Assembly (NCBI GenBank): GCA_958296405.1 | Contig: OY282519.1 | Location: forward strand, 1,038,132-1,102,131 | Reading direction: 5' to 3' | From: an uncultured Pseudomonadales bacterium | GTDB lineage: Bacteria; Pseudomonadota; Gammaproteobacteria; Pseudomonadales; Azotimanducaceae | Length of the DNA stretch: 64,000 nt | Part shown: positions 1-64,000 of the stretch, one piece after another | How positions within the stretch are numbered: position 1 is the stretch's first letter | Layout of the letters: each line of letters opens with the position of its first letter | Notes under the pieces: model-generated | Seen by the model: only the letters and a program-made list of their open reading frames with translations | What the model was told of the DNA's origin: nothing | Databases searched by the model: none | Program-made: the position numbers and the translations under genes

Positions 1-95
1 GTTGCCGGCGGCGTGTGGTCTTGGGCGGCAGCGAGCGGCGCGAGGCCAGCGACGGCGCCGAACCGCAGCATGTCCCGCCGAGCCAGTTTCGTCAT
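1..95 (-). CDS. Tat-exported protein, N-terminal fragment cut by window edge
   Basis: An ATG on the minus strand at 95 is preceded by a strong ribosome binding site (AGGGAGG). It opens a frame that runs off the left end of the window. The visible 31 residues begin MTKLARRDMLRFGAVAGL and continue to an Ala-rich stretch. This is a typical twin-arginine signal: two Arg, D-M-L-R, then a hydrophobic core and an AAA-type cleavage region. The mature protein lies outside the window, so its function is unknown. Tat substrates are often cofactor-bearing periplasmic oxidoreductases or hydrolases, but that is only a family-level expectation. Confidence 0.72.
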   Translation of the reverse strand, partial: MTKLARRDMLRFGAVAGLAPLAAAQDHTPPA

Positions 96-349
96 GGGGC
101 ACCCTCCCTTGCAATGCGGCAAAGGGTAAGCCGCGGACGTGCCGCTGTCACGCGCTTGCCGCCGTTTCGCCCTTGGCGTCTTGCTGATGACGGGGTAGGT
201 TCTCGCATCGCTGTGAGACATGGCTGAAATTGCGCCTGAGCCCTTGAAGCGGCGTCCGAACACTGAGAGAGTGCGCCTGAACTCTGGACATAAACGTTGG
301 AAGAGTGCGCTGCCGTGGGAGCAATCGATCATCCGCGGAGGCGAGAACC

Positions 350-1027
350 ATGACGTACGCCATCGACACACACGCCGTCGTCGCCGATCTTGAGGCGACT
401 GGCTTGGCGCGCGGCCAAGCGGAGAGCATTGTGGCTGCCATTGTCAGCGCCGCGGACGCGCACCTGACGAAGGCGGACTTGACGGTTGCGCTGGCCGACG
501 TTGCAAGAAAGACGGATTTGGAGCGATTTGCGACCAAGGCCGACCTTGAGCGCTGTGCCACGAAGGCCGACCTTGAGCGATTTGCGACGAAGGCGGACTT
601 GGAGCGCTGCGCCACGAAGGCCGACCTTGAGCGATTTGCCATGAAGGCTGACTTGGAGCGGTTTGCCACGAAGGCTGACCTTGAGCGGTTTGCCACGAAG
701 GAAGATTTGGAGCGATTTGCCACGAAGGAGGACTTCGAGCGCTGCGCCACCAAAGCCGACCTTGAACGATATGCGGCGAAGGCCGACCTTGAGCGGTCTG
801 CCTTGAAGGAAGACTTGAAGCGATATGCAACCAAAGCCGACCTAAAGGAAGCGCTGGCGGATTACGTCACCAAGGAAGACCTGCGCTTGGCGCTGGCGGA
901 TGTGGTGCGCACGGCGGACTTGGAGGCCGCGATTCAGAAGGCAACGAGCAAGCTGATGGCCATGCAGTCAACGCTCTTTGTGACGCTCGTGGTTGTCATG
1001 CTTGGTGGTTTGAGGCTCTTCCTCTGA
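350..1027 (+). CDS. DUF1640-like coiled-coil protein with C-terminal membrane anchor
   Basis: This gene encodes 225 residues. The ATG at 350 follows GGAGGCGAG and is preferred over an upstream alternative at 305. The N-terminus (AIDTHAVVADLEATGLARGQAE) matches the start of DUF1640/CCDC90-type proteins, which are predicted coiled-coil membrane proteins of unknown role. Residues 54-161 are twelve near-perfect copies of a 9-residue unit, K-A-D-L-E-R-F/C-A-T. Two longer units follow, then a hydrophobic helix at about 205-225 that should anchor the protein with a long helical rod on one side. It stands alone with its own leader and converges on the sulfotransferase gene. The family match rests on the N-terminus and overall layout. 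Confidence 0.78.
   Translation: MTYAIDTHAVVADLEATGLARGQAESIVAAIVSAADAHLTKADLTVALADVARKTDLERFATKADLERCATKADLERFATKADLERCATKADLERFAMKADLERFATKADLERFATKEDLERFATKEDFERCATKADLERYAAKADLERSALKEDLKRYATKADLKEALADYVTKEDLRLALADVVRTADLEAAIQKATSKLMAMQSTLFVTLVVVMLGGLRLFL
509..832 (+). repeat. 12 tandem 27-bp coding repeats
   Basis: Twelve in-frame 27-bp units encode K-[AET]-[DE]-[LF]-[EK]-R-[FCYS]-A-[TMAL]. The first eight or nine are almost identical at the DNA level, with alternating units carrying Phe or Cys codons. This suggests recent expansion or gene conversion. The array produces long open frames on the opposite strand that are artefacts of the repeat. Confidence 0.9.
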
Positions 1028-1136
1028 GCCCCTTGCTCGCTTGAGCGGCTGGTTGGGCGAACAGGCGAGGCGGCGCCGCCCGTCGTCGTTGCCCCGGCGT
1101 GGGGTGGCAGGGCATCCGCGCCGAGTCAGCGCCTGT

Positions 1137-1781
1137 CTACTGCTTGGCGCGGGCGCGATCGGCTTGCCGCCAACGCTCGTGGAACTCACCTGTCGTGTTG
1201 ACGCGCGGGTAGGGTTTGTCCGGCACGCTCACGCCGAGGGCCCGGCAAAGCGGCGCCCAGCCGTCCCGCGAGTCGAAGACGATCAGGCGTTCCGGCGGCA
1301 CCACAGCGGGAACCCGCGCGACATTCGCTTCGTAGACGGCGATGGCGTTGGCCTTGTCGTCTAGGTCGCCGCCGAATGTGCCCTCGACGATGATGTCGTT
1401 GGCCATCGCGAGACGCTTGCGGCGCACTGGATCGTCGGCGCGCAAGCCTTCCTGCATGGATCGAAAGATCGTGGCTGCCGCGCTTTCGTACCAACTGGCC
1501 GCGTCCCGCATTGTGAGGATGACCCGCGCCTCCGGATAGAAGGCCATGAGGGGCTCCCAGAACGCCGCCGCCGGCCAGTCCACCGCCGCGGCGTAGCCGT
1601 CGAACAGCGTCTCCCACGGCTCCTCGCCGCGCCAAGCGGCCTGCCAGAGTGCTGCATGATGTGGCTGCTCCACCACTGCCATCATGTGGTAGCACTTGGC
1701 GAAGCCGAGGCGCTCCAGCGCGAACTTCAAGGACAACGTGCCGGTGCGGCCGAAGCCAGCGCCGATGAGTTTGAGGGTCAT
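1137..1781 (-). CDS. sulfotransferase family protein
   Basis: This 214-residue protein begins MTLKLIGAGFGRTGTLSLK. The G-x-G-R-T-G-T loop at residues 9-15 is the 5'-phosphosulfate-binding motif of the Sulfotransfer_4 group, and it is followed by the usual LERLGF helix. These enzymes transfer sulfate from PAPS to an acceptor, which the sequence does not reveal. The start at 1781 is set by GGGAGAA just upstream. It overlaps the stop of the MtfA-like gene by four bases (ATGA), so the two are probably translationally coupled. A second sulfotransferase (3706) and an APS kinase (10959) lie nearby, which makes a role in sulfating the local polysaccharide possible but unproven. Confidence 0.82.
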   Translation of the reverse strand: MTLKLIGAGFGRTGTLSLKFALERLGFAKCYHMMAVVEQPHHAALWQAAWRGEEPWETLFDGYAAAVDWPAAAFWEPLMAFYPEARVILTMRDAASWYESAAATIFRSMQEGLRADDPVRRKRLAMANDIIVEGTFGGDLDDKANAIAVYEANVARVPAVVPPERLIVFDSRDGWAPLCRALGVSVPDKPYPRVNTTGEFHERWRQADRARAKQ

Positions 1782-2626
1782 GGCATTGTTCTCCCAAGTT
1801 TGAGCGGATCTTCGCCGAAGAGCTGCGCCAGCTGGGCATGAACGGCCGGCCACGGCTCGGCGACGATCCAGGGTGCTGTGAAAAACGCTTCCACCAACAC
1901 CGCGAAGAACTCGGCGGGGCTTTGCGCCGCATAGTCGTCGAGGGGTGCCGCCGCGCCGCGGTCAAGCGCCTTGCACAGCGCGTCGAAGGCCACCGAAAGC
2001 GTCGCCTGCCAGCGCGCCGCGGACATGCCTTGGCGCAACGGTGGCAGGCCGTTGTGGTCGCCACTCAGTTCGTCGAGCTTGTGCGCGAACTCGTGCAACA
2101 CCACGTTGCCGCACCATGAGTCCTGCCCCGGATCGTCGCGCCAGGGCCGTGCTTCGTCCCACGCGAGCACCACGGCGCCGCCGTGCATCGCTTCGCCGTC
2201 CAACTCTTCGTAGCCGCGATGGACGATGCCGTCTTCGTCCCACACCTCGCGTTCTGCGACGAACCCGGCCGGATAGAGCACGAGCGTGCGACAGGCCGCC
2301 AACGCGCCATAGCCCAGATTCAACGCCAGCCGGCAGGCCTGCGCGCCCACGGCGAGGCGGGCATAGTCATCCACGTTGAAGCCTTGGGCGCCGAAGAAGC
2401 GCTTGTCGGCGATGAAGCGCCGCGTCATCTCGCGCAGCCGCTGCAAGCCTGCGGCGCTCAAGCCGTCGCAGAGTGGCAATTCCGCCACCACCTGCGCCCA
2501 GAGCGCGTCGTCGATTAGATGCCGGCGCAGGCGTTGCTTGAGCAGCCAAGCGGCAAGCGGATTAGCAATCGCCGTCTGCTCGGCGCAAGGCGCCGGGCTT
2601 GGCGCTGCAGTGGGCGCTTGCAACAA
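1778..2626 (-). CDS. mtfA: MtfA-like zinc metallopeptidase (M90)
   Basis: This gene encodes 282 residues. The motif H-E-F-A-H-K-L-D at about residues 177-184 is the HExxH zinc site of MtfA, the soluble aminopeptidase that binds the Mlc/DgsA repressor in enterobacteria. The flanking regions (FIADKRFFGAQGF, LNLGYGALAACRTLVLYPAGF, SWCGNVVLHEF) fit the family along its length. An in-frame stop at 2633-2635 forces the start to the TTG at 2626 or just after, so the exact N-terminus is uncertain. The gene lies seven bases after the phosphatase gene and overlaps the sulfotransferase start, forming a three-gene unit read leftward. Regulation of a PTS system by this copy is not implied. Confidence 0.85.
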   Translation of the reverse strand: MLQAPTAAPSPAPCAEQTAIANPLAAWLLKQRLRRHLIDDALWAQVVAELPLCDGLSAAGLQRLREMTRRFIADKRFFGAQGFNVDDYARLAVGAQACRLALNLGYGALAACRTLVLYPAGFVAEREVWDEDGIVHRGYEELDGEAMHGGAVVLAWDEARPWRDDPGQDSWCGNVVLHEFAHKLDELSGDHNGLPPLRQGMSAARWQATLSVAFDALCKALDRGAAAPLDDYAAQSPAEFFAVLVEAFFTAPWIVAEPWPAVHAQLAQLFGEDPLKLGRTMP

Positions 2627-2632
2627 CGCCGG

Positions 2633-3418
2633 TCATGGATGCATGGCGGCGATGGCCGCGGCATGGAGGGCTTCGTTCGCCGCCGCGACCACTAGGCGTT
2701 CGCCTTGGGCAGGCCCGCCTGCCAAATCGGTGATCGATGCCCCGGCGCCGCGCACGATGGGCACCAAGGGCAAGATGTCGTAGGAGCGGATGTCGTCCTC
2801 GATCACGATGTCCACTAAGCCATGCGCGAGCAGGCAGTAGTTATAGCAGTCGCCGCCATAGCGCATCAGCCGCACCCGCTTCGCCAGCGCTTGAAAGCGC
2901 TTGAGCGTGGCGTCATCGAAGATGTCGGGGTGCGTCGCGCACAGCACAGCGTCTGCCACCATCGGGTTGGCGCGGGCGCGCAGCACTTGGCGGGTGCCGC
3001 CGCGGTCGATCCACGCCTGCTCGCCGTCGCCGCCGAACGTCTCCCGCACCACCGGTTGATGCATGAGGCCGGCGGCGGGTTCGCCATCGCGCAGGATGCC
3101 GAGCAGGCACCCCCACGCCGGCAACCCTGTCATGAAGGAACGGGTGCCGTCGATGGGATCGATGATCCAGCTCCACGCCGATTGGCCACGATGCTCGCCG
3201 AACTCCTCGCCAACGATGCCATGATGCGGATAGCGCGCTGCAATCCGTTCGCGCAGACACGCTTCCACCGCCCGGTCCGCTTCGGTCACCGGGTCGAAGC
3301 CATCGCCGGCAAGTTTGTTCTCGACGGTGAGCGGTGCGCGAAAGCGCGCCGCGGCCAGTTCACCGGCCGCGCTCAGCGCCTCTTGGCCGAACGCCAGCAG
3401 ACGGTCGATTTCGGACAC
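2633..3418 (-). CDS. hisN: histidinol-phosphatase-like inositol monophosphatase family enzyme
   Basis: This is a 261-residue member of the Mg-dependent IMPase superfamily. It shows the metal-binding EEFGE and D-P-I-D-G-T-R-S-F motifs and the C-terminal SYDILPLVPIVRGAGASITDLAGG block. The sequence style (VSEIDRLLAFGQEAL at the start, LMRYGGDCYNYCLLAHG) is that of HisN-type histidinol phosphatases rather than SuhB. I chose the GTG at 3418 because GGGGCAGG lies nine bases upstream and the protein then starts where homologues do; an ATG at 3466 would add 16 residues. It would act in the cytoplasm on histidinol phosphate or a related sugar phosphate. It heads the unit with mtfA and the sulfotransferase. 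Confidence 0.82.
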   Translation of the reverse strand: MSEIDRLLAFGQEALSAAGELAAARFRAPLTVENKLAGDGFDPVTEADRAVEACLRERIAARYPHHGIVGEEFGEHRGQSAWSWIIDPIDGTRSFMTGLPAWGCLLGILRDGEPAAGLMHQPVVRETFGGDGEQAWIDRGGTRQVLRARANPMVADAVLCATHPDIFDDATLKRFQALAKRVRLMRYGGDCYNYCLLAHGLVDIVIEDDIRSYDILPLVPIVRGAGASITDLAGGPAQGERLVVAAANEALHAAAIAAMHP

Positions 3419-3535
3419 GGGCGATTGCCTGCCCCATAGCGCCGGCGTGGCCAAACGGCCAGCCATGGGCGGGTTGAGGGACGCCAGCCTACCATCACGC
3501 TCCCGGCGCACCAAAGCAGCCGCGCCCCCTTGGGA

Positions 3536-3541
3536 TAGAAT
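3536..3541 (+). promoter_or_regulatory. possible -10 box upstream of the sulfotransferase/RgpF gene
   Basis: TAGAAT lies in the divergent gap between hisN and the gene at 3706, about 165 bases before that start. I see no convincing -35 box 16-18 bases upstream, so this is a weak call. Confidence 0.3.
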
Positions 3542-3705
3542 GCTTGCCCGTCCGGAGACCAACGGGCGCGGGCCGTTGGCTGCGGCACGGGTGGCCGCAA
3601 ATCGACGCCTGCCATCGACCCAAGGATGCCCAGATTGATGGCTGCAATGGCACCACAAGCGGCTGCGCGCGCCGGCGCTGTACACAGCTTGGGGAAGCGC
3701 GCGGC

Positions 3706-6480
3706 ATGAAGCGCGTCGCCGTGTTGGTCGCGGGCATGCATCGAAGTGGCACCTCCGCGTTGACGCGACTTTGCGTCGGCCTAGGCTGCGATGCGCCGCG
3801 CACACCGATGCAAGCCGATGCCCACAACGCCTTGGGCTATTGGGAGTCTTCGGTCATCGCTGAGCTGAACGAGGCTGTGTTGGCGTCCGCCGGCTCATCG
3901 TGGGATGACTCGGGGCCGTTCAATGCCGAGTGGCACGCCTCCCCCGCCGCCGCGCCTTATCGGGAGCGGGCCTTGGAGGCGCTCGAACGCGAGTTCGGCG
4001 ACAGCCCGCTGTTCGTGCTGAAAGATCCGCGCATTTGCCGCCTGCTCACCTTCTGGAAGGCGGCCTTGGCGCAATTCGGCGCAGCGCCCCGCATCGCCAT
4101 CCCAGTGCGCAATCCGATGGAAGTGGCCGCCTCCCTCGCGCAGCGCGATCTCATTGAAGAGCCGCTCGGCGCGCTCTTGTGGCTGCGCAACGTGTTGGAT
4201 GCGGAGGCGAGCTGCCGAGACGACGCCCGCGCGTTCATTCGCTACGACGATCTGTTGGCGAACTGGGAGTCCGCCGCGGAGCGCTTGGGGCGGGAACTGT
4301 CCATTGCCTGGCCGCGGCGCTCAGGCCAAGCCGCCCTCGACATCGACGAGAACCTGCCGCGCTCGCTCAGACACCAAGTGCGGGCGGATGCGGATGTGCA
4401 TGACGCGCCCGCGGTCGCGGATTGGGTGAAGGCCACCTATGCCATCCTCACCCGTTGGGCGCGGGATGATGTGCGGGCCGGCGACGCAGCGAGCTTGGAG
4501 GCGACCCGGGCCGCTTTCGACGCGGCGGAGGCCGCCTTTCGCCGCCCACTTGCGCTGGGTCTTCGCGCTCGCCAGCGGGAAGCGCGGCTCGATGTCGAGT
4601 TGACGGAGCGGCGGCGGGAAATGGAAGCGCTGGCGGCCGAGATCCACGCCAAGGACAGCCAACTGGCTGATCTCGGCGGCGCCCTGACGGAGCGGGATGT
4701 GCGCATCGATGCCTTGGAACACCAAGTGCTTGGCCGGGATGGACAGATCGACGCCAAGGACAGGCAGCTGGCTGAGCTCGGCAGCACCCTGACGGAGCGG
4801 GACGGGCGCATCGATGGCCTCGAAACCCAAGTTCGTGACCAAGATAAGCGGATCGATGCGGCAGAGGTTCGCTCGCGCGCTCGGGCGCAGGAGATCGACG
4901 CGCTCCTCGCTTCCACTTCTTGGCGCATCACCCGCCCCTTGCGCGGCGCCAAGCGCCTGTGGGCTGCCGCTTCCCGAAACGGCGCCCAGGTTCTGGGTTT
5001 CGCGTTCATGCTGCCGGCGCGTCTCGCCTGGCGCTTGTTGCCGCTGCCGAAGGCGCGCAAGGAGAGCATCCGGCGCGCGGCGCTGCAGCGGCTGCCCAAG
5101 CGCCTCGCCGGCCACAACGCATCGCTCTACGACCGCGCCGGTGGCTATGTCCATGCCAGTCGGCTAGACCTTGCGGATTACAACCACCGCGCCGCCCAAG
5201 GCAAGGGGGCCGTGCCGATCTTGTTCGACGGGGATTGGTATCTCGCCAACAACGAGGATGTGCGGCTTGCCGGCGTTGACCCGTTGGCGCACTACCTTGA
5301 GGGCGGCGCCGCGGAAGGCCGGCTGCCGATGCCGATCGAACCGGACGACATCGAGCCGATGATCGAGAGCCTGCATCGATTGAACTTGAAGGATCCCGGC
5401 GCATTTCGCTTCGATGGCGCCTTCTACAAAGTGCTTTATCCGGACCTTGCGTCGCTGGACGATGCGGCGTTGGCGCAGCACCACGAGGCGCACGGGCGAG
5501 CGGAGTCCCGCGTGGCCTCCAAGGGCGAGTTCGTCGATCAGCTTTGCCGCCATCCGGCGGAGATCCCGTTGGATTTCCATGCCGACGAATACATCGACCT
5601 CTATCCGGACTTGAGCGGTTTCGCGGAGCGCCCGGCCTTGGAGGCGTTGCGCCACTACATGCTGCATGGCCGCTGGGAACCGCGTCTGCACACGCTGCGC
5701 GGGGACGCGCCGTCCCCAACGCGCCAAGCCGCCGAGGCGCCGCCGATTGCTGGCGAGCGGCGGCCGCTCTGCGTGCTCGCCCATGTCTACTACCCCGATC
5801 TCTGGCCGGAACTCTGCACCTACATCGACAACCTGCCGCCAGTGTCTTACGACCTGTATGTCAATCTCGTCGATGCGACGTTCAGCCAAGAATTGCTCGC
5901 CGCCATCCGCGCGGCCTATCCGACGGCGCGGGTGTACATCAGCGAGAACATCGGGCGCGACATCGGCGGATACTTCCAGCTACTGGGCAACATCCGCATG
6001 GAGGACTATGCGGCCTTCTGCTTGCTCCACACCAAGCGCAGCCCGCACATGGCGCCTGGGGAAGTGCAGCGTTGGCGCAGGAAGCTGTTGATGCCGCTGC
6101 TCGGCAGCCCCGAACGGGCGTCGGAAAATCTGGAGTTGATGTGCGCCGATGACGCCATCGGCCAACTCGGCGCCGAAGCGTGTCGCTATGCAGAGCTGAA
6201 CGACAATCCAGAGAAGTACTTTGACGCGCTCAAGCGGCTCGGCATCCACGAGGACGCGGCGCCTGTGGAGTTCTTGAGCGGCACCATGATGTTTGTTCGC
6301 AGCGAAGTGCTGCGCCGCGTGTTCGAGTGCCTGCGCGACGTGCCCTTTGAGGCTGGCGACGGCGGTTCCCTTGCGTTCCATCGGGATGGCCAATGGGCGC
6401 ACGCGGTGGAGCGCGCCATCGGCGCCGTCGTGCGTGACATGGGCTATCGCTTCGAGTGGCGCGCGGCGGAGGGTGCTTAG
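3706..6480 (+). CDS. sulfotransferase / coiled-coil / rhamnan-synthesis-F fusion protein
   Basis: This is a 924-residue multidomain protein. Residues 1-270 are a sulfotransferase with the P-loop G-M-H-R-S-G-T-S at 10-17. Residues 285-400 are a long coiled coil rich in ERD/ALE heptads, followed by the STSWRITRPLR motif common before glycosyltransferase domains. About 504-661 hold three FDxxxYLxxNPDV/GxDPLxHYxxxGxxEGR-type repeats seen in large bacterial glycosyltransferases. Residues 687-922 match RgpF (rhamnan synthesis protein F): LCVLAHVYYPDLW, SENIGRDIGGYF, FLSGTMMFVRSEVL. It probably links sulfation to glycan elongation at the cytoplasmic membrane. The start has GGGGAAG upstream, and the stop abuts the next ATG, so it heads the rightward 3706-9235 run. 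Confidence 0.85.
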   Translation: MKRVAVLVAGMHRSGTSALTRLCVGLGCDAPRTPMQADAHNALGYWESSVIAELNEAVLASAGSSWDDSGPFNAEWHASPAAAPYRERALEALEREFGDSPLFVLKDPRICRLLTFWKAALAQFGAAPRIAIPVRNPMEVAASLAQRDLIEEPLGALLWLRNVLDAEASCRDDARAFIRYDDLLANWESAAERLGRELSIAWPRRSGQAALDIDENLPRSLRHQVRADADVHDAPAVADWVKATYAILTRWARDDVRAGDAASLEATRAAFDAAEAAFRRPLALGLRARQREARLDVELTERRREMEALAAEIHAKDSQLADLGGALTERDVRIDALEHQVLGRDGQIDAKDRQLAELGSTLTERDGRIDGLETQVRDQDKRIDAAEVRSRARAQEIDALLASTSWRITRPLRGAKRLWAAASRNGAQVLGFAFMLPARLAWRLLPLPKARKESIRRAALQRLPKRLAGHNASLYDRAGGYVHASRLDLADYNHRAAQGKGAVPILFDGDWYLANNEDVRLAGVDPLAHYLEGGAAEGRLPMPIEPDDIEPMIESLHRLNLKDPGAFRFDGAFYKVLYPDLASLDDAALAQHHEAHGRAESRVASKGEFVDQLCRHPAEIPLDFHADEYIDLYPDLSGFAERPALEALRHYMLHGRWEPRLHTLRGDAPSPTRQAAEAPPIAGERRPLCVLAHVYYPDLWPELCTYIDNLPPVSYDLYVNLVDATFSQELLAAIRAAYPTARVYISENIGRDIGGYFQLLGNIRMEDYAAFCLLHTKRSPHMAPGEVQRWRRKLLMPLLGSPERASENLELMCADDAIGQLGAEACRYAELNDNPEKYFDALKRLGIHEDAAPVEFLSGTMMFVRSEVLRRVFECLRDVPFEAGDGGSLAFHRDGQWAHAVERAIGAVVRDMGYRFEWRAAEGA

Positions 6481-7629
6481 ATGCGGGCTTGCATCGTTTG
6501 CCATGAGGCGAGTTTAACCGGGGCGCCGCGGGTCGGCTTCGACATTGCCGCGCACCTCGCCCGCGCGCACGAGGTGACGCTGCTCACGAAGAAAGATGGC
6601 CCCCTCATCGGGCTGCCTCATTACGACCGGCAGCGCCTTGGCTACCGCGATTTGGGCACCAACCATGAGATTTGCGACCTCACCTACGCGGAACGGGTGG
6701 AGGGCGCCGTCGCCATCCTCGATGAGCTCCGGGCAGACCTCGTGTACGTCAACTCGGTTGCCGCTGGGGAGTGGTGCGAAGCCGGGCGTCGCGCTGGCGC
6801 CACCGTCGCGCTGCACACCCATGAGACGCGCGGCAGCCTGCCGGCGCTGCTGTCGCGAATTTGCACGCCGCGGATACTGGATTGGGTGGATATGTTGATT
6901 GGCGCGTCGCGGCAGGCCATTGATGACTTGGAGCAGCTCACGCGCCGCCAAGCGCCGAATCGGCTGGACTTTGGCATCTTCATCGATGTGGGGGCGGTGC
7001 GGGCGCAGGGGCAGTTGCCGGCGGGGGACGCCATCAACGCGGCCGGTGCCGCCTTGGCGGAAAGCGACCGGCCAGTCGTTGCCATGTGTGGCTTGGCGCA
7101 ACCGCGCAAGGGCGCGGACATCTTCCTTGAAGTGGCCGACCGCATGCCGGAGTGCGACTTTCTTTGGATTGGCCCGTGGGCGCCGCCGGAGACGGACTTG
7201 AACGGCGAGACGTGGGAGCGGTTTCAGCAACTGCGCCTAGGCAATTGCTATGTGACGGGGATGGTGAGCAACCCCTACGCTGCGCTGCGCCGCGCCGCTG
7301 CCTTTGTGTTGACATCCCGCGAGGACCCAAATCCCCTCGTGGCCGCGGAAGCCTTGGTGCTCGGGCTCAAGGTCGTGGCCTTCGCCGAGACGGGCGCCAC
7401 GGTCAAGTTGCTTGAGCGCTTCGGCTATGCGCTGAGCGGCCGCCCCGAAGCGGCTCGCATCGCTGCGCTGCTGCCAAGCATTTTGGCCGCGGAGGGCCCG
7501 TGGCGCGACGGGCTGGGCGCCGCCATCGACGTGGCGGTGGATGGCGCCGGCAAACTGGTCTCTTTGCAGAACACGCTCGAAACGCTTGTTGCCACGCGAA
7601 CAGGTGCCGCGACCGTGGCCGCCACGTGA
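6481..7629 (+). CDS. family 4 glycosyltransferase
   Basis: This 382-residue GT-B fold glycosyltransferase starts immediately after the stop of the fusion gene. The N-terminal half shows MRACIVCHEASLTGAPRVGFDIA, typical of enzymes that bind a nucleotide sugar acceptor pair. The C-terminal GT1/GT4 domain has VVAMCGLAQPRKGADIFLEVA (donor phosphate contact) and the E-x7-E element SREDPNPLVAAEALVLG near residue 281. The donor and acceptor sugars cannot be read from the sequence. Its place between the RgpF fusion and RfbC suggests a role in assembling the same surface glycan, possibly with a deoxyhexose. Confidence 0.85.
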   Translation: MRACIVCHEASLTGAPRVGFDIAAHLARAHEVTLLTKKDGPLIGLPHYDRQRLGYRDLGTNHEICDLTYAERVEGAVAILDELRADLVYVNSVAAGEWCEAGRRAGATVALHTHETRGSLPALLSRICTPRILDWVDMLIGASRQAIDDLEQLTRRQAPNRLDFGIFIDVGAVRAQGQLPAGDAINAAGAALAESDRPVVAMCGLAQPRKGADIFLEVADRMPECDFLWIGPWAPPETDLNGETWERFQQLRLGNCYVTGMVSNPYAALRRAAAFVLTSREDPNPLVAAEALVLGLKVVAFAETGATVKLLERFGYALSGRPEAARIAALLPSILAAEGPWRDGLGAAIDVAVDGAGKLVSLQNTLETLVATRTGAATVAAT

Positions 7630-7630
7630 A

Positions 7631-8206
7631 ATGAACGTCGAGCCGTTGGCCATTCCCGATGTGAAGCTCGTGACGCCGCAGCGACACGGCGACCACCGCG
7701 GGTTCTTCTCCGAGGTGTATCGCCGCGACCACCTCGCTGCGGCGGGCATCGACGTGCTCTTCGTGCAGGACAATCACTCGTTTTCCGCCGAGCGCGGCAC
7801 GGTGCGTGGGCTGCACCTGCAAGCGCCGCCGTTCGCGCAGGACAAGCTGGTGCGCGTCACGCGCGGCGCCGCGTTCGACGTCGCCGTGGACGTGCGGCGC
7901 GGCTCGCCCACCTACGGGCGCCATGTGTCCGCGATGCTGTCGGCGGATGCGTGGAATCAGCTATTCGTTCCGGCTGGTTTCGCGCACGGCATCATGACGT
8001 TGGTCGCCGACACCGAGATTCTCTACAAAGTGAGCGCCCGCTACGCCCCGGAGCATGACCAAGGCCTCTTATGGAACGATCCGGCGCTCGGCATCCCGTG
8101 GCCCATCCCGGCTGCTGAGGCGGTGCTCTCGGAGCGCGATCGCCACCACCCCGTGCTTGCGGACTTCACCACGCCCTTCGTCCACCCGGCGGCTGGCCGC
8201 GGCTAG
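7631..8206 (+). CDS. rfbC: dTDP-4-dehydrorhamnose 3,5-epimerase
   Basis: This is a 191-residue cupin epimerase of the RmlC type, which converts dTDP-4-keto-6-deoxyglucose to the L-lyxo ketone on the dTDP-rhamnose route. The family blocks are present: H-R-G-F-F-S-E-V-Y, QDNHSFS, VRGLHLQ with the catalytic His at 62, and the FVPAGFAHGI stretch. The ATG at 7631 lies one base after the previous stop region, so it is coupled to the glycosyltransferase. rfbA is present on the other strand at 14863. rfbB and rfbD are not recognisable in the window, so the pathway must be completed elsewhere or the product is not rhamnose. Confidence 0.9.
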   Translation: MNVEPLAIPDVKLVTPQRHGDHRGFFSEVYRRDHLAAAGIDVLFVQDNHSFSAERGTVRGLHLQAPPFAQDKLVRVTRGAAFDVAVDVRRGSPTYGRHVSAMLSADAWNQLFVPAGFAHGIMTLVADTEILYKVSARYAPEHDQGLLWNDPALGIPWPIPAAEAVLSERDRHHPVLADFTTPFVHPAAGRG

Positions 8207-8212
8207 GGCGCC

Positions 8213-9235
8213 ATGAAGACGATTTTGGTGACGGGCGCCGGCGGCTACATCGGCACCACGTTGACACCCATGCTGCTCCAAGCTGGCCACGCCGTGCGCG
8301 CCGTGGATCGCTTCTTCTTCGGCCGCGACTTGCTCGCGCCTCGGCCTAATCTTGAGATTTTGGTGGAGGACACGCGGAAACTCACGCCGCAGCACTTCGA
8401 AGGGGTGGATGCGGTGATCGACCTGGCCGCCATCTCCAACGATCCTTCCGGCGAGTTGTTCGAGAAGGCGACGTGGGAGATCAACCGGGACGCGCGCATT
8501 CGTTGCGCCCGGCTCGCCAAGGCGGCGGGGGCGGCGCGCTACATCCTGCCGTCTTCATGCAGCGTGTATGGCTTCCAGGATGCGGGGAGCGTGGCGGACG
8601 AGACGTCGCCGACGAATCCGCTGACCACCTACGCGAAGGCCAATGAAATGGCCGAGCGCGGCGTCTTGAGCTTGGCTGACGACCGGTTTTGCGTGGTGGC
8701 GCTGCGCCAAGCCACGGTGTACGGCTTGTCGCCGCGCATGCGCTTCGACCTTGCCATCAACGGCATGACCTATGGCGCTTGGAAAACCGGCAGGTTGCCG
8801 CTGATGCGCGATGGGTCGCAGTGGCGGCCGATGTTGCATGTGCGCGATGCGGCGCGCGCCCTCATGTTCGTCTTGACAGCCGACGCGGACGCCGTGCGCG
8901 GGCGCATCTTCAACGTCGGTTCGGCGGCGAACAACTACCAAATTGGCCCTTTGGGGGCCTTGGTGGGGGAAGCGGTGTCGCGCGCCGTGGACATCGAGTG
9001 GTATGGCGACCCAGACGAGCGCAGCTATCGCGTCGGGTTCGAGCGCATCGAAGCGCTCGGCTATCGGGCGCAGCTAACTGCTGCCGATGGCGTGGCCGAA
9101 ATCTGCGCGGCGTTGGCAGCGGGGAAGGTGGATCGCACGCCACGCACCATCACGTTGGATTGGTACAAGCACTTGGTGGCGATGCAGCGGCTGGTGCGCG
9201 ACGTGGAGCGCTACGGCGGCATCGTCGACATCTAA
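8213..9235 (+). CDS. NAD-dependent epimerase/dehydratase (extended SDR)
   Basis: This gene encodes 340 residues and starts six bases after rfbC. The NAD-binding Rossmann motif T-G-A-G-G-Y-I-G is at 7-14. SSCSVYG carries the catalytic Ser region at 114-120. The usual Y-x-x-x-K reads Y140-A-K-A-N144, so the Lys position is Asn with a Lys two residues earlier. The second half (MRFDLAINGM, MRDGSQWRPMLHVRDAARA) matches SDRs that modify nucleotide sugars in surface glycan loci. The exact substrate is unknown. The unusual active site may mean altered chemistry or a shifted Lys. Confidence 0.82.
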   Translation: MKTILVTGAGGYIGTTLTPMLLQAGHAVRAVDRFFFGRDLLAPRPNLEILVEDTRKLTPQHFEGVDAVIDLAAISNDPSGELFEKATWEINRDARIRCARLAKAAGAARYILPSSCSVYGFQDAGSVADETSPTNPLTTYAKANEMAERGVLSLADDRFCVVALRQATVYGLSPRMRFDLAINGMTYGAWKTGRLPLMRDGSQWRPMLHVRDAARALMFVLTADADAVRGRIFNVGSAANNYQIGPLGALVGEAVSRAVDIEWYGDPDERSYRVGFERIEALGYRAQLTAADGVAEICAALAAGKVDRTPRTITLDWYKHLVAMQRLVRDVERYGGIVDI

Positions 9236-9319
9236 GCGGGCCGAGCGATGGGGCGCGACGACTCTTGGTGAGTGAGGGGCGGCGGCGCCGGCGACGATTC
9301 GCCCACGCATTCGTCCCTT

Positions 9320-10009
9320 TCATTTGCGTTCGCGAACGGCGCATTGGTACTCGGCGATGACGGGCTCCACCTCTCCGGTGGCGCGAATGTGTCCGGCGTC
9401 GAGCCAGATTGCCCGGCTGCACAGGCGGCGCAGCATGGCCACGCTGTGGGACACATAGACGATGGCTTTGTCTTGCTGAAAGCGCTCCAGCATCATCTTT
9501 TCGGATTGCGTGCGGAACGCTTGGTCGCCGACGCTGAAGATCTCGTCCAAGAGCAGCACGTCTGGGTCTAGATTGATGGCCGTGCAGAAGCAAAGCCGGC
9601 CACGCATCCCGGTGGAGTAGGTGCTGACGCGCCGATGAATCGCCTCGCCGAGGCCGGACATGCGCGTCACCTCCGCCACTCTGGCGGCCGCCTCTTTTCG
9701 GCTCAGGCCCATCAACATGCCGTGCATGACGATGTTGCGCACGCCAGAGAGCTCGCTGTCGAAACCGGCGTTCAAGGAGAGCAGGGCGCTGGACATGCCT
9801 TGGGCGTCCATTTCGCCGCCGGCGTCGGGCCGCAGCACGCCCGTCATCACCCGCAACAGCGTGGACTTGCCGGAGCCGTTGGCGCCGATGACGCCGAGCT
9901 TCTCGCCGCGGGCAACGCGCAGCGACACGCCCCGCAATGCCTGCACCTGCTCTGGCTTGGCAAAGAGGCGTCGTTCCGAGTATGTGACGGAGACGTTTGC
10001 CAACCGCAT
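9320..10009 (-). CDS. polysaccharide ABC exporter ATP-binding protein (KpsT/Wzt type)
   Basis: This 229-residue ABC ATPase has Walker A G-A-N-G-S-G-K-S-T at 42-50, the signature YSTGMRGRL and Walker B VLLLDEIFSVGD. The wording YSERRLFAKPEQVQALRGVSL and LFSVGDQAFRTQSEKMM is that of the capsule and O-antigen exporters. It lacks the C-terminal carbohydrate-binding domain of Wzt, so it resembles KpsT or domainless Wzt. Its ATG overlaps the permease stop by four bases (ATGA), so the two halves are made together. It powers transport of a finished lipid-linked glycan across the inner membrane. Confidence 0.9.
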   Translation of the reverse strand: MRLANVSVTYSERRLFAKPEQVQALRGVSLRVARGEKLGVIGANGSGKSTLLRVMTGVLRPDAGGEMDAQGMSSALLSLNAGFDSELSGVRNIVMHGMLMGLSRKEAAARVAEVTRMSGLGEAIHRRVSTYSTGMRGRLCFCTAINLDPDVLLLDEIFSVGDQAFRTQSEKMMLERFQQDKAIVYVSHSVAMLRRLCSRAIWLDAGHIRATGEVEPVIAEYQCAVRERK

Positions 10010-10905
10010 CAGGCGATCACCCTGCGCGTGAGCTCGACGTCCAAGCGCTGGTAGGCCCAGCGCAGCGCGTACAGCCAGATGCCACAGCCCACGAGCACTG
10101 TCGCGCACCACGCGATGTCTGGCAGGGCGCCGTGGAGGAAAATCATGCGGTATTGCTCGAGCATCACCGCCATGGGGTTCAGGCGCATCAACTCCTCAAG
10201 TATGGGCGGCAAGGCGTTGATGTCGAAGAACAGGCCGGAGCAAAACATCATCAGCGTGAGGCCTGAGTTGACGATGAACCGCAAGTCGTGCAGCCAACAA
10301 CAGGCCAACGCCACGGTGGCTGCCGCTGCGAGGATGAGCGCCAACTGGGCCGCGGCCACAAGTGGCAGCGCCAGCCAAGCGGCGTTGGCGCCGAGTGTGG
10401 CGCCAAGAAAAATCAACAGGATGGCGAAGACGAAGCCTTGCTTGAGGCCGGCCGCGGTGACCACGATGATGGGAAACAACAGCTTTGGCAAACGTATTTG
10501 GGAAATGATCCCCTTGGCGCTGGCGAGGGCGGCGGTGCTGTTGGCGACGCTGTTTGCGAACCACAGCCAAGTGGTGACGCCGATGATGAGAAAGTAGGTG
10601 AAGTGCTCCATCCCGGATGACCGCAGATAGGTGAACACAACGAAGAACACACCCGTCATGGCGATCGGCTCCAAGAACCACCACAGCCAGCCAAGATAGT
10701 ATTTGGAGGCCTCGCCAACGAGATTCAGGTAAGCGCGATAGAGGGCGTAGCGCCAGAGGTGCTTTTCGATCAGAACCACGTTCGCTCTCGTCGAATCGCG
10801 TTGGCGCCGGAACGCCCATGCGAGCAGCGCCGAGCCGGGCTTTCGCGGCCGGGGCGAGTGGTTTGATTGTAGCAGAGCGGCCTTCACCGGCAGCGCGGTT
10901 GACAA
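10009..10905 (-). CDS. ABC-2 type polysaccharide exporter permease
   Basis: This gene encodes up to 298 residues with about six membrane helices and the family stretch [28 protein letters not shown]. It is the membrane partner of the ATPase that overlaps its 3' end. The open frame reaches a TTG at 10905. A GTG at 10779 preceded by GAGAG, giving [15 protein letters not shown], is an alternative start closer to the usual N-terminus of Wzm/KpsM proteins. A TACAAT box near 10868 inside the upstream part would favour that shorter form. The 5' end is therefore uncertain. Confidence 0.85.
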
Positions 10906-10928
10906 TCGTTCCGGGCGAACTGCAACAT
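10899..10928 (+). promoter_or_regulatory. possible promoter of cysC
   Basis: A consensus TTGACA (10899-10904) is followed 18 bases later by CAACAT, a weak -10. It lies 31 bases before the cysC start. The same bases read TTGTCA on the other strand near the longer permease start. Confidence 0.35.
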
Positions 10929-10958
10929 CCTCGCCGCCCCTCGCCGCTGCTTTCGCTT

Positions 10959-11573
10959 ATGGACGCTTCCCCAGACATCACGCTGGTGCAGCATCGCGTT
11001 TTGACCGCAGAGCGGGAGGCTGTGCATGGGCACCAAGGTGGCGTCGTGTGGCTGACGGGGCTGTCCGGCGCTGGCAAGTCGACGCTCGCGTTCGCGTTGG
11101 AGGAGGGTCTGTTCCGGCGCGGCGTGTCCGCCTATGCCTTGGATGGCGACAACTTGCGCCATGGCCTCAGCCGCGACCTTGGCTTCTCGCAGGCGGACCG
11201 CAGCGAGAACATCCGCCGCGTTGGCCATGTGGCAGCGCTCTTCGCCGATGCCGGCCTAGTTTGCATCTGCGCCTTCATTTCACCCTACCGAGCAGACCGC
11301 GCCGCGGTGGGCCAGGCGGCGCGAGGGCGGTTCCACGAGGTGCATGTGCGAGCGGACCTCGCCACATGCGAGCGGCGTGATCCCAAGGGCCTGTATAAGA
11401 AGGCGCGTGCCGGGGCGGTCGACAATTTCACGGCCGTCAGCGATGTGTACGAGCCGCCGGAGCATCCCGCGCTGGTTGTGGACACGACGGCGGCCAGCGT
11501 GGAGGAATCCTTGGGTGTGCTGATGGACTATGTGGAGGCGAAGTTCGCTGTCGGTGCCGATCAGAGCGGATAG
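10959..11573 (+). CDS. cysC: adenylylsulfate (APS) kinase
   Basis: This 204-residue cytoplasmic kinase phosphorylates APS to PAPS, the universal sulfate donor. The P-loop G-L-S-G-A-G-K-S-T is at 34-42. [31 protein letters not shown] and FISPYRADR (the phospho-Ser region) are textbook CysC. The length matches free-standing CysC rather than a CysNC fusion. It is alone on its strand among glycan genes, with no cysD or cysN nearby, and converges on the next glycosyltransferase with a 13-base overlap. Its place here fits a dedicated PAPS supply for the sulfotransferases at 1137 and 3706; that link is inferred. Confidence 0.92.
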
Positions 11574-13399
11574 CTCGGATACGTCGACACGAGGGATAGC
11601 CGCGGGTTGTACCACGGGTCTTCACCGACTTGGGCGACCAAGGCCTTGAGCGCCGCGGTGTCCGCCGCCGGGTCCACCCGCGAGCGGGACTGCGATTCGT
11701 AATGCCATAGCTCCACGTCCGGCAGATAGACGTTAAGCAGCCCCGCTTGGAACGCGCGGATGCAAATTTCCACATCCCCGGCGGCCACTCGATAGCCTTC
11801 ATCGAAGAAGCCGATGGCTTCCAACGTGCGCCGCGATGTCGCCATGCAGGCGCCCGTCACGGCGGCGACGTTGCGGGGCACGGTCGGGGGCACGAACAGG
11901 TGTCCTGCGTCGGCAGGCGCGATGCCGTTGTAGATGTGTTCCGCGCAGCCGCCGAAGCCCAGCGCCACGCCGGCATGCTGGATCGTGCCTGATGCGTAGA
12001 GGAGCAGCGCGCCGACGAATCCCACGTCTGGCCGGCCGGCCACATCCGCGAGGCGGCGCAGCCAGTTCTGCTGCCGCGGCGCGGTGTCGTTGTTGAGGAA
12101 CACGAAGGCATCGCCGCGGCCAGCGCGGATGCCAAGGTTGTTGAGCCGGCTCCAGTTGTACTCGCCGGGCGCGGCGAGCACCCGCAGCCGCTCGTGCCGG
12201 CCCGGCGCCGCGTCGAGCCAGCACTTGGTCACGGCTTCGGTTGAGCCGTTGTCGATGATGATCACCTCAAAGCCGTCTCCGGCGTTGCTTGCATAGATGC
12301 CGTCGATGCACGGCGCTAAGAGATCGAGCCGATCCCGGGTCGGCACGATCACGGAAACGAAGGCTTGTTCGTTGCCAAAGCGCGCGCCCCAGCCGTCTTC
12401 GCGCACCTCAACCCGTGCGCTTTGGCCATAGCGATTGGCCAAAAACTCGGGCAGATAGCCCGGCGGCCGCGGCGGCGCTTGCAGTGGTGCGGCACGCTCT
12501 GGATCGCAGCGCTGCGCCACGGTGGCGGCCACCCGCTCGACGCGGTCCGCCCGCTCGGCCAAGGCGAGGGCCAAGCTGTGAAAGTCCGCCGGCGACGTGT
12601 GGGGCAAGCGCTCCAGCAACGCCGGCGTCATCGCCATGCCGGCGGAAACGTAATCGCAGTGCATGAGCAGGTCTGGCGAGTAGCCGGGCTTGAAGAACGG
12701 CGCCTGCGGGCGGCCCTTCGCGTCCACGCAGTCCTCGTCTCCGTAGTAGAGGACCGCGCCCGTCGCGGGGGGATAGGACGCTTGGGTTGGCAGGTAGCCG
12801 GGCCTAAACAACGCCAGCAGCTTGGCCGGTCGGGGCGCAGCGGCGAGGCGCCGGCGCGCCGCCGCGATCATGGCCGAGGCATCCACCACGGGCACGACAT
12901 CCACGGGTGCCGCGCATTGGCTCCGTTCCTTGCCGGCTTGGTCGAGGACGGCGGCTGCGGTGGCGTCTGCCAGGAACAACACGTCCATGCCGCAGTCGGC
13001 GGCGCGCTCCAACGCGCGGCGACAGTACGCCGGCAAGCGCCCGACGGGGATGCCGGTGACGCCGATGATGGCGGTTGTTGGCGCGCTTGGGCGGTGCGCG
13101 CGCGGCGCCTCGCTCAGCCAGCGTCGATAGCGCCTCGCGTCGGTGCGACGCTGGTGGGCGGCGGTGGCGATGAACCAAGTCACCACTCGCGTCGCGCCTT
13201 GCCCGTTCAGCATTTGCCAGACACGCCGCGCGAACGGCCGCATGCCACCGGCGGCGGCGACGATTTCCGGCAGGCTTGCAAGCAGCGTGATGCCGAGCCG
13301 CGCGCGGCGGCCGCGCTGCCCGCCCGCTTTGGGTCGCGCCGGACGATGGGGTGCTGCGCCACGGGTGCGCTGCGCTGGAGCGGACGGGTTCACGGGCAA
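11561..13399 (-). CDS. family 2 glycosyltransferase with long N-terminal region
   Basis: This gene encodes 612 residues. The GT-A domain starts near residue 345 with [23 protein letters not shown], then [10 protein letters not shown], the N-N-D-T metal motif ([15 protein letters not shown]) and [19 protein letters not shown], as in rhamnosyl- and other GT2 enzymes. The first 340 residues contain a partial GT-like section ([40 protein letters not shown]), a layout known in large O-antigen glycosyltransferases. The open frame starts at TTG 13399, with a GTG two codons later; no clear ribosome site separates them. Sugar specificity is unknown. Confidence 0.85.
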
Positions 13400-13745
13400 T
13401 GCGCCATGCGTGGGCGGCCTATACTGGCTGCGGGCACAACGCCGGTTGACAGGAGTTTGGCGCGACGATGTCGAACCTCAGGGCCCCCATGGGCGCCCCA
13501 GCGGCAGCGCATCTCGCCGGCCAGTTGGCTGCCCCTTGCGCTGCGGGTTCTGGCGCGGCCCTGCCCACAGCCGCCAAAGATGGCTTTGTGCGCCAAGGGT
13601 GTCGCTGGCCCTTGTCCGGCGGCGTCTTCATGCACGTCCACCCCGGCCCACGGGTCGGCCGGCAGCCCCGTCGCTGGCCCTTGTCCGCCGGCGGCGTCTT
13701 CATGCGCAAGGCATGTCCATCGCGGCCCCTCGCCAAGGGCCGCGC
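13400..13745. other. 346-bp non-coding gap with repeat units
   Basis: No credible gene is seen between the divergent glycosyltransferase genes. A 93-codon frame from an ATG at 13468 exists, but it spans the direct repeat below and has skewed composition, so I do not call it. The gap contains a TTGACA at 13446 without a matching -10. It is rich in GGCCCTTG/CAAGGGCC-type words, suggesting a dispersed repeat element. Confidence 0.5.
13601..13705. repeat. two copies of a 33-36 bp direct repeat, 69 bp apart
   Basis: Copy one (13601-13633) and copy two (13670-13705) share GTCGCTGGCCCTTGTCC and GGCGGCGTCTTCATGC. Copy two carries three extra bases between them. They lie in the gap before the glycosyltransferase at 13746 and may be part of a larger dispersed element. 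Confidence 0.8.
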
Positions 13746-14855
13746 ATGACTTTGCGTGTGGCCGTGGATGGGCGACCATTGCGCCACCCGCACACGGGGA
13801 TTGGGGTTTACACGCGAGAGTTGCTCTCCCGCCTTGCGGAGCACTGCAAACTCTTCGTCTACCTCGATCGGCCAATTGCCCCGCCTGACATCCCGGCGAC
13901 CTATCGGATGCCTCAAGCTGCCAAGCGCTGGCCGCCAGAAAACCGCCCGCGCTTGAGCGGCTTGCTGCGCGCCAACCTTCAGTTCCCGCGCTGGGCGCGC
14001 GCAGACCGGGCGCATGTGTTCTGGTCGCCGCGCCATCATCTGCCGCTTGCCATCAGCGACATGCCGACGGTGGTGACGATACACGACTTGGTGTGGCGCG
14101 TGGCGCCGCGCACCATGCGTCCCCTCAATCGATTGGCCGATGCGGTGCTGATGCCGTTGGCGCTCCGGCGAGCGCACCGAGTCGTCGCCGTGTCGGAGCA
14201 TACGCGGGCAAGCATTCTGCGCTTCCGAGCGGCTTGCTGCGTCCGCGTCACGCCGCTCGGCGCCATCGCCGTGGCCAAGCCGGTGCCGTTCCGGCATCCG
14301 CGACCCTTCTTCCTCTTCGTCGGCGCCAAGGAGCCGCGCAAGAACCTAGTCGGCATCATCCGGGGTTTCCAAATCGCCGTGAACGCTGGCTTGACGGATC
14401 ACGATTTGGTGCTCGTCGGCGGCGCTGGTTGGAAGCAAGCCGGCTTGGCGCGAAGGCTCGATGCGGGCGGCTTCGGGCCTCACGTCATTGATCTTGGGGC
14501 GCTGCCGGCGGAGCGCCTCGCCGGCGTCTACGCCGCGGCCACGGCCGTCGTGTTGGCATCGTTCCACGAGGGCTTTGGCATTCCTTTGGTGGAAGCGATG
14601 CAGCACGGCAAACCGGCCATCGCTGCCAACGTCGGCCCGCTGCCGGAAATCGCCGGGGACGCCGCCGTGTTCGTGGACCCGACGCGCCCAGAGGAAATCG
14701 GCGCGGCCTTGCTGCGCTTGGCGACGGATCAGCCGTTCAGGGAACGCCTTGCCGCCAACGCGGCGCGGCGCGCCGCGCGTTTCTCTTGGGATGCCACCGC
14801 TGCGCAAACCTTGACGATTCTGGAATCCGCAGCGGGCCGGCAGCCGGAGCGATGA
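13746..14855 (+). CDS. family 4 glycosyltransferase (GT1/GT4)
   Basis: This 369-residue GT-B enzyme opens MTLRVAVDGRPLRHPHTGIGVYTRELL, a standard start for mannosyl-type GT4 proteins. It has TVVTIHDLVWRVAP, FFLFVGAKEPRKNL for donor binding, and the E-x7-E motif SFHEGFGIPLVEAMQHGKP. No ribosome site is obvious before the ATG. It ends seven bases before the convergent rfbA. It probably adds one sugar to the lipid-linked chain; the donor may be GDP-mannose, since ManC is encoded close by, but this is inference. Confidence 0.88.
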   Translation: MTLRVAVDGRPLRHPHTGIGVYTRELLSRLAEHCKLFVYLDRPIAPPDIPATYRMPQAAKRWPPENRPRLSGLLRANLQFPRWARADRAHVFWSPRHHLPLAISDMPTVVTIHDLVWRVAPRTMRPLNRLADAVLMPLALRRAHRVVAVSEHTRASILRFRAACCVRVTPLGAIAVAKPVPFRHPRPFFLFVGAKEPRKNLVGIIRGFQIAVNAGLTDHDLVLVGGAGWKQAGLARRLDAGGFGPHVIDLGALPAERLAGVYAAATAVVLASFHEGFGIPLVEAMQHGKPAIAANVGPLPEIAGDAAVFVDPTRPEEIGAALLRLATDQPFRERLAANAARRAARFSWDATAAQTLTILESAAGRQPER

Positions 14856-14862
14856 CGCCTGC

Positions 14863-15738
14863 TCAAGCAGCCCCAGGCGCCTGCAAGAGCTCCTCCAAGT
14901 AAGCGCCGTACGCGCCGCCGATGCTGTGCGCCAAGGCAGCCAACCGGCCATCGTCGATCCAACCCATGCGCCACGCCACTTCCTCTGGGCAGGCGATCTT
15001 CAACCCTTGCCGGTGCTCCACGGTTTGCACGAACTGGCTTGCTTCAAGCAGCGAGTCGTGGGTGCCGGTGTCCAGCCAAGCGATGCCGCGGCCCATGAAA
15101 CGGGCGGCAAGGCGCCCCTCGCGCAGGTAGCGCCGGTTCACGTCCGAGATCTCCAACTCCCCGCGCGGCGAAGGCTGCAGGGACGCGGCGATCTGCACCA
15201 CATCGTTCTCATACACATAGAGACCCGTCACTGCGTGGCTGGAAGGCGGCGCCGCCGGTTTTTCCACGATGTCCGCCGGCTTGCCGTCTTGGTAGCGCAT
15301 TACCCCGAAGCGATGCGCCTCGCGCACTTGGTGCGTGAACACCGTGGCGCCTGGGTTCTGGGCGATGGCGTCGCGCACCATGCGCGGAAAGTCCGCGCCG
15401 AAGAAGATGTTGTCGCCGAGGATGAGGGCCACCGACTGCTTGCCGATGAAGGCCTTGCCAACGTTGAAGGCGTCGGGCAGGCCGCGCGGTTCGTGCTGCG
15501 GAAGATGTTCGATGTGAACGCCCCATTGGCTGCCGTTGCCGAGCAAATCCCGATAGCGGGGCAGGTCGCTGGGCGTGGAGATGACGAGAATCTCCCGCAG
15601 TCCGGCAAGCATGAGCGTCGCCAGCGGGTAGTAGATCATCGGCTTGTCGTAGACCGGCAGCAGTTGCTTGGAGACGGTGCGCGTCACCGGATAGAGCCGC
15701 GTGCCACGCCCGCCAGCGAGAACGATGGCCTTGGTCAT
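14863..15738 (-). CDS. rfbA: glucose-1-phosphate thymidylyltransferase
   Basis: This 291-residue enzyme makes dTDP-glucose from dTTP and glucose-1-phosphate, the first step to dTDP-rhamnose. The signature G-G-R-G-T-R-L-Y-P-V-T and SKQLLPVYDKPMIYYPL are intact. ALILGDNIFFG, GLYVYENDVV and ELEISDVNRRYL follow the RmlA pattern. The start at 15738 overlaps the manC stop by four bases (ATGA), so both nucleotide-sugar enzymes are coupled. rfbC is on the opposite strand at 7631. Confidence 0.93.
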   Translation of the reverse strand: MTKAIVLAGGRGTRLYPVTRTVSKQLLPVYDKPMIYYPLATLMLAGLREILVISTPSDLPRYRDLLGNGSQWGVHIEHLPQHEPRGLPDAFNVGKAFIGKQSVALILGDNIFFGADFPRMVRDAIAQNPGATVFTHQVREAHRFGVMRYQDGKPADIVEKPAAPPSSHAVTGLYVYENDVVQIAASLQPSPRGELEISDVNRRYLREGRLAARFMGRGIAWLDTGTHDSLLEASQFVQTVEHRQGLKIACPEEVAWRMGWIDDGRLAALAHSIGGAYGAYLEELLQAPGAA

Positions 15739-17243
15739 GCCTCGTCGGCGCTGCACTCGCTGTCATCGCCGTTGGCGAGGGCCTCCACATCCCCTTCGAC
15801 GCCGGCCTCCATCGCGCTGCGGCCAAAGTCATCTGCAAAGCGTTCGATGTCGTCTTCGCCAAGATAGTCGCCAACCTGCACTTCAATGAGCTCAAGCGGC
15901 CCTTCGCCGGGGTTGCCAAGCCGGTGCAGCGCACCGGGTGGAATGTAGGTGGATTGGTTCTGCGACAGGTTGAACGTCGCGCCGCCGCGGTTCACGCGGG
16001 CCGTGCCGCTCGCCACCACCCAGTGTTCGGAGCGATGCTGGTGTCGCTGCAGCGAGAGCTGTGCGCCAGACTTCACGGTGATGCGCTTGACTTGGTAGCC
16101 AACGCCGGCGTCGATGGTCTCGAACCAGCCCCAAGGCCGATACACGCGCCGATGATCGAGGCGCTCTGGGCGGGATTGGGCCTGCAGTTGCGCCACCACC
16201 TCTTTTACCTGCTGTGCTGCGCCTTGCGCCGCCACCAATACGGCGTCCGCGGTCTCCACCACGATGAGTCCCTCAATCCCCACCGCCGCCACCAAGCGAT
16301 GCGTCGCGTGAACGAGCGAATCCTTGGCGTCGACGGCCACCACGTCGCCGGTCAAGGCGTTGTTGGCGGCGTCGGCGTGGCGGATTTCGTGCAGCGCGGG
16401 CCAGGAGCCCACATCGCTCCACCCCATTTCCACGGGCACCACCGCTGCTGCGGCCGTCTTTTCCATCACCGCATAGTCGATGGAGATGGCCGGTGAGCGG
16501 ATGAACGCGGCGCTGGGGCGGAAGAAGTCCAAGTCTTCGGCGCCGTCGGCGATGGCGGCTTCGCAGCACGCAAGGATGTCTGGCGCGTGGCGGGCGAGGG
16601 CTTCAATGTACGCGCTCGCCTTGAACAGGAAGATGCTCGTGTTCCAGTGGTAGTCCCCGGAGGCTAGGTAGCGCAGGGCTGTGGCGCGGTCGGGCTTTTC
16701 GGTGAACTCCAACACTTGGTGGGCGCGGCCGTCCACGGGCGCCCCGGCGCGAATGTAGCCGTAGCCGGTCTCGGCGGCGGTGGGTTTCGCGCCGAACAGC
16801 ACCAAGCGTCCGGCGTCCGCGCAGCCCAAGCCGGCGCGCACCGCTGCCAAGAAGGCATCGCCGCGCTCGATGCGACCATCCGCCGGCACTGCCAGCAACA
16901 GCGGATCCGCGCCGCCGGCGCGGGCATGGCAGGCGGCCAATCCGATGGCCGGCGCGGTGTTGCGGGGCTCAGCTTCAAGCAGGATGGCGGCAGGTGCCGA
17001 GCCGATTTCTCGGCATTGCTCCGCCACCAGAAAGCGGTGTTCCTCGTTGCAGACGACCACAGGGGCGCTTGCGCCCAGCGGTGCCAACCGTCGCAGCGTC
17101 TCCTGCATGAGCGAGTGCTGCCCGGTGAGCTTCAGAAACTGCTTCGGATAACGCTCGCGCGACAACGGCCAGAGCCGTGCGCCGGTGCCACCCGCGAGCA
17201 ACACCGGTTGGACAGGCGTTGGCGACAGTTCGGGCGCACTCAT
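15735..17243 (-). CDS. manC: mannose-1-phosphate guanylyltransferase / mannose-6-phosphate isomerase
   Basis: This is a 502-residue bifunctional-type enzyme. The N-terminal nucleotidyltransferase has L-L-A-G-G-T-G-A-R-L-W-P-L-S-R-E-R-Y-P-K-Q-F, and the C-terminal cupin has RPWGWFETIDAGVGYQVKRI and QRHQHRSEHWVV. It makes GDP-mannose for the glycan locus. I use the ATG at 17243 because the protein then starts 10-15 residues before the conserved block as in homologues; an in-frame ATG at 17270 would add nine residues. It is slightly longer than usual because of an acidic C-terminal tail. Confidence 0.92.
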   Translation of the reverse strand: MSAPELSPTPVQPVLLAGGTGARLWPLSRERYPKQFLKLTGQHSLMQETLRRLAPLGASAPVVVCNEEHRFLVAEQCREIGSAPAAILLEAEPRNTAPAIGLAACHARAGGADPLLLAVPADGRIERGDAFLAAVRAGLGCADAGRLVLFGAKPTAAETGYGYIRAGAPVDGRAHQVLEFTEKPDRATALRYLASGDYHWNTSIFLFKASAYIEALARHAPDILACCEAAIADGAEDLDFFRPSAAFIRSPAISIDYAVMEKTAAAAVVPVEMGWSDVGSWPALHEIRHADAANNALTGDVVAVDAKDSLVHATHRLVAAVGIEGLIVVETADAVLVAAQGAAQQVKEVVAQLQAQSRPERLDHRRVYRPWGWFETIDAGVGYQVKRITVKSGAQLSLQRHQHRSEHWVVASGTARVNRGGATFNLSQNQSTYIPPGALHRLGNPGEGPLELIEVQVGDYLGEDDIERFADDFGRSAMEAGVEGDVEALANGDDSECSADEA

Positions 17244-17338
17244 GGAGCTAGTCAAACACAGCCAAGACATGGAAGGAAGCCGATGGCCGGCGGCGCTTCG
17301 CGCTGGGTTGGCGCCGTCGTGGCGTGTGGGCCAAGGGT

Positions 17339-17344
17339 TAGAAT
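17339..17344 (+). promoter_or_regulatory. possible -10 box for the glycosyltransferase at 17420
   Basis: TAGAAT lies about 75 bases before the TTG start in the divergent gap with manC. No good -35 is visible at normal spacing. Confidence 0.3.
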
Positions 17345-17419
17345 GAACGCCCGCATATCGTGGCGGCGCATCGCTCTCGTGTGCGGGCCATCACATCATC
17401 CGGTGGAAGGAGCCCGCCC

Positions 17420-18586
17420 TTGCGCGTCCTGCATGTCTATCGCACCTACTTTCCGGACACCCAGGGCGGCTTGGAGGAGACGATTCGGCAAATCTGCGTG
17501 AACACGCAGGAGCGCGGCGCGGAGCATCGGGTGCTGGCGCTCACCAAGGATGCGTCGAGACGGGCCGTGCGCCGCACGGAGGCATGCGTCGTGCGCGCGC
17601 GCCAGACGGCGTCGGTGGCTTCGTGCGGAATGTCCATCGAGGCGTTCGCCATCTTCCGCCGCCTCGCGAGCTGGGCGGATGTCATCCACTACCACTTTCC
17701 TTGGCCGTTTGGAGACCTGCTGCACCTCGTCGCCGCGCCAGGCAAACCGTCGCTCGTCACCTACCATTCGGACATCGTGCGCCAACGACTGCTGCGCTGG
17801 CTGTACCGGCCTTTGATGCACCGCTTCTTGGGCGCCGTGGACCGCATCATCGGCACGTCGCCGAACTACTTCGTCACCAGCGACGTGCTGAGCCGCTTCG
17901 AGCGCAAGGTGGACATCGTGCCCATCGGCCTGCGGGAGGACACCTATCCTGCCGTCTCGGACGCCGCCGTCGCGGCCGCGCGGGAACAGTTTGGCGAGGG
18001 CTTCTTTCTCTTCATTGGCGTGTTGCGCTACTACAAGGGCTTGCACATCTTGCTCGAGGCGGCGCGGGGCGCGCCGTGCGAGGTGGTGATTGCTGGTTCG
18101 GGCCCCACCGAGCGCGCGCTGCGGGCGCAGGCGCGGCGGCTGGGCCTCACCAACGTCCGCTTCGCCGGCCAAGTGCCGGACGCGGAAAAGGTCGCGCTGT
18201 TGCGGCTGTGCCGCGGCATCGTGTTTCCGTCTTATCTGCGCGCGGAAGCGTTCGGCGTGACGCTGCTGGAAGGCGCGATGTTCGCGAAGCCGCTCATTTC
18301 CACGGAAGTCGGCTCCGGCACCAGCCATGTGAACATTGATGGCGAAACGGGTTTGGTTGTCACGCCGGGGTCGGCGGCGGAACTGCGCCGCGGCATGGAT
18401 CGCCTGCATCACAACCCAGACTTGGCGGGCTTGATGGGTCGCAACGCTCGGCGTCGCTTCGAGGCGCTCTTCACCGGCGAGCGCATGGGTGCCCGGTACG
18501 CAGCCATCTATCGGCGGCTGTGTGGCCAACCCGCAAGCGACGGGGCGAACGAATCCGAGGTGGTGGCGCGCTTCAGCCAGCGCTGA
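17420..18586 (+). CDS. family 4 glycosyltransferase
   Basis: This gene encodes 388 residues. The start is a TTG at 17420, supported by AAGGAG seven bases upstream and by the N-terminus LRVLHVYRTYFPDTQGGLEETIRQI, exactly where GT4 enzymes begin. The C-terminal domain has FLFIGVLRYYKGLHILLEAA, VVIAGSGPTE and the E-x7-E element RAEAFGVTLLEGAMFAKPLIST. It resembles WcaL/WbaZ-type mannosyl- or rhamnosyltransferases. It runs tail-to-tail into the ligase gene with a 14-base overlap. Substrate is not determined. Confidence 0.87.
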   Translation: MRVLHVYRTYFPDTQGGLEETIRQICVNTQERGAEHRVLALTKDASRRAVRRTEACVVRARQTASVASCGMSIEAFAIFRRLASWADVIHYHFPWPFGDLLHLVAAPGKPSLVTYHSDIVRQRLLRWLYRPLMHRFLGAVDRIIGTSPNYFVTSDVLSRFERKVDIVPIGLREDTYPAVSDAAVAAAREQFGEGFFLFIGVLRYYKGLHILLEAARGAPCEVVIAGSGPTERALRAQARRLGLTNVRFAGQVPDAEKVALLRLCRGIVFPSYLRAEAFGVTLLEGAMFAKPLISTEVGSGTSHVNIDGETGLVVTPGSAAELRRGMDRLHHNPDLAGLMGRNARRRFEALFTGERMGARYAAIYRRLCGQPASDGANESEVVARFSQR

Positions 18587-19766
18587 AGCGGCGGGCGTCG
18601 CGCAGGCCGTGGCGCGCGGCGAGGCCCACGCTGATGGCCACCGGCAGCCAGAACAGCATCCATGTCCAGCCGATCTTGTCGATGAGGTTGGCGCCGTCCA
18701 CCAGCCAAGCCGGCAATGTGATGGCGTAGATGCTGAGGGCGAGCTTCGCTTCGGCTTGCGCGAAGTGTGCGATGAGGGTGCGCACTGAGGCGGCGATGAG
18801 CGCGAGCAATGCGATGAGGCCGGCGGCGCCGCCTTGGAATAGCACGGAAAAGTACATATTGTGCGGATGCTGCATGACGAAGCCATCGTGGGCGAGGATG
18901 TCATCGTTCGTCAGCGCGCCATTGCCGAACCACGGGCCGCCGGTGGCGACGCGCCGCAAAGTCTCCGTCCAGATTTCCCACCGGTAGCTGCCGCCCCGTG
19001 GCAGCAACCACTCTTGCAGCGGGCTCATGGCGAGGGCCGAACCGATGCCGGCGGCGGCCACCGCGGCGCCCGCCACCGCGAGCCCGAACCGGCGCGGCGC
19101 GGCGACCCAACGCCCGAGCAAGCAGACGACGCAGCCAAACGCGACGGCTGCCCACGCATTGCGCGAACCCGATAGGGCGATGGCCAGCGTTGCGCACAGG
19201 GCGAGGGCGAGGACGCCGGCGCGGGCGGCCGCGGAGCGCGCGTCGAATGTCCATCCCAGCGCACAGACCAAGGCCACGCCAAAGGTGAGCGCGGCCGGCA
19301 CATGGGAATCCAGTTGCCCCAAGCCGTTCACGCGGCCGTCTGCCGGCGCCTCGATGAAGTACACGACGAGCGCGAGCGCCGCGGCGCCGCCGCCGCAGCT
19401 CGCGACCACGGCGGTGAGGCGCGCCCGGAACCAATCCACGCGAAAGCCCTCCGCCACGGCGACGACGAAGCAGACGGTCAACACGGCGCGCACGCTCTCG
19501 CTCCAAGCGCCACGCGCGTCGAACGGCGTCGACCAGAAGCTGCTCGCCGCCAAGTACGCGGCGATGGCGACGGTTAGCAGGAACGTCCAATTGAGCCACA
19601 GCCCGGTCCAGCGTTTGCAGCCGGCGAGGGTGTAGATGGCGAGGAGATAGGTGGGGAAGCTCGAACCGCTTTGGCTCGTCAGGATGAACATCGAAGCCAA
19701 GCACAACACCAACAGCGCCGCGCTGATGGGCACGCGGTACTCCAGCAGGTAGGTGGCTGCGGACAT
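18573..19766 (-). CDS. O-antigen ligase / polymerase family membrane protein
   Basis: This 397-residue integral membrane protein has about ten to twelve hydrophobic helices and a periplasmic loop with GSYRWEIWTETLRRV and QHPHNMYFSVLFQGGAAGL. It matches the Wzy_C/WaaL superfamily, including the conserved H-P-H-N element. Members either polymerise repeat units or ligate finished chains to lipid A-core. With an ABC-2 exporter in the locus, a ligase role is more likely than polymerase, but sequence alone cannot decide. It closes the polysaccharide locus. Confidence 0.82.
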   Translation of the reverse strand: MSAATYLLEYRVPISAALLVLCLASMFILTSQSGSSFPTYLLAIYTLAGCKRWTGLWLNWTFLLTVAIAAYLAASSFWSTPFDARGAWSESVRAVLTVCFVVAVAEGFRVDWFRARLTAVVASCGGGAAALALVVYFIEAPADGRVNGLGQLDSHVPAALTFGVALVCALGWTFDARSAAARAGVLALALCATLAIALSGSRNAWAAVAFGCVVCLLGRWVAAPRRFGLAVAGAAVAAAGIGSALAMSPLQEWLLPRGGSYRWEIWTETLRRVATGGPWFGNGALTNDDILAHDGFVMQHPHNMYFSVLFQGGAAGLIALLALIAASVRTLIAHFAQAEAKLALSIYAITLPAWLVDGANLIDKIGWTWMLFWLPVAISVGLAARHGLRDARRFSAG

Positions 19767-19829
19767 GCCCTTAGGCTAAGTGGTTGCGGTGCCGCCGCGG
19801 CGCGGTGCGGCGAGCGCGGGCTGGCGCAT

Positions 19830-19906
19830 TGGTGGGCCCACCAGGACTCGAACCTGGGACCAATCGATTATGAGTCGACCGCTCTAACCTGCTGAGCTAT
19901 GGGCCC
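19830..19906 (-). tRNA. ileX: tRNA-Ile(CAT), lysidine type
   Basis: This is a complete 77-base cloverleaf with encoded CCA. The anticodon loop is C-T-C-A-T-A-A. The acceptor stem begins G-G-G-C-C-C-A; C4-G69 and C5-G68 are features of the minor isoleucine tRNA whose C34 is converted to lysidine by TilS, whereas elongator tRNA-Met typically has other pairs there. The stretch around the anticodon also matches E. coli ileX closely. It lies 23 bases downstream of rpoD on the same strand and may be co-transcribed with it. Confidence 0.85.
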
Positions 19907-19929
19907 GCTGCCCCGTCCAAGCCGCGCGT

Positions 19930-21744
<1,815 letters not shown>

Positions 21745-21819
21745 GGCACCTCCGCGCCGTGCGCGTAGTTTCGGAGGGTCGCCCGCGTCGAAGGGCGGGG
21801 CGTCGCGGGGAAACACACC

Positions 21820-21825
21820 ATTATA
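21820..21825 (-). promoter_or_regulatory. consensus -10 box upstream of rpoD
   Basis: A perfect TATAAT sits in the dnaG-rpoD gap, giving a leader of about 70 bases. The -35 region is poor at 16-18 bp spacing. It could be an internal operon promoter for rpoD. Confidence 0.45.
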
Positions 21826-21860
21826 CACAGCGCCCGCTTGGGTGGATGCGCTGGCGCGAA

Positions 21861-23624
21861 TCAGGAACCGGTCCGCGCCGCGGGTTGGTCGCGCTCCCGC
21901 CGGGCGCGCCAATAGCGGGCGAGGGTTTCGATGGAACTGTCTTCGCGCAGCGCCGCCGCGAGCTTGCGCCGCTCGGCATCCTGCCGCTCGCGCACATAGC
22001 GCGCCACGCCTTCGGCGAACTCGTCCGCCACCGCGGCGCCGTCGAGCATGGGCGGCGCTTGCGCGAGGTCGCGCAGCGTGTCGTAAGCGGGGTCATTCAA
22101 GAAACTCGCCAGCAGCACGACCGGTTGCGTGGCCGGCGACTTCGCCGTTTGGCGCATCACGCGCAGGAACAGCGAGTCTTCATCTGCATCCAGCAAGGCC
22201 GTCGCCACCCCTTCGTCAAGGCATTGATACAGCCTCGGATCGCGCATCAGGTGTCCGAGCAGGCGTTGGCCGAGCGCGGAATCCTGAACGGCGTGGGCGG
22301 GCCTCGGGCTGCGTCGCGGCGGTGCCGCGGCAGTTTCCTCCGGCGCCACATCAAGGGCCGCCGGCGCCACATCGACCAACTGCGCCAGCCGTGAGCGCAA
22401 GGCTTCTTTATGAGTGCCCGGCGGCAGCAGCGCGAGCAGCGGCTTCGCCAAATCTCCCAACACGGCGCGATCGCCAAGTGTGCTCAGGTCTCGCCCTTGG
22501 CTCAGCCGCTGCACCAAGTAATCCTCAGCGGACACCGCGCTCTCCACCAACGCCGTGAAGCCGGCTTGGCCCACGCTGCGGACATGGCTGTCCGGGTCTT
22601 CACCGTCCGGCAAGAACGCGAACCGCAACTGCCGGCCTTCCTGCAGCGCCGGCAAACCCGCCTCCACCGCTCGCCAAGCGGCGGCGCGGCCCGCTTCATC
22701 GCCATCGAAGCAGCACACCACCTCTGGCACATTGCGGTAGAGCTTCTGGAAATGGCTGCCGCCCACTGCCGTGCCCAAGGTGGCCACCGCATTCAAGACG
22801 CCATGTTGCGCCAGTGCGACAACGTCCATGTAGCCCTCGACGACCACGAGGCGCTGCAAGCGCGGCCCCTTGGCGCCGCGCGCTTCGTACAAGCCATACA
22901 GCTCCTGCGCCTTCTGGAACACGGGCGTTTCCGGCGAGTTCAAGTACTTCGGGCCGGGGTCTTCGCCCGGCAGCGCCCGCCCGCCGAAGCCGACCACGCG
23001 CCCGCGCGTGTCCCGAATCGGAAACACGATGCGGTCCCGCAAGCGATCGTAGGCGTTGCCTTCGTCCCGTTGGACGACGAGGCCCGCCGCCACGAGCTCA
23101 GGCACTGGCGCGCCAAGCGCGCTCTTGAGGAAATCCCACCCCGGCGGGGCGAAGCCGATGTCGAACCGCTGGGCGATTTCCCCATCCAAGCCGCGCTCAC
23201 GGAGATACGCGATGGCGCGTTCCCCTTCGGCGTGCTGCGCCAAGGCACGGCGATACAGGCGCGCCGCCTTGGCAAGCAGCTCGTAGAGCCCTTCCTGCGC
23301 TTGCGGCCGCGCCACGCCGCCGCCTTCCCGGGGCACCTCGACGCCGGCGAGCCGCGCCAACGCTTCCACCGCCTCGACGAATTCAAGGTGATCGTGCTCC
23401 ATCAAGAAGGTGAGCGCGGTGCCGGACGCGCCGCAGCCGAAGCACTTGTAGAACCCGCGTTCGCCCTCTACGTTGAAGGAAGGCGTTTTCTCTTTGTGGA
23501 ACGGGCAACAGGCCTTGTGGTTCTTGCCGGCCTTGCGCAGCGGGACGCGGGCGTCGATGACCGCCACGATGTCCACCCGCTGCACCAGGTCGTTAATGAA
23601 GGATTGGGGGATGCGGCCGGCCAC
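21861..23624 (-). CDS. dnaG: DNA primase
   Basis: This 587-residue primase makes RNA primers for the replication fork. The N-terminal zinc ribbon has C40, H43, C61 and C64 (CCPFH, CFGCG). The TOPRIM catalytic domain has [15 protein letters not shown] and [14 protein letters not shown]. The C-terminal part matches the DnaB-binding domain. I chose the GTG at 23624, which gives the family start [10 protein letters not shown]; another GTG nine codons upstream (23651) is possible. It lies in the middle of the macromolecular synthesis operon. Confidence 0.95.
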
Positions 23625-23713
23625 GCCAGCCAGATTACCGCACCGCGCCACCTAAGCGGTAGGCGCGGATGGCCGTGGTGAAGGTGGTGGCGGCGCGCCG
23701 GGTGGACGGACGT

Positions 23714-23929
23714 TCAGTAGGTTCTTTCGAACCGGCGGGCTTCCCGCTGCAGCTTCTTCAGATGGCGCTTCACCGCCGCCGCGGCCTTGCGTTTGCGGAT
23801 GGCCGTGGGCTTCTCGTAGTACTCGCGGCGGCGCACCTCAGAGAGGATGCCCGCCTTCTCGCAGGAGCGTTTGAACCGTCGCAGCGCGACATCGAATGGT
23901 TCATTCTCCCGAACTTTCACGCTCGGCAT
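23714..23929 (-). CDS. rpsU: 30S ribosomal protein S21
   Basis: This small basic protein (71 residues) has the full S21 sequence pattern: [21 protein letters not shown], the [20 protein letters not shown] block and an Arg/Lys-rich tail. It binds the 30S platform near the anti-Shine-Dalgarno sequence. No Shine-Dalgarno site is seen before its own start. It is the first gene of the rpsU-dnaG-rpoD operon and is followed by an 89-base gap to dnaG. Confidence 0.96.
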
Positions 23930-23963
23930 GGGGAGTGGTTTCCGCCAAAGTCAAAGGACGGCG

Positions 23964-23991
23964 ATTCTACTCCGGCGCCGGAGCTTTGCAA
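23964..23991 (-). promoter_or_regulatory. sigma-70 promoter of the rpsU-dnaG-rpoD operon
   Basis: On the minus strand, TTGCAA (23986-23991) and TAGAAT (23964-23969) are separated by 16 bp. The predicted transcript starts near 23957, giving a leader of about 28 bases. The spacer is almost entirely a perfect 14-bp palindrome, CTCCGGCGCCGGAG (23970-23983), which could be an operator. Confidence 0.7.
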
Positions 23992-24025
23992 GGCGGGCTC
24001 GAAGCGGCGGCGCATTTCCCGGAGG

Positions 24026-24904
24026 CTAGCCGGCCGCCGCCGACTCACCCGCCGATGCCGAGGCCTTCGCGGCGTCATCGAGAACGGGGCCGATCTCCGC
24101 CAAGAAGCGCGCCGGGTTTTCGCACATCGGAAAGTGGCCGAGGCCGGGCATCGTCTGGTAGCGCGCGCCGGGGATCATCTGCGCCAATTCGCGCCCGGCT
24201 TCGGGTGTGCCGCTCCAATCGTATTCGCCGTTCAAGATGTACACGGGGCACACGTTGGTGTCGATGCCGCGCGCCGTGTTCCGCACGTCGTGCTCGATGG
24301 AGTAGTAGTACAGGTCTCCCTTGAACACCGCCGGGGCGCCTTGGCTATAGACCCAAGCGGTTTCCCGCCGCAGCGCTTCGGGGCTGGTGGGCGCCATCAT
24401 CCCGTACATCAGATGCGCCTTGTAGTCGTTGCTGATTTCGGGATGGTGGAACTCGTCGATGTAGCCGCCGGGCGTGTGCGCGGACGCTTCGAGGCCGATG
24501 ACGGCGCGGAATCGCGGTGGGTGGTGAATGGCCAGATCCACGGCCAAATGACCGCCGATGGAACTGCCCATGTAAAGGGGCGCTTCCAGCCCCAGCGCTT
24601 CGCTCAACCCCAGCGGCACGCCCATCAGAAATGACTTCGTCAGCTTGTATTCGTGTTGCCACCAACGCTCGCCGACCGGCGGGATGGACTTGCCGTGATA
24701 CGGCAGGTCGTAGGCGATGAGGCGGAACTTCGAGCGCAGGCCAGCATCTTCCAACAGGTGGCGCCACTGGCGGCCGTCCGCGCCGGCGGTGTGCTGCAGC
24801 AGCAGCGGCACGCCGGCGCCCGCCTCCTCAAAGTAGACGCGGTGCTCGACGCCCTCCACCTCGAAGTACACGTAGCGCCCGACCGCGGCGTCAAACTTGG
24901 CCAT
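24026..24904 (-). CDS. alpha/beta hydrolase
   Basis: This 292-residue serine hydrolase shows a nucleophile elbow (G-S-S-I-G-G near residue 115), an acid in LNGEYDWSG near 229 and a catalytic His in MPGLGHFPM near 257. The oxyanion region HTAGADGRQW and the cap fit C-C bond or ester hydrolases; the substrate is unknown. Its start overlaps the 3' end of the small SCP2-like gene by 14 bases, so the two are co-translated. Such pairs suggest degradation of a lipid or aromatic compound, but this is inference. Confidence 0.82.
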   Translation of the reverse strand: MAKFDAAVGRYVYFEVEGVEHRVYFEEAGAGVPLLLQHTAGADGRQWRHLLEDAGLRSKFRLIAYDLPYHGKSIPPVGERWWQHEYKLTKSFLMGVPLGLSEALGLEAPLYMGSSIGGHLAVDLAIHHPPRFRAVIGLEASAHTPGGYIDEFHHPEISNDYKAHLMYGMMAPTSPEALRRETAWVYSQGAPAVFKGDLYYYSIEHDVRNTARGIDTNVCPVYILNGEYDWSGTPEAGRELAQMIPGARYQTMPGLGHFPMCENPARFLAEIGPVLDDAAKASASAGESAAAG

Positions 24905-25265
24905 TGTTCACCTCCCGCATGATTTCCACAAAGCGCCGCAGCGCCGGATAGTAAGCGCAGCTATGCGTCCTCGCGCCCGCCATCTCGAAGCCGTGATGCA
25001 GCGTGGCGGGGTAGAGATCTTGGTAGAAAGGGCGTGGCGTGGCGGCGAGCAGGGCTTGCCAATCCTCTTCGGGCGCTTTGATGGAGAGATCTGCCGCCAC
25101 GGTGCCGAACCACGGCTCGATGGAGGCGATCGTGCCGCCTTGCACTTCCACCTTCAGCTCGGCGGCGCCAAGCCGCAACCGGATGCGGCTCGTCCAGAAC
25201 CGCCCATGCAACCGAAACTCGCTGTCTTCGTTGGCGCGTTTGCGCACCCGCTCCCAATCCAGCAC
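24891..25265 (-). CDS. small SCP2-like / sterol-carrier-type protein
   Basis: This 124-residue protein has a pattern (EFRLHGRFWTSRIRLRLGAAELKVEVQGGTIASIEP, then LSIKAPEEDWQALL and a C-terminal YYPALRRFVEIMREV) that looks like small lipid-binding SCP2-fold proteins encoded next to hydrolases. The GTG at 25265 is chosen because GGGAG lies six bases before it; the frame is open further upstream into low-complexity DNA that is unlikely to be coding. The assignment to SCP2 is tentative; the coding status is strong because of the overlap with the hydrolase. Confidence 0.6.
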   Translation of the reverse strand: MLDWERVRKRANEDSEFRLHGRFWTSRIRLRLGAAELKVEVQGGTIASIEPWFGTVAADLSIKAPEEDWQALLAATPRPFYQDLYPATLHHGFEMAGARTHSCAYYPALRRFVEIMREVNNGQV

Positions 25266-25357
25266 GCCACACTCCCGCGTCGCCAGCCCATGATCTGCCC
25301 GCTTTTGTAGCACATAAGTTGTGTGTTTCGGCGCAGGGGGGCGAGAGGAGCGGGAGG

Positions 25358-25440
25358 AAGGGTGAGCGGGCCGGGCGGGGAAGGGTGAGCGGGTGGGGCG
25401 AGGAGGGGTGAGCGGGCAGGGCGAGGGACGGTGAAGGAGG
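25358..25440. repeat. 23-bp purine-rich tandem repeat
   Basis: There are three full copies (25358-25380, 25381-25403, 25404-25426) and a degenerate fourth copy of a unit with core GGGTGAGCGGG followed by GGGCGRGGA. The plus strand is almost pure purine with many G runs. It lies in the gap between the SCP2-like gene and the methylase fragment. Confidence 0.85.
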
Positions 25441-25516
25441 CGCTGGCACTGCCGGGGGTGCCACGAGCGCGATACTGTGAGTACAATCAGCAATTCAACC
25501 GCCGCATCAATGTCTG

Positions 25517-26044
25517 TTGGAACACTCCGAAGCGAAGGCCGAGGCGCGAGCTTGCAAGCGAGACGGCGCCTACTACACCCCAGAGGCTGTGGCAGCCATG
25601 CTGGTGCGCGCTGCGGTGCGCTCGCCGGCAGACCGATTGCTGGATCCTTCCTGTGGAGACGGACGTTTCCTTGCGCATCACGCCAATAGCAGCGGCGTCG
25701 AGCGCGACGCGCGCGCAGCGGCTGCGGCCAGCGAGCGGGCACCGCTGGCGCACATCCACAACGAGGAGTTCTTCGCGTGGGCGCAACCGGCCCGGCAGAC
25801 CGGCGAACGGTTCGACTGCGTGGTCGGCAATCCACCGTTCATTCGTTACCAAACGTTCGCCGGCGACGCGCGCCGCCGCGCGCTGGAACTGTGCGCGGAA
25901 CTCGGCGTGTCGCCCCGCATCGCGGTGCATCGCAGGTCGCCTGTCGTGTACACCGAACGCCCAGTCGCCTTGGAGATGGCGTCTAAGCTTTGGCGGAACA
26001 GCGATGACTTCATGGCGACTAATCTACACAAACCACCCATTTAA
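25517..26044 (+). pseudogene. truncated N6-adenine DNA methylase (N-terminal part)
   Basis: The first 125 codons encode a class I SAM-dependent methylase. DGAYYTPEAVAAMLVRAAV is the pre-motif region, L-L-D-P-S-C-G-D-G-R-F-L is motif I, and V-V-G-N-P-P-F-I-R-Y is the catalytic NPPF motif IV of N6-adenine methylases of the Eco57I/TaqI type. After ALELCAELGVS (near 25915) the sequence stops resembling the family, and the frame ends 40 codons later. The target-recognition half is absent, so this is a remnant. Only a TTG (25517) is available in frame; an ATG at 25510 is in another frame. Confidence 0.75.
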
Positions 26045-26242
26045 GGGTGTTTGGCGGGCGGAAATCCCCTAAGCTGGATTGCAGCCGCGCTGCGCCCAAG
26101 CCCTGAGGAAGGTCTGAACGGTGCGCCGATCGACCGCCGGAAGTGGCCCAGAGGCGGCTTTGGCGGCGATTCCGTGCCGAAGGGTCGAAAAAAGGCGCGT
26201 TTCCGGCGTTTTCCCCGCCCTCCGGGCGCACGGGCGCCACGC
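26045..26242. other. gap without recognisable gene
   Basis: I see no gene with family support. The left edge holds an imperfect inverted repeat, CACCC-ATTTAA-GGGTG (26034-26049), that overlaps the end of the methylase remnant and could mark an old transposon or recombination boundary. Confidence 0.4.
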
Positions 26243-26475
26243 TCAGGCGGCCAGACTCCGCTCCGCGGTCAGCAGGTTGGCGAAGCCCAGCAGCACCGCG
26301 ATCCGCTGCGCGCTCTTGTGAAGCCCCGGCAGCGCGCCTTGCCGTAGCCGAACATTCGCTTCACGTAAAAGGATGGGTGCTCCGCCTTGGCGCGGACCGA
26401 CGCCTTCCCCTTCTCCCGCAGCGCCGCCTCGCCGCCGGGCTCCAGCTGCCGCCGCAGGCCCCGTCGCATCGCCAC
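26243..26475 (-). pseudogene. IS5-family transposase C-terminal remnant, frameshifted
   Basis: Two overlapping frames on the minus strand together read like the end of an IS5-type DDE transposase. The first has AMRRGLRRQ, KGKASVRAKAEHP, YVKRMFGYGKARCRG; after a frameshift near 26340 the second gives GLHKSAQRIAVLLGFANLLTAERSLAA. The conserved K-A-S-V-R-A-K-x-E-H-P and K-x-R-x-R-G elements are clear. The catalytic first two Asp are missing, so the element is dead. No terminal inverted repeats could be matched with confidence. Confidence 0.72.
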
Positions 26476-26509
26476 GCCAGCGCAAAGTGGCAGTACCGGT
26501 TGCGCTTGC

Positions 26510-26708
26510 GGTAGCTCTGCATGCGGTCAGAGACGGACTGCAGGGCGTCGCACGCGGCCTGGGGGAGCGCGTCGTGGATGACGACGAGGTCGCCGTCGAA
26601 GCGTGGATGGTGCTTGAGGAAGGAACCGAGCATGACGAGGGCGCCCGGGACGAAGGATTCGGTGGTGGCGGTGGCGAGGCAGACGCCGGATGTGGAGGAG
26701 GACTTCAT
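26510..26708 (-). pseudogene. glycosyltransferase family 8 N-terminal fragment
   Basis: The frame from an ATG at 26708 reads VCLATATTESFVPGALVMLGSF, then FLKHHPRFDGDLVVIHDAL, the start of a GT8 (LgtC/glycogenin-like) domain. After about 65 residues it runs into the IS5-type remnant and loses similarity, including the DxD region. It is a truncated gene, probably interrupted by the insertion element. Confidence 0.6.
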
Positions 26709-27065
26709 CGGCGCGATGGGAAGGCGCAGCTCAGCTGTTGCACCGGCTCCCGAACGGTCGGATCGGCGTCAGGACGCTCGCGTGTAGCGGGCGGTTTCAG
26801 CATTAGCAATGCGATCTGTGCCAGACTGGACTTCGCCGTCCACTGTCCGGATGGTCGGCTTGGCCCAAGGCTTCTTCGGCGCATCGCCCGGCGAGGTCGT
26901 GTGCGTATCAGCTACCGTGGGGGGGGGTACTTTTCTCCATCCTTCTTGCTCTCATCTCCTCGCGGCGCTCCCGCCGCTTCTCCGGCGGCCAGCAGCACGC
27001 CTGCCTGCAACCTCTACCCGAAGCATTGTAGCGCCGATGAACGATGGCGTTTGTTGAGACCTTCC
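26709..27065. other. 357-bp gap, no gene seen
   Basis: Neither strand shows a frame with family character. The stretch has a run of nine G at 26919-26927 and short pyrimidine-rich segments. It belongs to the decayed region between the methylase remnant and the metallohydrolase gene. Confidence 0.5.
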
Positions 27066-28355
27066 CTAAGCGTCCAGCTTGCGCTTTGATGCGTTCGCCG
27101 CATCGCCGAAGATGCCCTTCGCCATCAAGGATGTTTCCGTGTTGCGGCGGCGCTGATAAATCTCGGCGCGGGCTGCGGCGATGGCGCTGCTCTCTGAATC
27201 CGCCAAGGCGGCGAACTCGATCAAGTGGCAGGCGAGGCGCATGTCGTCGTCCGCCAAGGCTTGCGCCCGTGCCGCCAATATCTCGGCGCCGCCGGCCAAG
27301 TGCGCCACCTCTTGCGCCAGCGCCACGTCGGAAGCTGGTTTCAGATGCGCTGGATTGCCGTCGTACCAGCCGCCGAACTGCCGCCAGAGGTTGCGCACCA
27401 CGAACTCCGGCTCGTCGTACATCGGCTTCAGATACGGCTTGTCGAGCACCGTTTGATCCACCTTCACGGCATGCACGATGTCGTTCAGCCGCGCGCCGGC
27501 GTTCATCATGGCCAGAGTCTGCGTGACGATGCCTTCCAGCGTCTCGGCCACTTCCGAAAGCACCCGGTGGATGCGCGCCGCCCCGGCAATGGGCAAGCCA
27601 TGCGCCGGCAGGAACAGTTCCGCGCCCTGCGCCGCCATCGCCCGCAGCGCCTGCGCCCACTCGCGCGGAAAGCGTTGCGCCTTCTGCGGGTTGCCAGCGT
27701 TGGGGAAGTTCCAGATGAAGAAATCGCCGGCGCAAATGGCCTTGTGCTCAGGAATCCAAGCCCAGGTGTGGTCGTCCGTTTCGCCGCGCCCGTGCGTCAG
27801 CCGCGCGGCCATCCCGCCCACTTCGATGTCCAGCTTGTCCCGATACTCGGTGTCTGGGTCTGGCGTGGTGTTTGGCAGGAAGGCGCCGCCGGTGGACATG
27901 GAGTAGCCGTGGCGCGCGAACTGGCCAAACTGCCGGTCGTTGATGATGCGGTTGTAGCCGTCCGTGAGGCGATAGCGCTCGAAGCGGTGCGCGACGTTCT
28001 CGTGCCCCACCACCCGCGGGCGCGGCTGGCCGTTGGCGCTCGCATCGGCGATGAACGCCCCGCAGCCGCCGGCGTGGTCCATGTGGCCGTGGGTGTACAC
28101 GATGGTGTGGAAGCGGTGCGGCCGCCACTTGCGGATGGCCTCCACCACCCTGGCGCCGCCGATGTGGCTGCTGGTGTCGAAGGCCAGCAGGCCATCGTCC
28201 GTCTCGAACAACACGCAGTGGGAGAACGCCTCCACCACCGCGATGCCGTCGGCGATTGGCGACAGTTCATGGTTGATGCGGTTGATGGGGCCGATGTCTT
28301 GCACGCCCTTGCCGTCGTCGATGACGGCGTTGGCAAGGGCCAACAGGTCTGCCAT
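27066..28355 (-). CDS. alkyl-sulfatase-like metallo-beta-lactamase-fold hydrolase
   Basis: This gene encodes 429 residues. The metal site T-H-G-H-M-D-H-A-G-G and later His/Asp residues (GRGETDDHTWAWIP, ICAGDFFIW, LPAHGLPI) mark a metallo-beta-lactamase domain. The C-terminal half, with LNDIVHAVKVDQTVLDKPYLKPMYDEPEFVVRNLWRQFGGWYDGNPAHL, matches the dimerisation domain of SdsA1-type alkyl sulfatases. These enzymes cleave alkyl sulfate esters. GAGG six bases before the ATG at 28355 supports the start. No signal peptide is seen, unlike SdsA1. An SCP2-type tail is absent. Confidence 0.85.
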   Translation of the reverse strand: MADLLALANAVIDDGKGVQDIGPINRINHELSPIADGIAVVEAFSHCVLFETDDGLLAFDTSSHIGGARVVEAIRKWRPHRFHTIVYTHGHMDHAGGCGAFIADASANGQPRPRVVGHENVAHRFERYRLTDGYNRIINDRQFGQFARHGYSMSTGGAFLPNTTPDPDTEYRDKLDIEVGGMAARLTHGRGETDDHTWAWIPEHKAICAGDFFIWNFPNAGNPQKAQRFPREWAQALRAMAAQGAELFLPAHGLPIAGAARIHRVLSEVAETLEGIVTQTLAMMNAGARLNDIVHAVKVDQTVLDKPYLKPMYDEPEFVVRNLWRQFGGWYDGNPAHLKPASDVALAQEVAHLAGGAEILAARAQALADDDMRLACHLIEFAALADSESSAIAAARAEIYQRRRNTETSLMAKGIFGDAANASKRKLDA

Positions 28356-28476
28356 GGATGCCTCGGTGGGTGGTGGCGCACGCTTATTCTGCCACCAAGC
28401 TCTGCCGCCTAGGCCAAGGCGGGTCTGAGCGTTCAACCAGCGGCCGCCAGGCGCGTGAGCCGCGGCGCGATGCCCT

Positions 28477-28482
28477 TATACT
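28477..28482 (+). promoter_or_regulatory. possible -10 box for the redoxin/PHM fusion gene
   Basis: TATACT lies 31 bases before the ATG at 28514. A weak -35 (GTGAGC) sits 16 bases upstream of it. Confidence 0.4.
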
Positions 28483-28513
28483 CATCTTGGTCTAGCCGGC
28501 GAGAAACCAATCC

Positions 28514-30232
28514 ATGCGTCAACCCTTCATCCTGCTCGCCTTGGCATCGCTGCCGGCCTTGGCCTTGGAGCCCGGTGCCCGGGTGGACAACTTCGAGCTC
28601 TTAGACCATCGCGGCGTGGCGCATGAACTCCACTACCTGTCGGACATGCAGGCGGTGGCGCTGTTGTCGCACCGCAACGGCTGCCTCGCGCAAGGGGAAG
28701 CGGCGCAACAGTTCGAAGCCGCGCGGCAGGCATACGGCGCGCGCGGCGTGGAGTTCTTGCTGATCGACTCCGCCGCCGACGCGCGCGCCGCCGTGGCAGA
28801 GGAAGCCGCGGCACTCGGCATCGACGCACCAGTGCTGTTGGACGATGCCCAGATCATCGGCGCCGCGTTGGGCCTCGAACACGCCGGCGAAGCGCTGCTG
28901 GTGCGCGCGGACGACTGGACGTTGGCGTGGCGCGGCGCCCCCGATGCCCTCGGCGACGCCATCGCCGCCGTGCTCGCCGGCGAAGCGCCGCCGGCTGCCA
29001 GCCCAAGCAGCGGAGTTTGCGCCATCGACGCCCCGGCGCCAGCGGCGCAGCTCTCCTACGCCGAAGACATCGCTCCCGTGCTGCTCGACAACTGCGTGAC
29101 TTGCCATCGCGGCGGCGGCATCGGCCCATGGGCCATGACGGACTACAACATGGTGCTCGGCTTTTCGCCCATGATCCGCGAGGTGATCCGCACCAACCGG
29201 ATGCCGCCTTGGCATGCAGACCCGGCGCACGGCAGCTTCCTGAATGACCGCTCGTTGAGCGCAGCGGATGTCCAGAAGCTGGTGCATTGGATCGAGTCCG
29301 GTTCGCCGCGCGGCGACGGGGCAGACCCGTTGGCAGAGTACGACCGAACGTGGCCGGAGTGGGGCTTGGGCGAGCCGGATCTCGTGATCGACATTCCCGC
29401 CCATGACGTGCCGGCCTCCGGCGTGGTGGATTACCAATACCTCCACGCGATGAACCCGCTTGAACACGATGTTTGGGTGCGGGCGACGGAAATCCTGCCG
29501 GGAGACCGCCAAGCGCTGCATCACGTCATCACGCGCTTCGCCGTGCCTAGAAGCGGCGAGCGCCGCCGCGGCTTCTCGCGCCGCAGCGGCGGCCTCGGCG
29601 GCTATGTGCCAGGCGCCGTCGCGCGGGAATATCCGGCCGGCACCGGCACGTTGCTGCCGGCGGGCGCCCGCATCACCTTCCAGATGCACTACACGCCGTA
29701 CGGCAAGGCGACGACGGATCGCTCCCGCTTGGGCCTCTACTTCCACGACGAACCGCCGCAGCACACGCTGGAGAGCGCGGTGCTCTTGAACACGGACATC
29801 CGCATTCCGCCCCATGCCAAGGCGCACAGCGAGCAGCAGACGCACACTTGGGATCGCCCGGTGCTCGTCTACGGGATGCTCCCGCACGCCCACTATCGCG
29901 GCAAGGCGTCCAACTTCGTCGCCCACTACCCAGACGGCGGCAGCGAAGTGTTGTTGTCTGTGCCCACCTACGACTTCAACTGGCAAACCTCGTACACGCT
30001 CTTGGAGCCGAAGCGGCTGCCGGCCGGCACGCAGATCGTCCACACCACCACATGGGACAACTCGGCGCAGAACCCCGCCAACCCAGATCCCACCCGCGAA
30101 GTGCCGTGGGGCCGCCAATCTTGGGATGAGATGCTGTTCGGCGCCATCACATTCCGGTTCCTCGACGAGAACGAAGCCGGCGCGGAACTGGCCAGCGCGC
30201 CAGAGGGCCAAGGCGGCGCCGCCGGCGAGTGA
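28514..30232 (+). CDS. redoxin / cytochrome c / copper monooxygenase-like fusion protein
   Basis: This 572-residue exported protein has a signal peptide of about 16 residues (cleavage near ALA-LEP). Residues 20-155 are a peroxiredoxin/TlpA-like domain, with the active-site region reading H-R-N-G-C. A c-type haem motif C194-V-T-C-H198 follows, with a candidate axial Met in RTNRMPPWHAD near 230. Residues 290-550 resemble the peptidylglycine alpha-hydroxylating monooxygenase fold: ALHHVITRF, QMHYTPYG, MLPHAHYRG supply His and Met ligands for two coppers. It would be a periplasmic copper/haem redox enzyme of unknown substrate. It was probably followed by the carboxylesterase now truncated at 30287. 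Confidence 0.82.
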   Translation: MRQPFILLALASLPALALEPGARVDNFELLDHRGVAHELHYLSDMQAVALLSHRNGCLAQGEAAQQFEAARQAYGARGVEFLLIDSAADARAAVAEEAAALGIDAPVLLDDAQIIGAALGLEHAGEALLVRADDWTLAWRGAPDALGDAIAAVLAGEAPPAASPSSGVCAIDAPAPAAQLSYAEDIAPVLLDNCVTCHRGGGIGPWAMTDYNMVLGFSPMIREVIRTNRMPPWHADPAHGSFLNDRSLSAADVQKLVHWIESGSPRGDGADPLAEYDRTWPEWGLGEPDLVIDIPAHDVPASGVVDYQYLHAMNPLEHDVWVRATEILPGDRQALHHVITRFAVPRSGERRRGFSRRSGGLGGYVPGAVAREYPAGTGTLLPAGARITFQMHYTPYGKATTDRSRLGLYFHDEPPQHTLESAVLLNTDIRIPPHAKAHSEQQTHTWDRPVLVYGMLPHAHYRGKASNFVAHYPDGGSEVLLSVPTYDFNWQTSYTLLEPKRLPAGTQIVHTTTWDNSAQNPANPDPTREVPWGRQSWDEMLFGAITFRFLDENEAGAELASAPEGQGGAAGE

Positions 30233-30286
30233 CGCAATGACGCGGTGGATGGCGCGCGGCGCCGGCACACCCAAGGGAGCGGACGC

Positions 30287-30400
30287 ATGACGACAATCTC
30301 CACCCGCTTGGGCAAGGTGACGGGCCGTCCAGCGCCCGCGATGCCCGGCACAGAGCGCGGCGTGCTGCAATGCCTTGGCATTCCCTACGCCGCTCTGGCC
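30287..30400 (+). pseudogene. carboxylesterase type B, N-terminal fragment
   Basis: An ATG at 30287 with GGGAGC upstream opens TTISTRLGKVTGRPAP, then RGVLQCLGIPYA, the classic first 35 residues of type B carboxylesterases (T-x-L-G-x-V-x-G ... F-x-G-I-P-Y-A). Similarity stops at about 30395, where the sequence turns into the edge of the restriction-modification island. The frame stays open only because it runs antisense to the helicase gene. This is a disrupted gene. Confidence 0.6.
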
Positions 30401-30484
30401 AGCCGCCGGCGGCTGACGTCTCAGGACACGCGCGAGCGCTTGCCTTCAACTAGGCGGCCGCGGGAGCGTGCGGCCCGGCCAACG

Positions 30485-33400
30485 TTAGGCTCGAAGCAAG
30501 CACGCCAGATAGTCGTAGCTGGCGTCGCGCACCGGGAACAGAATATGGCAGCCCGCGAAGCGCTGCAGATCCCAAGTGCCGTCGTCGTACTTCTGCTTCA
30601 AGTCCTCGAACGCCGTCGCGGAGACGATGTAGGAATCCAAGGACACATCGTCATTGCCGGCGTGGGTGCGGGCCATCTCGCCCTCCAGTTCGCGCAGCGT
30701 CTCGTGCAAACGAGCTTTGTCGTCGTGGACATAGGCGTCGGCGTGCAACATGCCATGAGGTTCGACGAACACGATGCGCTGTTTTTCGTCCTCTTTCACC
30801 CAGAGGATGAAGTCTGGGTAGAAGCCGCGCTGCTCGAAGAAGCCGACGCCGCGGCCACGGCTTTGGTTGCGTAGCAGAAAGATCTCCTTGTTCGCGAGCT
30901 CATCGGTCTTTTTCTGTTGGTGTTGTTTGCAATAGGCGCGCAAATCCTCCACGAAGCGGTGCTCGCTCTCGTTGAGCCCGGGCGGTTTGGACGTCACTTT
31001 GGCTGAGCGCTGCACCAACAGCGGTTGGTAGAGGTGTCGGTCGAAATGCACGTTCGGCAGCTCCGCTGTTTCGCGCTCGTAGATGCGCTCGCCTTCCTCG
31101 ATCAGCTGCGTAATGTCCGCTAGCAGCTTGGCGTAGCTGTCTGCCGTCGCCTTGTCGGTGCTGCCGACGGCTCTTGGCACACGCACCACGTAATCCTGGA
31201 AGTTGGCGTCTGTCTCGCGTATCTCGCTGTAGCGCATGGTCTTGGAAGCCCAACGTTCCTGCTGCGTGCTGTAGAAGCGATCCATGTATTTCTTGGCGAG
31301 CGCCGTCACGGCCTCCGACAGTGCGCCAACACCGGCCAGCGTTTTAGGTTCGACCAGATCGTCTTCGGCCATGAGCTCGTGGCACGGCGGATTCGACTCG
31401 AAAATGGCGCGGAGGTCGTTCGGCGTTAAGGCGAGGTTCGCGTAGCCGCGCTCTTCTCGGTAAGCGAGCAGTTCCAAAAGCACCCGGTTCCAGTCCACCA
31501 GCTGCAGGCTGGCGGCTGGAATCTGCCGCCGGCGCCCGGCTTGCGCGGTGGTGTCCGCGGAGGTGCCGTCCTGGCTCTCGATGGCCTGCGCCTTGAGCGA
31601 TCGGTCCAGAAAGACCGCGGCGCCGACGACTGGTGCAAGCCCAGTCTCCGCCTCGTTGGCGAAGGTGCGGTCTCCGGGCACGCGCGGCACCAGCAGCCCT
31701 CGGTTCAGAAACTCTTTGTTCGGACGCAGCGGCAGGGATAGTTCCACCACGCCTTCGGTGCGCAGGTCTTCGCGCTCCAGATAGCTTTTGAACTGCGCCA
31801 TGTAGTCGGCGCGGATGGCGAAGATGTTGAGCGTCTCTAGCAGCCCGATGTGCGCCGGATGTGTGCCGGCCAAGGCGCTGCTGCGTTTGAGGCTTTGGTG
31901 CAGGCCACGCAGCCGCACGCCCCGCCCGAATAGCTGAATGATCTGCGCCCCCTCGCGGCGGCCGACGTTCATCAGCCCCATGCTGGAAACGCGCCAAGAG
32001 TTCCAGCCCTCCATGAACTTGCGGGCGCCGATGAGCACCTCGATGTGGGTGTTTGGCGTGTTGATGCCGTCGAACAGGCGCTCGACCACTGCTTCTTCCA
32101 CCAACCGAATGTCCGGTTCCCGTTCGGCCACCAGCTTGCGGAAACTGCTGGCGTCGCCGATGGTGATGACGCCGAAGTAGTGCGTCGAGCCGCTTGCCTT
32201 CAAGCCGATTTCGCCGCTGCTGCCGCGCACGAAGCCGAGCTGCAGCACATCGCTCGTGGGCGCGTGCAGGACGCTGTCGAGGATGTCTTGATACAGGGCT
32301 TCGGGCGACATATCCGCGTCGCGCAGATAGCCGAAGCGACCCTCGAAGACGTCTCGGCCATCGGCGCGTTCAAGCCCGCTTTCGCCGGCCAGCAGCCGGT
32401 CGATGGCCGCCACGGCCCAGCCTTGGGAGTTGCGCAATACCCGCTGCAGAAAGCGCACCACCGTGTGTACATCGCTTTGCTTGCGTTTGTTGCGGCTGTA
32501 GACCGCGTTAACGGTGCCGCCAACGAACACCCATAGCGGGCGCGCAAGGTTGTAGGGGCGCAGCGCGTCTTTGTGTTCGGCGAACACGCGCTGCTGCTCG
32601 TAGAAGGCGAGCAGGTTGCCGAGCAGCAGGCGGTCTGTTCTGTCCTCGGCGCTCTCGGCCTCGTCTTCCTTCAGATTCAGGATGTTGAAATCCTTGCCGA
32701 AGCCGTCGCCGTGGAAGTAGCGGTAGGAATAGTCGAAGGCGATGGCCTTGGCGTATTCGCGGGTGAGCTCCTCGTTGCGCGCCGCGGTGAGCGCGTGGCC
32801 GAACGTGGCGCTGTACTCGAAGGTGAAGCCGGTTTCCGCCAAGGCGTCGCGGTAGCCGCGCCAGCGCTCGCCGCCGGAACCCTTGTGGCCCTCGTCCACG
32901 AAGATCAGGTTGTTGCCCTCGAACGCCTCCACCGGCACGCTCAAGCCCCCGCCCTTCTTCACTTCCGTGAGCTTGGTGATCTCTATGACGCGCACCGCAT
33001 CGCCAGCATCAAAGCGCAGGCCGCTCTCTTGCAGATCGAAGCGCCGGCAGGGAATGCCGGAGAAAGTCATCTCGGCCAAGTGCTGCTCACTTAGGCCCTC
33101 GTTCGGCGTGACCAGCAGGATGCTGTCCAGCGGGCTGCCGAGCGCTGCGTTGTAGCGTAGGAACTGGTGGTAGTTGATGTGCAGCAGCAGCGTCTTGCCG
33201 CCGCCGGTGGCGATCCAAAACGCCAGCTTGCGCAAGTCGTCCCGCGTGAACGGCAGGTCGCCGCGCACACCCCGCAGCCGGGAGTCCGTGCTGCGGCGCA
33301 GTTCGAAGCGGTTCAGCGCATCCAGCAGGGCACCCGGGCGGCGGAAGAACCAGTCCAGATAGACCTCGGCGTAAAGCACGGCCAGATACTGGAAGTAGCG

Positions 33401-33703
33401 CAGCACGATGGGCGTAGCGCGTTTGGCGTTGATGGCGCGCAGGTGGTCGCGGATGTTGTTGTCGTAGCTGGCTAGCGCCGCTGGCTGCACTTGCACGCCG
33501 TTGCGTGCTTCCAAACGAACGCTCAAGTGGCTGCGCCCGTTCGCGTTGAAGCCCTCTGCGGCTTCCTTTGCGTCCCTGAGCGCGGCTTCGTTGGTGTTGA
33601 AGCCGAACTGCTCGTTCAGCCACGCCACCAGCACTAGGCGCTTCTCCAACTGAACGTAGGAGAGGTCCTTGACCACCGCGCGGCGCCTTGGGCGCGTTGG
33701 CAT
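30485..33703 (-). CDS. res: type III-like restriction enzyme, DEAD-box helicase/nuclease subunit
   Basis: This gene encodes 1072 residues. The SF2 helicase core has Walker A A-T-G-G-G-K-T near 165-172 and motif II V-D-E-G-H near 268. Further motifs are FTFEYSATFG and, near 570, IGARKFMEGWNSWRVSSMGLMNVGRREGAQIIQLFGRGVRLRG. The C-terminus shows a nuclease-like strand pair, Y-P-D-F-I-L-W and V-F-V-E-P-H-G; the usual (D/E)-x-K reads E-P-H. It starts 15 bases after the methylase stop. Together they would restrict unmethylated phage or plasmid DNA. It could also be one of the type III-like defence systems that do not cleave in the classical way. Confidence 0.85.
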   Translation of the reverse strand: MPTRPRRRAVVKDLSYVQLEKRLVLVAWLNEQFGFNTNEAALRDAKEAAEGFNANGRSHLSVRLEARNGVQVQPAALASYDNNIRDHLRAINAKRATPIVLRYFQYLAVLYAEVYLDWFFRRPGALLDALNRFELRRSTDSRLRGVRGDLPFTRDDLRKLAFWIATGGGKTLLLHINYHQFLRYNAALGSPLDSILLVTPNEGLSEQHLAEMTFSGIPCRRFDLQESGLRFDAGDAVRVIEITKLTEVKKGGGLSVPVEAFEGNNLIFVDEGHKGSGGERWRGYRDALAETGFTFEYSATFGHALTAARNEELTREYAKAIAFDYSYRYFHGDGFGKDFNILNLKEDEAESAEDRTDRLLLGNLLAFYEQQRVFAEHKDALRPYNLARPLWVFVGGTVNAVYSRNKRKQSDVHTVVRFLQRVLRNSQGWAVAAIDRLLAGESGLERADGRDVFEGRFGYLRDADMSPEALYQDILDSVLHAPTSDVLQLGFVRGSSGEIGLKASGSTHYFGVITIGDASSFRKLVAEREPDIRLVEEAVVERLFDGINTPNTHIEVLIGARKFMEGWNSWRVSSMGLMNVGRREGAQIIQLFGRGVRLRGLHQSLKRSSALAGTHPAHIGLLETLNIFAIRADYMAQFKSYLEREDLRTEGVVELSLPLRPNKEFLNRGLLVPRVPGDRTFANEAETGLAPVVGAAVFLDRSLKAQAIESQDGTSADTTAQAGRRRQIPAASLQLVDWNRVLLELLAYREERGYANLALTPNDLRAIFESNPPCHELMAEDDLVEPKTLAGVGALSEAVTALAKKYMDRFYSTQQERWASKTMRYSEIRETDANFQDYVVRVPRAVGSTDKATADSYAKLLADITQLIEEGERIYERETAELPNVHFDRHLYQPLLVQRSAKVTSKPPGLNESEHRFVEDLRAYCKQHQQKKTDELANKEIFLLRNQSRGRGVGFFEQRGFYPDFILWVKEDEKQRIVFVEPHGMLHADAYVHDDKARLHETLRELEGEMARTHAGNDDVSLDSYIVSATAFEDLKQKYDDGTWDLQRFAGCHILFPVRDASYDYLACLLRA

Positions 33704-33718
33704 GGCGCGGCTCCGGTC

Positions 33719-36661
33719 TTAGGGGCCGAGCGGCGCGAACATCCGCTCCTTGAAGAGCGGCTCCAAGGCTTTCGCCCCAGCGAGGAACGAGACGCCGTTG
33801 ACGTACACGGCGTCCGTCCCGTCTGCGATCTTCTCGGTGATGACGAATTGCTGATCGCGTCGGTAGTCCGAGGGCTCCCAGCCCGCCGTTTCGCGCCAGA
33901 TCACGACGATCTCCTGCGCGTTTGCCGTGCCGCGATAGACGAGGTACTTGCGGTCTTCGTCGTAGTACACCTTGCGTCTGCGAACCCGCAGGCCGAGCAG
34001 GTAGTTGAATGTCTCCGCGACGTCCGCCCGCGCCGAACCGCCGTTGCCGTTGGCGTGGGTTGCCAGCTTGTAATCGAAGGGGCGGGACATCTGTTCGATG
34101 TTGAGCAGCGTCGCGCTGTCGCGGGTCTCCCACTTAAGCATGTATTTGATGACGTAGTCTTCAAGCTCCATTGCCCGTTGCGCGCCGGCGTCGGTGAACT
34201 CGACGTTATCGAGGGCGTCCTCATAGCTTTCGAGGCACATGTATTTGACGATGCGGGGTGAGCGTTGCACAGATTGCGCGGCGGGGGCTTCCGGCTTGCC
34301 GGCCTTCCAATTCGGGGAGAACATCACTTTCTTGACGCGCGGCAGCACGACGTCGTCGAAGTGCTTGCCCATTTCCACCAAGGTGAATCGTCGGCCGCCG
34401 CCGTCCTCGCGGTTCAGATTGACGACGGCATGGGCAGTGGTCCCGGAACCGGCGAAGAAGTCCAGCACCGTGGTGCCGGCTGCACAGCCGGACGCGCGAA
34501 GGCAATCCTCCACCAGCGCGACGGCCTTGGCGAAATCGAAGTTCTTTTCGCCGAAGAGATTCTTGAGCATGCTGGGTCCGCGATTCGCAGATGCATACTT
34601 GTTTTCGTCCCACCAAGTGGTCGGGTTCGCGCCCAAGTCCATGCGAATCTTGAAGTCGATTTCGATCCCAGTGGCAAGGCGACGCACACGGTAGTCATCA
34701 AGCGTCTCAGTCAACGTCTCCGGGCCACGATGCCAGTTCTTCTCGACCCGTACTCCGTCTTCCGTGCGCACTGGCCAGACCACCACCTCGGCGTCATCAG
34801 GCTCTTCCAGAACTCCGTACTCCTGGCGGTCGTCATGCCACTGCATCTGCGGCACACGAAGCGAGTTGTCCTTGGCAACGTAAATCGGGTAGTACAACTT
34901 GGGCCTGTCTTCGCGCCTGTCGTTGGAGCCGTGGCGGATGAGGTTGTTCCATGCGTATCTGCCTTCGTCGTCCGTCAGCGGATAGCGCGCCAGCTGCGCT
35001 TCCGTCTTCTCTAGCGCGGCTGGAACGGATTGCGCGTCGCCATAAAACAGGGCGTATTCGTGGCTGGGTGAGAATCGCCCCTTGGACTTGCGGCCCGCCG
35101 GATTGGACCGCACCGCCACAACGCCAAGCTCGACCTCGAATAGCTGTTGCATCAGCAGACGCAAGCGGGCAGATTCTTCGTCGTCGATGGCAACGCACAC
35201 CACACCGCCTTGGCGGAGCAATGGCGCTGCCACTTGCAGACGATCCGCCATCAGCGACAGCCAAGCCGAGTCCTTGTAGTCGTTCTTGTAGAGGATGGCG
35301 GACGCATCCGTGTTGTACGGCGGGTCCAGATACAGACATTGCATTGCGCCACGACACTGCGTGGCGAGCAGCGCGATCGCTTGGAGGTTCTCCGACCGCA
35401 CCAAAAGGCCATCGAGCTGGTCGTCAAGGCGGCCATCGTCGGAGAGCGAGGCCAGTAGCTCGTCGCCGAACTCTTGATCGAAGTGCGCCGTGTCGAGCAC
35501 AAGCGAAGGGTGATCGACTAGGAACTCCACTCGCTTGGCGGCGCGGTCTTTGGCGGAATTGGCGTGATTGCTCGTCTCCGTTTCGTCGATCGCGTACAGG
35601 CGCTTCCACTCCGTCCACTGCGCCTCGCACGCCGCAATGGCTGGATGAAAGCTCGGCTCGATGATGCGTAGCGAAATGCAATACTGCACGTCGGTGACGA
35701 ACTTGCGTTTCTCCCAGATCATCTTCTGGAAGCTCTCGATTTGATCTAGGAAGTCGATCACTTGGCCGCCGGCGGTCCTCATCAGGCGCAGCATCTGGAA
35801 CCAGCCCCGTGCCCAGCCTTCGGCGGTGGTTTCGTCGGTTGTCTCCACGCCGTCGATGTTGAGCACTTCGTTCTTCAGGTAGCAATCCAGTTCGCGGGTG
35901 AGAAAGCCCTTCAAGTCCTTGTGGATGAAGAAGTCCGTGGTGTTGCGCCGCGTGTAGCGGCGCAAGTGGTACTCGAACAGGGTGACGGATTCGTCTCCGT
36001 TGCGGTGCTGCTGCGCTGTGACAGCGGCGAGAGGCACGCCGTCGAGGTGTTTCGGCAGGGCTTCCACCGCTTGGGCGATTAGCGCCTCTTGCAGATGATT
36101 GTTGCCGTGCTCGGCCTTGTCCGCAGCGGTCATGGGGCGAAACTCGAACGGAACGCGCAGCACCCCTTCGCCTTCCTGCCACTCTACCTCCTGCAGGCGC
36201 GGGATGAAGTAACGCTTCTCCCCCTTCACGTTGTTCTGTTCCACGTTGGCGTCCACCACCTCGAACCGCACCGAGATGTCCCGCGCCTTGAAGGCGTAGT
36301 CGCGGAAGTGCTCGCCGGTTTTCACGTAGTACTGGTCCTTGTTGGCCCAGTGCAGATGCACCTCTTCGCCGTTGTAGGGGATGGCATAGCGTTCGCGCCG
36401 GGAGTAGCGGCGCTTGGAGATGAAGTCGCCGTCGTCGTAGTAACGGCTGAAGAAGCTGTACAGGTGGTTGAATATGGTGGCGTGGATGGCCTCGACGTCC
36501 GCGCCGCGGGCGATCAGCTGCGGCAGCTCGGCGGCGATGTAGCGATCGATCACCTCCCGCTTGTGGTTCATGATGCGGTAGATGCCGAAATCCAAGTCTG
36601 CGCAGTCGAACTGAAACAGCTCGCGCAGCAGAGCTTGGAACCGCTCCTGATGCTGGCTCAT
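33719..36661 (-). CDS. mod: type III-like DNA adenine methyltransferase (Mod)
   Basis: This 980-residue methylase has beta-class motif order: motif IV Y-L-D-P-P-Y-N-T near residue 442, then motif I V-L-D-F-F-A-G-S-G-T-T near 735. It methylates adenine N6 at a site recognised by its own target domain. It is longer than the 600-700 residues usual for type III Mod. About 430 residues precede motif IV (helical, with FFIHKDLKGFLTRELDCYLKNEVLN), and a further 240 follow motif I. The ATG at 36661 overlaps a short upstream frame by TGATG. The helicase/nuclease gene follows after 15 bases. Confidence 0.88.
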   Translation of the reverse strand: MSQHQERFQALLRELFQFDCADLDFGIYRIMNHKREVIDRYIAAELPQLIARGADVEAIHATIFNHLYSFFSRYYDDGDFISKRRYSRRERYAIPYNGEEVHLHWANKDQYYVKTGEHFRDYAFKARDISVRFEVVDANVEQNNVKGEKRYFIPRLQEVEWQEGEGVLRVPFEFRPMTAADKAEHGNNHLQEALIAQAVEALPKHLDGVPLAAVTAQQHRNGDESVTLFEYHLRRYTRRNTTDFFIHKDLKGFLTRELDCYLKNEVLNIDGVETTDETTAEGWARGWFQMLRLMRTAGGQVIDFLDQIESFQKMIWEKRKFVTDVQYCISLRIIEPSFHPAIAACEAQWTEWKRLYAIDETETSNHANSAKDRAAKRVEFLVDHPSLVLDTAHFDQEFGDELLASLSDDGRLDDQLDGLLVRSENLQAIALLATQCRGAMQCLYLDPPYNTDASAILYKNDYKDSAWLSLMADRLQVAAPLLRQGGVVCVAIDDEESARLRLLMQQLFEVELGVVAVRSNPAGRKSKGRFSPSHEYALFYGDAQSVPAALEKTEAQLARYPLTDDEGRYAWNNLIRHGSNDRREDRPKLYYPIYVAKDNSLRVPQMQWHDDRQEYGVLEEPDDAEVVVWPVRTEDGVRVEKNWHRGPETLTETLDDYRVRRLATGIEIDFKIRMDLGANPTTWWDENKYASANRGPSMLKNLFGEKNFDFAKAVALVEDCLRASGCAAGTTVLDFFAGSGTTAHAVVNLNREDGGGRRFTLVEMGKHFDDVVLPRVKKVMFSPNWKAGKPEAPAAQSVQRSPRIVKYMCLESYEDALDNVEFTDAGAQRAMELEDYVIKYMLKWETRDSATLLNIEQMSRPFDYKLATHANGNGGSARADVAETFNYLLGLRVRRRKVYYDEDRKYLVYRGTANAQEIVVIWRETAGWEPSDYRRDQQFVITEKIADGTDAVYVNGVSFLAGAKALEPLFKERMFAPLGP

Positions 36662-36834
36662 CAACGCGCTCCTGCGATGCGGCGCTGGCTTCCGCACATC
36701 GAGCTTCCATCCTCGATTGCCTCATGCCCTTTCGCGCCGGGCCGAAGCGTGAAGTTGCCCACGCTCATGCCTGCCGTCCGTAGCGCCGCGGTCGCGACGG
36801 GAAGGTCTCCGGGCAGGAGTTCCCAAGGGTGCAT
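36661..36834 (-). CDS. possible 57-residue leader protein of the methylase gene
   Basis: An ATG at 36834 opens a short frame (MHPWELLPGDLPVATAAL...) whose stop overlaps the methylase start as TGATG, a layout typical of translational coupling. It has no ribosome site and no recognised family. It could be a small gene, an upstream coupling peptide, or chance. The rest of the 299-base gap up to 36960 shows nothing else convincing. Confidence 0.25.
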   Translation of the reverse strand: MHPWELLPGDLPVATAALRTAGMSVGNFTLRPGAKGHEAIEDGSSMCGSQRRIAGAR

Positions 36835-36960
36835 CGCGCCCAATAGTTCAGGTTGAGCCGAGCGATAGGCAACGCCGGTGGCGAATCTTACTACGCGCCC
36901 CTTTGAGGATGCCCCCGCGCGGCTAGGCCCTGCCCGTGGGCCGCCTATGCGGAAGCCCAA

Positions 36961-38184
36961 CTAAGACGCCGCCAACTCCTCCCGGAAATCCGGGTGCGCG
37001 ATGGCGATGAGCGCCGCGCGGCGGGCGTCGGCGGTCTTGCCGGCCAACTGCGCGACGCCGAACTCGGTGACGACCAAGCCCACGTCCGTGCGGGAAGCCG
37101 TCACCATTTCCACCCGCGGCACGATGCGCGACACCGTGCCGCCGCGGGCGGTGGCGTTCATGGCCACGATGGAGCGTCCGCCGCGCGAGGCGCGGGCGCC
37201 ACGCATGAAGTCCACCGCGCCACCGACGCCGGAGAGCTGCCGCCCGCCGGCCATCTCGGCGTTCACTTGGCCGAACAGGTCCACCTGCACGGCCGAGTTG
37301 ATGGAAACGAATCGGTCAATGCGGCGAATGACATCGAAGTCGTGGGTGTAGTTCGCCCCGCGGAACACCACGTCCGGGCGCTCGGCAAGCCATTCATAGA
37401 GCGCTTCGCTGCCCAACGCCATGCCGGTGACGTGGCGCTTGGCGTCGATGGTCTTGGCGGTGCCGGTGACATTGCCGGCGGTCACGAGGGCCATGCCGCC
37501 GTCGTCGATCAAGCCGCCATGCAGCCCCAAGTCGTTCTTCGTGGTGAGCGCCTCAAGCACCGCGGCGGGGATGCCGCCGATGCCGGTCTGCACGCAGTCG
37601 CCATCCGCCACCAAACCGGCCACTAAGCCGCCAATGCGTCGTGCCGCGGCGTCGATGGCCGGCGGCGGCATCGGCGCCGGCCGCCGCTCAGACGCCAAGA
37701 TGTAATCCAAGCGCGCCGCGTCCACCGCCAAGCCGCCGGCTGGCAAGCACGCCGCCGATCGCACCTCCGCCACCACCACCTGCGCCGTCTCCAGCACGGC
37801 GGCGGCGAAGTCCACGTTCGGGCCGATGGCGTAGCTGCCATCCGTGCGCTCGCCAACGGCGATGAAGGCCACATCGAAACACGCTTCGCGCAGATGGTCG
37901 AAGGCGACGCGCATCTGCATCGGCACGAACTGCGCGCGGGAACCCTTGAGCGCCGGCGTCATGAAGAACGTGACCAGCTCCGCCGCGGCGTCGAGGGCGG
38001 TGAAGTCGAAGCCATTGACGCCCGGCAACGGGAACTGCGTGAAGGTGACGCCACGCGCGGCGTTTGGCTGTTGGCGCAGCATCTCCAACAGCGCCAGCGG
38101 CTCGTTGCTGCCGCCGCCCACCCACGCGTTCATGCCGGGGCGCAACAGCGCCGCCACCCCGCCGGGCGGCAGGGGCTGCGTCAC
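36961..38184 (-). CDS. acetyl-CoA hydrolase/transferase family (4-hydroxybutyrate CoA-transferase-like)
   Basis: This gene encodes 407 residues. Family blocks include VADGDCVQTGIGGIPAAVLEAL, DLGLHGGLIDDGGMALV, NYTHDFDVIRRIDRFVSINSAVQVDLFGQVNAE and GGRSIVAMNATARGG. These enzymes swap CoA between acyl groups through a glutamyl-CoA intermediate. In the motif that normally reads N-[ST]-A-x-E-V-D the Glu position is Gln here. The start is a GTG at 38184. It is followed on the same strand by the LLM oxidoreductase gene with a 50-base gap. The acyl substrate is not known. Confidence 0.85.
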   Translation of the reverse strand: MTQPLPPGGVAALLRPGMNAWVGGGSNEPLALLEMLRQQPNAARGVTFTQFPLPGVNGFDFTALDAAAELVTFFMTPALKGSRAQFVPMQMRVAFDHLREACFDVAFIAVGERTDGSYAIGPNVDFAAAVLETAQVVVAEVRSAACLPAGGLAVDAARLDYILASERRPAPMPPPAIDAAARRIGGLVAGLVADGDCVQTGIGGIPAAVLEALTTKNDLGLHGGLIDDGGMALVTAGNVTGTAKTIDAKRHVTGMALGSEALYEWLAERPDVVFRGANYTHDFDVIRRIDRFVSINSAVQVDLFGQVNAEMAGGRQLSGVGGAVDFMRGARASRGGRSIVAMNATARGGTVSRIVPRVEMVTASRTDVGLVVTEFGVAQLAGKTADARRAALIAIAHPDFREELAAS

Positions 38185-38236
38185 GAGCGCTGCGCCGTCG
38201 CGTGCCCGGCAAGGCTCGGCACGGCGCGTTGCCGGT

Positions 38237-39100
38237 TCAACCGCGCACTTGGCGCACGATGTCGGCGATGCTGTCCAGCAGCGGCAACACTTTGTCGCGC
38301 CCCTCGGAAGGCACCGCGAAAATCAGGTGGTCGAAGCCCTGTTCGATGCGCCCCTGGCACTGCTTCGCGTCCATCGGCGCCGCGAACAGCGCCAGCGCCA
38401 GGTCGTCCACCTTGCGGCCGCGCCCCGCCATCGCGTCGCTCAGCTGCTGCATGTTCCCGGAACCCATGCCGCCGATGGGCATCCAGCCATCGGCGTACTC
38501 CGCCACACGGTCGAACACCCACTTCGAGTTGGCGCCAATCCAGATGGGCGGCCCGCCTTCCTGCACTGGCTTGGGCCAAGACCAGATCGGGTCGAAATCC
38601 ACGAACTCGCCGTGGAACTCGGCCTCGTCCTCGCGCCAGATCTCACGCATCGCCAGCACTTTTTCGCGCACGATCTTCCAGCGGTTGCGATAGTCCGCGC
38701 CGTGGTTCTCCATCTCCTCGCGATTCCAGCCGGCGCCGATGCCGATGATGGCGCGGCCACCGGAGATCATGTCCAGCGAAGCGATTTCCTTCGCCAAGGT
38801 GATGGGGTCGCGCTCGATGACGAGGCAGATGCCGGTGCCCAGCGCGATGCGGTCCGTGGCTGCGGCGCAGGCGCCTAAGGCGACGAACGGGTCGTGGGAG
38901 CGCCAATACTGTCGCGGCAGTTCGCCGCCGCCGGGGAACGGCGTCTTGCGGCTGGTTGGAATGTGGGTGTGCTCCGGGAAAAACAGGCTGTCCAAGCCCC
39001 GCTCTTCCACGGCGCGAGCCATCTCGATGGGTTGGATGGCGTAGTCCGTCGGAAAGATCGATACGCCGAACTTCGCATTGTCGATGCCGCTGAAAGCCAC
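38237..39100 (-). CDS. LLM-class flavin/F420-dependent oxidoreductase
   Basis: This 287-residue TIM-barrel protein of the luciferase-like monooxygenase superfamily has KFGVSIFPTDYAIQPIEMARAVEERGLDSLFFPEHTHIP, IALGTGICLVIERDPITLAKEIASLDMISGGR and IGIGAGWNREEMENHG. These read like the F420-type subgroup, but FMN enzymes look similar. A GTG at 39100 with AAGGAG eight bases upstream is the best start; ATG is not available near it. Substrate unknown. It is divergent from the sulfatase gene. Confidence 0.86.
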   Translation of the reverse strand: MAFSGIDNAKFGVSIFPTDYAIQPIEMARAVEERGLDSLFFPEHTHIPTSRKTPFPGGGELPRQYWRSHDPFVALGACAAATDRIALGTGICLVIERDPITLAKEIASLDMISGGRAIIGIGAGWNREEMENHGADYRNRWKIVREKVLAMREIWREDEAEFHGEFVDFDPIWSWPKPVQEGGPPIWIGANSKWVFDRVAEYADGWMPIGGMGSGNMQQLSDAMAGRGRKVDDLALALFAAPMDAKQCQGRIEQGFDHLIFAVPSEGRDKVLPLLDSIADIVRQVRG

Positions 39101-39193
39101 GGTCTTGCTCCTTGCTTGTGGTTGCGCCTGCAAGGGATTGTACGTCGCCGGGCGCTGCGCCGGCCCGGCTTCGGCCTGCAGCGCGTGATGTAA

Positions 39194-39222
39194 ATGACAT
39201 CGCGGCGGCAGCCGACGATACT
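39194..39222 (+). promoter_or_regulatory. sigma-70 promoter of the sulfatase gene, leaderless layout
   Basis: ATGACA (39194-39199) and GATACT (39217-39222) are separated by 17 bp. The -10 ends six bases before the ATG at 39229, so the transcript should begin at or next to the start codon, and no Shine-Dalgarno site is present. Confidence 0.6.
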
Positions 39223-39228
39223 GCGCCC

Positions 39229-40950
39229 ATGAACACGGTTGCGAAAACGTTGTTGGCGCTGCTCATCCTGCTCGCCGTCGCCGCGAGTTGGGCTTGGGGC
39301 AACCGGCTGGATGTACTCATGTGGGCCTTGCCGAAGGTGAATGACCTGCTCGAACCCATTGCCCCGAACATCCCTACGGCGTGGGCAGCAGGGCCCGAGA
39401 CGGCCGCGGCGGCGGCGAACGAACGCCCGCCGAACATCATCCTCATCCTCGCCGACGACTTGGGCTACAACGACGTCTCCTTCACCAACGGCGGCGCCGG
39501 CGATGGCAGCGTGCAGACGCCCGCCATCGACGCCATCGCCCGCGAAGGGGTGACGTTCAGCCAAGGCTATGCCGCCAACGCGGTGTGCGCGCCATCCCGC
39601 GCATCCATCCTCACGGGGCGCTACTCCACCCGCTTTGGCTTCGAATTCACGCCGTTTTTCAGGATCGGCGCCACCATCTTCCAATGGATCGAAGACGAAA
39701 ATCCCTCGCCACTGCCTGTCCACATCGACCACGACGGCGTCGATGCCCTGCCAGACATGCGCACCATGGCGATGCCGGACGCAGAGCACACTGTGGCCGA
39801 AGCGCTCAAGGACGCCGGCTACTACACCGCCCACATCGGCAAATGGCACTTAGGCGCGGCGCCGGGAACCCGGCCAGAGGATCAAGGCTTCGACGACAGC
39901 CTCTACATGACGGGCATGTTGTACCTGCCGGAAGATGATCCTCGCGTGGTGAACGCCAAGCGCGAGGAAGACGGCATCGAGCGCATGGTGTGGACGAACG
40001 CCCGCTATGCCGCCCAATTCAACGGCGGGCCGCTGTTCGCGCCCGACGGCTATCTGACGGACTACTACACCGACGAAGCGCTGAAAGTGATCGAGGCCAA
40101 CCGCAACCGGCCATTCTTCCTGTATCTCGCGCATTGGGGCATCCACAACCCGCTGCAAGCGCTGCGGTCAGACTACGACGCCTTCCCGCACATCGAGCAC
40201 CACGCGCTGCGCGTGTACGCCGGCATGATCCGTTCGATGGACCGCAGCGTGCGGCGCATCCAAGAGACCTTGGCGGAACTCGGCTTGGCGGAGAACACCT
40301 TGATTGCGTTCACGAGCGACAACGGCGGCGCCGGCTACATTGCGCTGCTGGATGTGAATGCGCCTTATCGGGGCTGGAAGCTCACGCACTTCGAGGGCGG
40401 CCTGCATGTGCCGTTCGCCGCCAGTTGGCCGGCAAGGATTCCGGCCGGCACGACGGTGACGGAACCCGTCCACCACTTTGATCTCTTTTCCACGTTCGTC
40501 GCCGCCGGCGGCGGCGCGCTGCCGGAAGACCGCACCATCGACGGCGTGAATCTGCTGCCCTATGCCACCGGCGAGGCGGATGGCGCACCGCACGAAACAC
40601 TCGTTTGGCGCCAAGGCCACCACCAAACCATCCTGCACCAAAATTGGAAGCTGATCCGGGCCAAAGAGCCCTCAGCCAGGGAGCGCGAGGTCCCCAACCC
40701 CTCGCAAGAAAGAGCCTTAGCCGAGGAGCGCGTCTGGCTGTTCGACTTGGCGAACGATCCGACGGAGCGCCGCAACGTGGCGGAGCAGCAGCCAGAGCGC
40801 GTCGCCGCCCTGCAGGCGTTGCTCGCCGAGCACAACGCGCAGCAGGCCGAGCCGATGTGGCCGAGCGTCGTCAACGGGCCGCAGCTCATCGACAAGCACG
40901 GCGGCGCGGCATACGTTCCCGGCGACGAGTACATCTACTGGCCGAATTGA
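39229..40950 (+). CDS. type I sulfatase (arylsulfatase family)
   Basis: This gene encodes 573 residues. The formylglycine motif C120-A-P-S-R-A-S-I-L-T-G-R is intact, with metal-binding LILADDLGYNDVSF, the HIGKWHLG block and TSDNGGAG. An N-terminal hydrophobic segment (residues 5-22) exports or anchors it in the periplasm. It removes sulfate esters from an unknown substrate, plausibly a polysaccharide or steroid. Activation needs a formylglycine-generating or anSME enzyme not seen here. The frame could extend upstream, but the ATG at 39229 is set by the promoter and signal sequence. Confidence 0.92.
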   Translation: MNTVAKTLLALLILLAVAASWAWGNRLDVLMWALPKVNDLLEPIAPNIPTAWAAGPETAAAAANERPPNIILILADDLGYNDVSFTNGGAGDGSVQTPAIDAIAREGVTFSQGYAANAVCAPSRASILTGRYSTRFGFEFTPFFRIGATIFQWIEDENPSPLPVHIDHDGVDALPDMRTMAMPDAEHTVAEALKDAGYYTAHIGKWHLGAAPGTRPEDQGFDDSLYMTGMLYLPEDDPRVVNAKREEDGIERMVWTNARYAAQFNGGPLFAPDGYLTDYYTDEALKVIEANRNRPFFLYLAHWGIHNPLQALRSDYDAFPHIEHHALRVYAGMIRSMDRSVRRIQETLAELGLAENTLIAFTSDNGGAGYIALLDVNAPYRGWKLTHFEGGLHVPFAASWPARIPAGTTVTEPVHHFDLFSTFVAAGGGALPEDRTIDGVNLLPYATGEADGAPHETLVWRQGHHQTILHQNWKLIRAKEPSAREREVPNPSQERALAEERVWLFDLANDPTERRNVAEQQPERVAALQALLAEHNAQQAEPMWPSVVNGPQLIDKHGGAAYVPGDEYIYWPN

Positions 40951-41016
40951 GCCGCATCGCAGGTCTCCCGGCACTCATCGCCGCTGCCCCGCCCGGCCAG
41001 CACGACACCACTTCGC

Positions 41017-41367
41017 CTACAGCAGCGCTTCGATGTTCGTTTCCGGACGGGCGATGACGGCGCGGCCGCCGCGGGTGGCGATGGGGCGCTGCATGAGGCG
41101 CGGGTGCTTGGCGATCAAGCTGGCCACCGCCGGCGCCTTGGTGTAGTCCTCGGCGTTCAGCCCTAACTCGGCGAAGTGCTTGTCGCGCCGGATGAGGGCC
41201 CCCGGCGCCGCATCGAGCATCGCCAAGATGCGCAACACCCCAGCCTCGTCAAGCGGCGTTTTCAGGTATTCAATGACATCGAACTCGACGCCACGCTCGC
41301 GCAGTATTTTCACTGCGCCGCGCGATTTGCCTCAGCCGGGGTTGTGATAGAGAACGAGGCGTTCCAT
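41017..41367 (-). CDS. ArsC/YffB-like reductase, predicted selenoprotein (UGA = Sec)
   Basis: Read through an in-frame UGA at 41332-41334, this is a complete 116-residue ArsC-family protein. It begins MERLVLYHNPG-U-GKSRGAV, so selenocysteine replaces the catalytic Cys of the N-P-x-C-x-K-S-R-G motif. The rest (VIEYLKTPLDEAGVLRIL, LMQRPIATRGGRAVIARP) is intact, including the conserved Arg of the R-P-I element. The ATG at 41367 has GGAG seven bases upstream and a TATAAT box before that. A 7-bp hairpin follows the UGA at SECIS spacing. The alternative is a mutated gene, or a shorter product from GTG 41313. Such proteins reduce arsenate or an unknown substrate with glutathione/glutaredoxin. Confidence 0.82.
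41299..41318 (-). promoter_or_regulatory. bacterial SECIS-like hairpin
   Basis: On the coding strand GCGCAGT pairs perfectly with ACTGCGC around the 6-base loop GAAAAT, whose first base is G. The loop starts 20 bases after the UGA. A lower stem can form beyond a small internal loop. Size, loop base and distance fit what is known of bacterial SECIS elements. Confidence 0.7.
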
Positions 41368-41395
41368 TTGTCGGCTCCAACTTGGGCTCGCTGCG

Positions 41396-41401
41396 ATTAT
41401 A
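41396..41401 (-). promoter_or_regulatory. consensus -10 box for the selenoprotein gene
   Basis: A perfect TATAAT on the minus strand gives a leader of roughly 20-25 bases before the ATG at 41367. No strong -35 is visible. Confidence 0.5.
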
Positions 41402-41592
41402 GTGCCGGCGTCTGCAAACCCCGCAACGCCGGCCGTTTTGAGGCAGGTCGGCGTCAGTCGCCGCACTTTGCGCCGAAGTCCCCGACTGCGCCGCAGGCGC
41501 CCGGTTCAGAGTCAGATGTGGTGAACCGATTCACTCCCTTGAAGGCATGCGTCGGTGGACATAGCCTTTGCTGGCGGCTTTGAGGAGGCTCT

Positions 41593-43953
41593 ATGGGGAT
41601 TGGCGTGTTGTCGGGCTTGCGCGTCGTGGAGATGGCGCATCCACTCACCGAGTACGCGGGGCGCTTGTGGGCGGCCTGTGGTGCCGAGGTGTTCTTGGTG
41701 GAGCCACCGGAAGGGGCCGCCACGCGCCGTCGCCGCCCGCGGGTGCCGGGTGCCGGCGAGTCTCCACGCGGCGGCATCCCGTTTCTGGCGCGCAACGCCA
41801 ACAAGAAGAGCGTCGCCATCGACGCGGGCCAAGCCGCGGATGTCGCGCTGCTGCGCCGCCTCTGCGAGCGGGCGGATGTGGTGTTCGACGCCGACGGTGC
41901 GCCGTTCGGCGCGGTGGACGCCGCTGCTGCCGCCCGCGCCGTGGTGACCGTCACAGACCGCCTCGGCCTCGGCACCTCGTCCATCGTGAGCTTCGCGGCC
42001 AGCGGCGGCCTCGCATCGAGCGGCTGGCCGGAGCAGCCGCCGTGCAACGCGCCGTCATGGCTCGCACACGACGGTGCCGGCGCCTACGCGGCGGTGATGG
42101 GCATGATCGCGGTCATGGCGCGGCGCGGCGGCGTGCCCATTCGTTACGAGATTCCCCTCGAGGAGGCGGCCGTCGCCGCCATCACCCCTTGGACGCGGCT
42201 GTTGCACTCGCATGACATGCACGCCAACGGCCAAGGCACGGTCACGACGCGCTTAGGCCCCAACGGGTTTCCCATCCATAAGGCGAAGGACGGCTACGTG
42301 CGCATCGTGGCTGCGACCGGGCGGCAGTGGGAAGCGCTCTTGAACCTCTTGGGCCGGCCCGAGGAACTCGGTGGCCCTTGGCAGGACATGGCCTTTCGCG
42401 TGCAGAACGTCGATGCGCTGCGCATGATCTGCGACGGGCTGGTCGCGGGCCGCACCGTGGAGGAACTGTTCCACGGCGGCCAACAGATCGGCCTCACCAT
42501 CACGCCGGTGTACTCCCTGCAAGGCTTCCGGGCTGATCGCCATGTGCGCGCCAGGGAGATGCTGGTGCCGGTGGAAGACCCGGAGTTCGGCGGCATGGAG
42601 GTGGTGCGTCCGCCGTTCCTGTTGCAGCCCAGCGGGAACGATGTGCCGTTCGTGGCGGCGCCTGGCTTAGGCGAGCATCAGGAGTTGGCGCGCGCGGTGG
42701 CGGCAACCTCGGCGCCGTCGCTGCCGGCGCCGGAGCAGGGCTTCGACGTCGAGCAGCCGCTCAAAGGCTTGCGGATTCTTGAGCTGGGCGTTGGCGCGGT
42801 GGTGCCGGAGGCGGCCTCGATGCTGGCGCTCTTCGGCGCCGAGGTCATCAAGGTGGAGTCCGACGTGCATCTGGACTTCCTGCGTGGCGCCCACGGCGCC
42901 GAGGTCAGCGCGGACGAGAGCCCCCTCTTCAATCAATTGAACCTCGGTGTGCAGAGCTTCACCGTCGACCTGCGGACGCCCGAGGGCGTGGCGTTGCTGC
43001 AGCGGCTCGTGGCGCGCTGCGACGGTGTGATGGAGAACATGCGCGGCCCGGTGGTGGCGCGTTGGGGGATGGACTACGAATCCGTCCTAAGACTTAACGC
43101 CAACATCGTCTATCTGGGCAGCCAGGGGCTGGGCCGCGGCCCCTACGATGGCTTCCAAACATACGGCCCCAACTTGCAGGCCTTCTCTGGCGTCACGCAG
43201 CAGTGGGCGCATGCGGACGATCCGTTCCCCACCGGCGGCAGCCTGAATCATCCAGATCACATCGCCGGCAAGCAAGCGCTGCTGCCGTTCCTCGCGGCCC
43301 TCCATGCCGGCGGCGACGGGGGCTGCTTCGTGGACGCCACCCAAGTGGAGGGCGCGGCCTACCTCATTGGAGATCGTTTCCTTGCGCAGCACTACAGCGC
43401 GGAAGCGCTGCAGCCGTTGGGCAACCGCAGCTTGGACGTGGCGCCCCACGGCTGCTATCCGTGCCGATCCGAGGGCGAGGGCGACGATGCGGTGGAACGC
43501 TGGGTGGCCATCGCCGTGGAGGATGACGCGCAGTGGTCGCGCTTCGCCGCGCTGGTCAACGAAGGCTGGGCTGCCGATGCCGGCTACCGGGAGGTGGCTG
43601 GCCGCTTGGCGCGCGCCGCCGAACTGGACGAGCGCATTGCGGCTTGGACGGCGCCGCGGGCGGTGGCGGACGTGGAACGCGCCCTGCGCGCCGCGGCGGT
43701 TCCGGTTTCGCGGGTGGTCACCGGCGCCGACATGGCCGCCCAAGACACTGGCTTCTTCCCTGCGGTGGCGCATCCCGTCGCCGGCGTGCGCCGCTACACG
43801 GCAATGCCGGTGCTCGATGGCGCCGGCAAGCGCCCGGCGACCCGCCGCCCGCCGCTCCTTGGGGAACACACCGAGCGGGTGTTGTTGGACTTGCTTAAGC
43901 TCGATGGCGAGGCCGTGCAAGGGCTGGTGGCGCAAGGCGTGGTGGGCCACTGA
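41593..43953 (+). CDS. double-domain CoA-transferase family III (CaiB/BaiF)
   Basis: This 786-residue protein contains two consecutive CaiB-type domains. The first (1-370) starts GVLSGLRVVEMAHPLTEYAGRLWAACGAEVFLVEPPEG. The second (about 390-786) starts QPLKGLRILELGVGAVVPEAASMLALFGAEVIKVE and carries the region S-L-N-H-P-D-H-I-A-G with the catalytic Asp. The first domain lacks an obvious P-D-H and may be inactive. Family III enzymes move CoA between carboxylic acids; the substrate is unknown. Single-domain proteins of 400 residues normally dimerise as interlocked rings, so this is a covalent dimer. GAGGAGG precedes the ATG. Confidence 0.88.
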   Translation: MGIGVLSGLRVVEMAHPLTEYAGRLWAACGAEVFLVEPPEGAATRRRRPRVPGAGESPRGGIPFLARNANKKSVAIDAGQAADVALLRRLCERADVVFDADGAPFGAVDAAAAARAVVTVTDRLGLGTSSIVSFAASGGLASSGWPEQPPCNAPSWLAHDGAGAYAAVMGMIAVMARRGGVPIRYEIPLEEAAVAAITPWTRLLHSHDMHANGQGTVTTRLGPNGFPIHKAKDGYVRIVAATGRQWEALLNLLGRPEELGGPWQDMAFRVQNVDALRMICDGLVAGRTVEELFHGGQQIGLTITPVYSLQGFRADRHVRAREMLVPVEDPEFGGMEVVRPPFLLQPSGNDVPFVAAPGLGEHQELARAVAATSAPSLPAPEQGFDVEQPLKGLRILELGVGAVVPEAASMLALFGAEVIKVESDVHLDFLRGAHGAEVSADESPLFNQLNLGVQSFTVDLRTPEGVALLQRLVARCDGVMENMRGPVVARWGMDYESVLRLNANIVYLGSQGLGRGPYDGFQTYGPNLQAFSGVTQQWAHADDPFPTGGSLNHPDHIAGKQALLPFLAALHAGGDGGCFVDATQVEGAAYLIGDRFLAQHYSAEALQPLGNRSLDVAPHGCYPCRSEGEGDDAVERWVAIAVEDDAQWSRFAALVNEGWAADAGYREVAGRLARAAELDERIAAWTAPRAVADVERALRAAAVPVSRVVTGADMAAQDTGFFPAVAHPVAGVRRYTAMPVLDGAGKRPATRRPPLLGEHTERVLLDLLKLDGEAVQGLVAQGVVGH

Positions 43954-44276
43954 CGCTGAGGCTGCGCGCCATCTTGGCGGTGCCGCCATGAACCGCCACC
44001 GCAGGGGCGGCGCAGCCCCGGGTTCTGCGCATGGCGCGGAACTGCATGGGTTCCCACCCCGCAAGGCGAGCGACAGGCAGACGCCTTGGGCGGGCTGTGG
44101 CGGTGAGGAGCAGCCGCGGGCCGCTGACGGGACCGCGTTCCTGCGCCGCGGTGAGGGCATCCAGCCGTCGCCGCCAGTTCTCCGTCTGTCGCTCCAGTTC
44201 CAACAGGCCGATGCTGGCGAAGCCGCGTGCCGCTTCGAGGCGCTCCACCAGTGACGACAGCGCCGTGGCGTCAGGA
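43954..44276. other. 323-bp gap with gene-like remnant on the minus strand
   Basis: No complete gene is seen. On the minus strand a frame from about 44262 to 43960 reads LVERLEAARGFASIGLLELE, then RQTENWRRRLDAL. This looks like protein but belongs to no family I recognise, and it has no start or ribosome site. It may be a dispersed repeat or decayed gene. Confidence 0.35.
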
Positions 44277-45902
44277 GTGACGCCCAAAGGCAACCCGGCT
44301 GGGTGGGCGGCGTGGCTCAGCGCCATGCTCGCGCTCGGTGCTTGGGGCCATGCTGCTGCCGCGTCGCAAATCGCGTTTGAGCGGCAAGACATTGCCTTGG
44401 GCGGCAACCTCGGCCAAGTGGTGCTGACAGGTTTCCTGCTCGGCGGAGCCGGCCAGGACATCGCCATCATCGACGCGCTTGAAGAGGGCGGGCGGAGCTT
44501 GCGCGTCTTCGCGTCTGCGGATGGGCAGTGGGCACTGGCCATTGAAGCCCGCCTGCCGGCGGGGGCGTTGTTCGTCGATGTGCTCAACATCGCCGGGCGC
44601 GAACGCCTGATCGTCCACCACGACGGGCGCGTGAGCTGGTTCGACCCTGAATCGGGTGCCATGCGGCCCTTGGCTAGCGTCCCCGTGGCATACGCGCAGA
44701 TGGCCAGTCGGGAACTCTTCCATCTCGATGTGAGCCGAGACTTGAACGGCGATGGCCGTGAAGACCTCGCAATGCCCCAAGGCGATGCATTCCAAGTGCT
44801 TCTGCAGAGGAGCGACGGCGAGTTCTCTGCGCCGGTTGCGATTGGGCCGTCGCCGGGCGTGGGCCGCCTTTACGAACTGGACGGCTATCGGCTAGACCCG
44901 TGGGCGTTGGGGCGCGTCCACCAGCTGGATTACAACCTCGATGGGCGCACGGACCTCGTCTATTGGAACGGGGAGCGCTTCGCAGCGCATTTGCAGGAGG
45001 CCAGTGGGGACTTCGCCGCCGAGCCAGGGCATTTCTCGGTGTCCGCCGTGTTCGACTCTGATGAGCTGACATGGCTCGCCCAAGGCACATGGGACTTTTC
45101 GGACGGCACCGCTTTGCGTGGCCGGGTGCTGCACTCCCTCGACGACGTGGACGGCGACGGCATTGGCGACCTCGCCGTCATCCGCATCGACGGCGACAGC
45201 CTGTTCGACAAACACACCGCGTACGAGGTGCGGTTCGGGGCGCGGGGCGCCGAGGGCGTCGTCGTCTTTGGCCAAGCGCCGGACGCCGTGGTGCCCTCGG
45301 ATGGCATGCAGCTTGGCATGACCAAGCACGACATCGATGGCGACGGCGGCATAGACCTGATGTTCACCAATTTCGACCCGAGCTTTTGGAAGGCCGTGGG
45401 CAAGATCATCGGCGGCCTGCTCATGGGCGGCGTCTCCTTCGATGTGGAGATCTATCGCTTGGCCGGGCGCACCTGGCCGGAAGCGCCGGACGCGCGCTTC
45501 AAGGTGCGGGCTAAGAGCCCATCCGGCGAGCCGCCGGGCGGCTTGGCCACGGCGCTGCGCTCCCGCGCCAAGGGCGAGCCGAGCCATCCGCGCCCGCCGT
45601 ATCCGAGCGTCCTCTTGGGCGACGTGACCGGCGATGGCCGCGCCGAGCTCCTGATGCAACGCGGACGGGAGGCCCTGCATGTGTTCGAGGGCACGGATTC
45701 GCCCGGCCATTTCCGCGACAAGCCGCACAAGGTGCCGGTGGCGATGCCAGCCGACCACGAGTTCACTTGGCTTGCGGACTTGGATGCCGACGGCAAGCAG
45801 GATGTGCTGATGCACCATGTCGCCCGCCCGCCGGCAGCGGACGAAGACGAAGACGACGCTGGCGTGGCCGCGAACCAAGTGACGATTCTGCTGTCTCGCT
45901 GA
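44277..45902 (+). CDS. exported FG-GAP/VCBS repeat protein
   Basis: This gene encodes 541 residues. I take the GTG at 44277 as start because a signal peptide follows (GWAAWLSAMLALGAWGHAAAA, cleavage near residue 27); an ATG at 44322 is an alternative. Six calcium-loop FG-GAP motifs are spread through the protein: DLNGDGREDL, YNLDGRTDL, DVDGDGIGDL, DIDGDGGIDL, DVTGDGRAEL and DLDADGKQDVL, near residues 155, 220, 290, 352, 448 and 501. This predicts a secreted beta-propeller that binds Ca2+ and possibly carbohydrate or protein. Its role is unknown. The PhyH gene follows after 73 bases. Confidence 0.82.
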   Translation: MTPKGNPAGWAAWLSAMLALGAWGHAAAASQIAFERQDIALGGNLGQVVLTGFLLGGAGQDIAIIDALEEGGRSLRVFASADGQWALAIEARLPAGALFVDVLNIAGRERLIVHHDGRVSWFDPESGAMRPLASVPVAYAQMASRELFHLDVSRDLNGDGREDLAMPQGDAFQVLLQRSDGEFSAPVAIGPSPGVGRLYELDGYRLDPWALGRVHQLDYNLDGRTDLVYWNGERFAAHLQEASGDFAAEPGHFSVSAVFDSDELTWLAQGTWDFSDGTALRGRVLHSLDDVDGDGIGDLAVIRIDGDSLFDKHTAYEVRFGARGAEGVVVFGQAPDAVVPSDGMQLGMTKHDIDGDGGIDLMFTNFDPSFWKAVGKIIGGLLMGGVSFDVEIYRLAGRTWPEAPDARFKVRAKSPSGEPPGGLATALRSRAKGEPSHPRPPYPSVLLGDVTGDGRAELLMQRGREALHVFEGTDSPGHFRDKPHKVPVAMPADHEFTWLADLDADGKQDVLMHHVARPPAADEDEDDAGVAANQVTILLSR

Positions 45903-45975
45903 AGGTGCGCGGTTGCACCCGGCGTGCCGCCCGCCTAAATTGCGCGTTCCCAATCGCCACGGACTCTTTCACCCC

Positions 45976-47103
45976 ATGACTGGCACACCTGCCCTGTCCA
46001 TTCAGCAGAAACGCGATTTGTATCGGGATGGCTATGTGGTGCTGCGCAACGCCGTCTCCGAAGGCTTGGTGGCAGCCGCGCTCGACCGCATCCGGCGCGC
46101 TCAGAAGGGCGAAAACTTGGGCGGCGACAAGGCGATGACGGATCTCCTGAACGCATCATCCGTCGCGCCGGCGCTGCGCGATGCGATGGGCGAGTTCGAT
46201 GCGCCCACGGCCTGCCAAGTGGGCGTCATCAAGCGCAGCCCCGTGGGCGACCACTTCAACAACTTGGGCTACCGCGACAAGGACATGCCGTACTACGGCG
46301 CCCAGACGCACATGGATGGCGCCATCACCATCACCATGCCCCAAGGAGTGCAGCGCGGCACGCCGGAAGAGATTTACCACCGCTATTTCGCGTCCGGCCC
46401 GCGCGGCGACCTCGGCCGCAGCCCAGACGTGATGGGCGACAACATGGTGCCGCTGTTCGAGGATCCGGCGATGACGCTCGGCCTCGGCAGCTTCACCGCG
46501 TTCGTGTTCGTCTGCTTGACGGACCAAACGCGCCCCGGCTGTGGCCAAACGGCGTTGTTGCGCGGCGCCCACCACGAAATGGAGAAGTTCTTCCGCTGGC
46601 AATACGAAACCAACGGCTGCCTCGGGCCGGAAGGCCCCGGCTGGCCGCGCCTCAACCACGACGCGCCGAACCGCTGCGGCCTCGTTTACCTGCCGGAGGC
46701 CGTGCGCGACAAGTTCGTCGATGAAACCTCCGAGCGCACGCCAGACGGCAAGCGCTGGCCGCAGCCCACGCAGATACTCATGTCGCCCGGCGACGCCTGC
46801 ATCGCCATGTACCACATCCCGCACTCCGGCACGCGCAACGAGCATGGCGAACGGTCGCGCAAGAACATCATCTTCCGCATCCGCAACAAAAGGCGCCAGC
46901 CAGATAAGGTGGTGAACGGCGTGACAGACCATCCAGACCGCGGGCAGCATGGCGAATGGCTCGAATACGAGGCGGGCAACGATCCTTGGGAGCGCTCCAA
47001 ACGCGCCATGTGCGACATGTGGTCGGAGTGGGACGGCATGGCCGCAGTGGTTGCCGCGGAGCGGGCGCGTGAAGCGGCTGGTGCTGCTAGGTCGGCCGGG
47101 TAG
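45976..47103 (+). CDS. phytanoyl-CoA dioxygenase (PhyH) family protein
   Basis: This 375-residue Fe(II)/2-oxoglutarate oxygenase has a facial triad with H-x-D in THMDGA near residue 112 and a distal His in HIPHSGTRN near 281, followed by the Arg that holds 2-oxoglutarate. The start MTGTPALSIQQKRDLYRDGYVVLRNAVS is typical of PhyH (dGYvvlrg). No ribosome site stands out. These enzymes hydroxylate small molecules or lipids; the substrate cannot be inferred. The 44-residue membrane protein gene follows nine bases later and may be coupled. Confidence 0.88.
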   Translation: MTGTPALSIQQKRDLYRDGYVVLRNAVSEGLVAAALDRIRRAQKGENLGGDKAMTDLLNASSVAPALRDAMGEFDAPTACQVGVIKRSPVGDHFNNLGYRDKDMPYYGAQTHMDGAITITMPQGVQRGTPEEIYHRYFASGPRGDLGRSPDVMGDNMVPLFEDPAMTLGLGSFTAFVFVCLTDQTRPGCGQTALLRGAHHEMEKFFRWQYETNGCLGPEGPGWPRLNHDAPNRCGLVYLPEAVRDKFVDETSERTPDGKRWPQPTQILMSPGDACIAMYHIPHSGTRNEHGERSRKNIIFRIRNKRRQPDKVVNGVTDHPDRGQHGEWLEYEAGNDPWERSKRAMCDMWSEWDGMAAVVAAERAREAAGAARSAG

Positions 47104-47111
47104 GAAACGCT

Positions 47112-47246
47112 ATGCCAGTAGACGACAAAGCGCCGTCGGAAGGCCGCCGCCGCAAGGGGCTGACCTCGCAGTGGCTCTTGGCCCTTGCGATGGTCTTCAT
47201 TCTGGTGTCCATGGGCGCCTTGCTGTGGAACATGCCCGGTCCATAG
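47112..47246 (+). CDS. 44-residue single-pass membrane protein
   Basis: A short frame begins with ATG at 47112 after TAGGAAA, eight bases past the PhyH gene. It encodes a basic N-terminus (EGRRRKGLTSQ), one hydrophobic helix of about 22 residues (WLLALAMVFILVSMGALLW) and a short tail. The positive-inside arrangement and the operon spacing favour a real gene. No family is recognised. It converges on the TonB receptor gene 11 bases later. Confidence 0.5.
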   Translation: MPVDDKAPSEGRRRKGLTSQWLLALAMVFILVSMGALLWNMPGP

Positions 47247-47257
47247 CGTCGGCGCGT

Positions 47258-49522
47258 TCAGCCGCCGAAGCGCTTGCTTAGGCGAATGCCAAACTCGCGC
47301 CGGTCGTTGCTGTTGATGGTGAGCACGGTTGGGTCGAGATCGAGCTTCGCCAGCGGGTAGCGTTCGTCGCCCACGTTGTGGCCGTAGAGCGCGACGCTCC
47401 AATCGCCGCGTTCATAGGTGACGCTCACGTTGGCCAAGTCCAACGGCGGAATCTTGTTGAGCGCCGTGTTGATCGGCTGGCCGAACATCGCGCCCCGGTG
47501 GTAGTAGTCGAGGCGCGCGGTGACGGTGGCGCCGCTGGCGAGCTGCCACCTGTGACGCGGCGAAAGGGAGAACGTGAAATCGGGCGTCAGCGCCGGCGAA
47601 TCGCCCGGCACGATGCCTTGGACGCGGGCGTCCACCTCGTCAATCTCGATGTCTAGGTAGCCGAGGGCGAAGCCCACGTCGAAGTGGGGCGTCAACCGCC
47701 ACAGCCCTTCCAGCTCGATGCCGGTGGCGCGAGAAGCGGCGGCGTTCTGCGAGAGCGTCAGGAAGCCGGCTTCGATGAGTTCGTTCACCTGCACCACCAA
47801 GTCTCGATAGCGCACATGGAACAACGCAGCGTTCAGCGTGAGCTCGGTGCCGACCGTGCCCTTCAGCCCCACTTCGTAGGAATCCGCGAAGGTTGGGTCG
47901 AACGCGGCGAACGTGGCCGCGCCGCCGAAGGGGCGTGGCGGATAGCCACCGGCTTGGTAGCCCCTCGCGTAGCTCACATAGGCCCGCTGCCCGCCCTCTA
48001 GCCGATATGTTAGGGAGACATCGCCGGTGGTTTCTCCCCAGTCGTCGCTGCGCCGCGCTGGTGCGGCGAAGTAATGCAGAGACCCGATGGCGTCCTTCTT
48101 GTCGCGCGTGTGGCGGACGCCCAACGCCAACCCCCACACGGACGAGAGGTCGATGTCCACATGCGCGAACGCGGCGTGGCTGCGCGCCCGTTGCCAGAGG
48201 TAGAGGCGCCCGTCGAAGTCGCTGGCGGGGATGACGGCGGGGCGGCCATCGCCAACGCCGCCGGAACGGAACACGAACGGGCTGTCGTTCGAGCCGGACT
48301 CCCGGAAGTGATAGAGGCCGGCCACCCAATCGCCCCAAGTGGCGGTGCCGTTCAACTGCAGCTCGAAAGTCGTCTGCGCCGCCTCGCCCCGTTCTGGGAA
48401 CTCGATGAGCGTGGGCGCCACCTTCTCGTTGTCGAGGCCAGCCTCGAACCAGAGTTCCCGGCGGGCGCCGATGGCCTTCAAGCCCATGTTCGGCGTCAGG
48501 TCCCAATCCACGGTGAGCGCGTAGCCCTTGGTCTCGTCTTCGGTGGACAGCAACTCGTTGTTGAGCGAGAACGTGTCGTCTGGGTTGAGTGGCTGATCTG
48601 CCTGGCGCAGCCCGAAGCCGTTGTTGGGGTTGAACACCTCCACTGCGTGGGGGGTGATGCCTTGGTCTGAACGCGATTGGTCGGCGCTCATCAGCACACG
48701 GACGCTGGGGGCGGCATCCCAAGCCAGCGCCGCGTGGCCGAAGCCTTGGAAGATCTCGCCGATGTCTGCTTCCGGGTTGGCGACGCCGATGGCCTTGCCC
48801 ACCCCGTCGCGGGACTTCAGCCCCCCGGAAACGGCAAGTGCCAAGGTGTCGGCCAGGGCGATGTCGGCGAAGAAGTTGGCGTTGCGGCGGTTGAGGCTGC
48901 CGGCCTTGATGTCGATGCGGCCGGCGCCGTCGCCGACTGGCTTGCGGGTGACGATGTTGAGCGCCCCGCCCAAGGTGTTGCGGCCAGACAGGCTGCCCTG
49001 CGGTCCGCGCGCCAGTTCCACGCGCTCGATGTTCATCAAGTCCATGTTAGCGCCCATGTTGCGCCCCAAGTACACGCCGTCCAGATAGATGCCGACGGCT
49101 GGGTCTGTGGTGATGATGTGGTCCTGCAGGCCGATGCCGCGCATGAAGATCGCCGCATGGCCGGTGCTGCCTTGGCCGAAGTTCGTTTGCACCACATTGG
49201 GGGCGAACTTCTCGATCTGATTGAGTTCAGTGAGGCCGCGCTCGCGGATGGCGGTGGCGTCGAGCGCGGTGATGGCCGTGGGCACGTCGGTGAGCGCTTC
49301 TTGACGGCGGCGCGCCGTGACGACGATTTCCTCCAGTTGCGCGGCGCCGGGTTCGGAAGCCGCGGCAATTTGGCTTGGATAGGCGCCGAGGCAGAGGCTG
49401 GCTAGCGTGACCGCCGCCGCGCTGTGTGCGCTGGTGCGCCGCGCCGGGTGAGGTGGCGAGTCGCTGCTTCGGGCGGCAGACCGCCGCAGCGCATGGCGAA
49501 GCCGTTTCTTGGCGGTGGCCAT
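47258..49522 (-). CDS. TonB-dependent outer membrane receptor
   Basis: This 754-residue receptor has an unusually long N-terminus with a hydrophobic signal (AAAVTLASLCLGAYPSQIAAA), then a TonB box-like L-E-E-I-V-V-T-A-R-R-R. The plug domain (VPTAITALDATAIRERG, FMRGIG, VGIYLDGVYLGRN, VELARGPQGSLSGRNTLGGALNIVTRKP) is followed by a beta-barrel ending in a conserved F-G-I-R-L-S-K-R-F. It imports a scarce nutrient such as a siderophore, vitamin, glycan or terpenoid; the wording of the plug resembles the FecA/CirA-type receptors of marine bacteria. No partner permease is adjacent. Confidence 0.93.
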   Translation of the reverse strand: MATAKKRLRHALRRSAARSSDSPPHPARRTSAHSAAAVTLASLCLGAYPSQIAAASEPGAAQLEEIVVTARRRQEALTDVPTAITALDATAIRERGLTELNQIEKFAPNVVQTNFGQGSTGHAAIFMRGIGLQDHIITTDPAVGIYLDGVYLGRNMGANMDLMNIERVELARGPQGSLSGRNTLGGALNIVTRKPVGDGAGRIDIKAGSLNRRNANFFADIALADTLALAVSGGLKSRDGVGKAIGVANPEADIGEIFQGFGHAALAWDAAPSVRVLMSADQSRSDQGITPHAVEVFNPNNGFGLRQADQPLNPDDTFSLNNELLSTEDETKGYALTVDWDLTPNMGLKAIGARRELWFEAGLDNEKVAPTLIEFPERGEAAQTTFELQLNGTATWGDWVAGLYHFRESGSNDSPFVFRSGGVGDGRPAVIPASDFDGRLYLWQRARSHAAFAHVDIDLSSVWGLALGVRHTRDKKDAIGSLHYFAAPARRSDDWGETTGDVSLTYRLEGGQRAYVSYARGYQAGGYPPRPFGGAATFAAFDPTFADSYEVGLKGTVGTELTLNAALFHVRYRDLVVQVNELIEAGFLTLSQNAAASRATGIELEGLWRLTPHFDVGFALGYLDIEIDEVDARVQGIVPGDSPALTPDFTFSLSPRHRWQLASGATVTARLDYYHRGAMFGQPINTALNKIPPLDLANVSVTYERGDWSVALYGHNVGDERYPLAKLDLDPTVLTINSNDRREFGIRLSKRFGG

Positions 49523-49608
49523 CAACAGGGCGCCCTTCTGGTGGCGACGGTGAGATCGGCGTGATTTTATCGCTTGAGGCGTCGCCGGAGGGCGCGTGGG
49601 AGCTGGTC

Positions 49609-50787
49609 TTAAGCCCAATGCGGCGAATCCGCCACGTCGCCAAGCGGGGCGGCCGTCACGTCTGGCGTCACGGGCCAGGCGTGGTTGGCGCGGCAAAACA
49701 GCGTCATGGTGGCCACGCTTCCGGGCGGCAGCATGGCCGCGACTTTGCGCAGCCCCGTGGCGTCGCGTGGGCGCGGGTTCTCCGTCCACTTGGCGTCGGC
49801 GAGATGGAAGTTCCCGCCGCGGTGGAGCAGAAAGTCTGCTTCACGGGAGCGGTCGCGCCAGAAATTGAACTGCCAGTTGCCTTGCCGGCCAGCCTGCACA
49901 CGCCGCAGCTCCGCGCATACGAGCGTCTCCCACAAGGGGCCAGCCAATGGCCCATCGCGCAGCGCCTCGACGGAATGCACGCCGCACAAGAACGCGGCGA
50001 GGCCGGCGTCGCGCAGGAAGAGCTTGGGCCGCTTGGCCATCGCCACGTTTTGATTGGTGAACCAAGGTTCAAGCAGCGTGAGCTGATGCGAAGCCGTGAG
50101 CGCCGTCAGCCACGCGGTGGCCGTGGCGCCGCTGATGCCGGCGTCTCGCGCCAGATCGGCTTGATTGAGCAGTTGCGCGGAGCGCAGCGCCGCGGTGCGC
50201 AGGAAGCGCTCGAAACTCCGCAGGCTTGTTACTTGGAGGAGTTGCCGCAAGTCCCGCTCCAAGTAGGTCACCACGTAGGACTGCAGAAAGCCGCGGGCAT
50301 CGATGGCTGGGTTGGCGTACAGCTCTGGGAAGCCGCCCCGCACCAGAAAGTCCTGCACTGTCAGCCGCGGACGGGCGGCGCGCGCCTCGGCGAATGACAG
50401 CCCTTCGAGTTCCATCACCTCGGCGCGTCCGGCGAGTGATTCCATCATGGCTTGCATCAACGCGAACGGCTGCGAGCCGGTGAGCAGGAATGTGCCGGGG
50501 CGCGCGCGCTCAGCGTCCACGACGATTTTCAAGTGCCGGAACAGGCCTGGCGCGTATTGCACTTCATCCACGATCACCGGCGGCGGATGCCGGGCGAGAA
50601 AGGCCGCAGGGTCTTGCTCGGCCTGTTCCGCCTCGCTCGGCAAATCCAAGCTGACGAAACCGTGCTCTGGGAACAGGTGGCGCATCAAGCTCGTCTTCCC
50701 GGTTTGGCGCGCGCCGGTGAGGACGATCACCGGGCGCGTCGCGGCCCGCTGCAGGAGCAAGGGCTCGATGTGTCGTTCAATCCACAT
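49609..50787 (-). CDS. AAA ATPase with DUF4143 domain
   Basis: This gene encodes 392 residues. The N-terminal ATPase has Walker A G-A-R-Q-T-G-K-T at 26-33, Walker B VIVDEVQYAPGLF and the sensor region FLLTGSQPF. The C-terminal DUF4143 part has SYVVTYLERDLRQLLQV, LLEPWFTNQ, DAGLAAFLCGV and a nuclease-like DFLLHRGG/ADAKW pair. Families of this type are common, often horizontally spread, and of unclear function. The gene is alone, and its promoter places the transcript start at the ATG (leaderless). Confidence 0.88.
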   Translation of the reverse strand: MWIERHIEPLLLQRAATRPVIVLTGARQTGKTSLMRHLFPEHGFVSLDLPSEAEQAEQDPAAFLARHPPPVIVDEVQYAPGLFRHLKIVVDAERARPGTFLLTGSQPFALMQAMMESLAGRAEVMELEGLSFAEARAARPRLTVQDFLVRGGFPELYANPAIDARGFLQSYVVTYLERDLRQLLQVTSLRSFERFLRTAALRSAQLLNQADLARDAGISGATATAWLTALTASHQLTLLEPWFTNQNVAMAKRPKLFLRDAGLAAFLCGVHSVEALRDGPLAGPLWETLVCAELRRVQAGRQGNWQFNFWRDRSREADFLLHRGGNFHLADAKWTENPRPRDATGLRKVAAMLPPGSVATMTLFCRANHAWPVTPDVTAAPLGDVADSPHWA

Positions 50788-50794
50788 GTGTCAA

Positions 50795-50824
50795 ATTGTA
50801 CGATGCGATTGAACGATTTTACAA
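50795..50824 (-). promoter_or_regulatory. promoter of the DUF4143 ATPase gene, leaderless layout
   Basis: TTGTAA (50819-50824) and TACAAT (50795-50800) are spaced 18 bp apart on the minus strand. The -10 ends seven bases before the ATG at 50787, and there is no Shine-Dalgarno site. Confidence 0.55.
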
Positions 50825-50990
50825 ACTCAGACCATGCAATTTGCTCAGTCAGGCCACACTGCAGCAGCCGAACCTCGCTTAGGAAGGGGCGCGGCCGCCT
50901 TGTGTTAGTGTGGCCGGCAGCGTCCGCCGGCAAGCCCGGCTCGGCGCCGGCGCTCACGCGGCGCTTGGGACGGGAGCGAGAGGGGCGACA

Positions 50991-52565
50991 ATGGAGCCAA
51001 AGTCGGGCGCCATCGGAAAGCCAGGGGACGCGGTCGGGCGCTCGCGCGCGAAAACAGAGCGGCGGGCGGCTGCGCTCAAGGTCGATTCCGTGCTGTTCAA
51101 CGCCACCGTCGCCCTCATCGTCGCCACCTGCCTGCCCATCGCCTTGGCGCCGGAACAGGCGGCGGAGTTCGTCACCGGCATCTACGATTGGGTCGCCGGC
51201 GAGCTCGGGCTGCTCTACCAATGGATGACCTTGGGCGCCACCATCGTCCTCGTTGTGATTGCCTTCGGGCGGCACGGCGGACGGCGTCTCGGCGGCGAGG
51301 ACACGAGGCCTGAGTACAGCCGCCTGTCTTGGATTGCGATGATGTTCTGCGCCGGCATCGGCGCGGGGCTGCTCTACTGGGCGCCCATCGAGTGGGCGTT
51401 CTACCTGGACGAACCGCCGTTCGGGCTCGCCCCCGGCTCGCCGATGGCGCGCGAGTGGGCAGCCACCTACGGCATCTTCCATTGGGGCTTCTCGGCATGG
51501 TGCATCTATTGCCTGCCGGCCATCGCCATTGCCTGGCCTTACTACCAACGGCGCATTCCCTATCTCCGGCTGTCCACCGCCTTGGCCGGCCTGTTGGGCG
51601 ACGATATTGGCCGCCGCCCGTTGGGGCGGGCGGTGGATTTCATCTTCATCGTGGCCTTGGTGGCCGGCGCCGGCACGTCGCTGGGCCTCTCCACGCCCAT
51701 GATCGCCGCGTGCGTGGGCGCGTTGTTCGGCCTGCCGGAGTCCTTGGGGCTCGACATCGCCATCGGCGCCGCGGCGGCGGCGCTCTTCGCCGGCAGCGTC
51801 TATCTGGGGCTGGACCGCGGCATCAAGCGGCTCTCGGACATCAATGCCGGCATCGCCATCGGCTTCGCGGCGTTTGTGTTGCTGCTCGGCCCAACGGCCT
51901 TCGCCCTCAAGCTGGGCACCAACAGCCTCGGCCTCACCATCCAACACTTCGCCCGTCTCAACACTTGGACGGATCCCATTCTGGAGAGTGGCTTCATCGA
52001 GAACTGGAGCATCTTCTATTGGGCGTGGTGGCTGGCCTACGCGCCGTTCATCGGCATCTTTGCCACCCGCATCTCGAAGGGACGCACGCTGCGGGAGATG
52101 ATCTTCGCCATGGTCGGCTTTGGCACGCTCGGCTGCACCCTGTTCTACGTCGCCCTCGGCAACACCGCGATGTGGATGGACATGCAGGGGCTGGCGCCGG
52201 TGCAGGCGCTGGTGGCCGAAGGCGCCGGGGACACCGCCATCGCCGCCTTCTTGGGGGCACTGCCATTGCAGCCGCTGCCGTTGGCCGCGTTCGTGGCGAT
52301 GGCGTTGATCTTCGTCGCCACCACCTACGATTCCGCCTCCTACACCATTGCGGCCGTGGCGACGCGGGGGCTCGTCGCCGGCGCCAACCCGGCGCGCTGG
52401 CACCGCGTCTTTTGGGCGCTGGCGCTGATGGCGCTGCCGGCGACGCTGATGATGATGGGCGGCTTGCGCGCCATTCAATCCATGGTGCTGGTGGCTTCGC
52501 TGCCGCTGCTGGTCATCGGCGTGGCGATCACGGTGGCGCTCTTCAGGTCACTGCGAGAATCGTAA
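50991..52565 (+). CDS. BCCT-family betaine/carnitine/choline transporter
   Basis: This 524-residue membrane transporter has twelve predicted helices. The BCCT signatures are visible: the glycine-rich MMFCAGIGAGLLYWAPIEWAFY, GAGTSLGLSTPM in the core, and IFYWAWWLAYAPFIGIFATRISKGRTLREM. It imports a quaternary ammonium compound or related osmolyte with Na+ or H+. The usual tryptophan box is partly conserved. The ATG at 50991 is set by GAGAGGGG upstream. An osmolyte or DMSP role suits a marine host; the exact substrate is open. Confidence 0.93.
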   Translation: MEPKSGAIGKPGDAVGRSRAKTERRAAALKVDSVLFNATVALIVATCLPIALAPEQAAEFVTGIYDWVAGELGLLYQWMTLGATIVLVVIAFGRHGGRRLGGEDTRPEYSRLSWIAMMFCAGIGAGLLYWAPIEWAFYLDEPPFGLAPGSPMAREWAATYGIFHWGFSAWCIYCLPAIAIAWPYYQRRIPYLRLSTALAGLLGDDIGRRPLGRAVDFIFIVALVAGAGTSLGLSTPMIAACVGALFGLPESLGLDIAIGAAAAALFAGSVYLGLDRGIKRLSDINAGIAIGFAAFVLLLGPTAFALKLGTNSLGLTIQHFARLNTWTDPILESGFIENWSIFYWAWWLAYAPFIGIFATRISKGRTLREMIFAMVGFGTLGCTLFYVALGNTAMWMDMQGLAPVQALVAEGAGDTAIAAFLGALPLQPLPLAAFVAMALIFVATTYDSASYTIAAVATRGLVAGANPARWHRVFWALALMALPATLMMMGGLRAIQSMVLVASLPLLVIGVAITVALFRSLRES

Positions 52566-52618
52566 GGCGTCGCTAGGCGCCGGATTCATGGCCCCGCCGC
52601 CGGCGTGGGCGCGTGACG

Positions 52619-55600
52619 CTAGGGGCCGTCGCCGGGCGGCCCCAGTTCCCACCACCACTGCGTCGGCAACGGCGCCTCGTCAGGCCAAACCTGATCCAAC
52701 GTGTCGCCGACGAACATCTCGCCGTTCTTCACCACATAGGCAATGTCGTCGGAGTGCTTGATGTCGGCCAGCGGGTCGGCGCTCAGGATCACCAGGTCCG
52801 CCAGCTTGCCAGGGACGATGCTGCCGATGTCTTGCGCCACGCCGATGATCTCGGCGCCGTGGCGCGTGGCGGCGAGCAGCGCTTCGGCCGGCGTCAACCC
52901 GCCGCTCGCCAACGCCCACAGCTCCCAGTGGTAGCCGAGCCCCTGCAATTGGCCGTGGCTGCCGACGCCCACGCGCCCGCCGGCGCGGAGAATCTTCGCG
53001 GCTTGCGCGGCGATGCGCCCGAACACATGCTCATCCGGATGCGCCCACGGGCCGCGCAGCGTCTTCGCGTCCAGGATGTGGCGTGGCATGAAGCGGTTCA
53101 GCTTCGCGTCGTGGCGGGGGGATTCATTCACGAAGAAATGGGTCTCCGCTGCCGGCCCGCCATAGGCCACGAGCAGCGTCGGCGTGTAGGCGATGCCGGA
53201 CCGCGCCGTGAGCTGCACGATGTCGGGGTGCAGATCGAGCACGGGGAAGTTGTGCTCGTTGCCGCTCATGCCATCGATGATGTGCGTGATGTCGAGCTTC
53301 ATGTCCAACGAGCCTTCCGTGGTGGGCATGAGGCCCAGCGCCTTCGCCGCTTGCGCGAGCCACTGGCGTTGCTTGCGGTTGCCGGCGATGTACGCCTTCA
53401 GGTTGCGCACGCGGTAGTGGTCTTTGTAGCGCGACAGCACGGCGCGCGCGTGCTCCCGGGAGCGAAAGCGGTTGTCGTTGAAGATGCCGGGCCCCGTTGA
53501 AAGCGTGCGCGGGCCGAGCACCGCGCCAGCGTCGATGAGGTCTTGGTAGGCGAGGATGTCCACAGTGCTCGGCTGCACGTCGAGGCCCGTGGTCACGCCG
53601 TAGGCGAGGTTGGCGAGGAAGGCCCAATTGTCGTGGTCCAAGACATCCCGCATCACGCGGAAGTGCGCGTGGGTGTCGACGTAGCCCGGCACGATGAAGT
53701 GTCCGCTCACATCGATGACGCGCGCCGCGGCGGGAATGGCCACCTCGCCGCGGCGGCCCACTGCGGCGATGCGGTCGTTCTCGATGACGACCACGGCGTC
53801 GGCGATGGCGGGCGCGATGCCCTCGCCGTCCGGCTCATCGGCCATGGAGATGACGGTGGCGCCGGCCAACGCGAGCACGCCTTCCGGTTCGTGGCGCGGC
53901 CGATACACCGTGACGGCGAAGCTGGTCACGGCTTCATGGTCTTCAGCCAGCGGCGCGGGCTCGGCGTCGGCTGCGGGCTCGGTTTGCGCCTCCGCGGCGC
54001 TCGCCTCTGCGTCGGCCTCGACCTCTGCCGGCGCCGCCTCGCCCTTCGCCTCGCCAGGCTCGTTGTCGTCCCCGTTGTCGTCGCCGTTGGGCGCGTCTTT
54101 CGCTGTAAAGTCGATGGATGCGAGCGGCCGCGCATGGAAGCGGTTGCCCACGCTCCAGTGAATCTCGGCGCCGTCGGCGCTCCATGCGGCCTCGTCCACG
54201 CCTACGTCGGTGATGCGGGCGAGTGGCACCGAAGGGGCGCGCACGCTCGTTTGCACGTTCGCCAAGTTGCGGTTCACGAGTTTCGCCACATAGAGCTGAT
54301 TGGCGTGGATGGCGAGGACATGGCTGCCATCTGGCGAGAGCGCCACATCTTGCGCTGGCACATCGTCTTCGGCGTAGTAGATGCCGGGGCCCTTCAAGCC
54401 AAAGTGGACGCGCCGGTCGGTGCCGTCGTAGCGCACCGACAGCAGCGCAGACGCGCCGTCGCGCGCGAATAGCCCGCCAGATTGATAGAGGTAGATGCGG
54501 TCTGCCTCCGGGCCGAAGTGGGGCTGCCCGGCACCGCGCGCCGGCAAGACGACCTGCGCCGCGCCGCCCCGCGCCGGCAGCCACACCACGTCCAAGCCCA
54601 CCAAGGCGCCGAAATCCCACTCGCGATGTCGCCGTTCGGAGCCGGCGGCGCGCAGGGCGACGATGCGGTCGCCGTCGGGCGACCAAGCCGGGTCGCGGTA
54701 GAACGCCGCGCGCTCGGTCAAACGCTGCGGCGCGCCCCGGCCCGTTGCGCGCAGGCGCCAAATGTGTCCGCCTTGGCGAGACCAAGTGACGTAGGCCAGC
54801 CAGCGGCCATCCGGCGACCAAGCGGGCTGAAACGCCGCAACGTTCGGCGCGGTGAGGGCGCGGTGCTCGCCGCTTGCCGCATCGCGCGCATAGACGGTGC
54901 CGAGGGCGGAAAAGGCCATGCGCTCGCCGTCTGGAGAAGGTGCCAAGCCACGCGCCAACCGCGCCTTGACGGGGCCGATGCCAAGGCGGTACGGCGCGTA
55001 AAGGCTCGGCCCCAGCGCCTGATCGACCTTGAGCGTGAACGGCACGTCGGCCACCGCGCCGGTGGCCATGTCCACGCGGCGGATGCCGCCGGCCGCAGTG
55101 TAGAAGACAGCGCTGCCGTCCGGCGCGAAGGCGTAACCCGGAAACAAGTCTCGCGTGAAGCGCGACTCTTGTTCATCCCGTTGCGCCGGCCAAGCGAGCC
55201 AGCGCTCCTCGCCGGTGGTCAAATCTTTGCGCCGCAAGCCGCTCTCGCCCTCGTGGCGGGTGGCGTAAACGAGCATCGAACCGTCCGGCGACAGCAGCGG
55301 CCGCATGGCGCTGCCTCGGGCTTGGGTGAGGATGTCTTCGGCGCCATCGATGAGGTCGCGCCGCGCGATCTGCCACAGCGGCAGCTGCAGGTTGTAGCCG
55401 AAGCCGCCGCTCTTGCGCGCGTAGTAGAGGTAGCGGCCATCCGGGGAGTACACGGGGCCCAAGGCGTTGGCGCGGTCGCGCACCGGGGCGTTGGGCGCGC
55501 GTTTGGCCTTGGTGATCTGCACCCCGGCGCCGCCATCGACGTGGTAGGCCCATAGCTCGAAGGTGCCGAGCCCCCAGTGCGTGCGCGAGACGACGATGTG

Positions 55601-56038
55601 CGAGCCGTCCGGCGCCCACGCCGGGGAGGCGAACTCCACTTGGCTGCCGGCGGTGGTGAGGTTCTTGGCGTCGCTGCCGTCGGCGTTCGCGAGCCACACG
55701 TCCTCGGCGCCGTCGCGGTCGCTCACGAACACGATGCGCTTGCCATCGGGCGAGTAACGCGGCTGCGAGTCGAACGCCATGCCGGCGGTGATGCGGGTCG
55801 CGGCGCCGCCGGTGACGGGCAGGGTGTAGAGGTCTCCGACGGCTTCGATGAGGAGCGTCGTCCCGTCCGGCGACACATCGAGGGAGAGCCAAGTGACGGC
55901 TTCTGTCTCGAACGCGATGGTGCGTTCGCCGGCGAGCGGCAACTCGTCGGCCGCGGCCGGCGCCGATGCCAGCGTCAAAGCGGCAACCGTCGCCGCGGCG
56001 CCGAGGCGCACTCCACGAAGGCGGCGCCGGCGGCTCAT
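52619..56038 (-). CDS. TolB-like beta-propeller amidohydrolase
   Basis: This 1139-residue exported protein has a signal peptide in the first 30 residues. Residues 40-640 form a long WD40/PD40 propeller with many S-P-D-G/A-P-D-G-[ST] repeats. Residues about 645-700 are an Asp/Glu/Ala/Pro low-complexity linker. Residues 715-1110 are an amidohydrolase with the metal motif D-T-H-A-H-F near 787, VGSHGQLQGLGYHWEL and VPGKLADLVILSADPL. It would cleave a C-N bond in a peptide- or amide-like substrate in the periplasm. Its ATG overlaps the ion-channel stop by four bases. Confidence 0.9.
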   Translation of the reverse strand: MSRRRRLRGVRLGAAATVAALTLASAPAAADELPLAGERTIAFETEAVTWLSLDVSPDGTTLLIEAVGDLYTLPVTGGAATRITAGMAFDSQPRYSPDGKRIVFVSDRDGAEDVWLANADGSDAKNLTTAGSQVEFASPAWAPDGSHIVVSRTHWGLGTFELWAYHVDGGAGVQITKAKRAPNAPVRDRANALGPVYSPDGRYLYYARKSGGFGYNLQLPLWQIARRDLIDGAEDILTQARGSAMRPLLSPDGSMLVYATRHEGESGLRRKDLTTGEERWLAWPAQRDEQESRFTRDLFPGYAFAPDGSAVFYTAAGGIRRVDMATGAVADVPFTLKVDQALGPSLYAPYRLGIGPVKARLARGLAPSPDGERMAFSALGTVYARDAASGEHRALTAPNVAAFQPAWSPDGRWLAYVTWSRQGGHIWRLRATGRGAPQRLTERAAFYRDPAWSPDGDRIVALRAAGSERRHREWDFGALVGLDVVWLPARGGAAQVVLPARGAGQPHFGPEADRIYLYQSGGLFARDGASALLSVRYDGTDRRVHFGLKGPGIYYAEDDVPAQDVALSPDGSHVLAIHANQLYVAKLVNRNLANVQTSVRAPSVPLARITDVGVDEAAWSADGAEIHWSVGNRFHARPLASIDFTAKDAPNGDDNGDDNEPGEAKGEAAPAEVEADAEASAAEAQTEPAADAEPAPLAEDHEAVTSFAVTVYRPRHEPEGVLALAGATVISMADEPDGEGIAPAIADAVVVIENDRIAAVGRRGEVAIPAAARVIDVSGHFIVPGYVDTHAHFRVMRDVLDHDNWAFLANLAYGVTTGLDVQPSTVDILAYQDLIDAGAVLGPRTLSTGPGIFNDNRFRSREHARAVLSRYKDHYRVRNLKAYIAGNRKQRQWLAQAAKALGLMPTTEGSLDMKLDITHIIDGMSGNEHNFPVLDLHPDIVQLTARSGIAYTPTLLVAYGGPAAETHFFVNESPRHDAKLNRFMPRHILDAKTLRGPWAHPDEHVFGRIAAQAAKILRAGGRVGVGSHGQLQGLGYHWELWALASGGLTPAEALLAATRHGAEIIGVAQDIGSIVPGKLADLVILSADPLADIKHSDDIAYVVKNGEMFVGDTLDQVWPDEAPLPTQWWWELGPPGDGP

Positions 56039-56835
56039 GGCCGCTCCGCCAGTTTGCGTTCCAAGCGTTCCAAGGCTGCTCGCGCCGCCTTCAATTCATC
56101 GACGAGATCGCGCCCGGAGCCGCCGTCGAGGGATTCGCGCAGCCGTTCCGTCTTCGCCTCGTCCAAGTTGTTCAACACCACGGCGATGAAGAGGTTGATG
56201 ACGACAAAGGTGCCCACCACCACGAAGCTCACGAAGTAGGCCCACGCCCACCAATAATGTTCCATCGCCGCGTACATCACATCCGTCCAATCCTCCAGCG
56301 TGACGATGCGGAACAGCGTGATGAGCGCGATGCCCAGCGTGCGCCAGTGGGTGGGGTCGATGTCGTGGAACAGGTGATAACCGGCCACCGCGTAGATGTA
56401 GAAGATGATGGACATCAGCCATATCACGTTGAACATGCTCGGAATCGAACGCGCCAGCGTGGTCACGATGAGGCGCAGTTCCGGGAGCGCGGAGATGAGG
56501 CGCAGTATGCGCAAGAGGCGCGCCAGCCGCGCCAACGTCGCCAGCTCGCCAGTGGCCGGCAGCAGGCTGACCACGATGATGGTGAAGTCGAACAGGTTCC
56601 AGCCATCCTTGAAGTAGCGCGACGGGTGCGGATGCACGGCGATGATCTTGATGGCCGCCTCCAGCACGAAAATGCCCAGGAAGAGCTGATTGGCCGCCTT
56701 GAATGTGCCGTGAAACCGCTCCGTCAGCGTCGCTGAAGTGTCGAGGCCGATCACCACGCCGTTGACGACGATCACCGCCACGACGCCCCACCCGAACCAC
56801 GGCGCCGCGGCAATCCGGCGGGCAAGCTCCACCAT
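56035..56835 (-). CDS. voltage-gated ion channel (BacNav-like)
   Basis: This 266-residue channel has six helices. The S4 sensor LARLARLLRILRLISAL (near 103-120) carries regularly spaced Arg. The pore has the selectivity stretch T-L-E-D-W-T-D near 178-184, one Glu per subunit as in bacterial sodium channels, followed by S6 FVVVGTFVVINLFIAVVLNNL and a C-terminal coiled coil (LVDELKAARAALERLERKLAE). It would form a tetramer that passes Na+ or Ca2+. The ATG at 56835 overlaps the trpE stop, and its own stop overlaps the amidohydrolase start, both as ATGA. Confidence 0.88.
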   Translation of the reverse strand: MVELARRIAAAPWFGWGVVAVIVVNGVVIGLDTSATLTERFHGTFKAANQLFLGIFVLEAAIKIIAVHPHPSRYFKDGWNLFDFTIIVVSLLPATGELATLARLARLLRILRLISALPELRLIVTTLARSIPSMFNVIWLMSIIFYIYAVAGYHLFHDIDPTHWRTLGIALITLFRIVTLEDWTDVMYAAMEHYWWAWAYFVSFVVVGTFVVINLFIAVVLNNLDEAKTERLRESLDGGSGRDLVDELKAARAALERLERKLAERP

Positions 56836-58352
56836 CAAGCATCGCCCGGCGTGGCGGCGGTGCCCGGGCCGAACCCGGCAGTCGCCAGTTGCGCGGCGCG
56901 AAAGATGGCGCGGCCTTTGTTCATGCTCTCCTTCCACTCCAAGCGCGGAACGGAATCGGCGACGATGCCGCCGCCGGCCTGAATGTAGAGCGTCTCGTCC
57001 TTGACGATCGCGGTGCGGATGGCGATGGCCGTGTCCATGTTGCCGTTCCAAGAGAGATACCCCACGGCGCCGCCATAGACGCCGCGCTTCACTGGCTCCA
57101 ACTCGTCGATGATCTCCATCGCGCGGATCTTCGGCGCGCCGGACAGGGTGCCCACCGGCAACGTGGCGCGCAGCGCATCCATGGCCGTCTTGCCAGGCGC
57201 CAACGTGCCCTCGATGTTGGAGGAGATGTGCATGACGTGGGAGTAGCGTTCGATGGCGAATCGCTCTGTCACTTGCACAGAGCCGGTGACGGCGACGCGC
57301 CCAACGTCGTTGCGCCCCAAGTCGATGAGCATGAGGTGTTCGGCGATCTCCTTGGGGTCGCTCAACAGCTCCTGTTCCAGCGCCAAGTCTTCCTCCTCGG
57401 TGTGGCCGCGGCGGCGCGTGCCGGCCAGCGGCCGGTTGACGATGCGCCCGTCTTCCACCCGGGCGAGAATTTCCGGGGACGAGCCCACCACATGAAAGCC
57501 ATCCAAGTTCATGAAGTAGAGGTAGGGCGACGGGTTCAGGCTGCGCAGCGCTCGATAGAGGTTGATGGGCGCGGCGCTGAACGGCGCGGACATGCGTTGC
57601 GAGAGCACCACCTGCATGGCATCCCCGGCGCGCGTGTAGTCGCGAATGCGCTCCACCGCCGCCATGAAGCCTTCGCGTCCGAAGGAGGAGGCGAAGTCCT
57701 GTTCTTCCGGCGCCGCTGCCGCGGTGCTTGCCGGCACTGGCGGCACTGGGCCCGCGAGCCGCGCGGCCGTGGCCTGAAGACGCGCCAGCGCTGTTTGATA
57801 CGCATCGGGGCGCTGCGGATCCACCAGGCTGATGAACTGCATGCGTTGGCGCACGTTGTCGAACACCACGAAGTCGTTGGACGCCATGAGCAGGATGTCC
57901 GGCGTGCCCAGCGCATCCGGCGGGGCGGTGTTGGCAAGCCGCTTCTCGATGCAGCGCACGGTGTCGTAGCCGAAGTAGCCCACCAAGCCGCCGCCGAAGC
58001 GGGGCAACGCCTCCCCCGTGGCATCTGGGTCTGGCGCCTTGACCGCGTTCAAGTGCCGCTCAATGAAGGCGAGCGGATCGTCCGTGCGCTGCGACTCGAC
58101 GATGGCGCCGTGCGATTCCAGCGTCGTCGTGCCGTTCTGGACGCGGAGCACGGTGGGGCTGGGCAGCCCGATGATGGAGTAGCGCCCCCATTTCTCGCCG
58201 CCCTCGGCGGATTCCAACAGGTAGGTGTATGGCGCGTCGGCGAGCTTCAGGTAGGCCGACAGGGGCGTGTCCAAGTCGGCCAGCACTTCGTACACGACGG
58301 GTATGCGGTTGTAGCCCTGCTCCGCGAGGGCGGTGAATTGGTCTTGGTTCAT
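56835..58352 (-). CDS. trpE: anthranilate synthase component I
   Basis: This 505-residue enzyme converts chorismate to anthranilate with a glutamine amidotransferase subunit (TrpG). The feedback-binding L-L-E-S motif is present near residue 46. The chorismate-binding domain has [78 protein letters not shown] and [11 protein letters not shown]. Normally trpG, trpD and trpC would follow; here an ion channel overlaps its stop. No Trp-rich leader peptide is visible in the 166-base gap upstream. Confidence 0.96.
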
Positions 58353-58518
58353 GGCGGCGTCCGCGTTGATGGAAGCGTGCGATGCGGCCGTGCTGGGTGG
58401 TGTCCCCAGCTTCGCCGCGGCGATGACTGGCTCAATTGCCTAAGTGTCTATCGCCAGCGGTGATGTGCCTGTGTGCTCGCCATGTCTGCATGCGGCCTGT
58501 TGGAAACGCAGGGGCAGG

Positions 58519-59175
58519 CTATATCAGCGCGGTGAGCGAATCAATGACGCGGTCCGCGCCGAGGTCTTCCGGCGCCACGCCGTGGCTGTAGCCGCCGCGC
58601 ACGCAGTACACCGGGCAGCCGGCGGCGCGGGCGCACTCCACGTCCGTGGTGGAGTCGCCAACAAAGAGCGCTCGTCCTGGTGCCACGCCGAGGACGGCGC
58701 AGGCGTGCAGCGCCGGGTCTGGCGCTGGCTTCGGCGTTGCCAAGGTGTCGCCGGACACCACCACGCCGAAGTGCTGCGCCAGCCCCAGCGCATCGAGCAA
58801 CGGCGTGGTCAGGAACTCCGGCTTGTTGGTGACCACGCCGAGCTTGGCGCGGCCCTGCAGCTGGCGCAGCGCCTCGCGGGCGCCGGGATAGGGGCCGCCG
58901 AGGTCCGCGATGTGGCTGCGATAGCGTTCGCGGAAGCGCCGCAACATGGATTCGTAGCGCGCCGGCGCCGGCTGCGGCTCGCCGTGCCAAGCGAGCGCCT
59001 GCTCGATGAGCCGGGCGATGCCATGCCCCACCCAATGCCGCGTCAACGCTTCATCCACCGCCGGGTAGCCGTGTTCGACCAAGGCCACGTTGAGGCCCGC
59101 CATGATGTCTGGGGCGGTGTCGACCAAGGTGCCGTCAAGGTCGAAGAGGTAGGCGTCGAAGGCGGGCACGGCCAT
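58519..59175 (-). CDS. gph: phosphoglycolate phosphatase
   Basis: This 218-residue HAD-superfamily phosphatase removes 2-phosphoglycolate formed by DNA repair or oxygenase reactions. The motif F-D-L-D-G-T-L-V-D-T is present near the N-terminus, with VVTNKPEF, the Lys region DTLATPKPAPDPALHA and VGDSTTDVECARAAG. The start is the ATG at 59175; a TTG at 59184 overlapping the rpe stop is possible. It follows rpe on the same strand and precedes trpE, the order seen in many gammaproteobacteria. Confidence 0.93.
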   Translation of the reverse strand: MAVPAFDAYLFDLDGTLVDTAPDIMAGLNVALVEHGYPAVDEALTRHWVGHGIARLIEQALAWHGEPQPAPARYESMLRRFRERYRSHIADLGGPYPGAREALRQLQGRAKLGVVTNKPEFLTTPLLDALGLAQHFGVVVSGDTLATPKPAPDPALHACAVLGVAPGRALFVGDSTTDVECARAAGCPVYCVRGGYSHGVAPEDLGADRVIDSLTALI

Positions 59176-59180
59176 CGCCT

Positions 59181-59852
59181 TCAACCGAGCGCGGCGCGCA
59201 GCTTGGCGATGGCGTCCGCATAGTCCGGCGCGCCGAAGATGGCCGTGCCGGCGACGAACATGTCCGCCCCCGCGGCGCGCGCGGCGCCGATGTTGCCGGC
59301 GTGAATGCCGCCATCCACCTCAAGCCGGGCCGCGGCGCCATCCGGGCTGGCGTCGAGCCGGGCGCGCGCGGCGCGCACGGCGTCCAAGGTCTCTGGAATG
59401 AAGGCTTGGCCGCCGAAGCCCGGGTTCACGGACATGACGAGCACCACGTCCACCAAGTGCAGCACCCGCTCCACCGCGGCGATCGGCGTGCCGGGGTTCA
59501 GCGCCACGCCGGCTTGGACGCCGCGCTCGCGGATCAGGCAGAGCGAGCGATGCAAGTGTTCGGTGGCTTCCGGGTGGATGGTGACGCAGGTGGCGCCGGC
59601 GTCGATGAAGTCCTCCAGAAGGCGGTCCACGGGTTTCGCCATCAGATGCGCCTCGATGGGCGCCGTCACGCCGTGCGCGCGCAGCGCCCGCAGCACCGGC
59701 GGCCCGACGCTGAGGTTTGGCACATAGTGGTTGTCCATCACGTCAAAGTGGATGGCATCTGCGCCGGCAGCCAGCACGGCATCCACCTCGGTGCCGAGGC
59801 ACGCGAAGTCTGCCGCCAACACGGAGGGCGCGATCAGGGGGGGGCGAGGCAT
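59181..59852 (-). CDS. rpe: ribulose-phosphate 3-epimerase
   Basis: This 223-residue TIM-barrel enzyme of the pentose phosphate pathway interconverts ribulose-5-phosphate and xylulose-5-phosphate. Motifs: LIAPSVLAADFACLG, IHFDVMDNHYVPNLSVGP with metal-binding His and Asp, IEAHLMAKPVD, VLVMSVNPGFGGQAFIPET and LEVDGGIHAGNI. It lies 16 bases after murU, and its 3' end overlaps the possible TTG start of gph. Confidence 0.97.
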   Translation of the reverse strand: MPRPPLIAPSVLAADFACLGTEVDAVLAAGADAIHFDVMDNHYVPNLSVGPPVLRALRAHGVTAPIEAHLMAKPVDRLLEDFIDAGATCVTIHPEATEHLHRSLCLIRERGVQAGVALNPGTPIAAVERVLHLVDVVLVMSVNPGFGGQAFIPETLDAVRAARARLDASPDGAAARLEVDGGIHAGNIGAARAAGADMFVAGTAIFGAPDYADAIAKLRAALG

Positions 59853-59868
59853 CGGCGGATTTTACCGC

Positions 59869-60534
59869 CTACTCCGCGAAGCGACGGGCGGCCTTCAGTT
59901 GATCGTGGCTGCCGATGTCGAACCAGGCGCCGGCGAAGCGCTCGGCGGTGAGGCGCCCAGCGCGGGCGGTGGTGAAGTAGAGTTCGTGCGCGATGTTGAA
60001 GGGGCCGTCCGGCGCGGCGGCGAAGAGCTGCGGGTGGACCACGGCGATGCCGCAGAACACATGATCGTCGCGCGCGTCCCCGTGGCGTTGGGCGCGTTCG
60101 CCCTGCAGGGCGAAATCTCCGGTGGGGCGGTGCTCGGGGCGCGGCGTCAACACGAGGTGCGCCGCCTCTGGGTGCCGGCCCGCCAAGCCGGCGAAGGGGT
60201 AGTTCGTCCAAATGTCTCCGTTCAAGAGCACAAAGGGCGCCGCGCCCAACAGGGGCAGCGCGGCCTTCACGCCGCCGCCGGTGTCCAGCAGGGTCTCTTC
60301 CCGGCTGTAGGCGATGCGCACGCCGATGTCGCTGCCGTCGCCGAGTTGCGCGGCGATGCGTTCGCCCAAGTGGTGCAGATTGATGACCACCTCGGCAATG
60401 CCGCCGCGCTTCAGCCAACGCAGCTGATGCTCGATGAGCGCCGCCCCGCCAATGGGGATCAACGGCTTCGGAATGCGCTCCGTCAGCGGGCGCAGGCGCT
60501 CGCCGCGCCCGGCGGCGAGAATCATCGCCTTCAT
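59869..60534 (-). CDS. murU: N-acetylmuramate-1-phosphate uridylyltransferase
   Basis: This 221-residue nucleotidyltransferase has A-A-G-R-G-E-R-L-R-P-L-T, PKPLIPIGGAALIEHQL, INLHHLGERI, LLDTGGGVKAALPLLG and FVLLNGDIWTN. MurU makes UDP-MurNAc directly from MurNAc-1-phosphate, a peptidoglycan recycling bypass that confers intrinsic fosfomycin tolerance. The assignment is supported by the four-base overlap with amgK upstream and the lptD context, the same arrangement as in Pseudomonas. Confidence 0.9.
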   Translation of the reverse strand: MKAMILAAGRGERLRPLTERIPKPLIPIGGAALIEHQLRWLKRGGIAEVVINLHHLGERIAAQLGDGSDIGVRIAYSREETLLDTGGGVKAALPLLGAAPFVLLNGDIWTNYPFAGLAGRHPEAAHLVLTPRPEHRPTGDFALQGERAQRHGDARDDHVFCGIAVVHPQLFAAAPDGPFNIAHELYFTTARAGRLTAERFAGAWFDIGSHDQLKAARRFAE

Positions 60535-61505
60535 GGCCGCGGCGCCGCGGCGAGACGCCGCGCCAAGGCCGGCAACACCTCGGCGTCCAGCCATGCAGCG
60601 AGGGCCTTGAGCTCCGGGCGGCTACGGCCCAGGGCAACCACCCGGCGCAGCGTTGGCGCGATGGCGGCCAGATGGGTGCCCCGCCCGTCGCGCAACTGCA
60701 GGCGGGCGAAGATGCCGGCGGCCTTCAGGTGGCGTTGCGCGCCGGTGAGGTCGAAGGCGCGATGGAAATCCGCCTCGGCCATGCCGCAGTCGGCTTCCGC
60801 CAAGTACCGCAATCGCCAACTCGCCACCAGCGGCTCTGGGAAGATGTGGTAGCAATCCCGCAGCAGGGACGCCAAGTCATAGGCGACGGGGCCCACCAGC
60901 GCATCTTGGAAGTCCACCACGCCCAAGCTGCCGTCGTCGCGCAACAGCAGGTTGCGGCAGTGGTAATCCCGATGCAGCGTCGCTTGGGGCTGCGCCTGCG
61001 TGGCCGCTGCCAAGGCATCCACCGCGGCGGCGGCGAACGCTGGCGCCGGCAGGCCGAGGAAGCGCCGGATCAGCCACTCGAAGAAAATGTCCAACTCATC
61101 TCGAAAACGCTCCACGCTGTAAGGCGGGATGGCGCCGGAACGAATGGCTTGCAGCCGCAGCAGGGCATCGAGCGCAAGGCGCAGCGCCTCCTCCGTTCTG
61201 CCAGCGGCGTAGGCGCGCTCCAACAACGTCTCGCCGAAGTCCGTCACCAACATGAAACCGCGCGGGTCGAACGCGAGCACCTCCGGCACCGGCACGCCGC
61301 CGCCGCGAAACACTCGCGACAGCGTTTGGAACTGCGCGTTGTCTTCCGTCGCCGGCGGCGCATCCATGGCGATGACGCTGCCAGACGGCCCATGCGCCCG
61401 GTAGAAGCGCCGCGTGCTCGCCTCCACCGGCAATGGGTCGAAGGCGGCAAGGGGGCCGAGCTCGGCCGCGCACCAAGACTCAAGCTGACGGCGACGGTGT
61501 TCCAC
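60531..61505 (-). CDS. amgK: N-acetylmuramate/N-acetylglucosamine kinase
   Basis: This 324-residue aminoglycoside-phosphotransferase-fold sugar kinase has the catalytic loop H-R-D-Y-H-C-R-N-L-L and the metal motif V-V-D-F-Q-D-A, with the N-terminal EASTRRFYR typical of AmgK. It phosphorylates MurNAc and GlcNAc at C1 for MurU. The start is a GTG at 61505. A TACAAT box six bases before it implies a leaderless transcript. It is divergent from lptD. Confidence 0.9.
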   Translation of the reverse strand: MEHRRRQLESWCAAELGPLAAFDPLPVEASTRRFYRAHGPSGSVIAMDAPPATEDNAQFQTLSRVFRGGGVPVPEVLAFDPRGFMLVTDFGETLLERAYAAGRTEEALRLALDALLRLQAIRSGAIPPYSVERFRDELDIFFEWLIRRFLGLPAPAFAAAAVDALAAATQAQPQATLHRDYHCRNLLLRDDGSLGVVDFQDALVGPVAYDLASLLRDCYHIFPEPLVASWRLRYLAEADCGMAEADFHRAFDLTGAQRHLKAAGIFARLQLRDGRGTHLAAIAPTLRRVVALGRSRPELKALAAWLDAEVLPALARRLAAAPRP

Positions 61506-61511
61506 GGCTGA

Positions 61512-61517
61512 ATTGTA
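61512..61517 (-). promoter_or_regulatory. -10 box of the amgK-murU-rpe operon
   Basis: TACAAT on the minus strand lies six bases before the GTG start of amgK. No Shine-Dalgarno sequence and no clear -35 are seen, so transcription would begin at or near the start codon. Confidence 0.45.
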
Positions 61518-61563
61518 AGGGCCGAGCCGCAGCCCCTTGGGCGTGCCGCGCCCGTGCGTGGCA

Positions 61564-61569
61564 TATCAT
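61564..61569 (+). promoter_or_regulatory. possible -10 box of lptD
   Basis: TATCAT lies eight bases before the GTG at 61578, giving a nearly leaderless transcript. The -35 region is weak. Confidence 0.35.
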
Positions 61570-61577
61570 TGCCGCGT

Positions 61578-63902
61578 GTGAACCCCGTCCGCGCTGTCGT
61601 CTTGGTCGTCATCGGTGCCGCGTCTTTGGGCGCCGCGGCCGCAGACGATTCCTCCGGCGCGGCCGTCGCCGCCGCGCATTGGCTGCCCCGCGCCGAGCTC
61701 GCTCCCCAGCGCCGAGCGCGTCTGCCGGCTTGGTGCGACGGCGCCTACGTTGAACGCAGCCATCCCCACGCCTTGGGCGCCGACCTGTCCGCGTTGCCCC
61801 TCTATGGGCAGGCGCGGCGGGTGCGCCACAGCCTCGGCGAGCGGCTGCTGCTGGAGGGCGGCGTGGTGTTGGAGCAAGGCAATCGCCGCCTCGCCGGCGA
61901 ACGCGCCACGTTGGCCGAACTGGCGGATGGGACGCGCCAGGTGGGCCTCACGGGTGGCTTCGCGTTCTCTGAGCCGGGCATGGCGGTGACCGGCGCCACC
62001 GCACAGTTGACGCCGGGCGACGGGCGCTTTGAAGACATGGAGTTCTTGCTGTTCGGCCCGGGGTTCCGCGGCGCTGCACAGGCGATGGAACGCAGCGGCG
62101 ACCTCACGCGGCTCACCGCGCCGCGCTTCACCCGCTGCGAACCCGACGCCTCGACTTGGCAGGTCGAGGCAGCGGAACTGACGTTGCGGGAAGGGGCGGA
62201 CAGTGCCCAAGTGCGGGGCGCCACCCTCCGATTCAAGGGCGTGCCGGTTCTGTATGCCCCGCGCTTGCGCCTGCCGCTTTCGGAGGCGCGGCAATCTGGC
62301 TTTCTGTTCCCGCCGGTCGCCTGGTCTCGCGACGATGGCCTCGACGTGGCCGTTCCCTACTACTTCAACCTGCATCCTCAGTACGATGCCACCGTTGTGC
62401 CCCGTTACATCGCCAATCGCGGCTCTGGGCTAGAGGTGGAGGCGCGGGGCCTGACGCGCTCAGCCATCGCCACCGTTGGCGTCGCCATGCTGATGGATGA
62501 CGACCTGTATCGGGAGGATACTGGCGAGGCCGACAGCGACCGTTGGCTTGCCACCATCGAGCACCGCGGCCGTTTTGGGGCGCTCAGCACCGACATCGAC
62601 TACGCGGCAGCGAGCGACGTGGACTACCTGCGGGACCTCGGCACAGACCTCGCGGTGGCACGGCGCCCGTTCCTGACGCGGTTCGCCCAAGCCCGTTACG
62701 CCCGCGGCGGTTGGTCCGCCGGCGTCAGCGGCTTGGGCTTCCAGTGGTTGGCGCCGCGCGTCACCCCCTATCGGCGCCTGCCCGAAGTGGACGTGTCGTA
62801 TGTGAGTGGCGCCGCCGGGGCGTTGAACTGGTCTCTTGCCGCGGTGTGGACGGCGTTCGACGCGCCGCAAGACCGCGCGCGGGCCGGCCTCCCGGATGGC
62901 CGCCGCCTGCATCTCGAACCCGCCGTCTCGCTGCCGTTCAACCGCAGCTGGGGCTTTCTGAAGCTGGGCGCCGGCTATCGGTACACCGCCTACGACATCG
63001 ATGGCGCATTGGGGCGGCGGGGCACGAGCCCGGATCGGCGCATTGCGTTTGGCGACATCGATGCGGGGCTGTTCTTCGAGCGGGGCGCTACGTTTGGCGG
63101 CGCGGACTTCGTGCAAACCCTGGAGCCGCGCGTCTATTACTTGCGCCAGCAGTTCGCCGAGCAAGATCACCTGCCGCGCTTCGACCCGAGTGTGACGGCG
63201 TTCTCTTTCCAGCAGTTGTTCCGCCGCAACCGCTTCGCCGGGCTAGACCGCATCAGCGACGCCGATCAATTGACGGTGGCGCTGGTGAGCCGGATGTTGG
63301 GCGCTGCCAGCGGCCAGGAGCGGCTGCGGGCGAGCTTGGGCACCATCGTCCATTTCCAAGATCGGCGGGTGGTCTTGGGCGCTGCGGATCCCGACCCGGC
63401 CCATTCCACCTCGCCAGTGGTGGCGGAGCTTGAAGGGCGCGCCGGCCGCTTTCGGGCGAGCGCTGTCCTCACTTGGGACGCCGCGGCGGCGGAAGAGCAG
63501 GAGATCGGCGTCGCCCTGCAGTACCGGCGCGACAATCGGCGCATCGTGAACATCGGCCACCGCAAGCGCCGCGCCCAGCGCATCGATCAGAGCGATGTGT
63601 CGTTCATCTGGCCGCTCAGCCGCAGGTGGAGCGCCATCGCCCGGTTCGGCTACGATTTTGAGATCGGCCGCGCCAACGAGGTGTTCGCCGGCTTTGAATA
63701 CGCCACCTGCTGCTGGCAGGCGCGCGTCATCTATCGCCGCTATGTGGAATCGCGCACGGGCCGCGTGTTGGACGACGCGGACGAGGCGCGGGGCATCCTG
63801 TTACAGTTCGTGCTTCGCGGCGTTGCAGGGTTTGGCAGCGTGGAATCCAACCTTGCGCGAGGCATCAAAGGCTATCGGGAGGAATCGTATGCCGATCGTT
63901 AG
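61578..63902 (+). CDS. lptD: LPS-assembly outer membrane protein LptD
   Basis: This 774-residue outer-membrane LPS translocon protein has a signal peptide in the first 22 residues. The OstA-like jellyroll follows (VLEQGNRRLAGERATLAELADGTRQVGLTGGFAFSEPGM), then the 26-strand barrel with FKGVPVLYAPRLRLPLSEARQSGFLFP. The four Cys of the E. coli protein have counterparts here: C53, C187 and the C711-C712 pair in YATCCWQARV, predicting the two inter-domain disulfides. The GTG at 61578 gives the shortest signal peptide; an in-frame GTG at 61554 is possible. It is followed by an overlapping surA-like start. Confidence 0.95.
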   Translation: MNPVRAVVLVVIGAASLGAAAADDSSGAAVAAAHWLPRAELAPQRRARLPAWCDGAYVERSHPHALGADLSALPLYGQARRVRHSLGERLLLEGGVVLEQGNRRLAGERATLAELADGTRQVGLTGGFAFSEPGMAVTGATAQLTPGDGRFEDMEFLLFGPGFRGAAQAMERSGDLTRLTAPRFTRCEPDASTWQVEAAELTLREGADSAQVRGATLRFKGVPVLYAPRLRLPLSEARQSGFLFPPVAWSRDDGLDVAVPYYFNLHPQYDATVVPRYIANRGSGLEVEARGLTRSAIATVGVAMLMDDDLYREDTGEADSDRWLATIEHRGRFGALSTDIDYAAASDVDYLRDLGTDLAVARRPFLTRFAQARYARGGWSAGVSGLGFQWLAPRVTPYRRLPEVDVSYVSGAAGALNWSLAAVWTAFDAPQDRARAGLPDGRRLHLEPAVSLPFNRSWGFLKLGAGYRYTAYDIDGALGRRGTSPDRRIAFGDIDAGLFFERGATFGGADFVQTLEPRVYYLRQQFAEQDHLPRFDPSVTAFSFQQLFRRNRFAGLDRISDADQLTVALVSRMLGAASGQERLRASLGTIVHFQDRRVVLGAADPDPAHSTSPVVAELEGRAGRFRASAVLTWDAAAAEEQEIGVALQYRRDNRRIVNIGHRKRRAQRIDQSDVSFIWPLSRRWSAIARFGYDFEIGRANEVFAGFEYATCCWQARVIYRRYVESRTGRVLDDADEARGILLQFVLRGVAGFGSVESNLARGIKGYREESYADR

Positions 63903-64000
63903 TTCGGCGCTCGCACGCACGCGCCGGCGCCGTTGCGCGGTGGCGTTGGCCGGTGCGCTGGCCCTTGGCGCTGTGCCGCTCTTGGCCGAAATCGAGCGCT
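63889..64000 (+). CDS. surA: probable periplasmic chaperone SurA, N-terminal fragment
   Basis: An ATG at 63889 with GGGAGGAATC upstream overlaps the end of lptD by 14 bases and runs off the window. The 37 visible residues are a signal peptide (RTRRRRCAVALAGALALGAVPLLA) followed by the start of the mature chain. The identity as SurA rests on the conserved lptD-surA order, not on the sequence itself. Confidence 0.65.
   Translation, partial: MPIVSSALARTRRRRCAVALAGALALGAVPLLAEIER

Follow-up and report, generated by a model that had tools for sequence, protein, structure and literature searches.

The locus lies on the minus strand of the window, the 64,000-nucleotide stretch of bacterial DNA analyzed here, and carries a gene of the ArsC family in which a single in-frame UGA takes the place of the catalytic cysteine codon (Table 1). 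The preliminary description had placed the gene correctly, leaving its strand unstated. Read from the ATG at 41367–41365 with UGA decoded as selenocysteine (Sec), the frame yields a 116-residue protein beginning MERLVLYHNPGUGKSRG that contains no other stop, in agreement with the claim of an ArsC frame interrupted only at the catalytic Cys site. The Shine-Dalgarno site described earlier is present as GGAG. The proposed −10 box survives as a literal TATAAT but has no recognizable −35 partner, and a sigma-70 promoter scan at the gene returned no promoter-like pair. The read-through protein matches two Pfam families, ArsC (PF03960) at 46 bits (cut-off 24) and glutaredoxin (PF00462) at 24.1 bits (cut-off 22.9). 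The best NCBIfam model for ArsC is TIGR00014, arsenate reductase (glutaredoxin), with 89.4 bits, short of the equivalog cut-off of 106. This ArsC is the only PF03960 match in its genome. Under translation table 11, the product is an open frame of 98 amino acids starting at GTG 41313, which is found in the ORF list as had been foreseen, lacks the active site, and scores 36.2 bits against PF03960. Standard translation would truncate this gene, costing its active site.

Table 1 Features of the Sec-ArsC locus, in window coordinates.
Feature	Positions	Strand	Details
Sec-ArsC gene	41017–41367	−	ATG 41367; 116 residues; UGA as selenocysteine; stop TAG 41019–41017
In-frame UGA	41332–41334	−	Residue 12, catalytic cysteine position (HNPG-U-GKSR); codon compared across relatives
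SECIS-like hairpin	41291–41325	−	Folding energy compared with shuffles and synonymous recodings; covariation weak
Shine-Dalgarno-like GGAG	41375–41378	−	7 nt upstream of the ATG
TATAAT, possible −10 box	41396–41401	−	Literal match; −35 partner not found

A scan of the 64-kb window for TGA codons with coding-like flanks on both sides returned three sites over the thresholds. UGA 41334 has a downstream score of 35.2, compared with 8.3 and 8.4 at the other two sites; its upstream score is weak (3.1 at a threshold of 3, versus 10.7 and 5.2 elsewhere) because just 11 codons precede it. The other two TGA codons, at 16494 on the plus strand and 52477 on the minus strand, show coding-like codon usage on both sides and much weaker downstream scores. 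The sole Rfam match at the gathering threshold in the window is a tRNA gene at 19833–19906 on the minus strand.

The selenocysteine machinery is present in the same genome, a single contig of 3.83 Mb. The selA gene (TIGR00474, 514 bits) adjoins selB (TIGR00475, 378 bits) at L011:6439–7941 and 7938–9809, and ~8.5 kb beyond the end of selA is a tRNA-Sec (anticodon tca, 69.7 bits). ARAGORN classifies a second tRNA match above the Rfam cut-off (48.7 bits) as tRNA-Ser. The remaining component, selD, was found at 267.7 bits. It forms the C-terminal part of a 729-amino-acid open frame (L123:331–2520, plus strand; G000:C1 near 2468163). On visual inspection, the N-terminal part of that frame resembles an NADH-dehydrogenase-type flavoprotein; fusions of such a flavoprotein to SelD are known. 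In the SelD part, the sequence GGCGAKLG contains Cys rather than Sec. In a survey of 97 genomes, SelA scores above the cut-off in 10 of the 12 genomes that contain a Sec-ArsC. The SelA of G025 reaches 262.7 bits (cut-off 267.9) in a match cut at a contig end, and the match in G001, a 71% complete genome, is weak (34 bits) and may be to a protein other than SelA. Among 61 sampled genomes, seven have a Sec-ArsC; tRNA-Sec was found in six of these and missed in G025.

UGA occupies the catalytic position in some homologs and a Cys codon in others, as the preliminary description had anticipated. Across the 147 loci at which the catalytic codon was read, it is TGA in 35 and TGC or TGT in 112; locus L162 was dropped, its catalytic position being unaligned. 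All nine genus genomes searched, including this one, have TGA at this codon. The 97-genome survey, which also includes this genome, gave an ArsC match in 84 genomes and catalytic TGA in three other genomes of the family (G025, G039, and G052). A search of 206 family genomes gave a match in 176 and, among the matches listed, from which the weakest were left out, a catalytic TGA in 30 loci of 29 genomes, including the nine of the genus and the three just named. Each of these 30 loci has one TGA and no other stop. A strict search of the order (390 genomes, E 1e-25) produced nine matches, eight of them within the family; the one outside it, in G294, has no stop inside. A wider scan found five TGA, 54 TGC, and 21 TGT codons at the catalytic position in the best 80 of 569 relatives, and the five TGA loci are titled as Deltaproteobacteria, Candidatus Binatia, unnamed bacterium, Acidimicrobiia, and Latescibacterota MAGs. 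Four genomes flagged as having one TGA (G014, G032, G129, and G199) proved to have TGC as the catalytic codon (L111, L155, L154, and L153) and were not counted.

Three further observations concern individual loci. One genome, G145, holds two Sec-ArsC copies (L132 and L146). Another, G119, has a Sec-ArsC (L130) and a second, Cys-type copy (L165, G119:C11) that is interrupted by TAA. The nearly identical Sec-ArsC loci L015 and L016 are titled 'bacterium isolate RHO2_bin_76' and 'Acidimicrobiia bacterium isolate SB0668_bin_6', and one of these titles may reflect a mis-binned contig.

The recurrence of the codon bears on whether the gene is a decaying ArsC in which the catalytic Cys codon (TGC or TGT) suffered a nonsense change to TGA. 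TGC is one base change away, and the genome offers no second PF03960 copy; however, the same UGA recurs in all nine genomes searched from the genus and in 29 of the 206 from the family, the 30 family loci have accumulated no further stop, and dN/dS past the UGA is 0.05–0.21 in eight chosen close UGA pairs (Nei–Gojobori). These ratios argue that the downstream sequence is kept as protein. We consider a pseudogene very improbable, and the gene appears intact rather than decaying, as had been proposed. A misread TGC, arising in sequencing or assembly, is a general possibility and nothing more, to which we assign a negligible probability: separately assembled genomes of related species share the codon, and the TGA can be taken as genuine.

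A stable hairpin is present by energy immediately 3′ of the UGA. Its inner stem, GCGCAGU/ACUGCGC, pairs 41318–41312 with 41305–41299 and encloses the six-base loop GAAAAU (41311–41306), which has G first and begins 20 nt past the UGA; the fold bears out the 7-bp stem and loop recognized earlier from the sequence. In the ViennaRNA fold, one extra G-U pair closes inside the loop and an outer stem of 5–6 bp forms between 41325–41320 and 41296–41291. The UGA folded with the next 40 nt gives −19.5 kcal/mol (z −2.72), with 1 of 200 dinucleotide shuffles equally stable, and with the next 51 nt −24.7 kcal/mol (z −2.86), with none of 200. A stretch starting 3 nt earlier, in which the outer stem is cut off, is unremarkable (−15.3 kcal/mol, z −1.00, 33 of 200 shuffles). 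Synonymous recodings of the same peptide were equally stable in 2 of 300 cases in a first run and 5 of 300 in a second.

The same comparison was extended to relatives. In a first pass, the mean hairpin z was −1.83 in 17 UGA loci versus −0.35 in 93 Cys loci. After repeated 45-nt stretches were dropped, 28 of the 35 Sec and 111 of the 112 Cys sequences were kept. The 28 distinct UGA sequences have a mean MFE of −16.5 kcal/mol and a mean z of −1.56 against synonymous recodings, compared with −10.2 kcal/mol and −0.20 for the 111 Cys sequences at the same place, and −9.3 kcal/mol and +0.45 for the 17 closest Cys sequences, which were hand-picked as nearest to the Sec forms in a tree with the catalytic column masked. 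The z values of UGA sequences differ from those of all Cys sequences (Mann-Whitney p 6.7e-10) and of close Cys sequences (p 6.7e-7), in sets whose members are related and not independent. Several UGA members have unremarkable single hairpins (e.g., L098, L144, and L151, z about −0.3 to −0.5). Base-pair covariation in the hairpin is weak. It was scored on 16 of the 17 UGA loci then known, leaving out L016, which has the same 45 bases as L015. Pairing holds in 76.3% of cells versus 74.0% in shuffles (4 of 500 shuffles reach the observed value), 3 of 14 pairs are changed on both sides (reached by 51 of 500), and the covariation score is 0.123 (reached by 19 of 500); the RNAalifold consensus favors a shifted pairing register. 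The expected conservation of the hairpin among UGA relatives is upheld in part: the hairpin is stronger than the amino acids require, an excess that close Cys members do not show, but its covariation is weak. A loop rule that we take to be of the bSECISearch type, applied loosely, holds in 22 of the 28 Sec sequences, in 46 of the 111 Cys sequences overall, and in 12 of the 17 closest Cys relatives, and fails to tell Sec forms from these near Cys counterparts.

L106 of G027, a Cys-ArsC that branches among the Sec forms in the tree, has a strong hairpin after its TGC, with an MFE of −19.1 and a z of −1.99, which is possibly a fossil SECIS. We rejected the fossil SECIS as a general claim for Cys members, a strong hairpin in 1 of 17 close Cys sequences being too few.

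The hairpin also enters into whether the 98-residue frame from GTG 41313 is the real product, with the UGA as the true stop of an upstream leader. This is the outcome under table 11, and the shortened protein still scores 36.2 bits against PF03960. Yet an ArsC-like strand ending in YHN is encoded before the UGA in all 35 UGA members, and the hairpin excess after the UGA has no counterpart at the corresponding site of close Cys relatives. We regard such a leader as highly improbable.

Our preferred reading, held with strong confidence, is that the locus encodes a Sec form of glutaredoxin-type ArsC. Ribosomes at UGA 41334 would be reprogrammed by the downstream hairpin, bound by SelB with Sec-tRNA(Sec); Sec would go in at residue 12, and translation would continue to the TAG at 41017. 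The protein retains the ArsC catalytic loop HNPxCxxSR with the Cys replaced by Sec. A phmmer search against solved structures placed 2mu0 first (E 5e-17), followed by 1jzw and 1i9d (about 4e-13), arsenate reductases that rank ahead of Spx. The protein is collinear with these Cys-type, glutaredoxin-linked enzymes, of which we take 1jzw and 1i9d to be plasmid R773-type ArsC. The Sec selenolate would occupy the site of Cys12 in R773 ArsC, with Arg60, Arg94, and Arg107 at identical numbers. These residues, presumably the active-site arginines of the R773 enzyme, are conserved in 34, 35, and 35 of the 35 Sec proteins. R773-type ArsC has 140–141 amino acids and a catalytic Cys, whereas the protein described here has 116 residues, Sec, and no cysteine elsewhere. 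The lack of any cysteine is shared by 33 of the 35 Sec forms and is not special to them, since 70 of the 112 Cys forms have no cysteine besides the catalytic one. The selenolate most likely attacks arsenate, a moderately probable assignment. The resulting Se adduct would need an outside thiol for its resolution because the protein has no cysteine; this thiol is presumably glutathione, acting with glutaredoxin.

An ArsC-fold selenoprotein with a non-arsenate job, such as the reduction of another oxidized substrate or a disulfide, would leave the selenoprotein reading intact and challenge only its substrate. An arsenite export partner, Acr3 or ArsB, is the usual company of an arsenate reductase, without strictly defining it. 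Searches of the genome for Acr3 (TIGR00832) and ArsB (PF02040) returned no match, ArsC is flanked by genes for a sulfatase and for a CoA-transferase of family III, and none of seven neighboring ORFs examined in the window is an ars gene. Finding neither pump nor an ars neighbor weakens the arsenate-resistance reading, and the TIGR00014 score of 89.4 bits, under the equivalog cut-off of 106, also speaks for another substrate. Against this stand the arginines at positions 60, 94, and 107, each of which 34 or more of the 35 Sec proteins retain, and the arsenate reductases that head the solved-structure matches with Spx behind. We hold a non-arsenate substrate to be a serious possibility, on the doubtful side.

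A look for a conserved operon partner covered 10 ORFs at 7 of the 14 listed short loci and found no ars gene, which is weak evidence. The nearest relative, L094, has a sulfatase, as in the window, and a DUF3604 protein. L100 has an APH-family protein and a P450 protein, and L013 and L014 each have a UPF0004/radical-SAM/TRAM protein. Four neighboring ORFs (two in L095 and one each in L098 and L103) are unmatched and may be antisense shadows in G+C-rich DNA.

The kind of protein found here is not new, UxxS ArsC selenoproteins having been published in 2005 and 2008. The earlier paper reports 14 Sargasso Sea sequences of a selenoprotein arsenate reductase that carries a UXXS motif and has a predicted bacterial SECIS (PMC1088965). 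The later one, on GOS data, lists 'Arsenate reductase (ArsC) 1' (pfam03960, UxxS) with 77 sequences and a second, UxxC type, 'Arsenate reductase 2', with 42 (PMC2398784). ArsC-like selenoproteins of Desulfotalea psychrophila and Desulfuromonas acetoxidans are listed in a 2006 paper (PMC1794560). The preliminary description saw marine metagenomes as the main source of ArsC-like selenoproteins, a fair remark as far as the UxxS type is concerned. The UxxS type is also listed in two reviews, with MBT3519430.1 as its representative (PMC9312934, PMC13188914), and the main text of PMC12013277 contains neither 'arsenate' nor 'ArsC'. In the open-access literature searched, the phrase 'selenocysteine-containing arsenate reductase' does not occur, and no purified Sec-ArsC is described in the titles listed, 12 of 25; neither result is proof of absence.

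Compared by description, the published UxxS proteins (COG1393 / PF03960 / TIGR00014) and the one described here belong to the same family, share the U-G-K-S motif with Sec for the catalytic Cys, and have a bacterial SECIS-like hairpin directly downstream of the UGA. The UxxC ArsC-like selenoprotein (NF041106; GOS 'Arsenate reductase 2') is also ArsC-related with UGA at the catalytic position. Our protein is of the UxxS type instead, and NF041106 is not among its NCBIfam matches at E 0.001. The Spx/YffB branch of PF03960 has a related fold and scores below the arsenate reductase models and chains. The published UxxS proteins are known largely from reads, whereas here the gene sits in a single-contig genome with its own selA, selB, selC, and selD, and every genus genome searched is positive. 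This study adds an example from a complete genome, in which no Acr3 or ArsB pump was found; the protein lacks cysteine and has the arginine triad of ArsC.

It also adds likely repeated switching between Sec and Cys within one family, as suggested by a tree of 85 of the 147 loci (66 from the family and order, and five Sec plus 14 chosen Cys sequences from the wider scan; L165 is outside the tree and inside the 147-locus totals). Masking the catalytic column leaves a tree that requires at least five Sec/Cys changes (bootstrap 5–7), two of them forced by well-supported branches. With the two flanking columns masked too, nine changes are needed (bootstrap 7–10), three of them forced, and the AU test does not reject a single clade of Sec forms (p 0.114). 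These trees rest on 117 and 115 columns only. We do not claim a single Sec origin or a direction of switching. Two genomes contain both a Sec and a Cys copy (G234, L129/L156; G236, L128/L157). A Gly directly follows U (UGA-GGN) in 34 of 35 Sec forms versus 18 of 112 Cys forms. SelA scores above the cut-off in G019, G027, and G044, whose Cys forms branch among the Sec sequences in the tree; since SelA is kept, these Cys forms are not explained by loss of the machinery. We tentatively suggest that ArsC may have switched repeatedly while the Sec machinery was kept, that some switches may be Sec-to-Cys reversions, and that they may be tied to the neighboring residues, a proposal that approaches an even chance without reaching it. 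A 2026 review regards Sec-to-Cys reversion as rare, with FdhA and SelD as the main documented cases (PMC13188914), and the 2006 paper also draws a HesB-like Sec-to-Cys case (PMC1794560).

A selenoprotein family known largely from metagenome reads is now placed in a genome assembled as one contig that also encodes the recoding machinery. The close Sec and Cys relatives, including the two genomes that have both, offer a setting in which to test what selenium at a single active site costs and what it gains.
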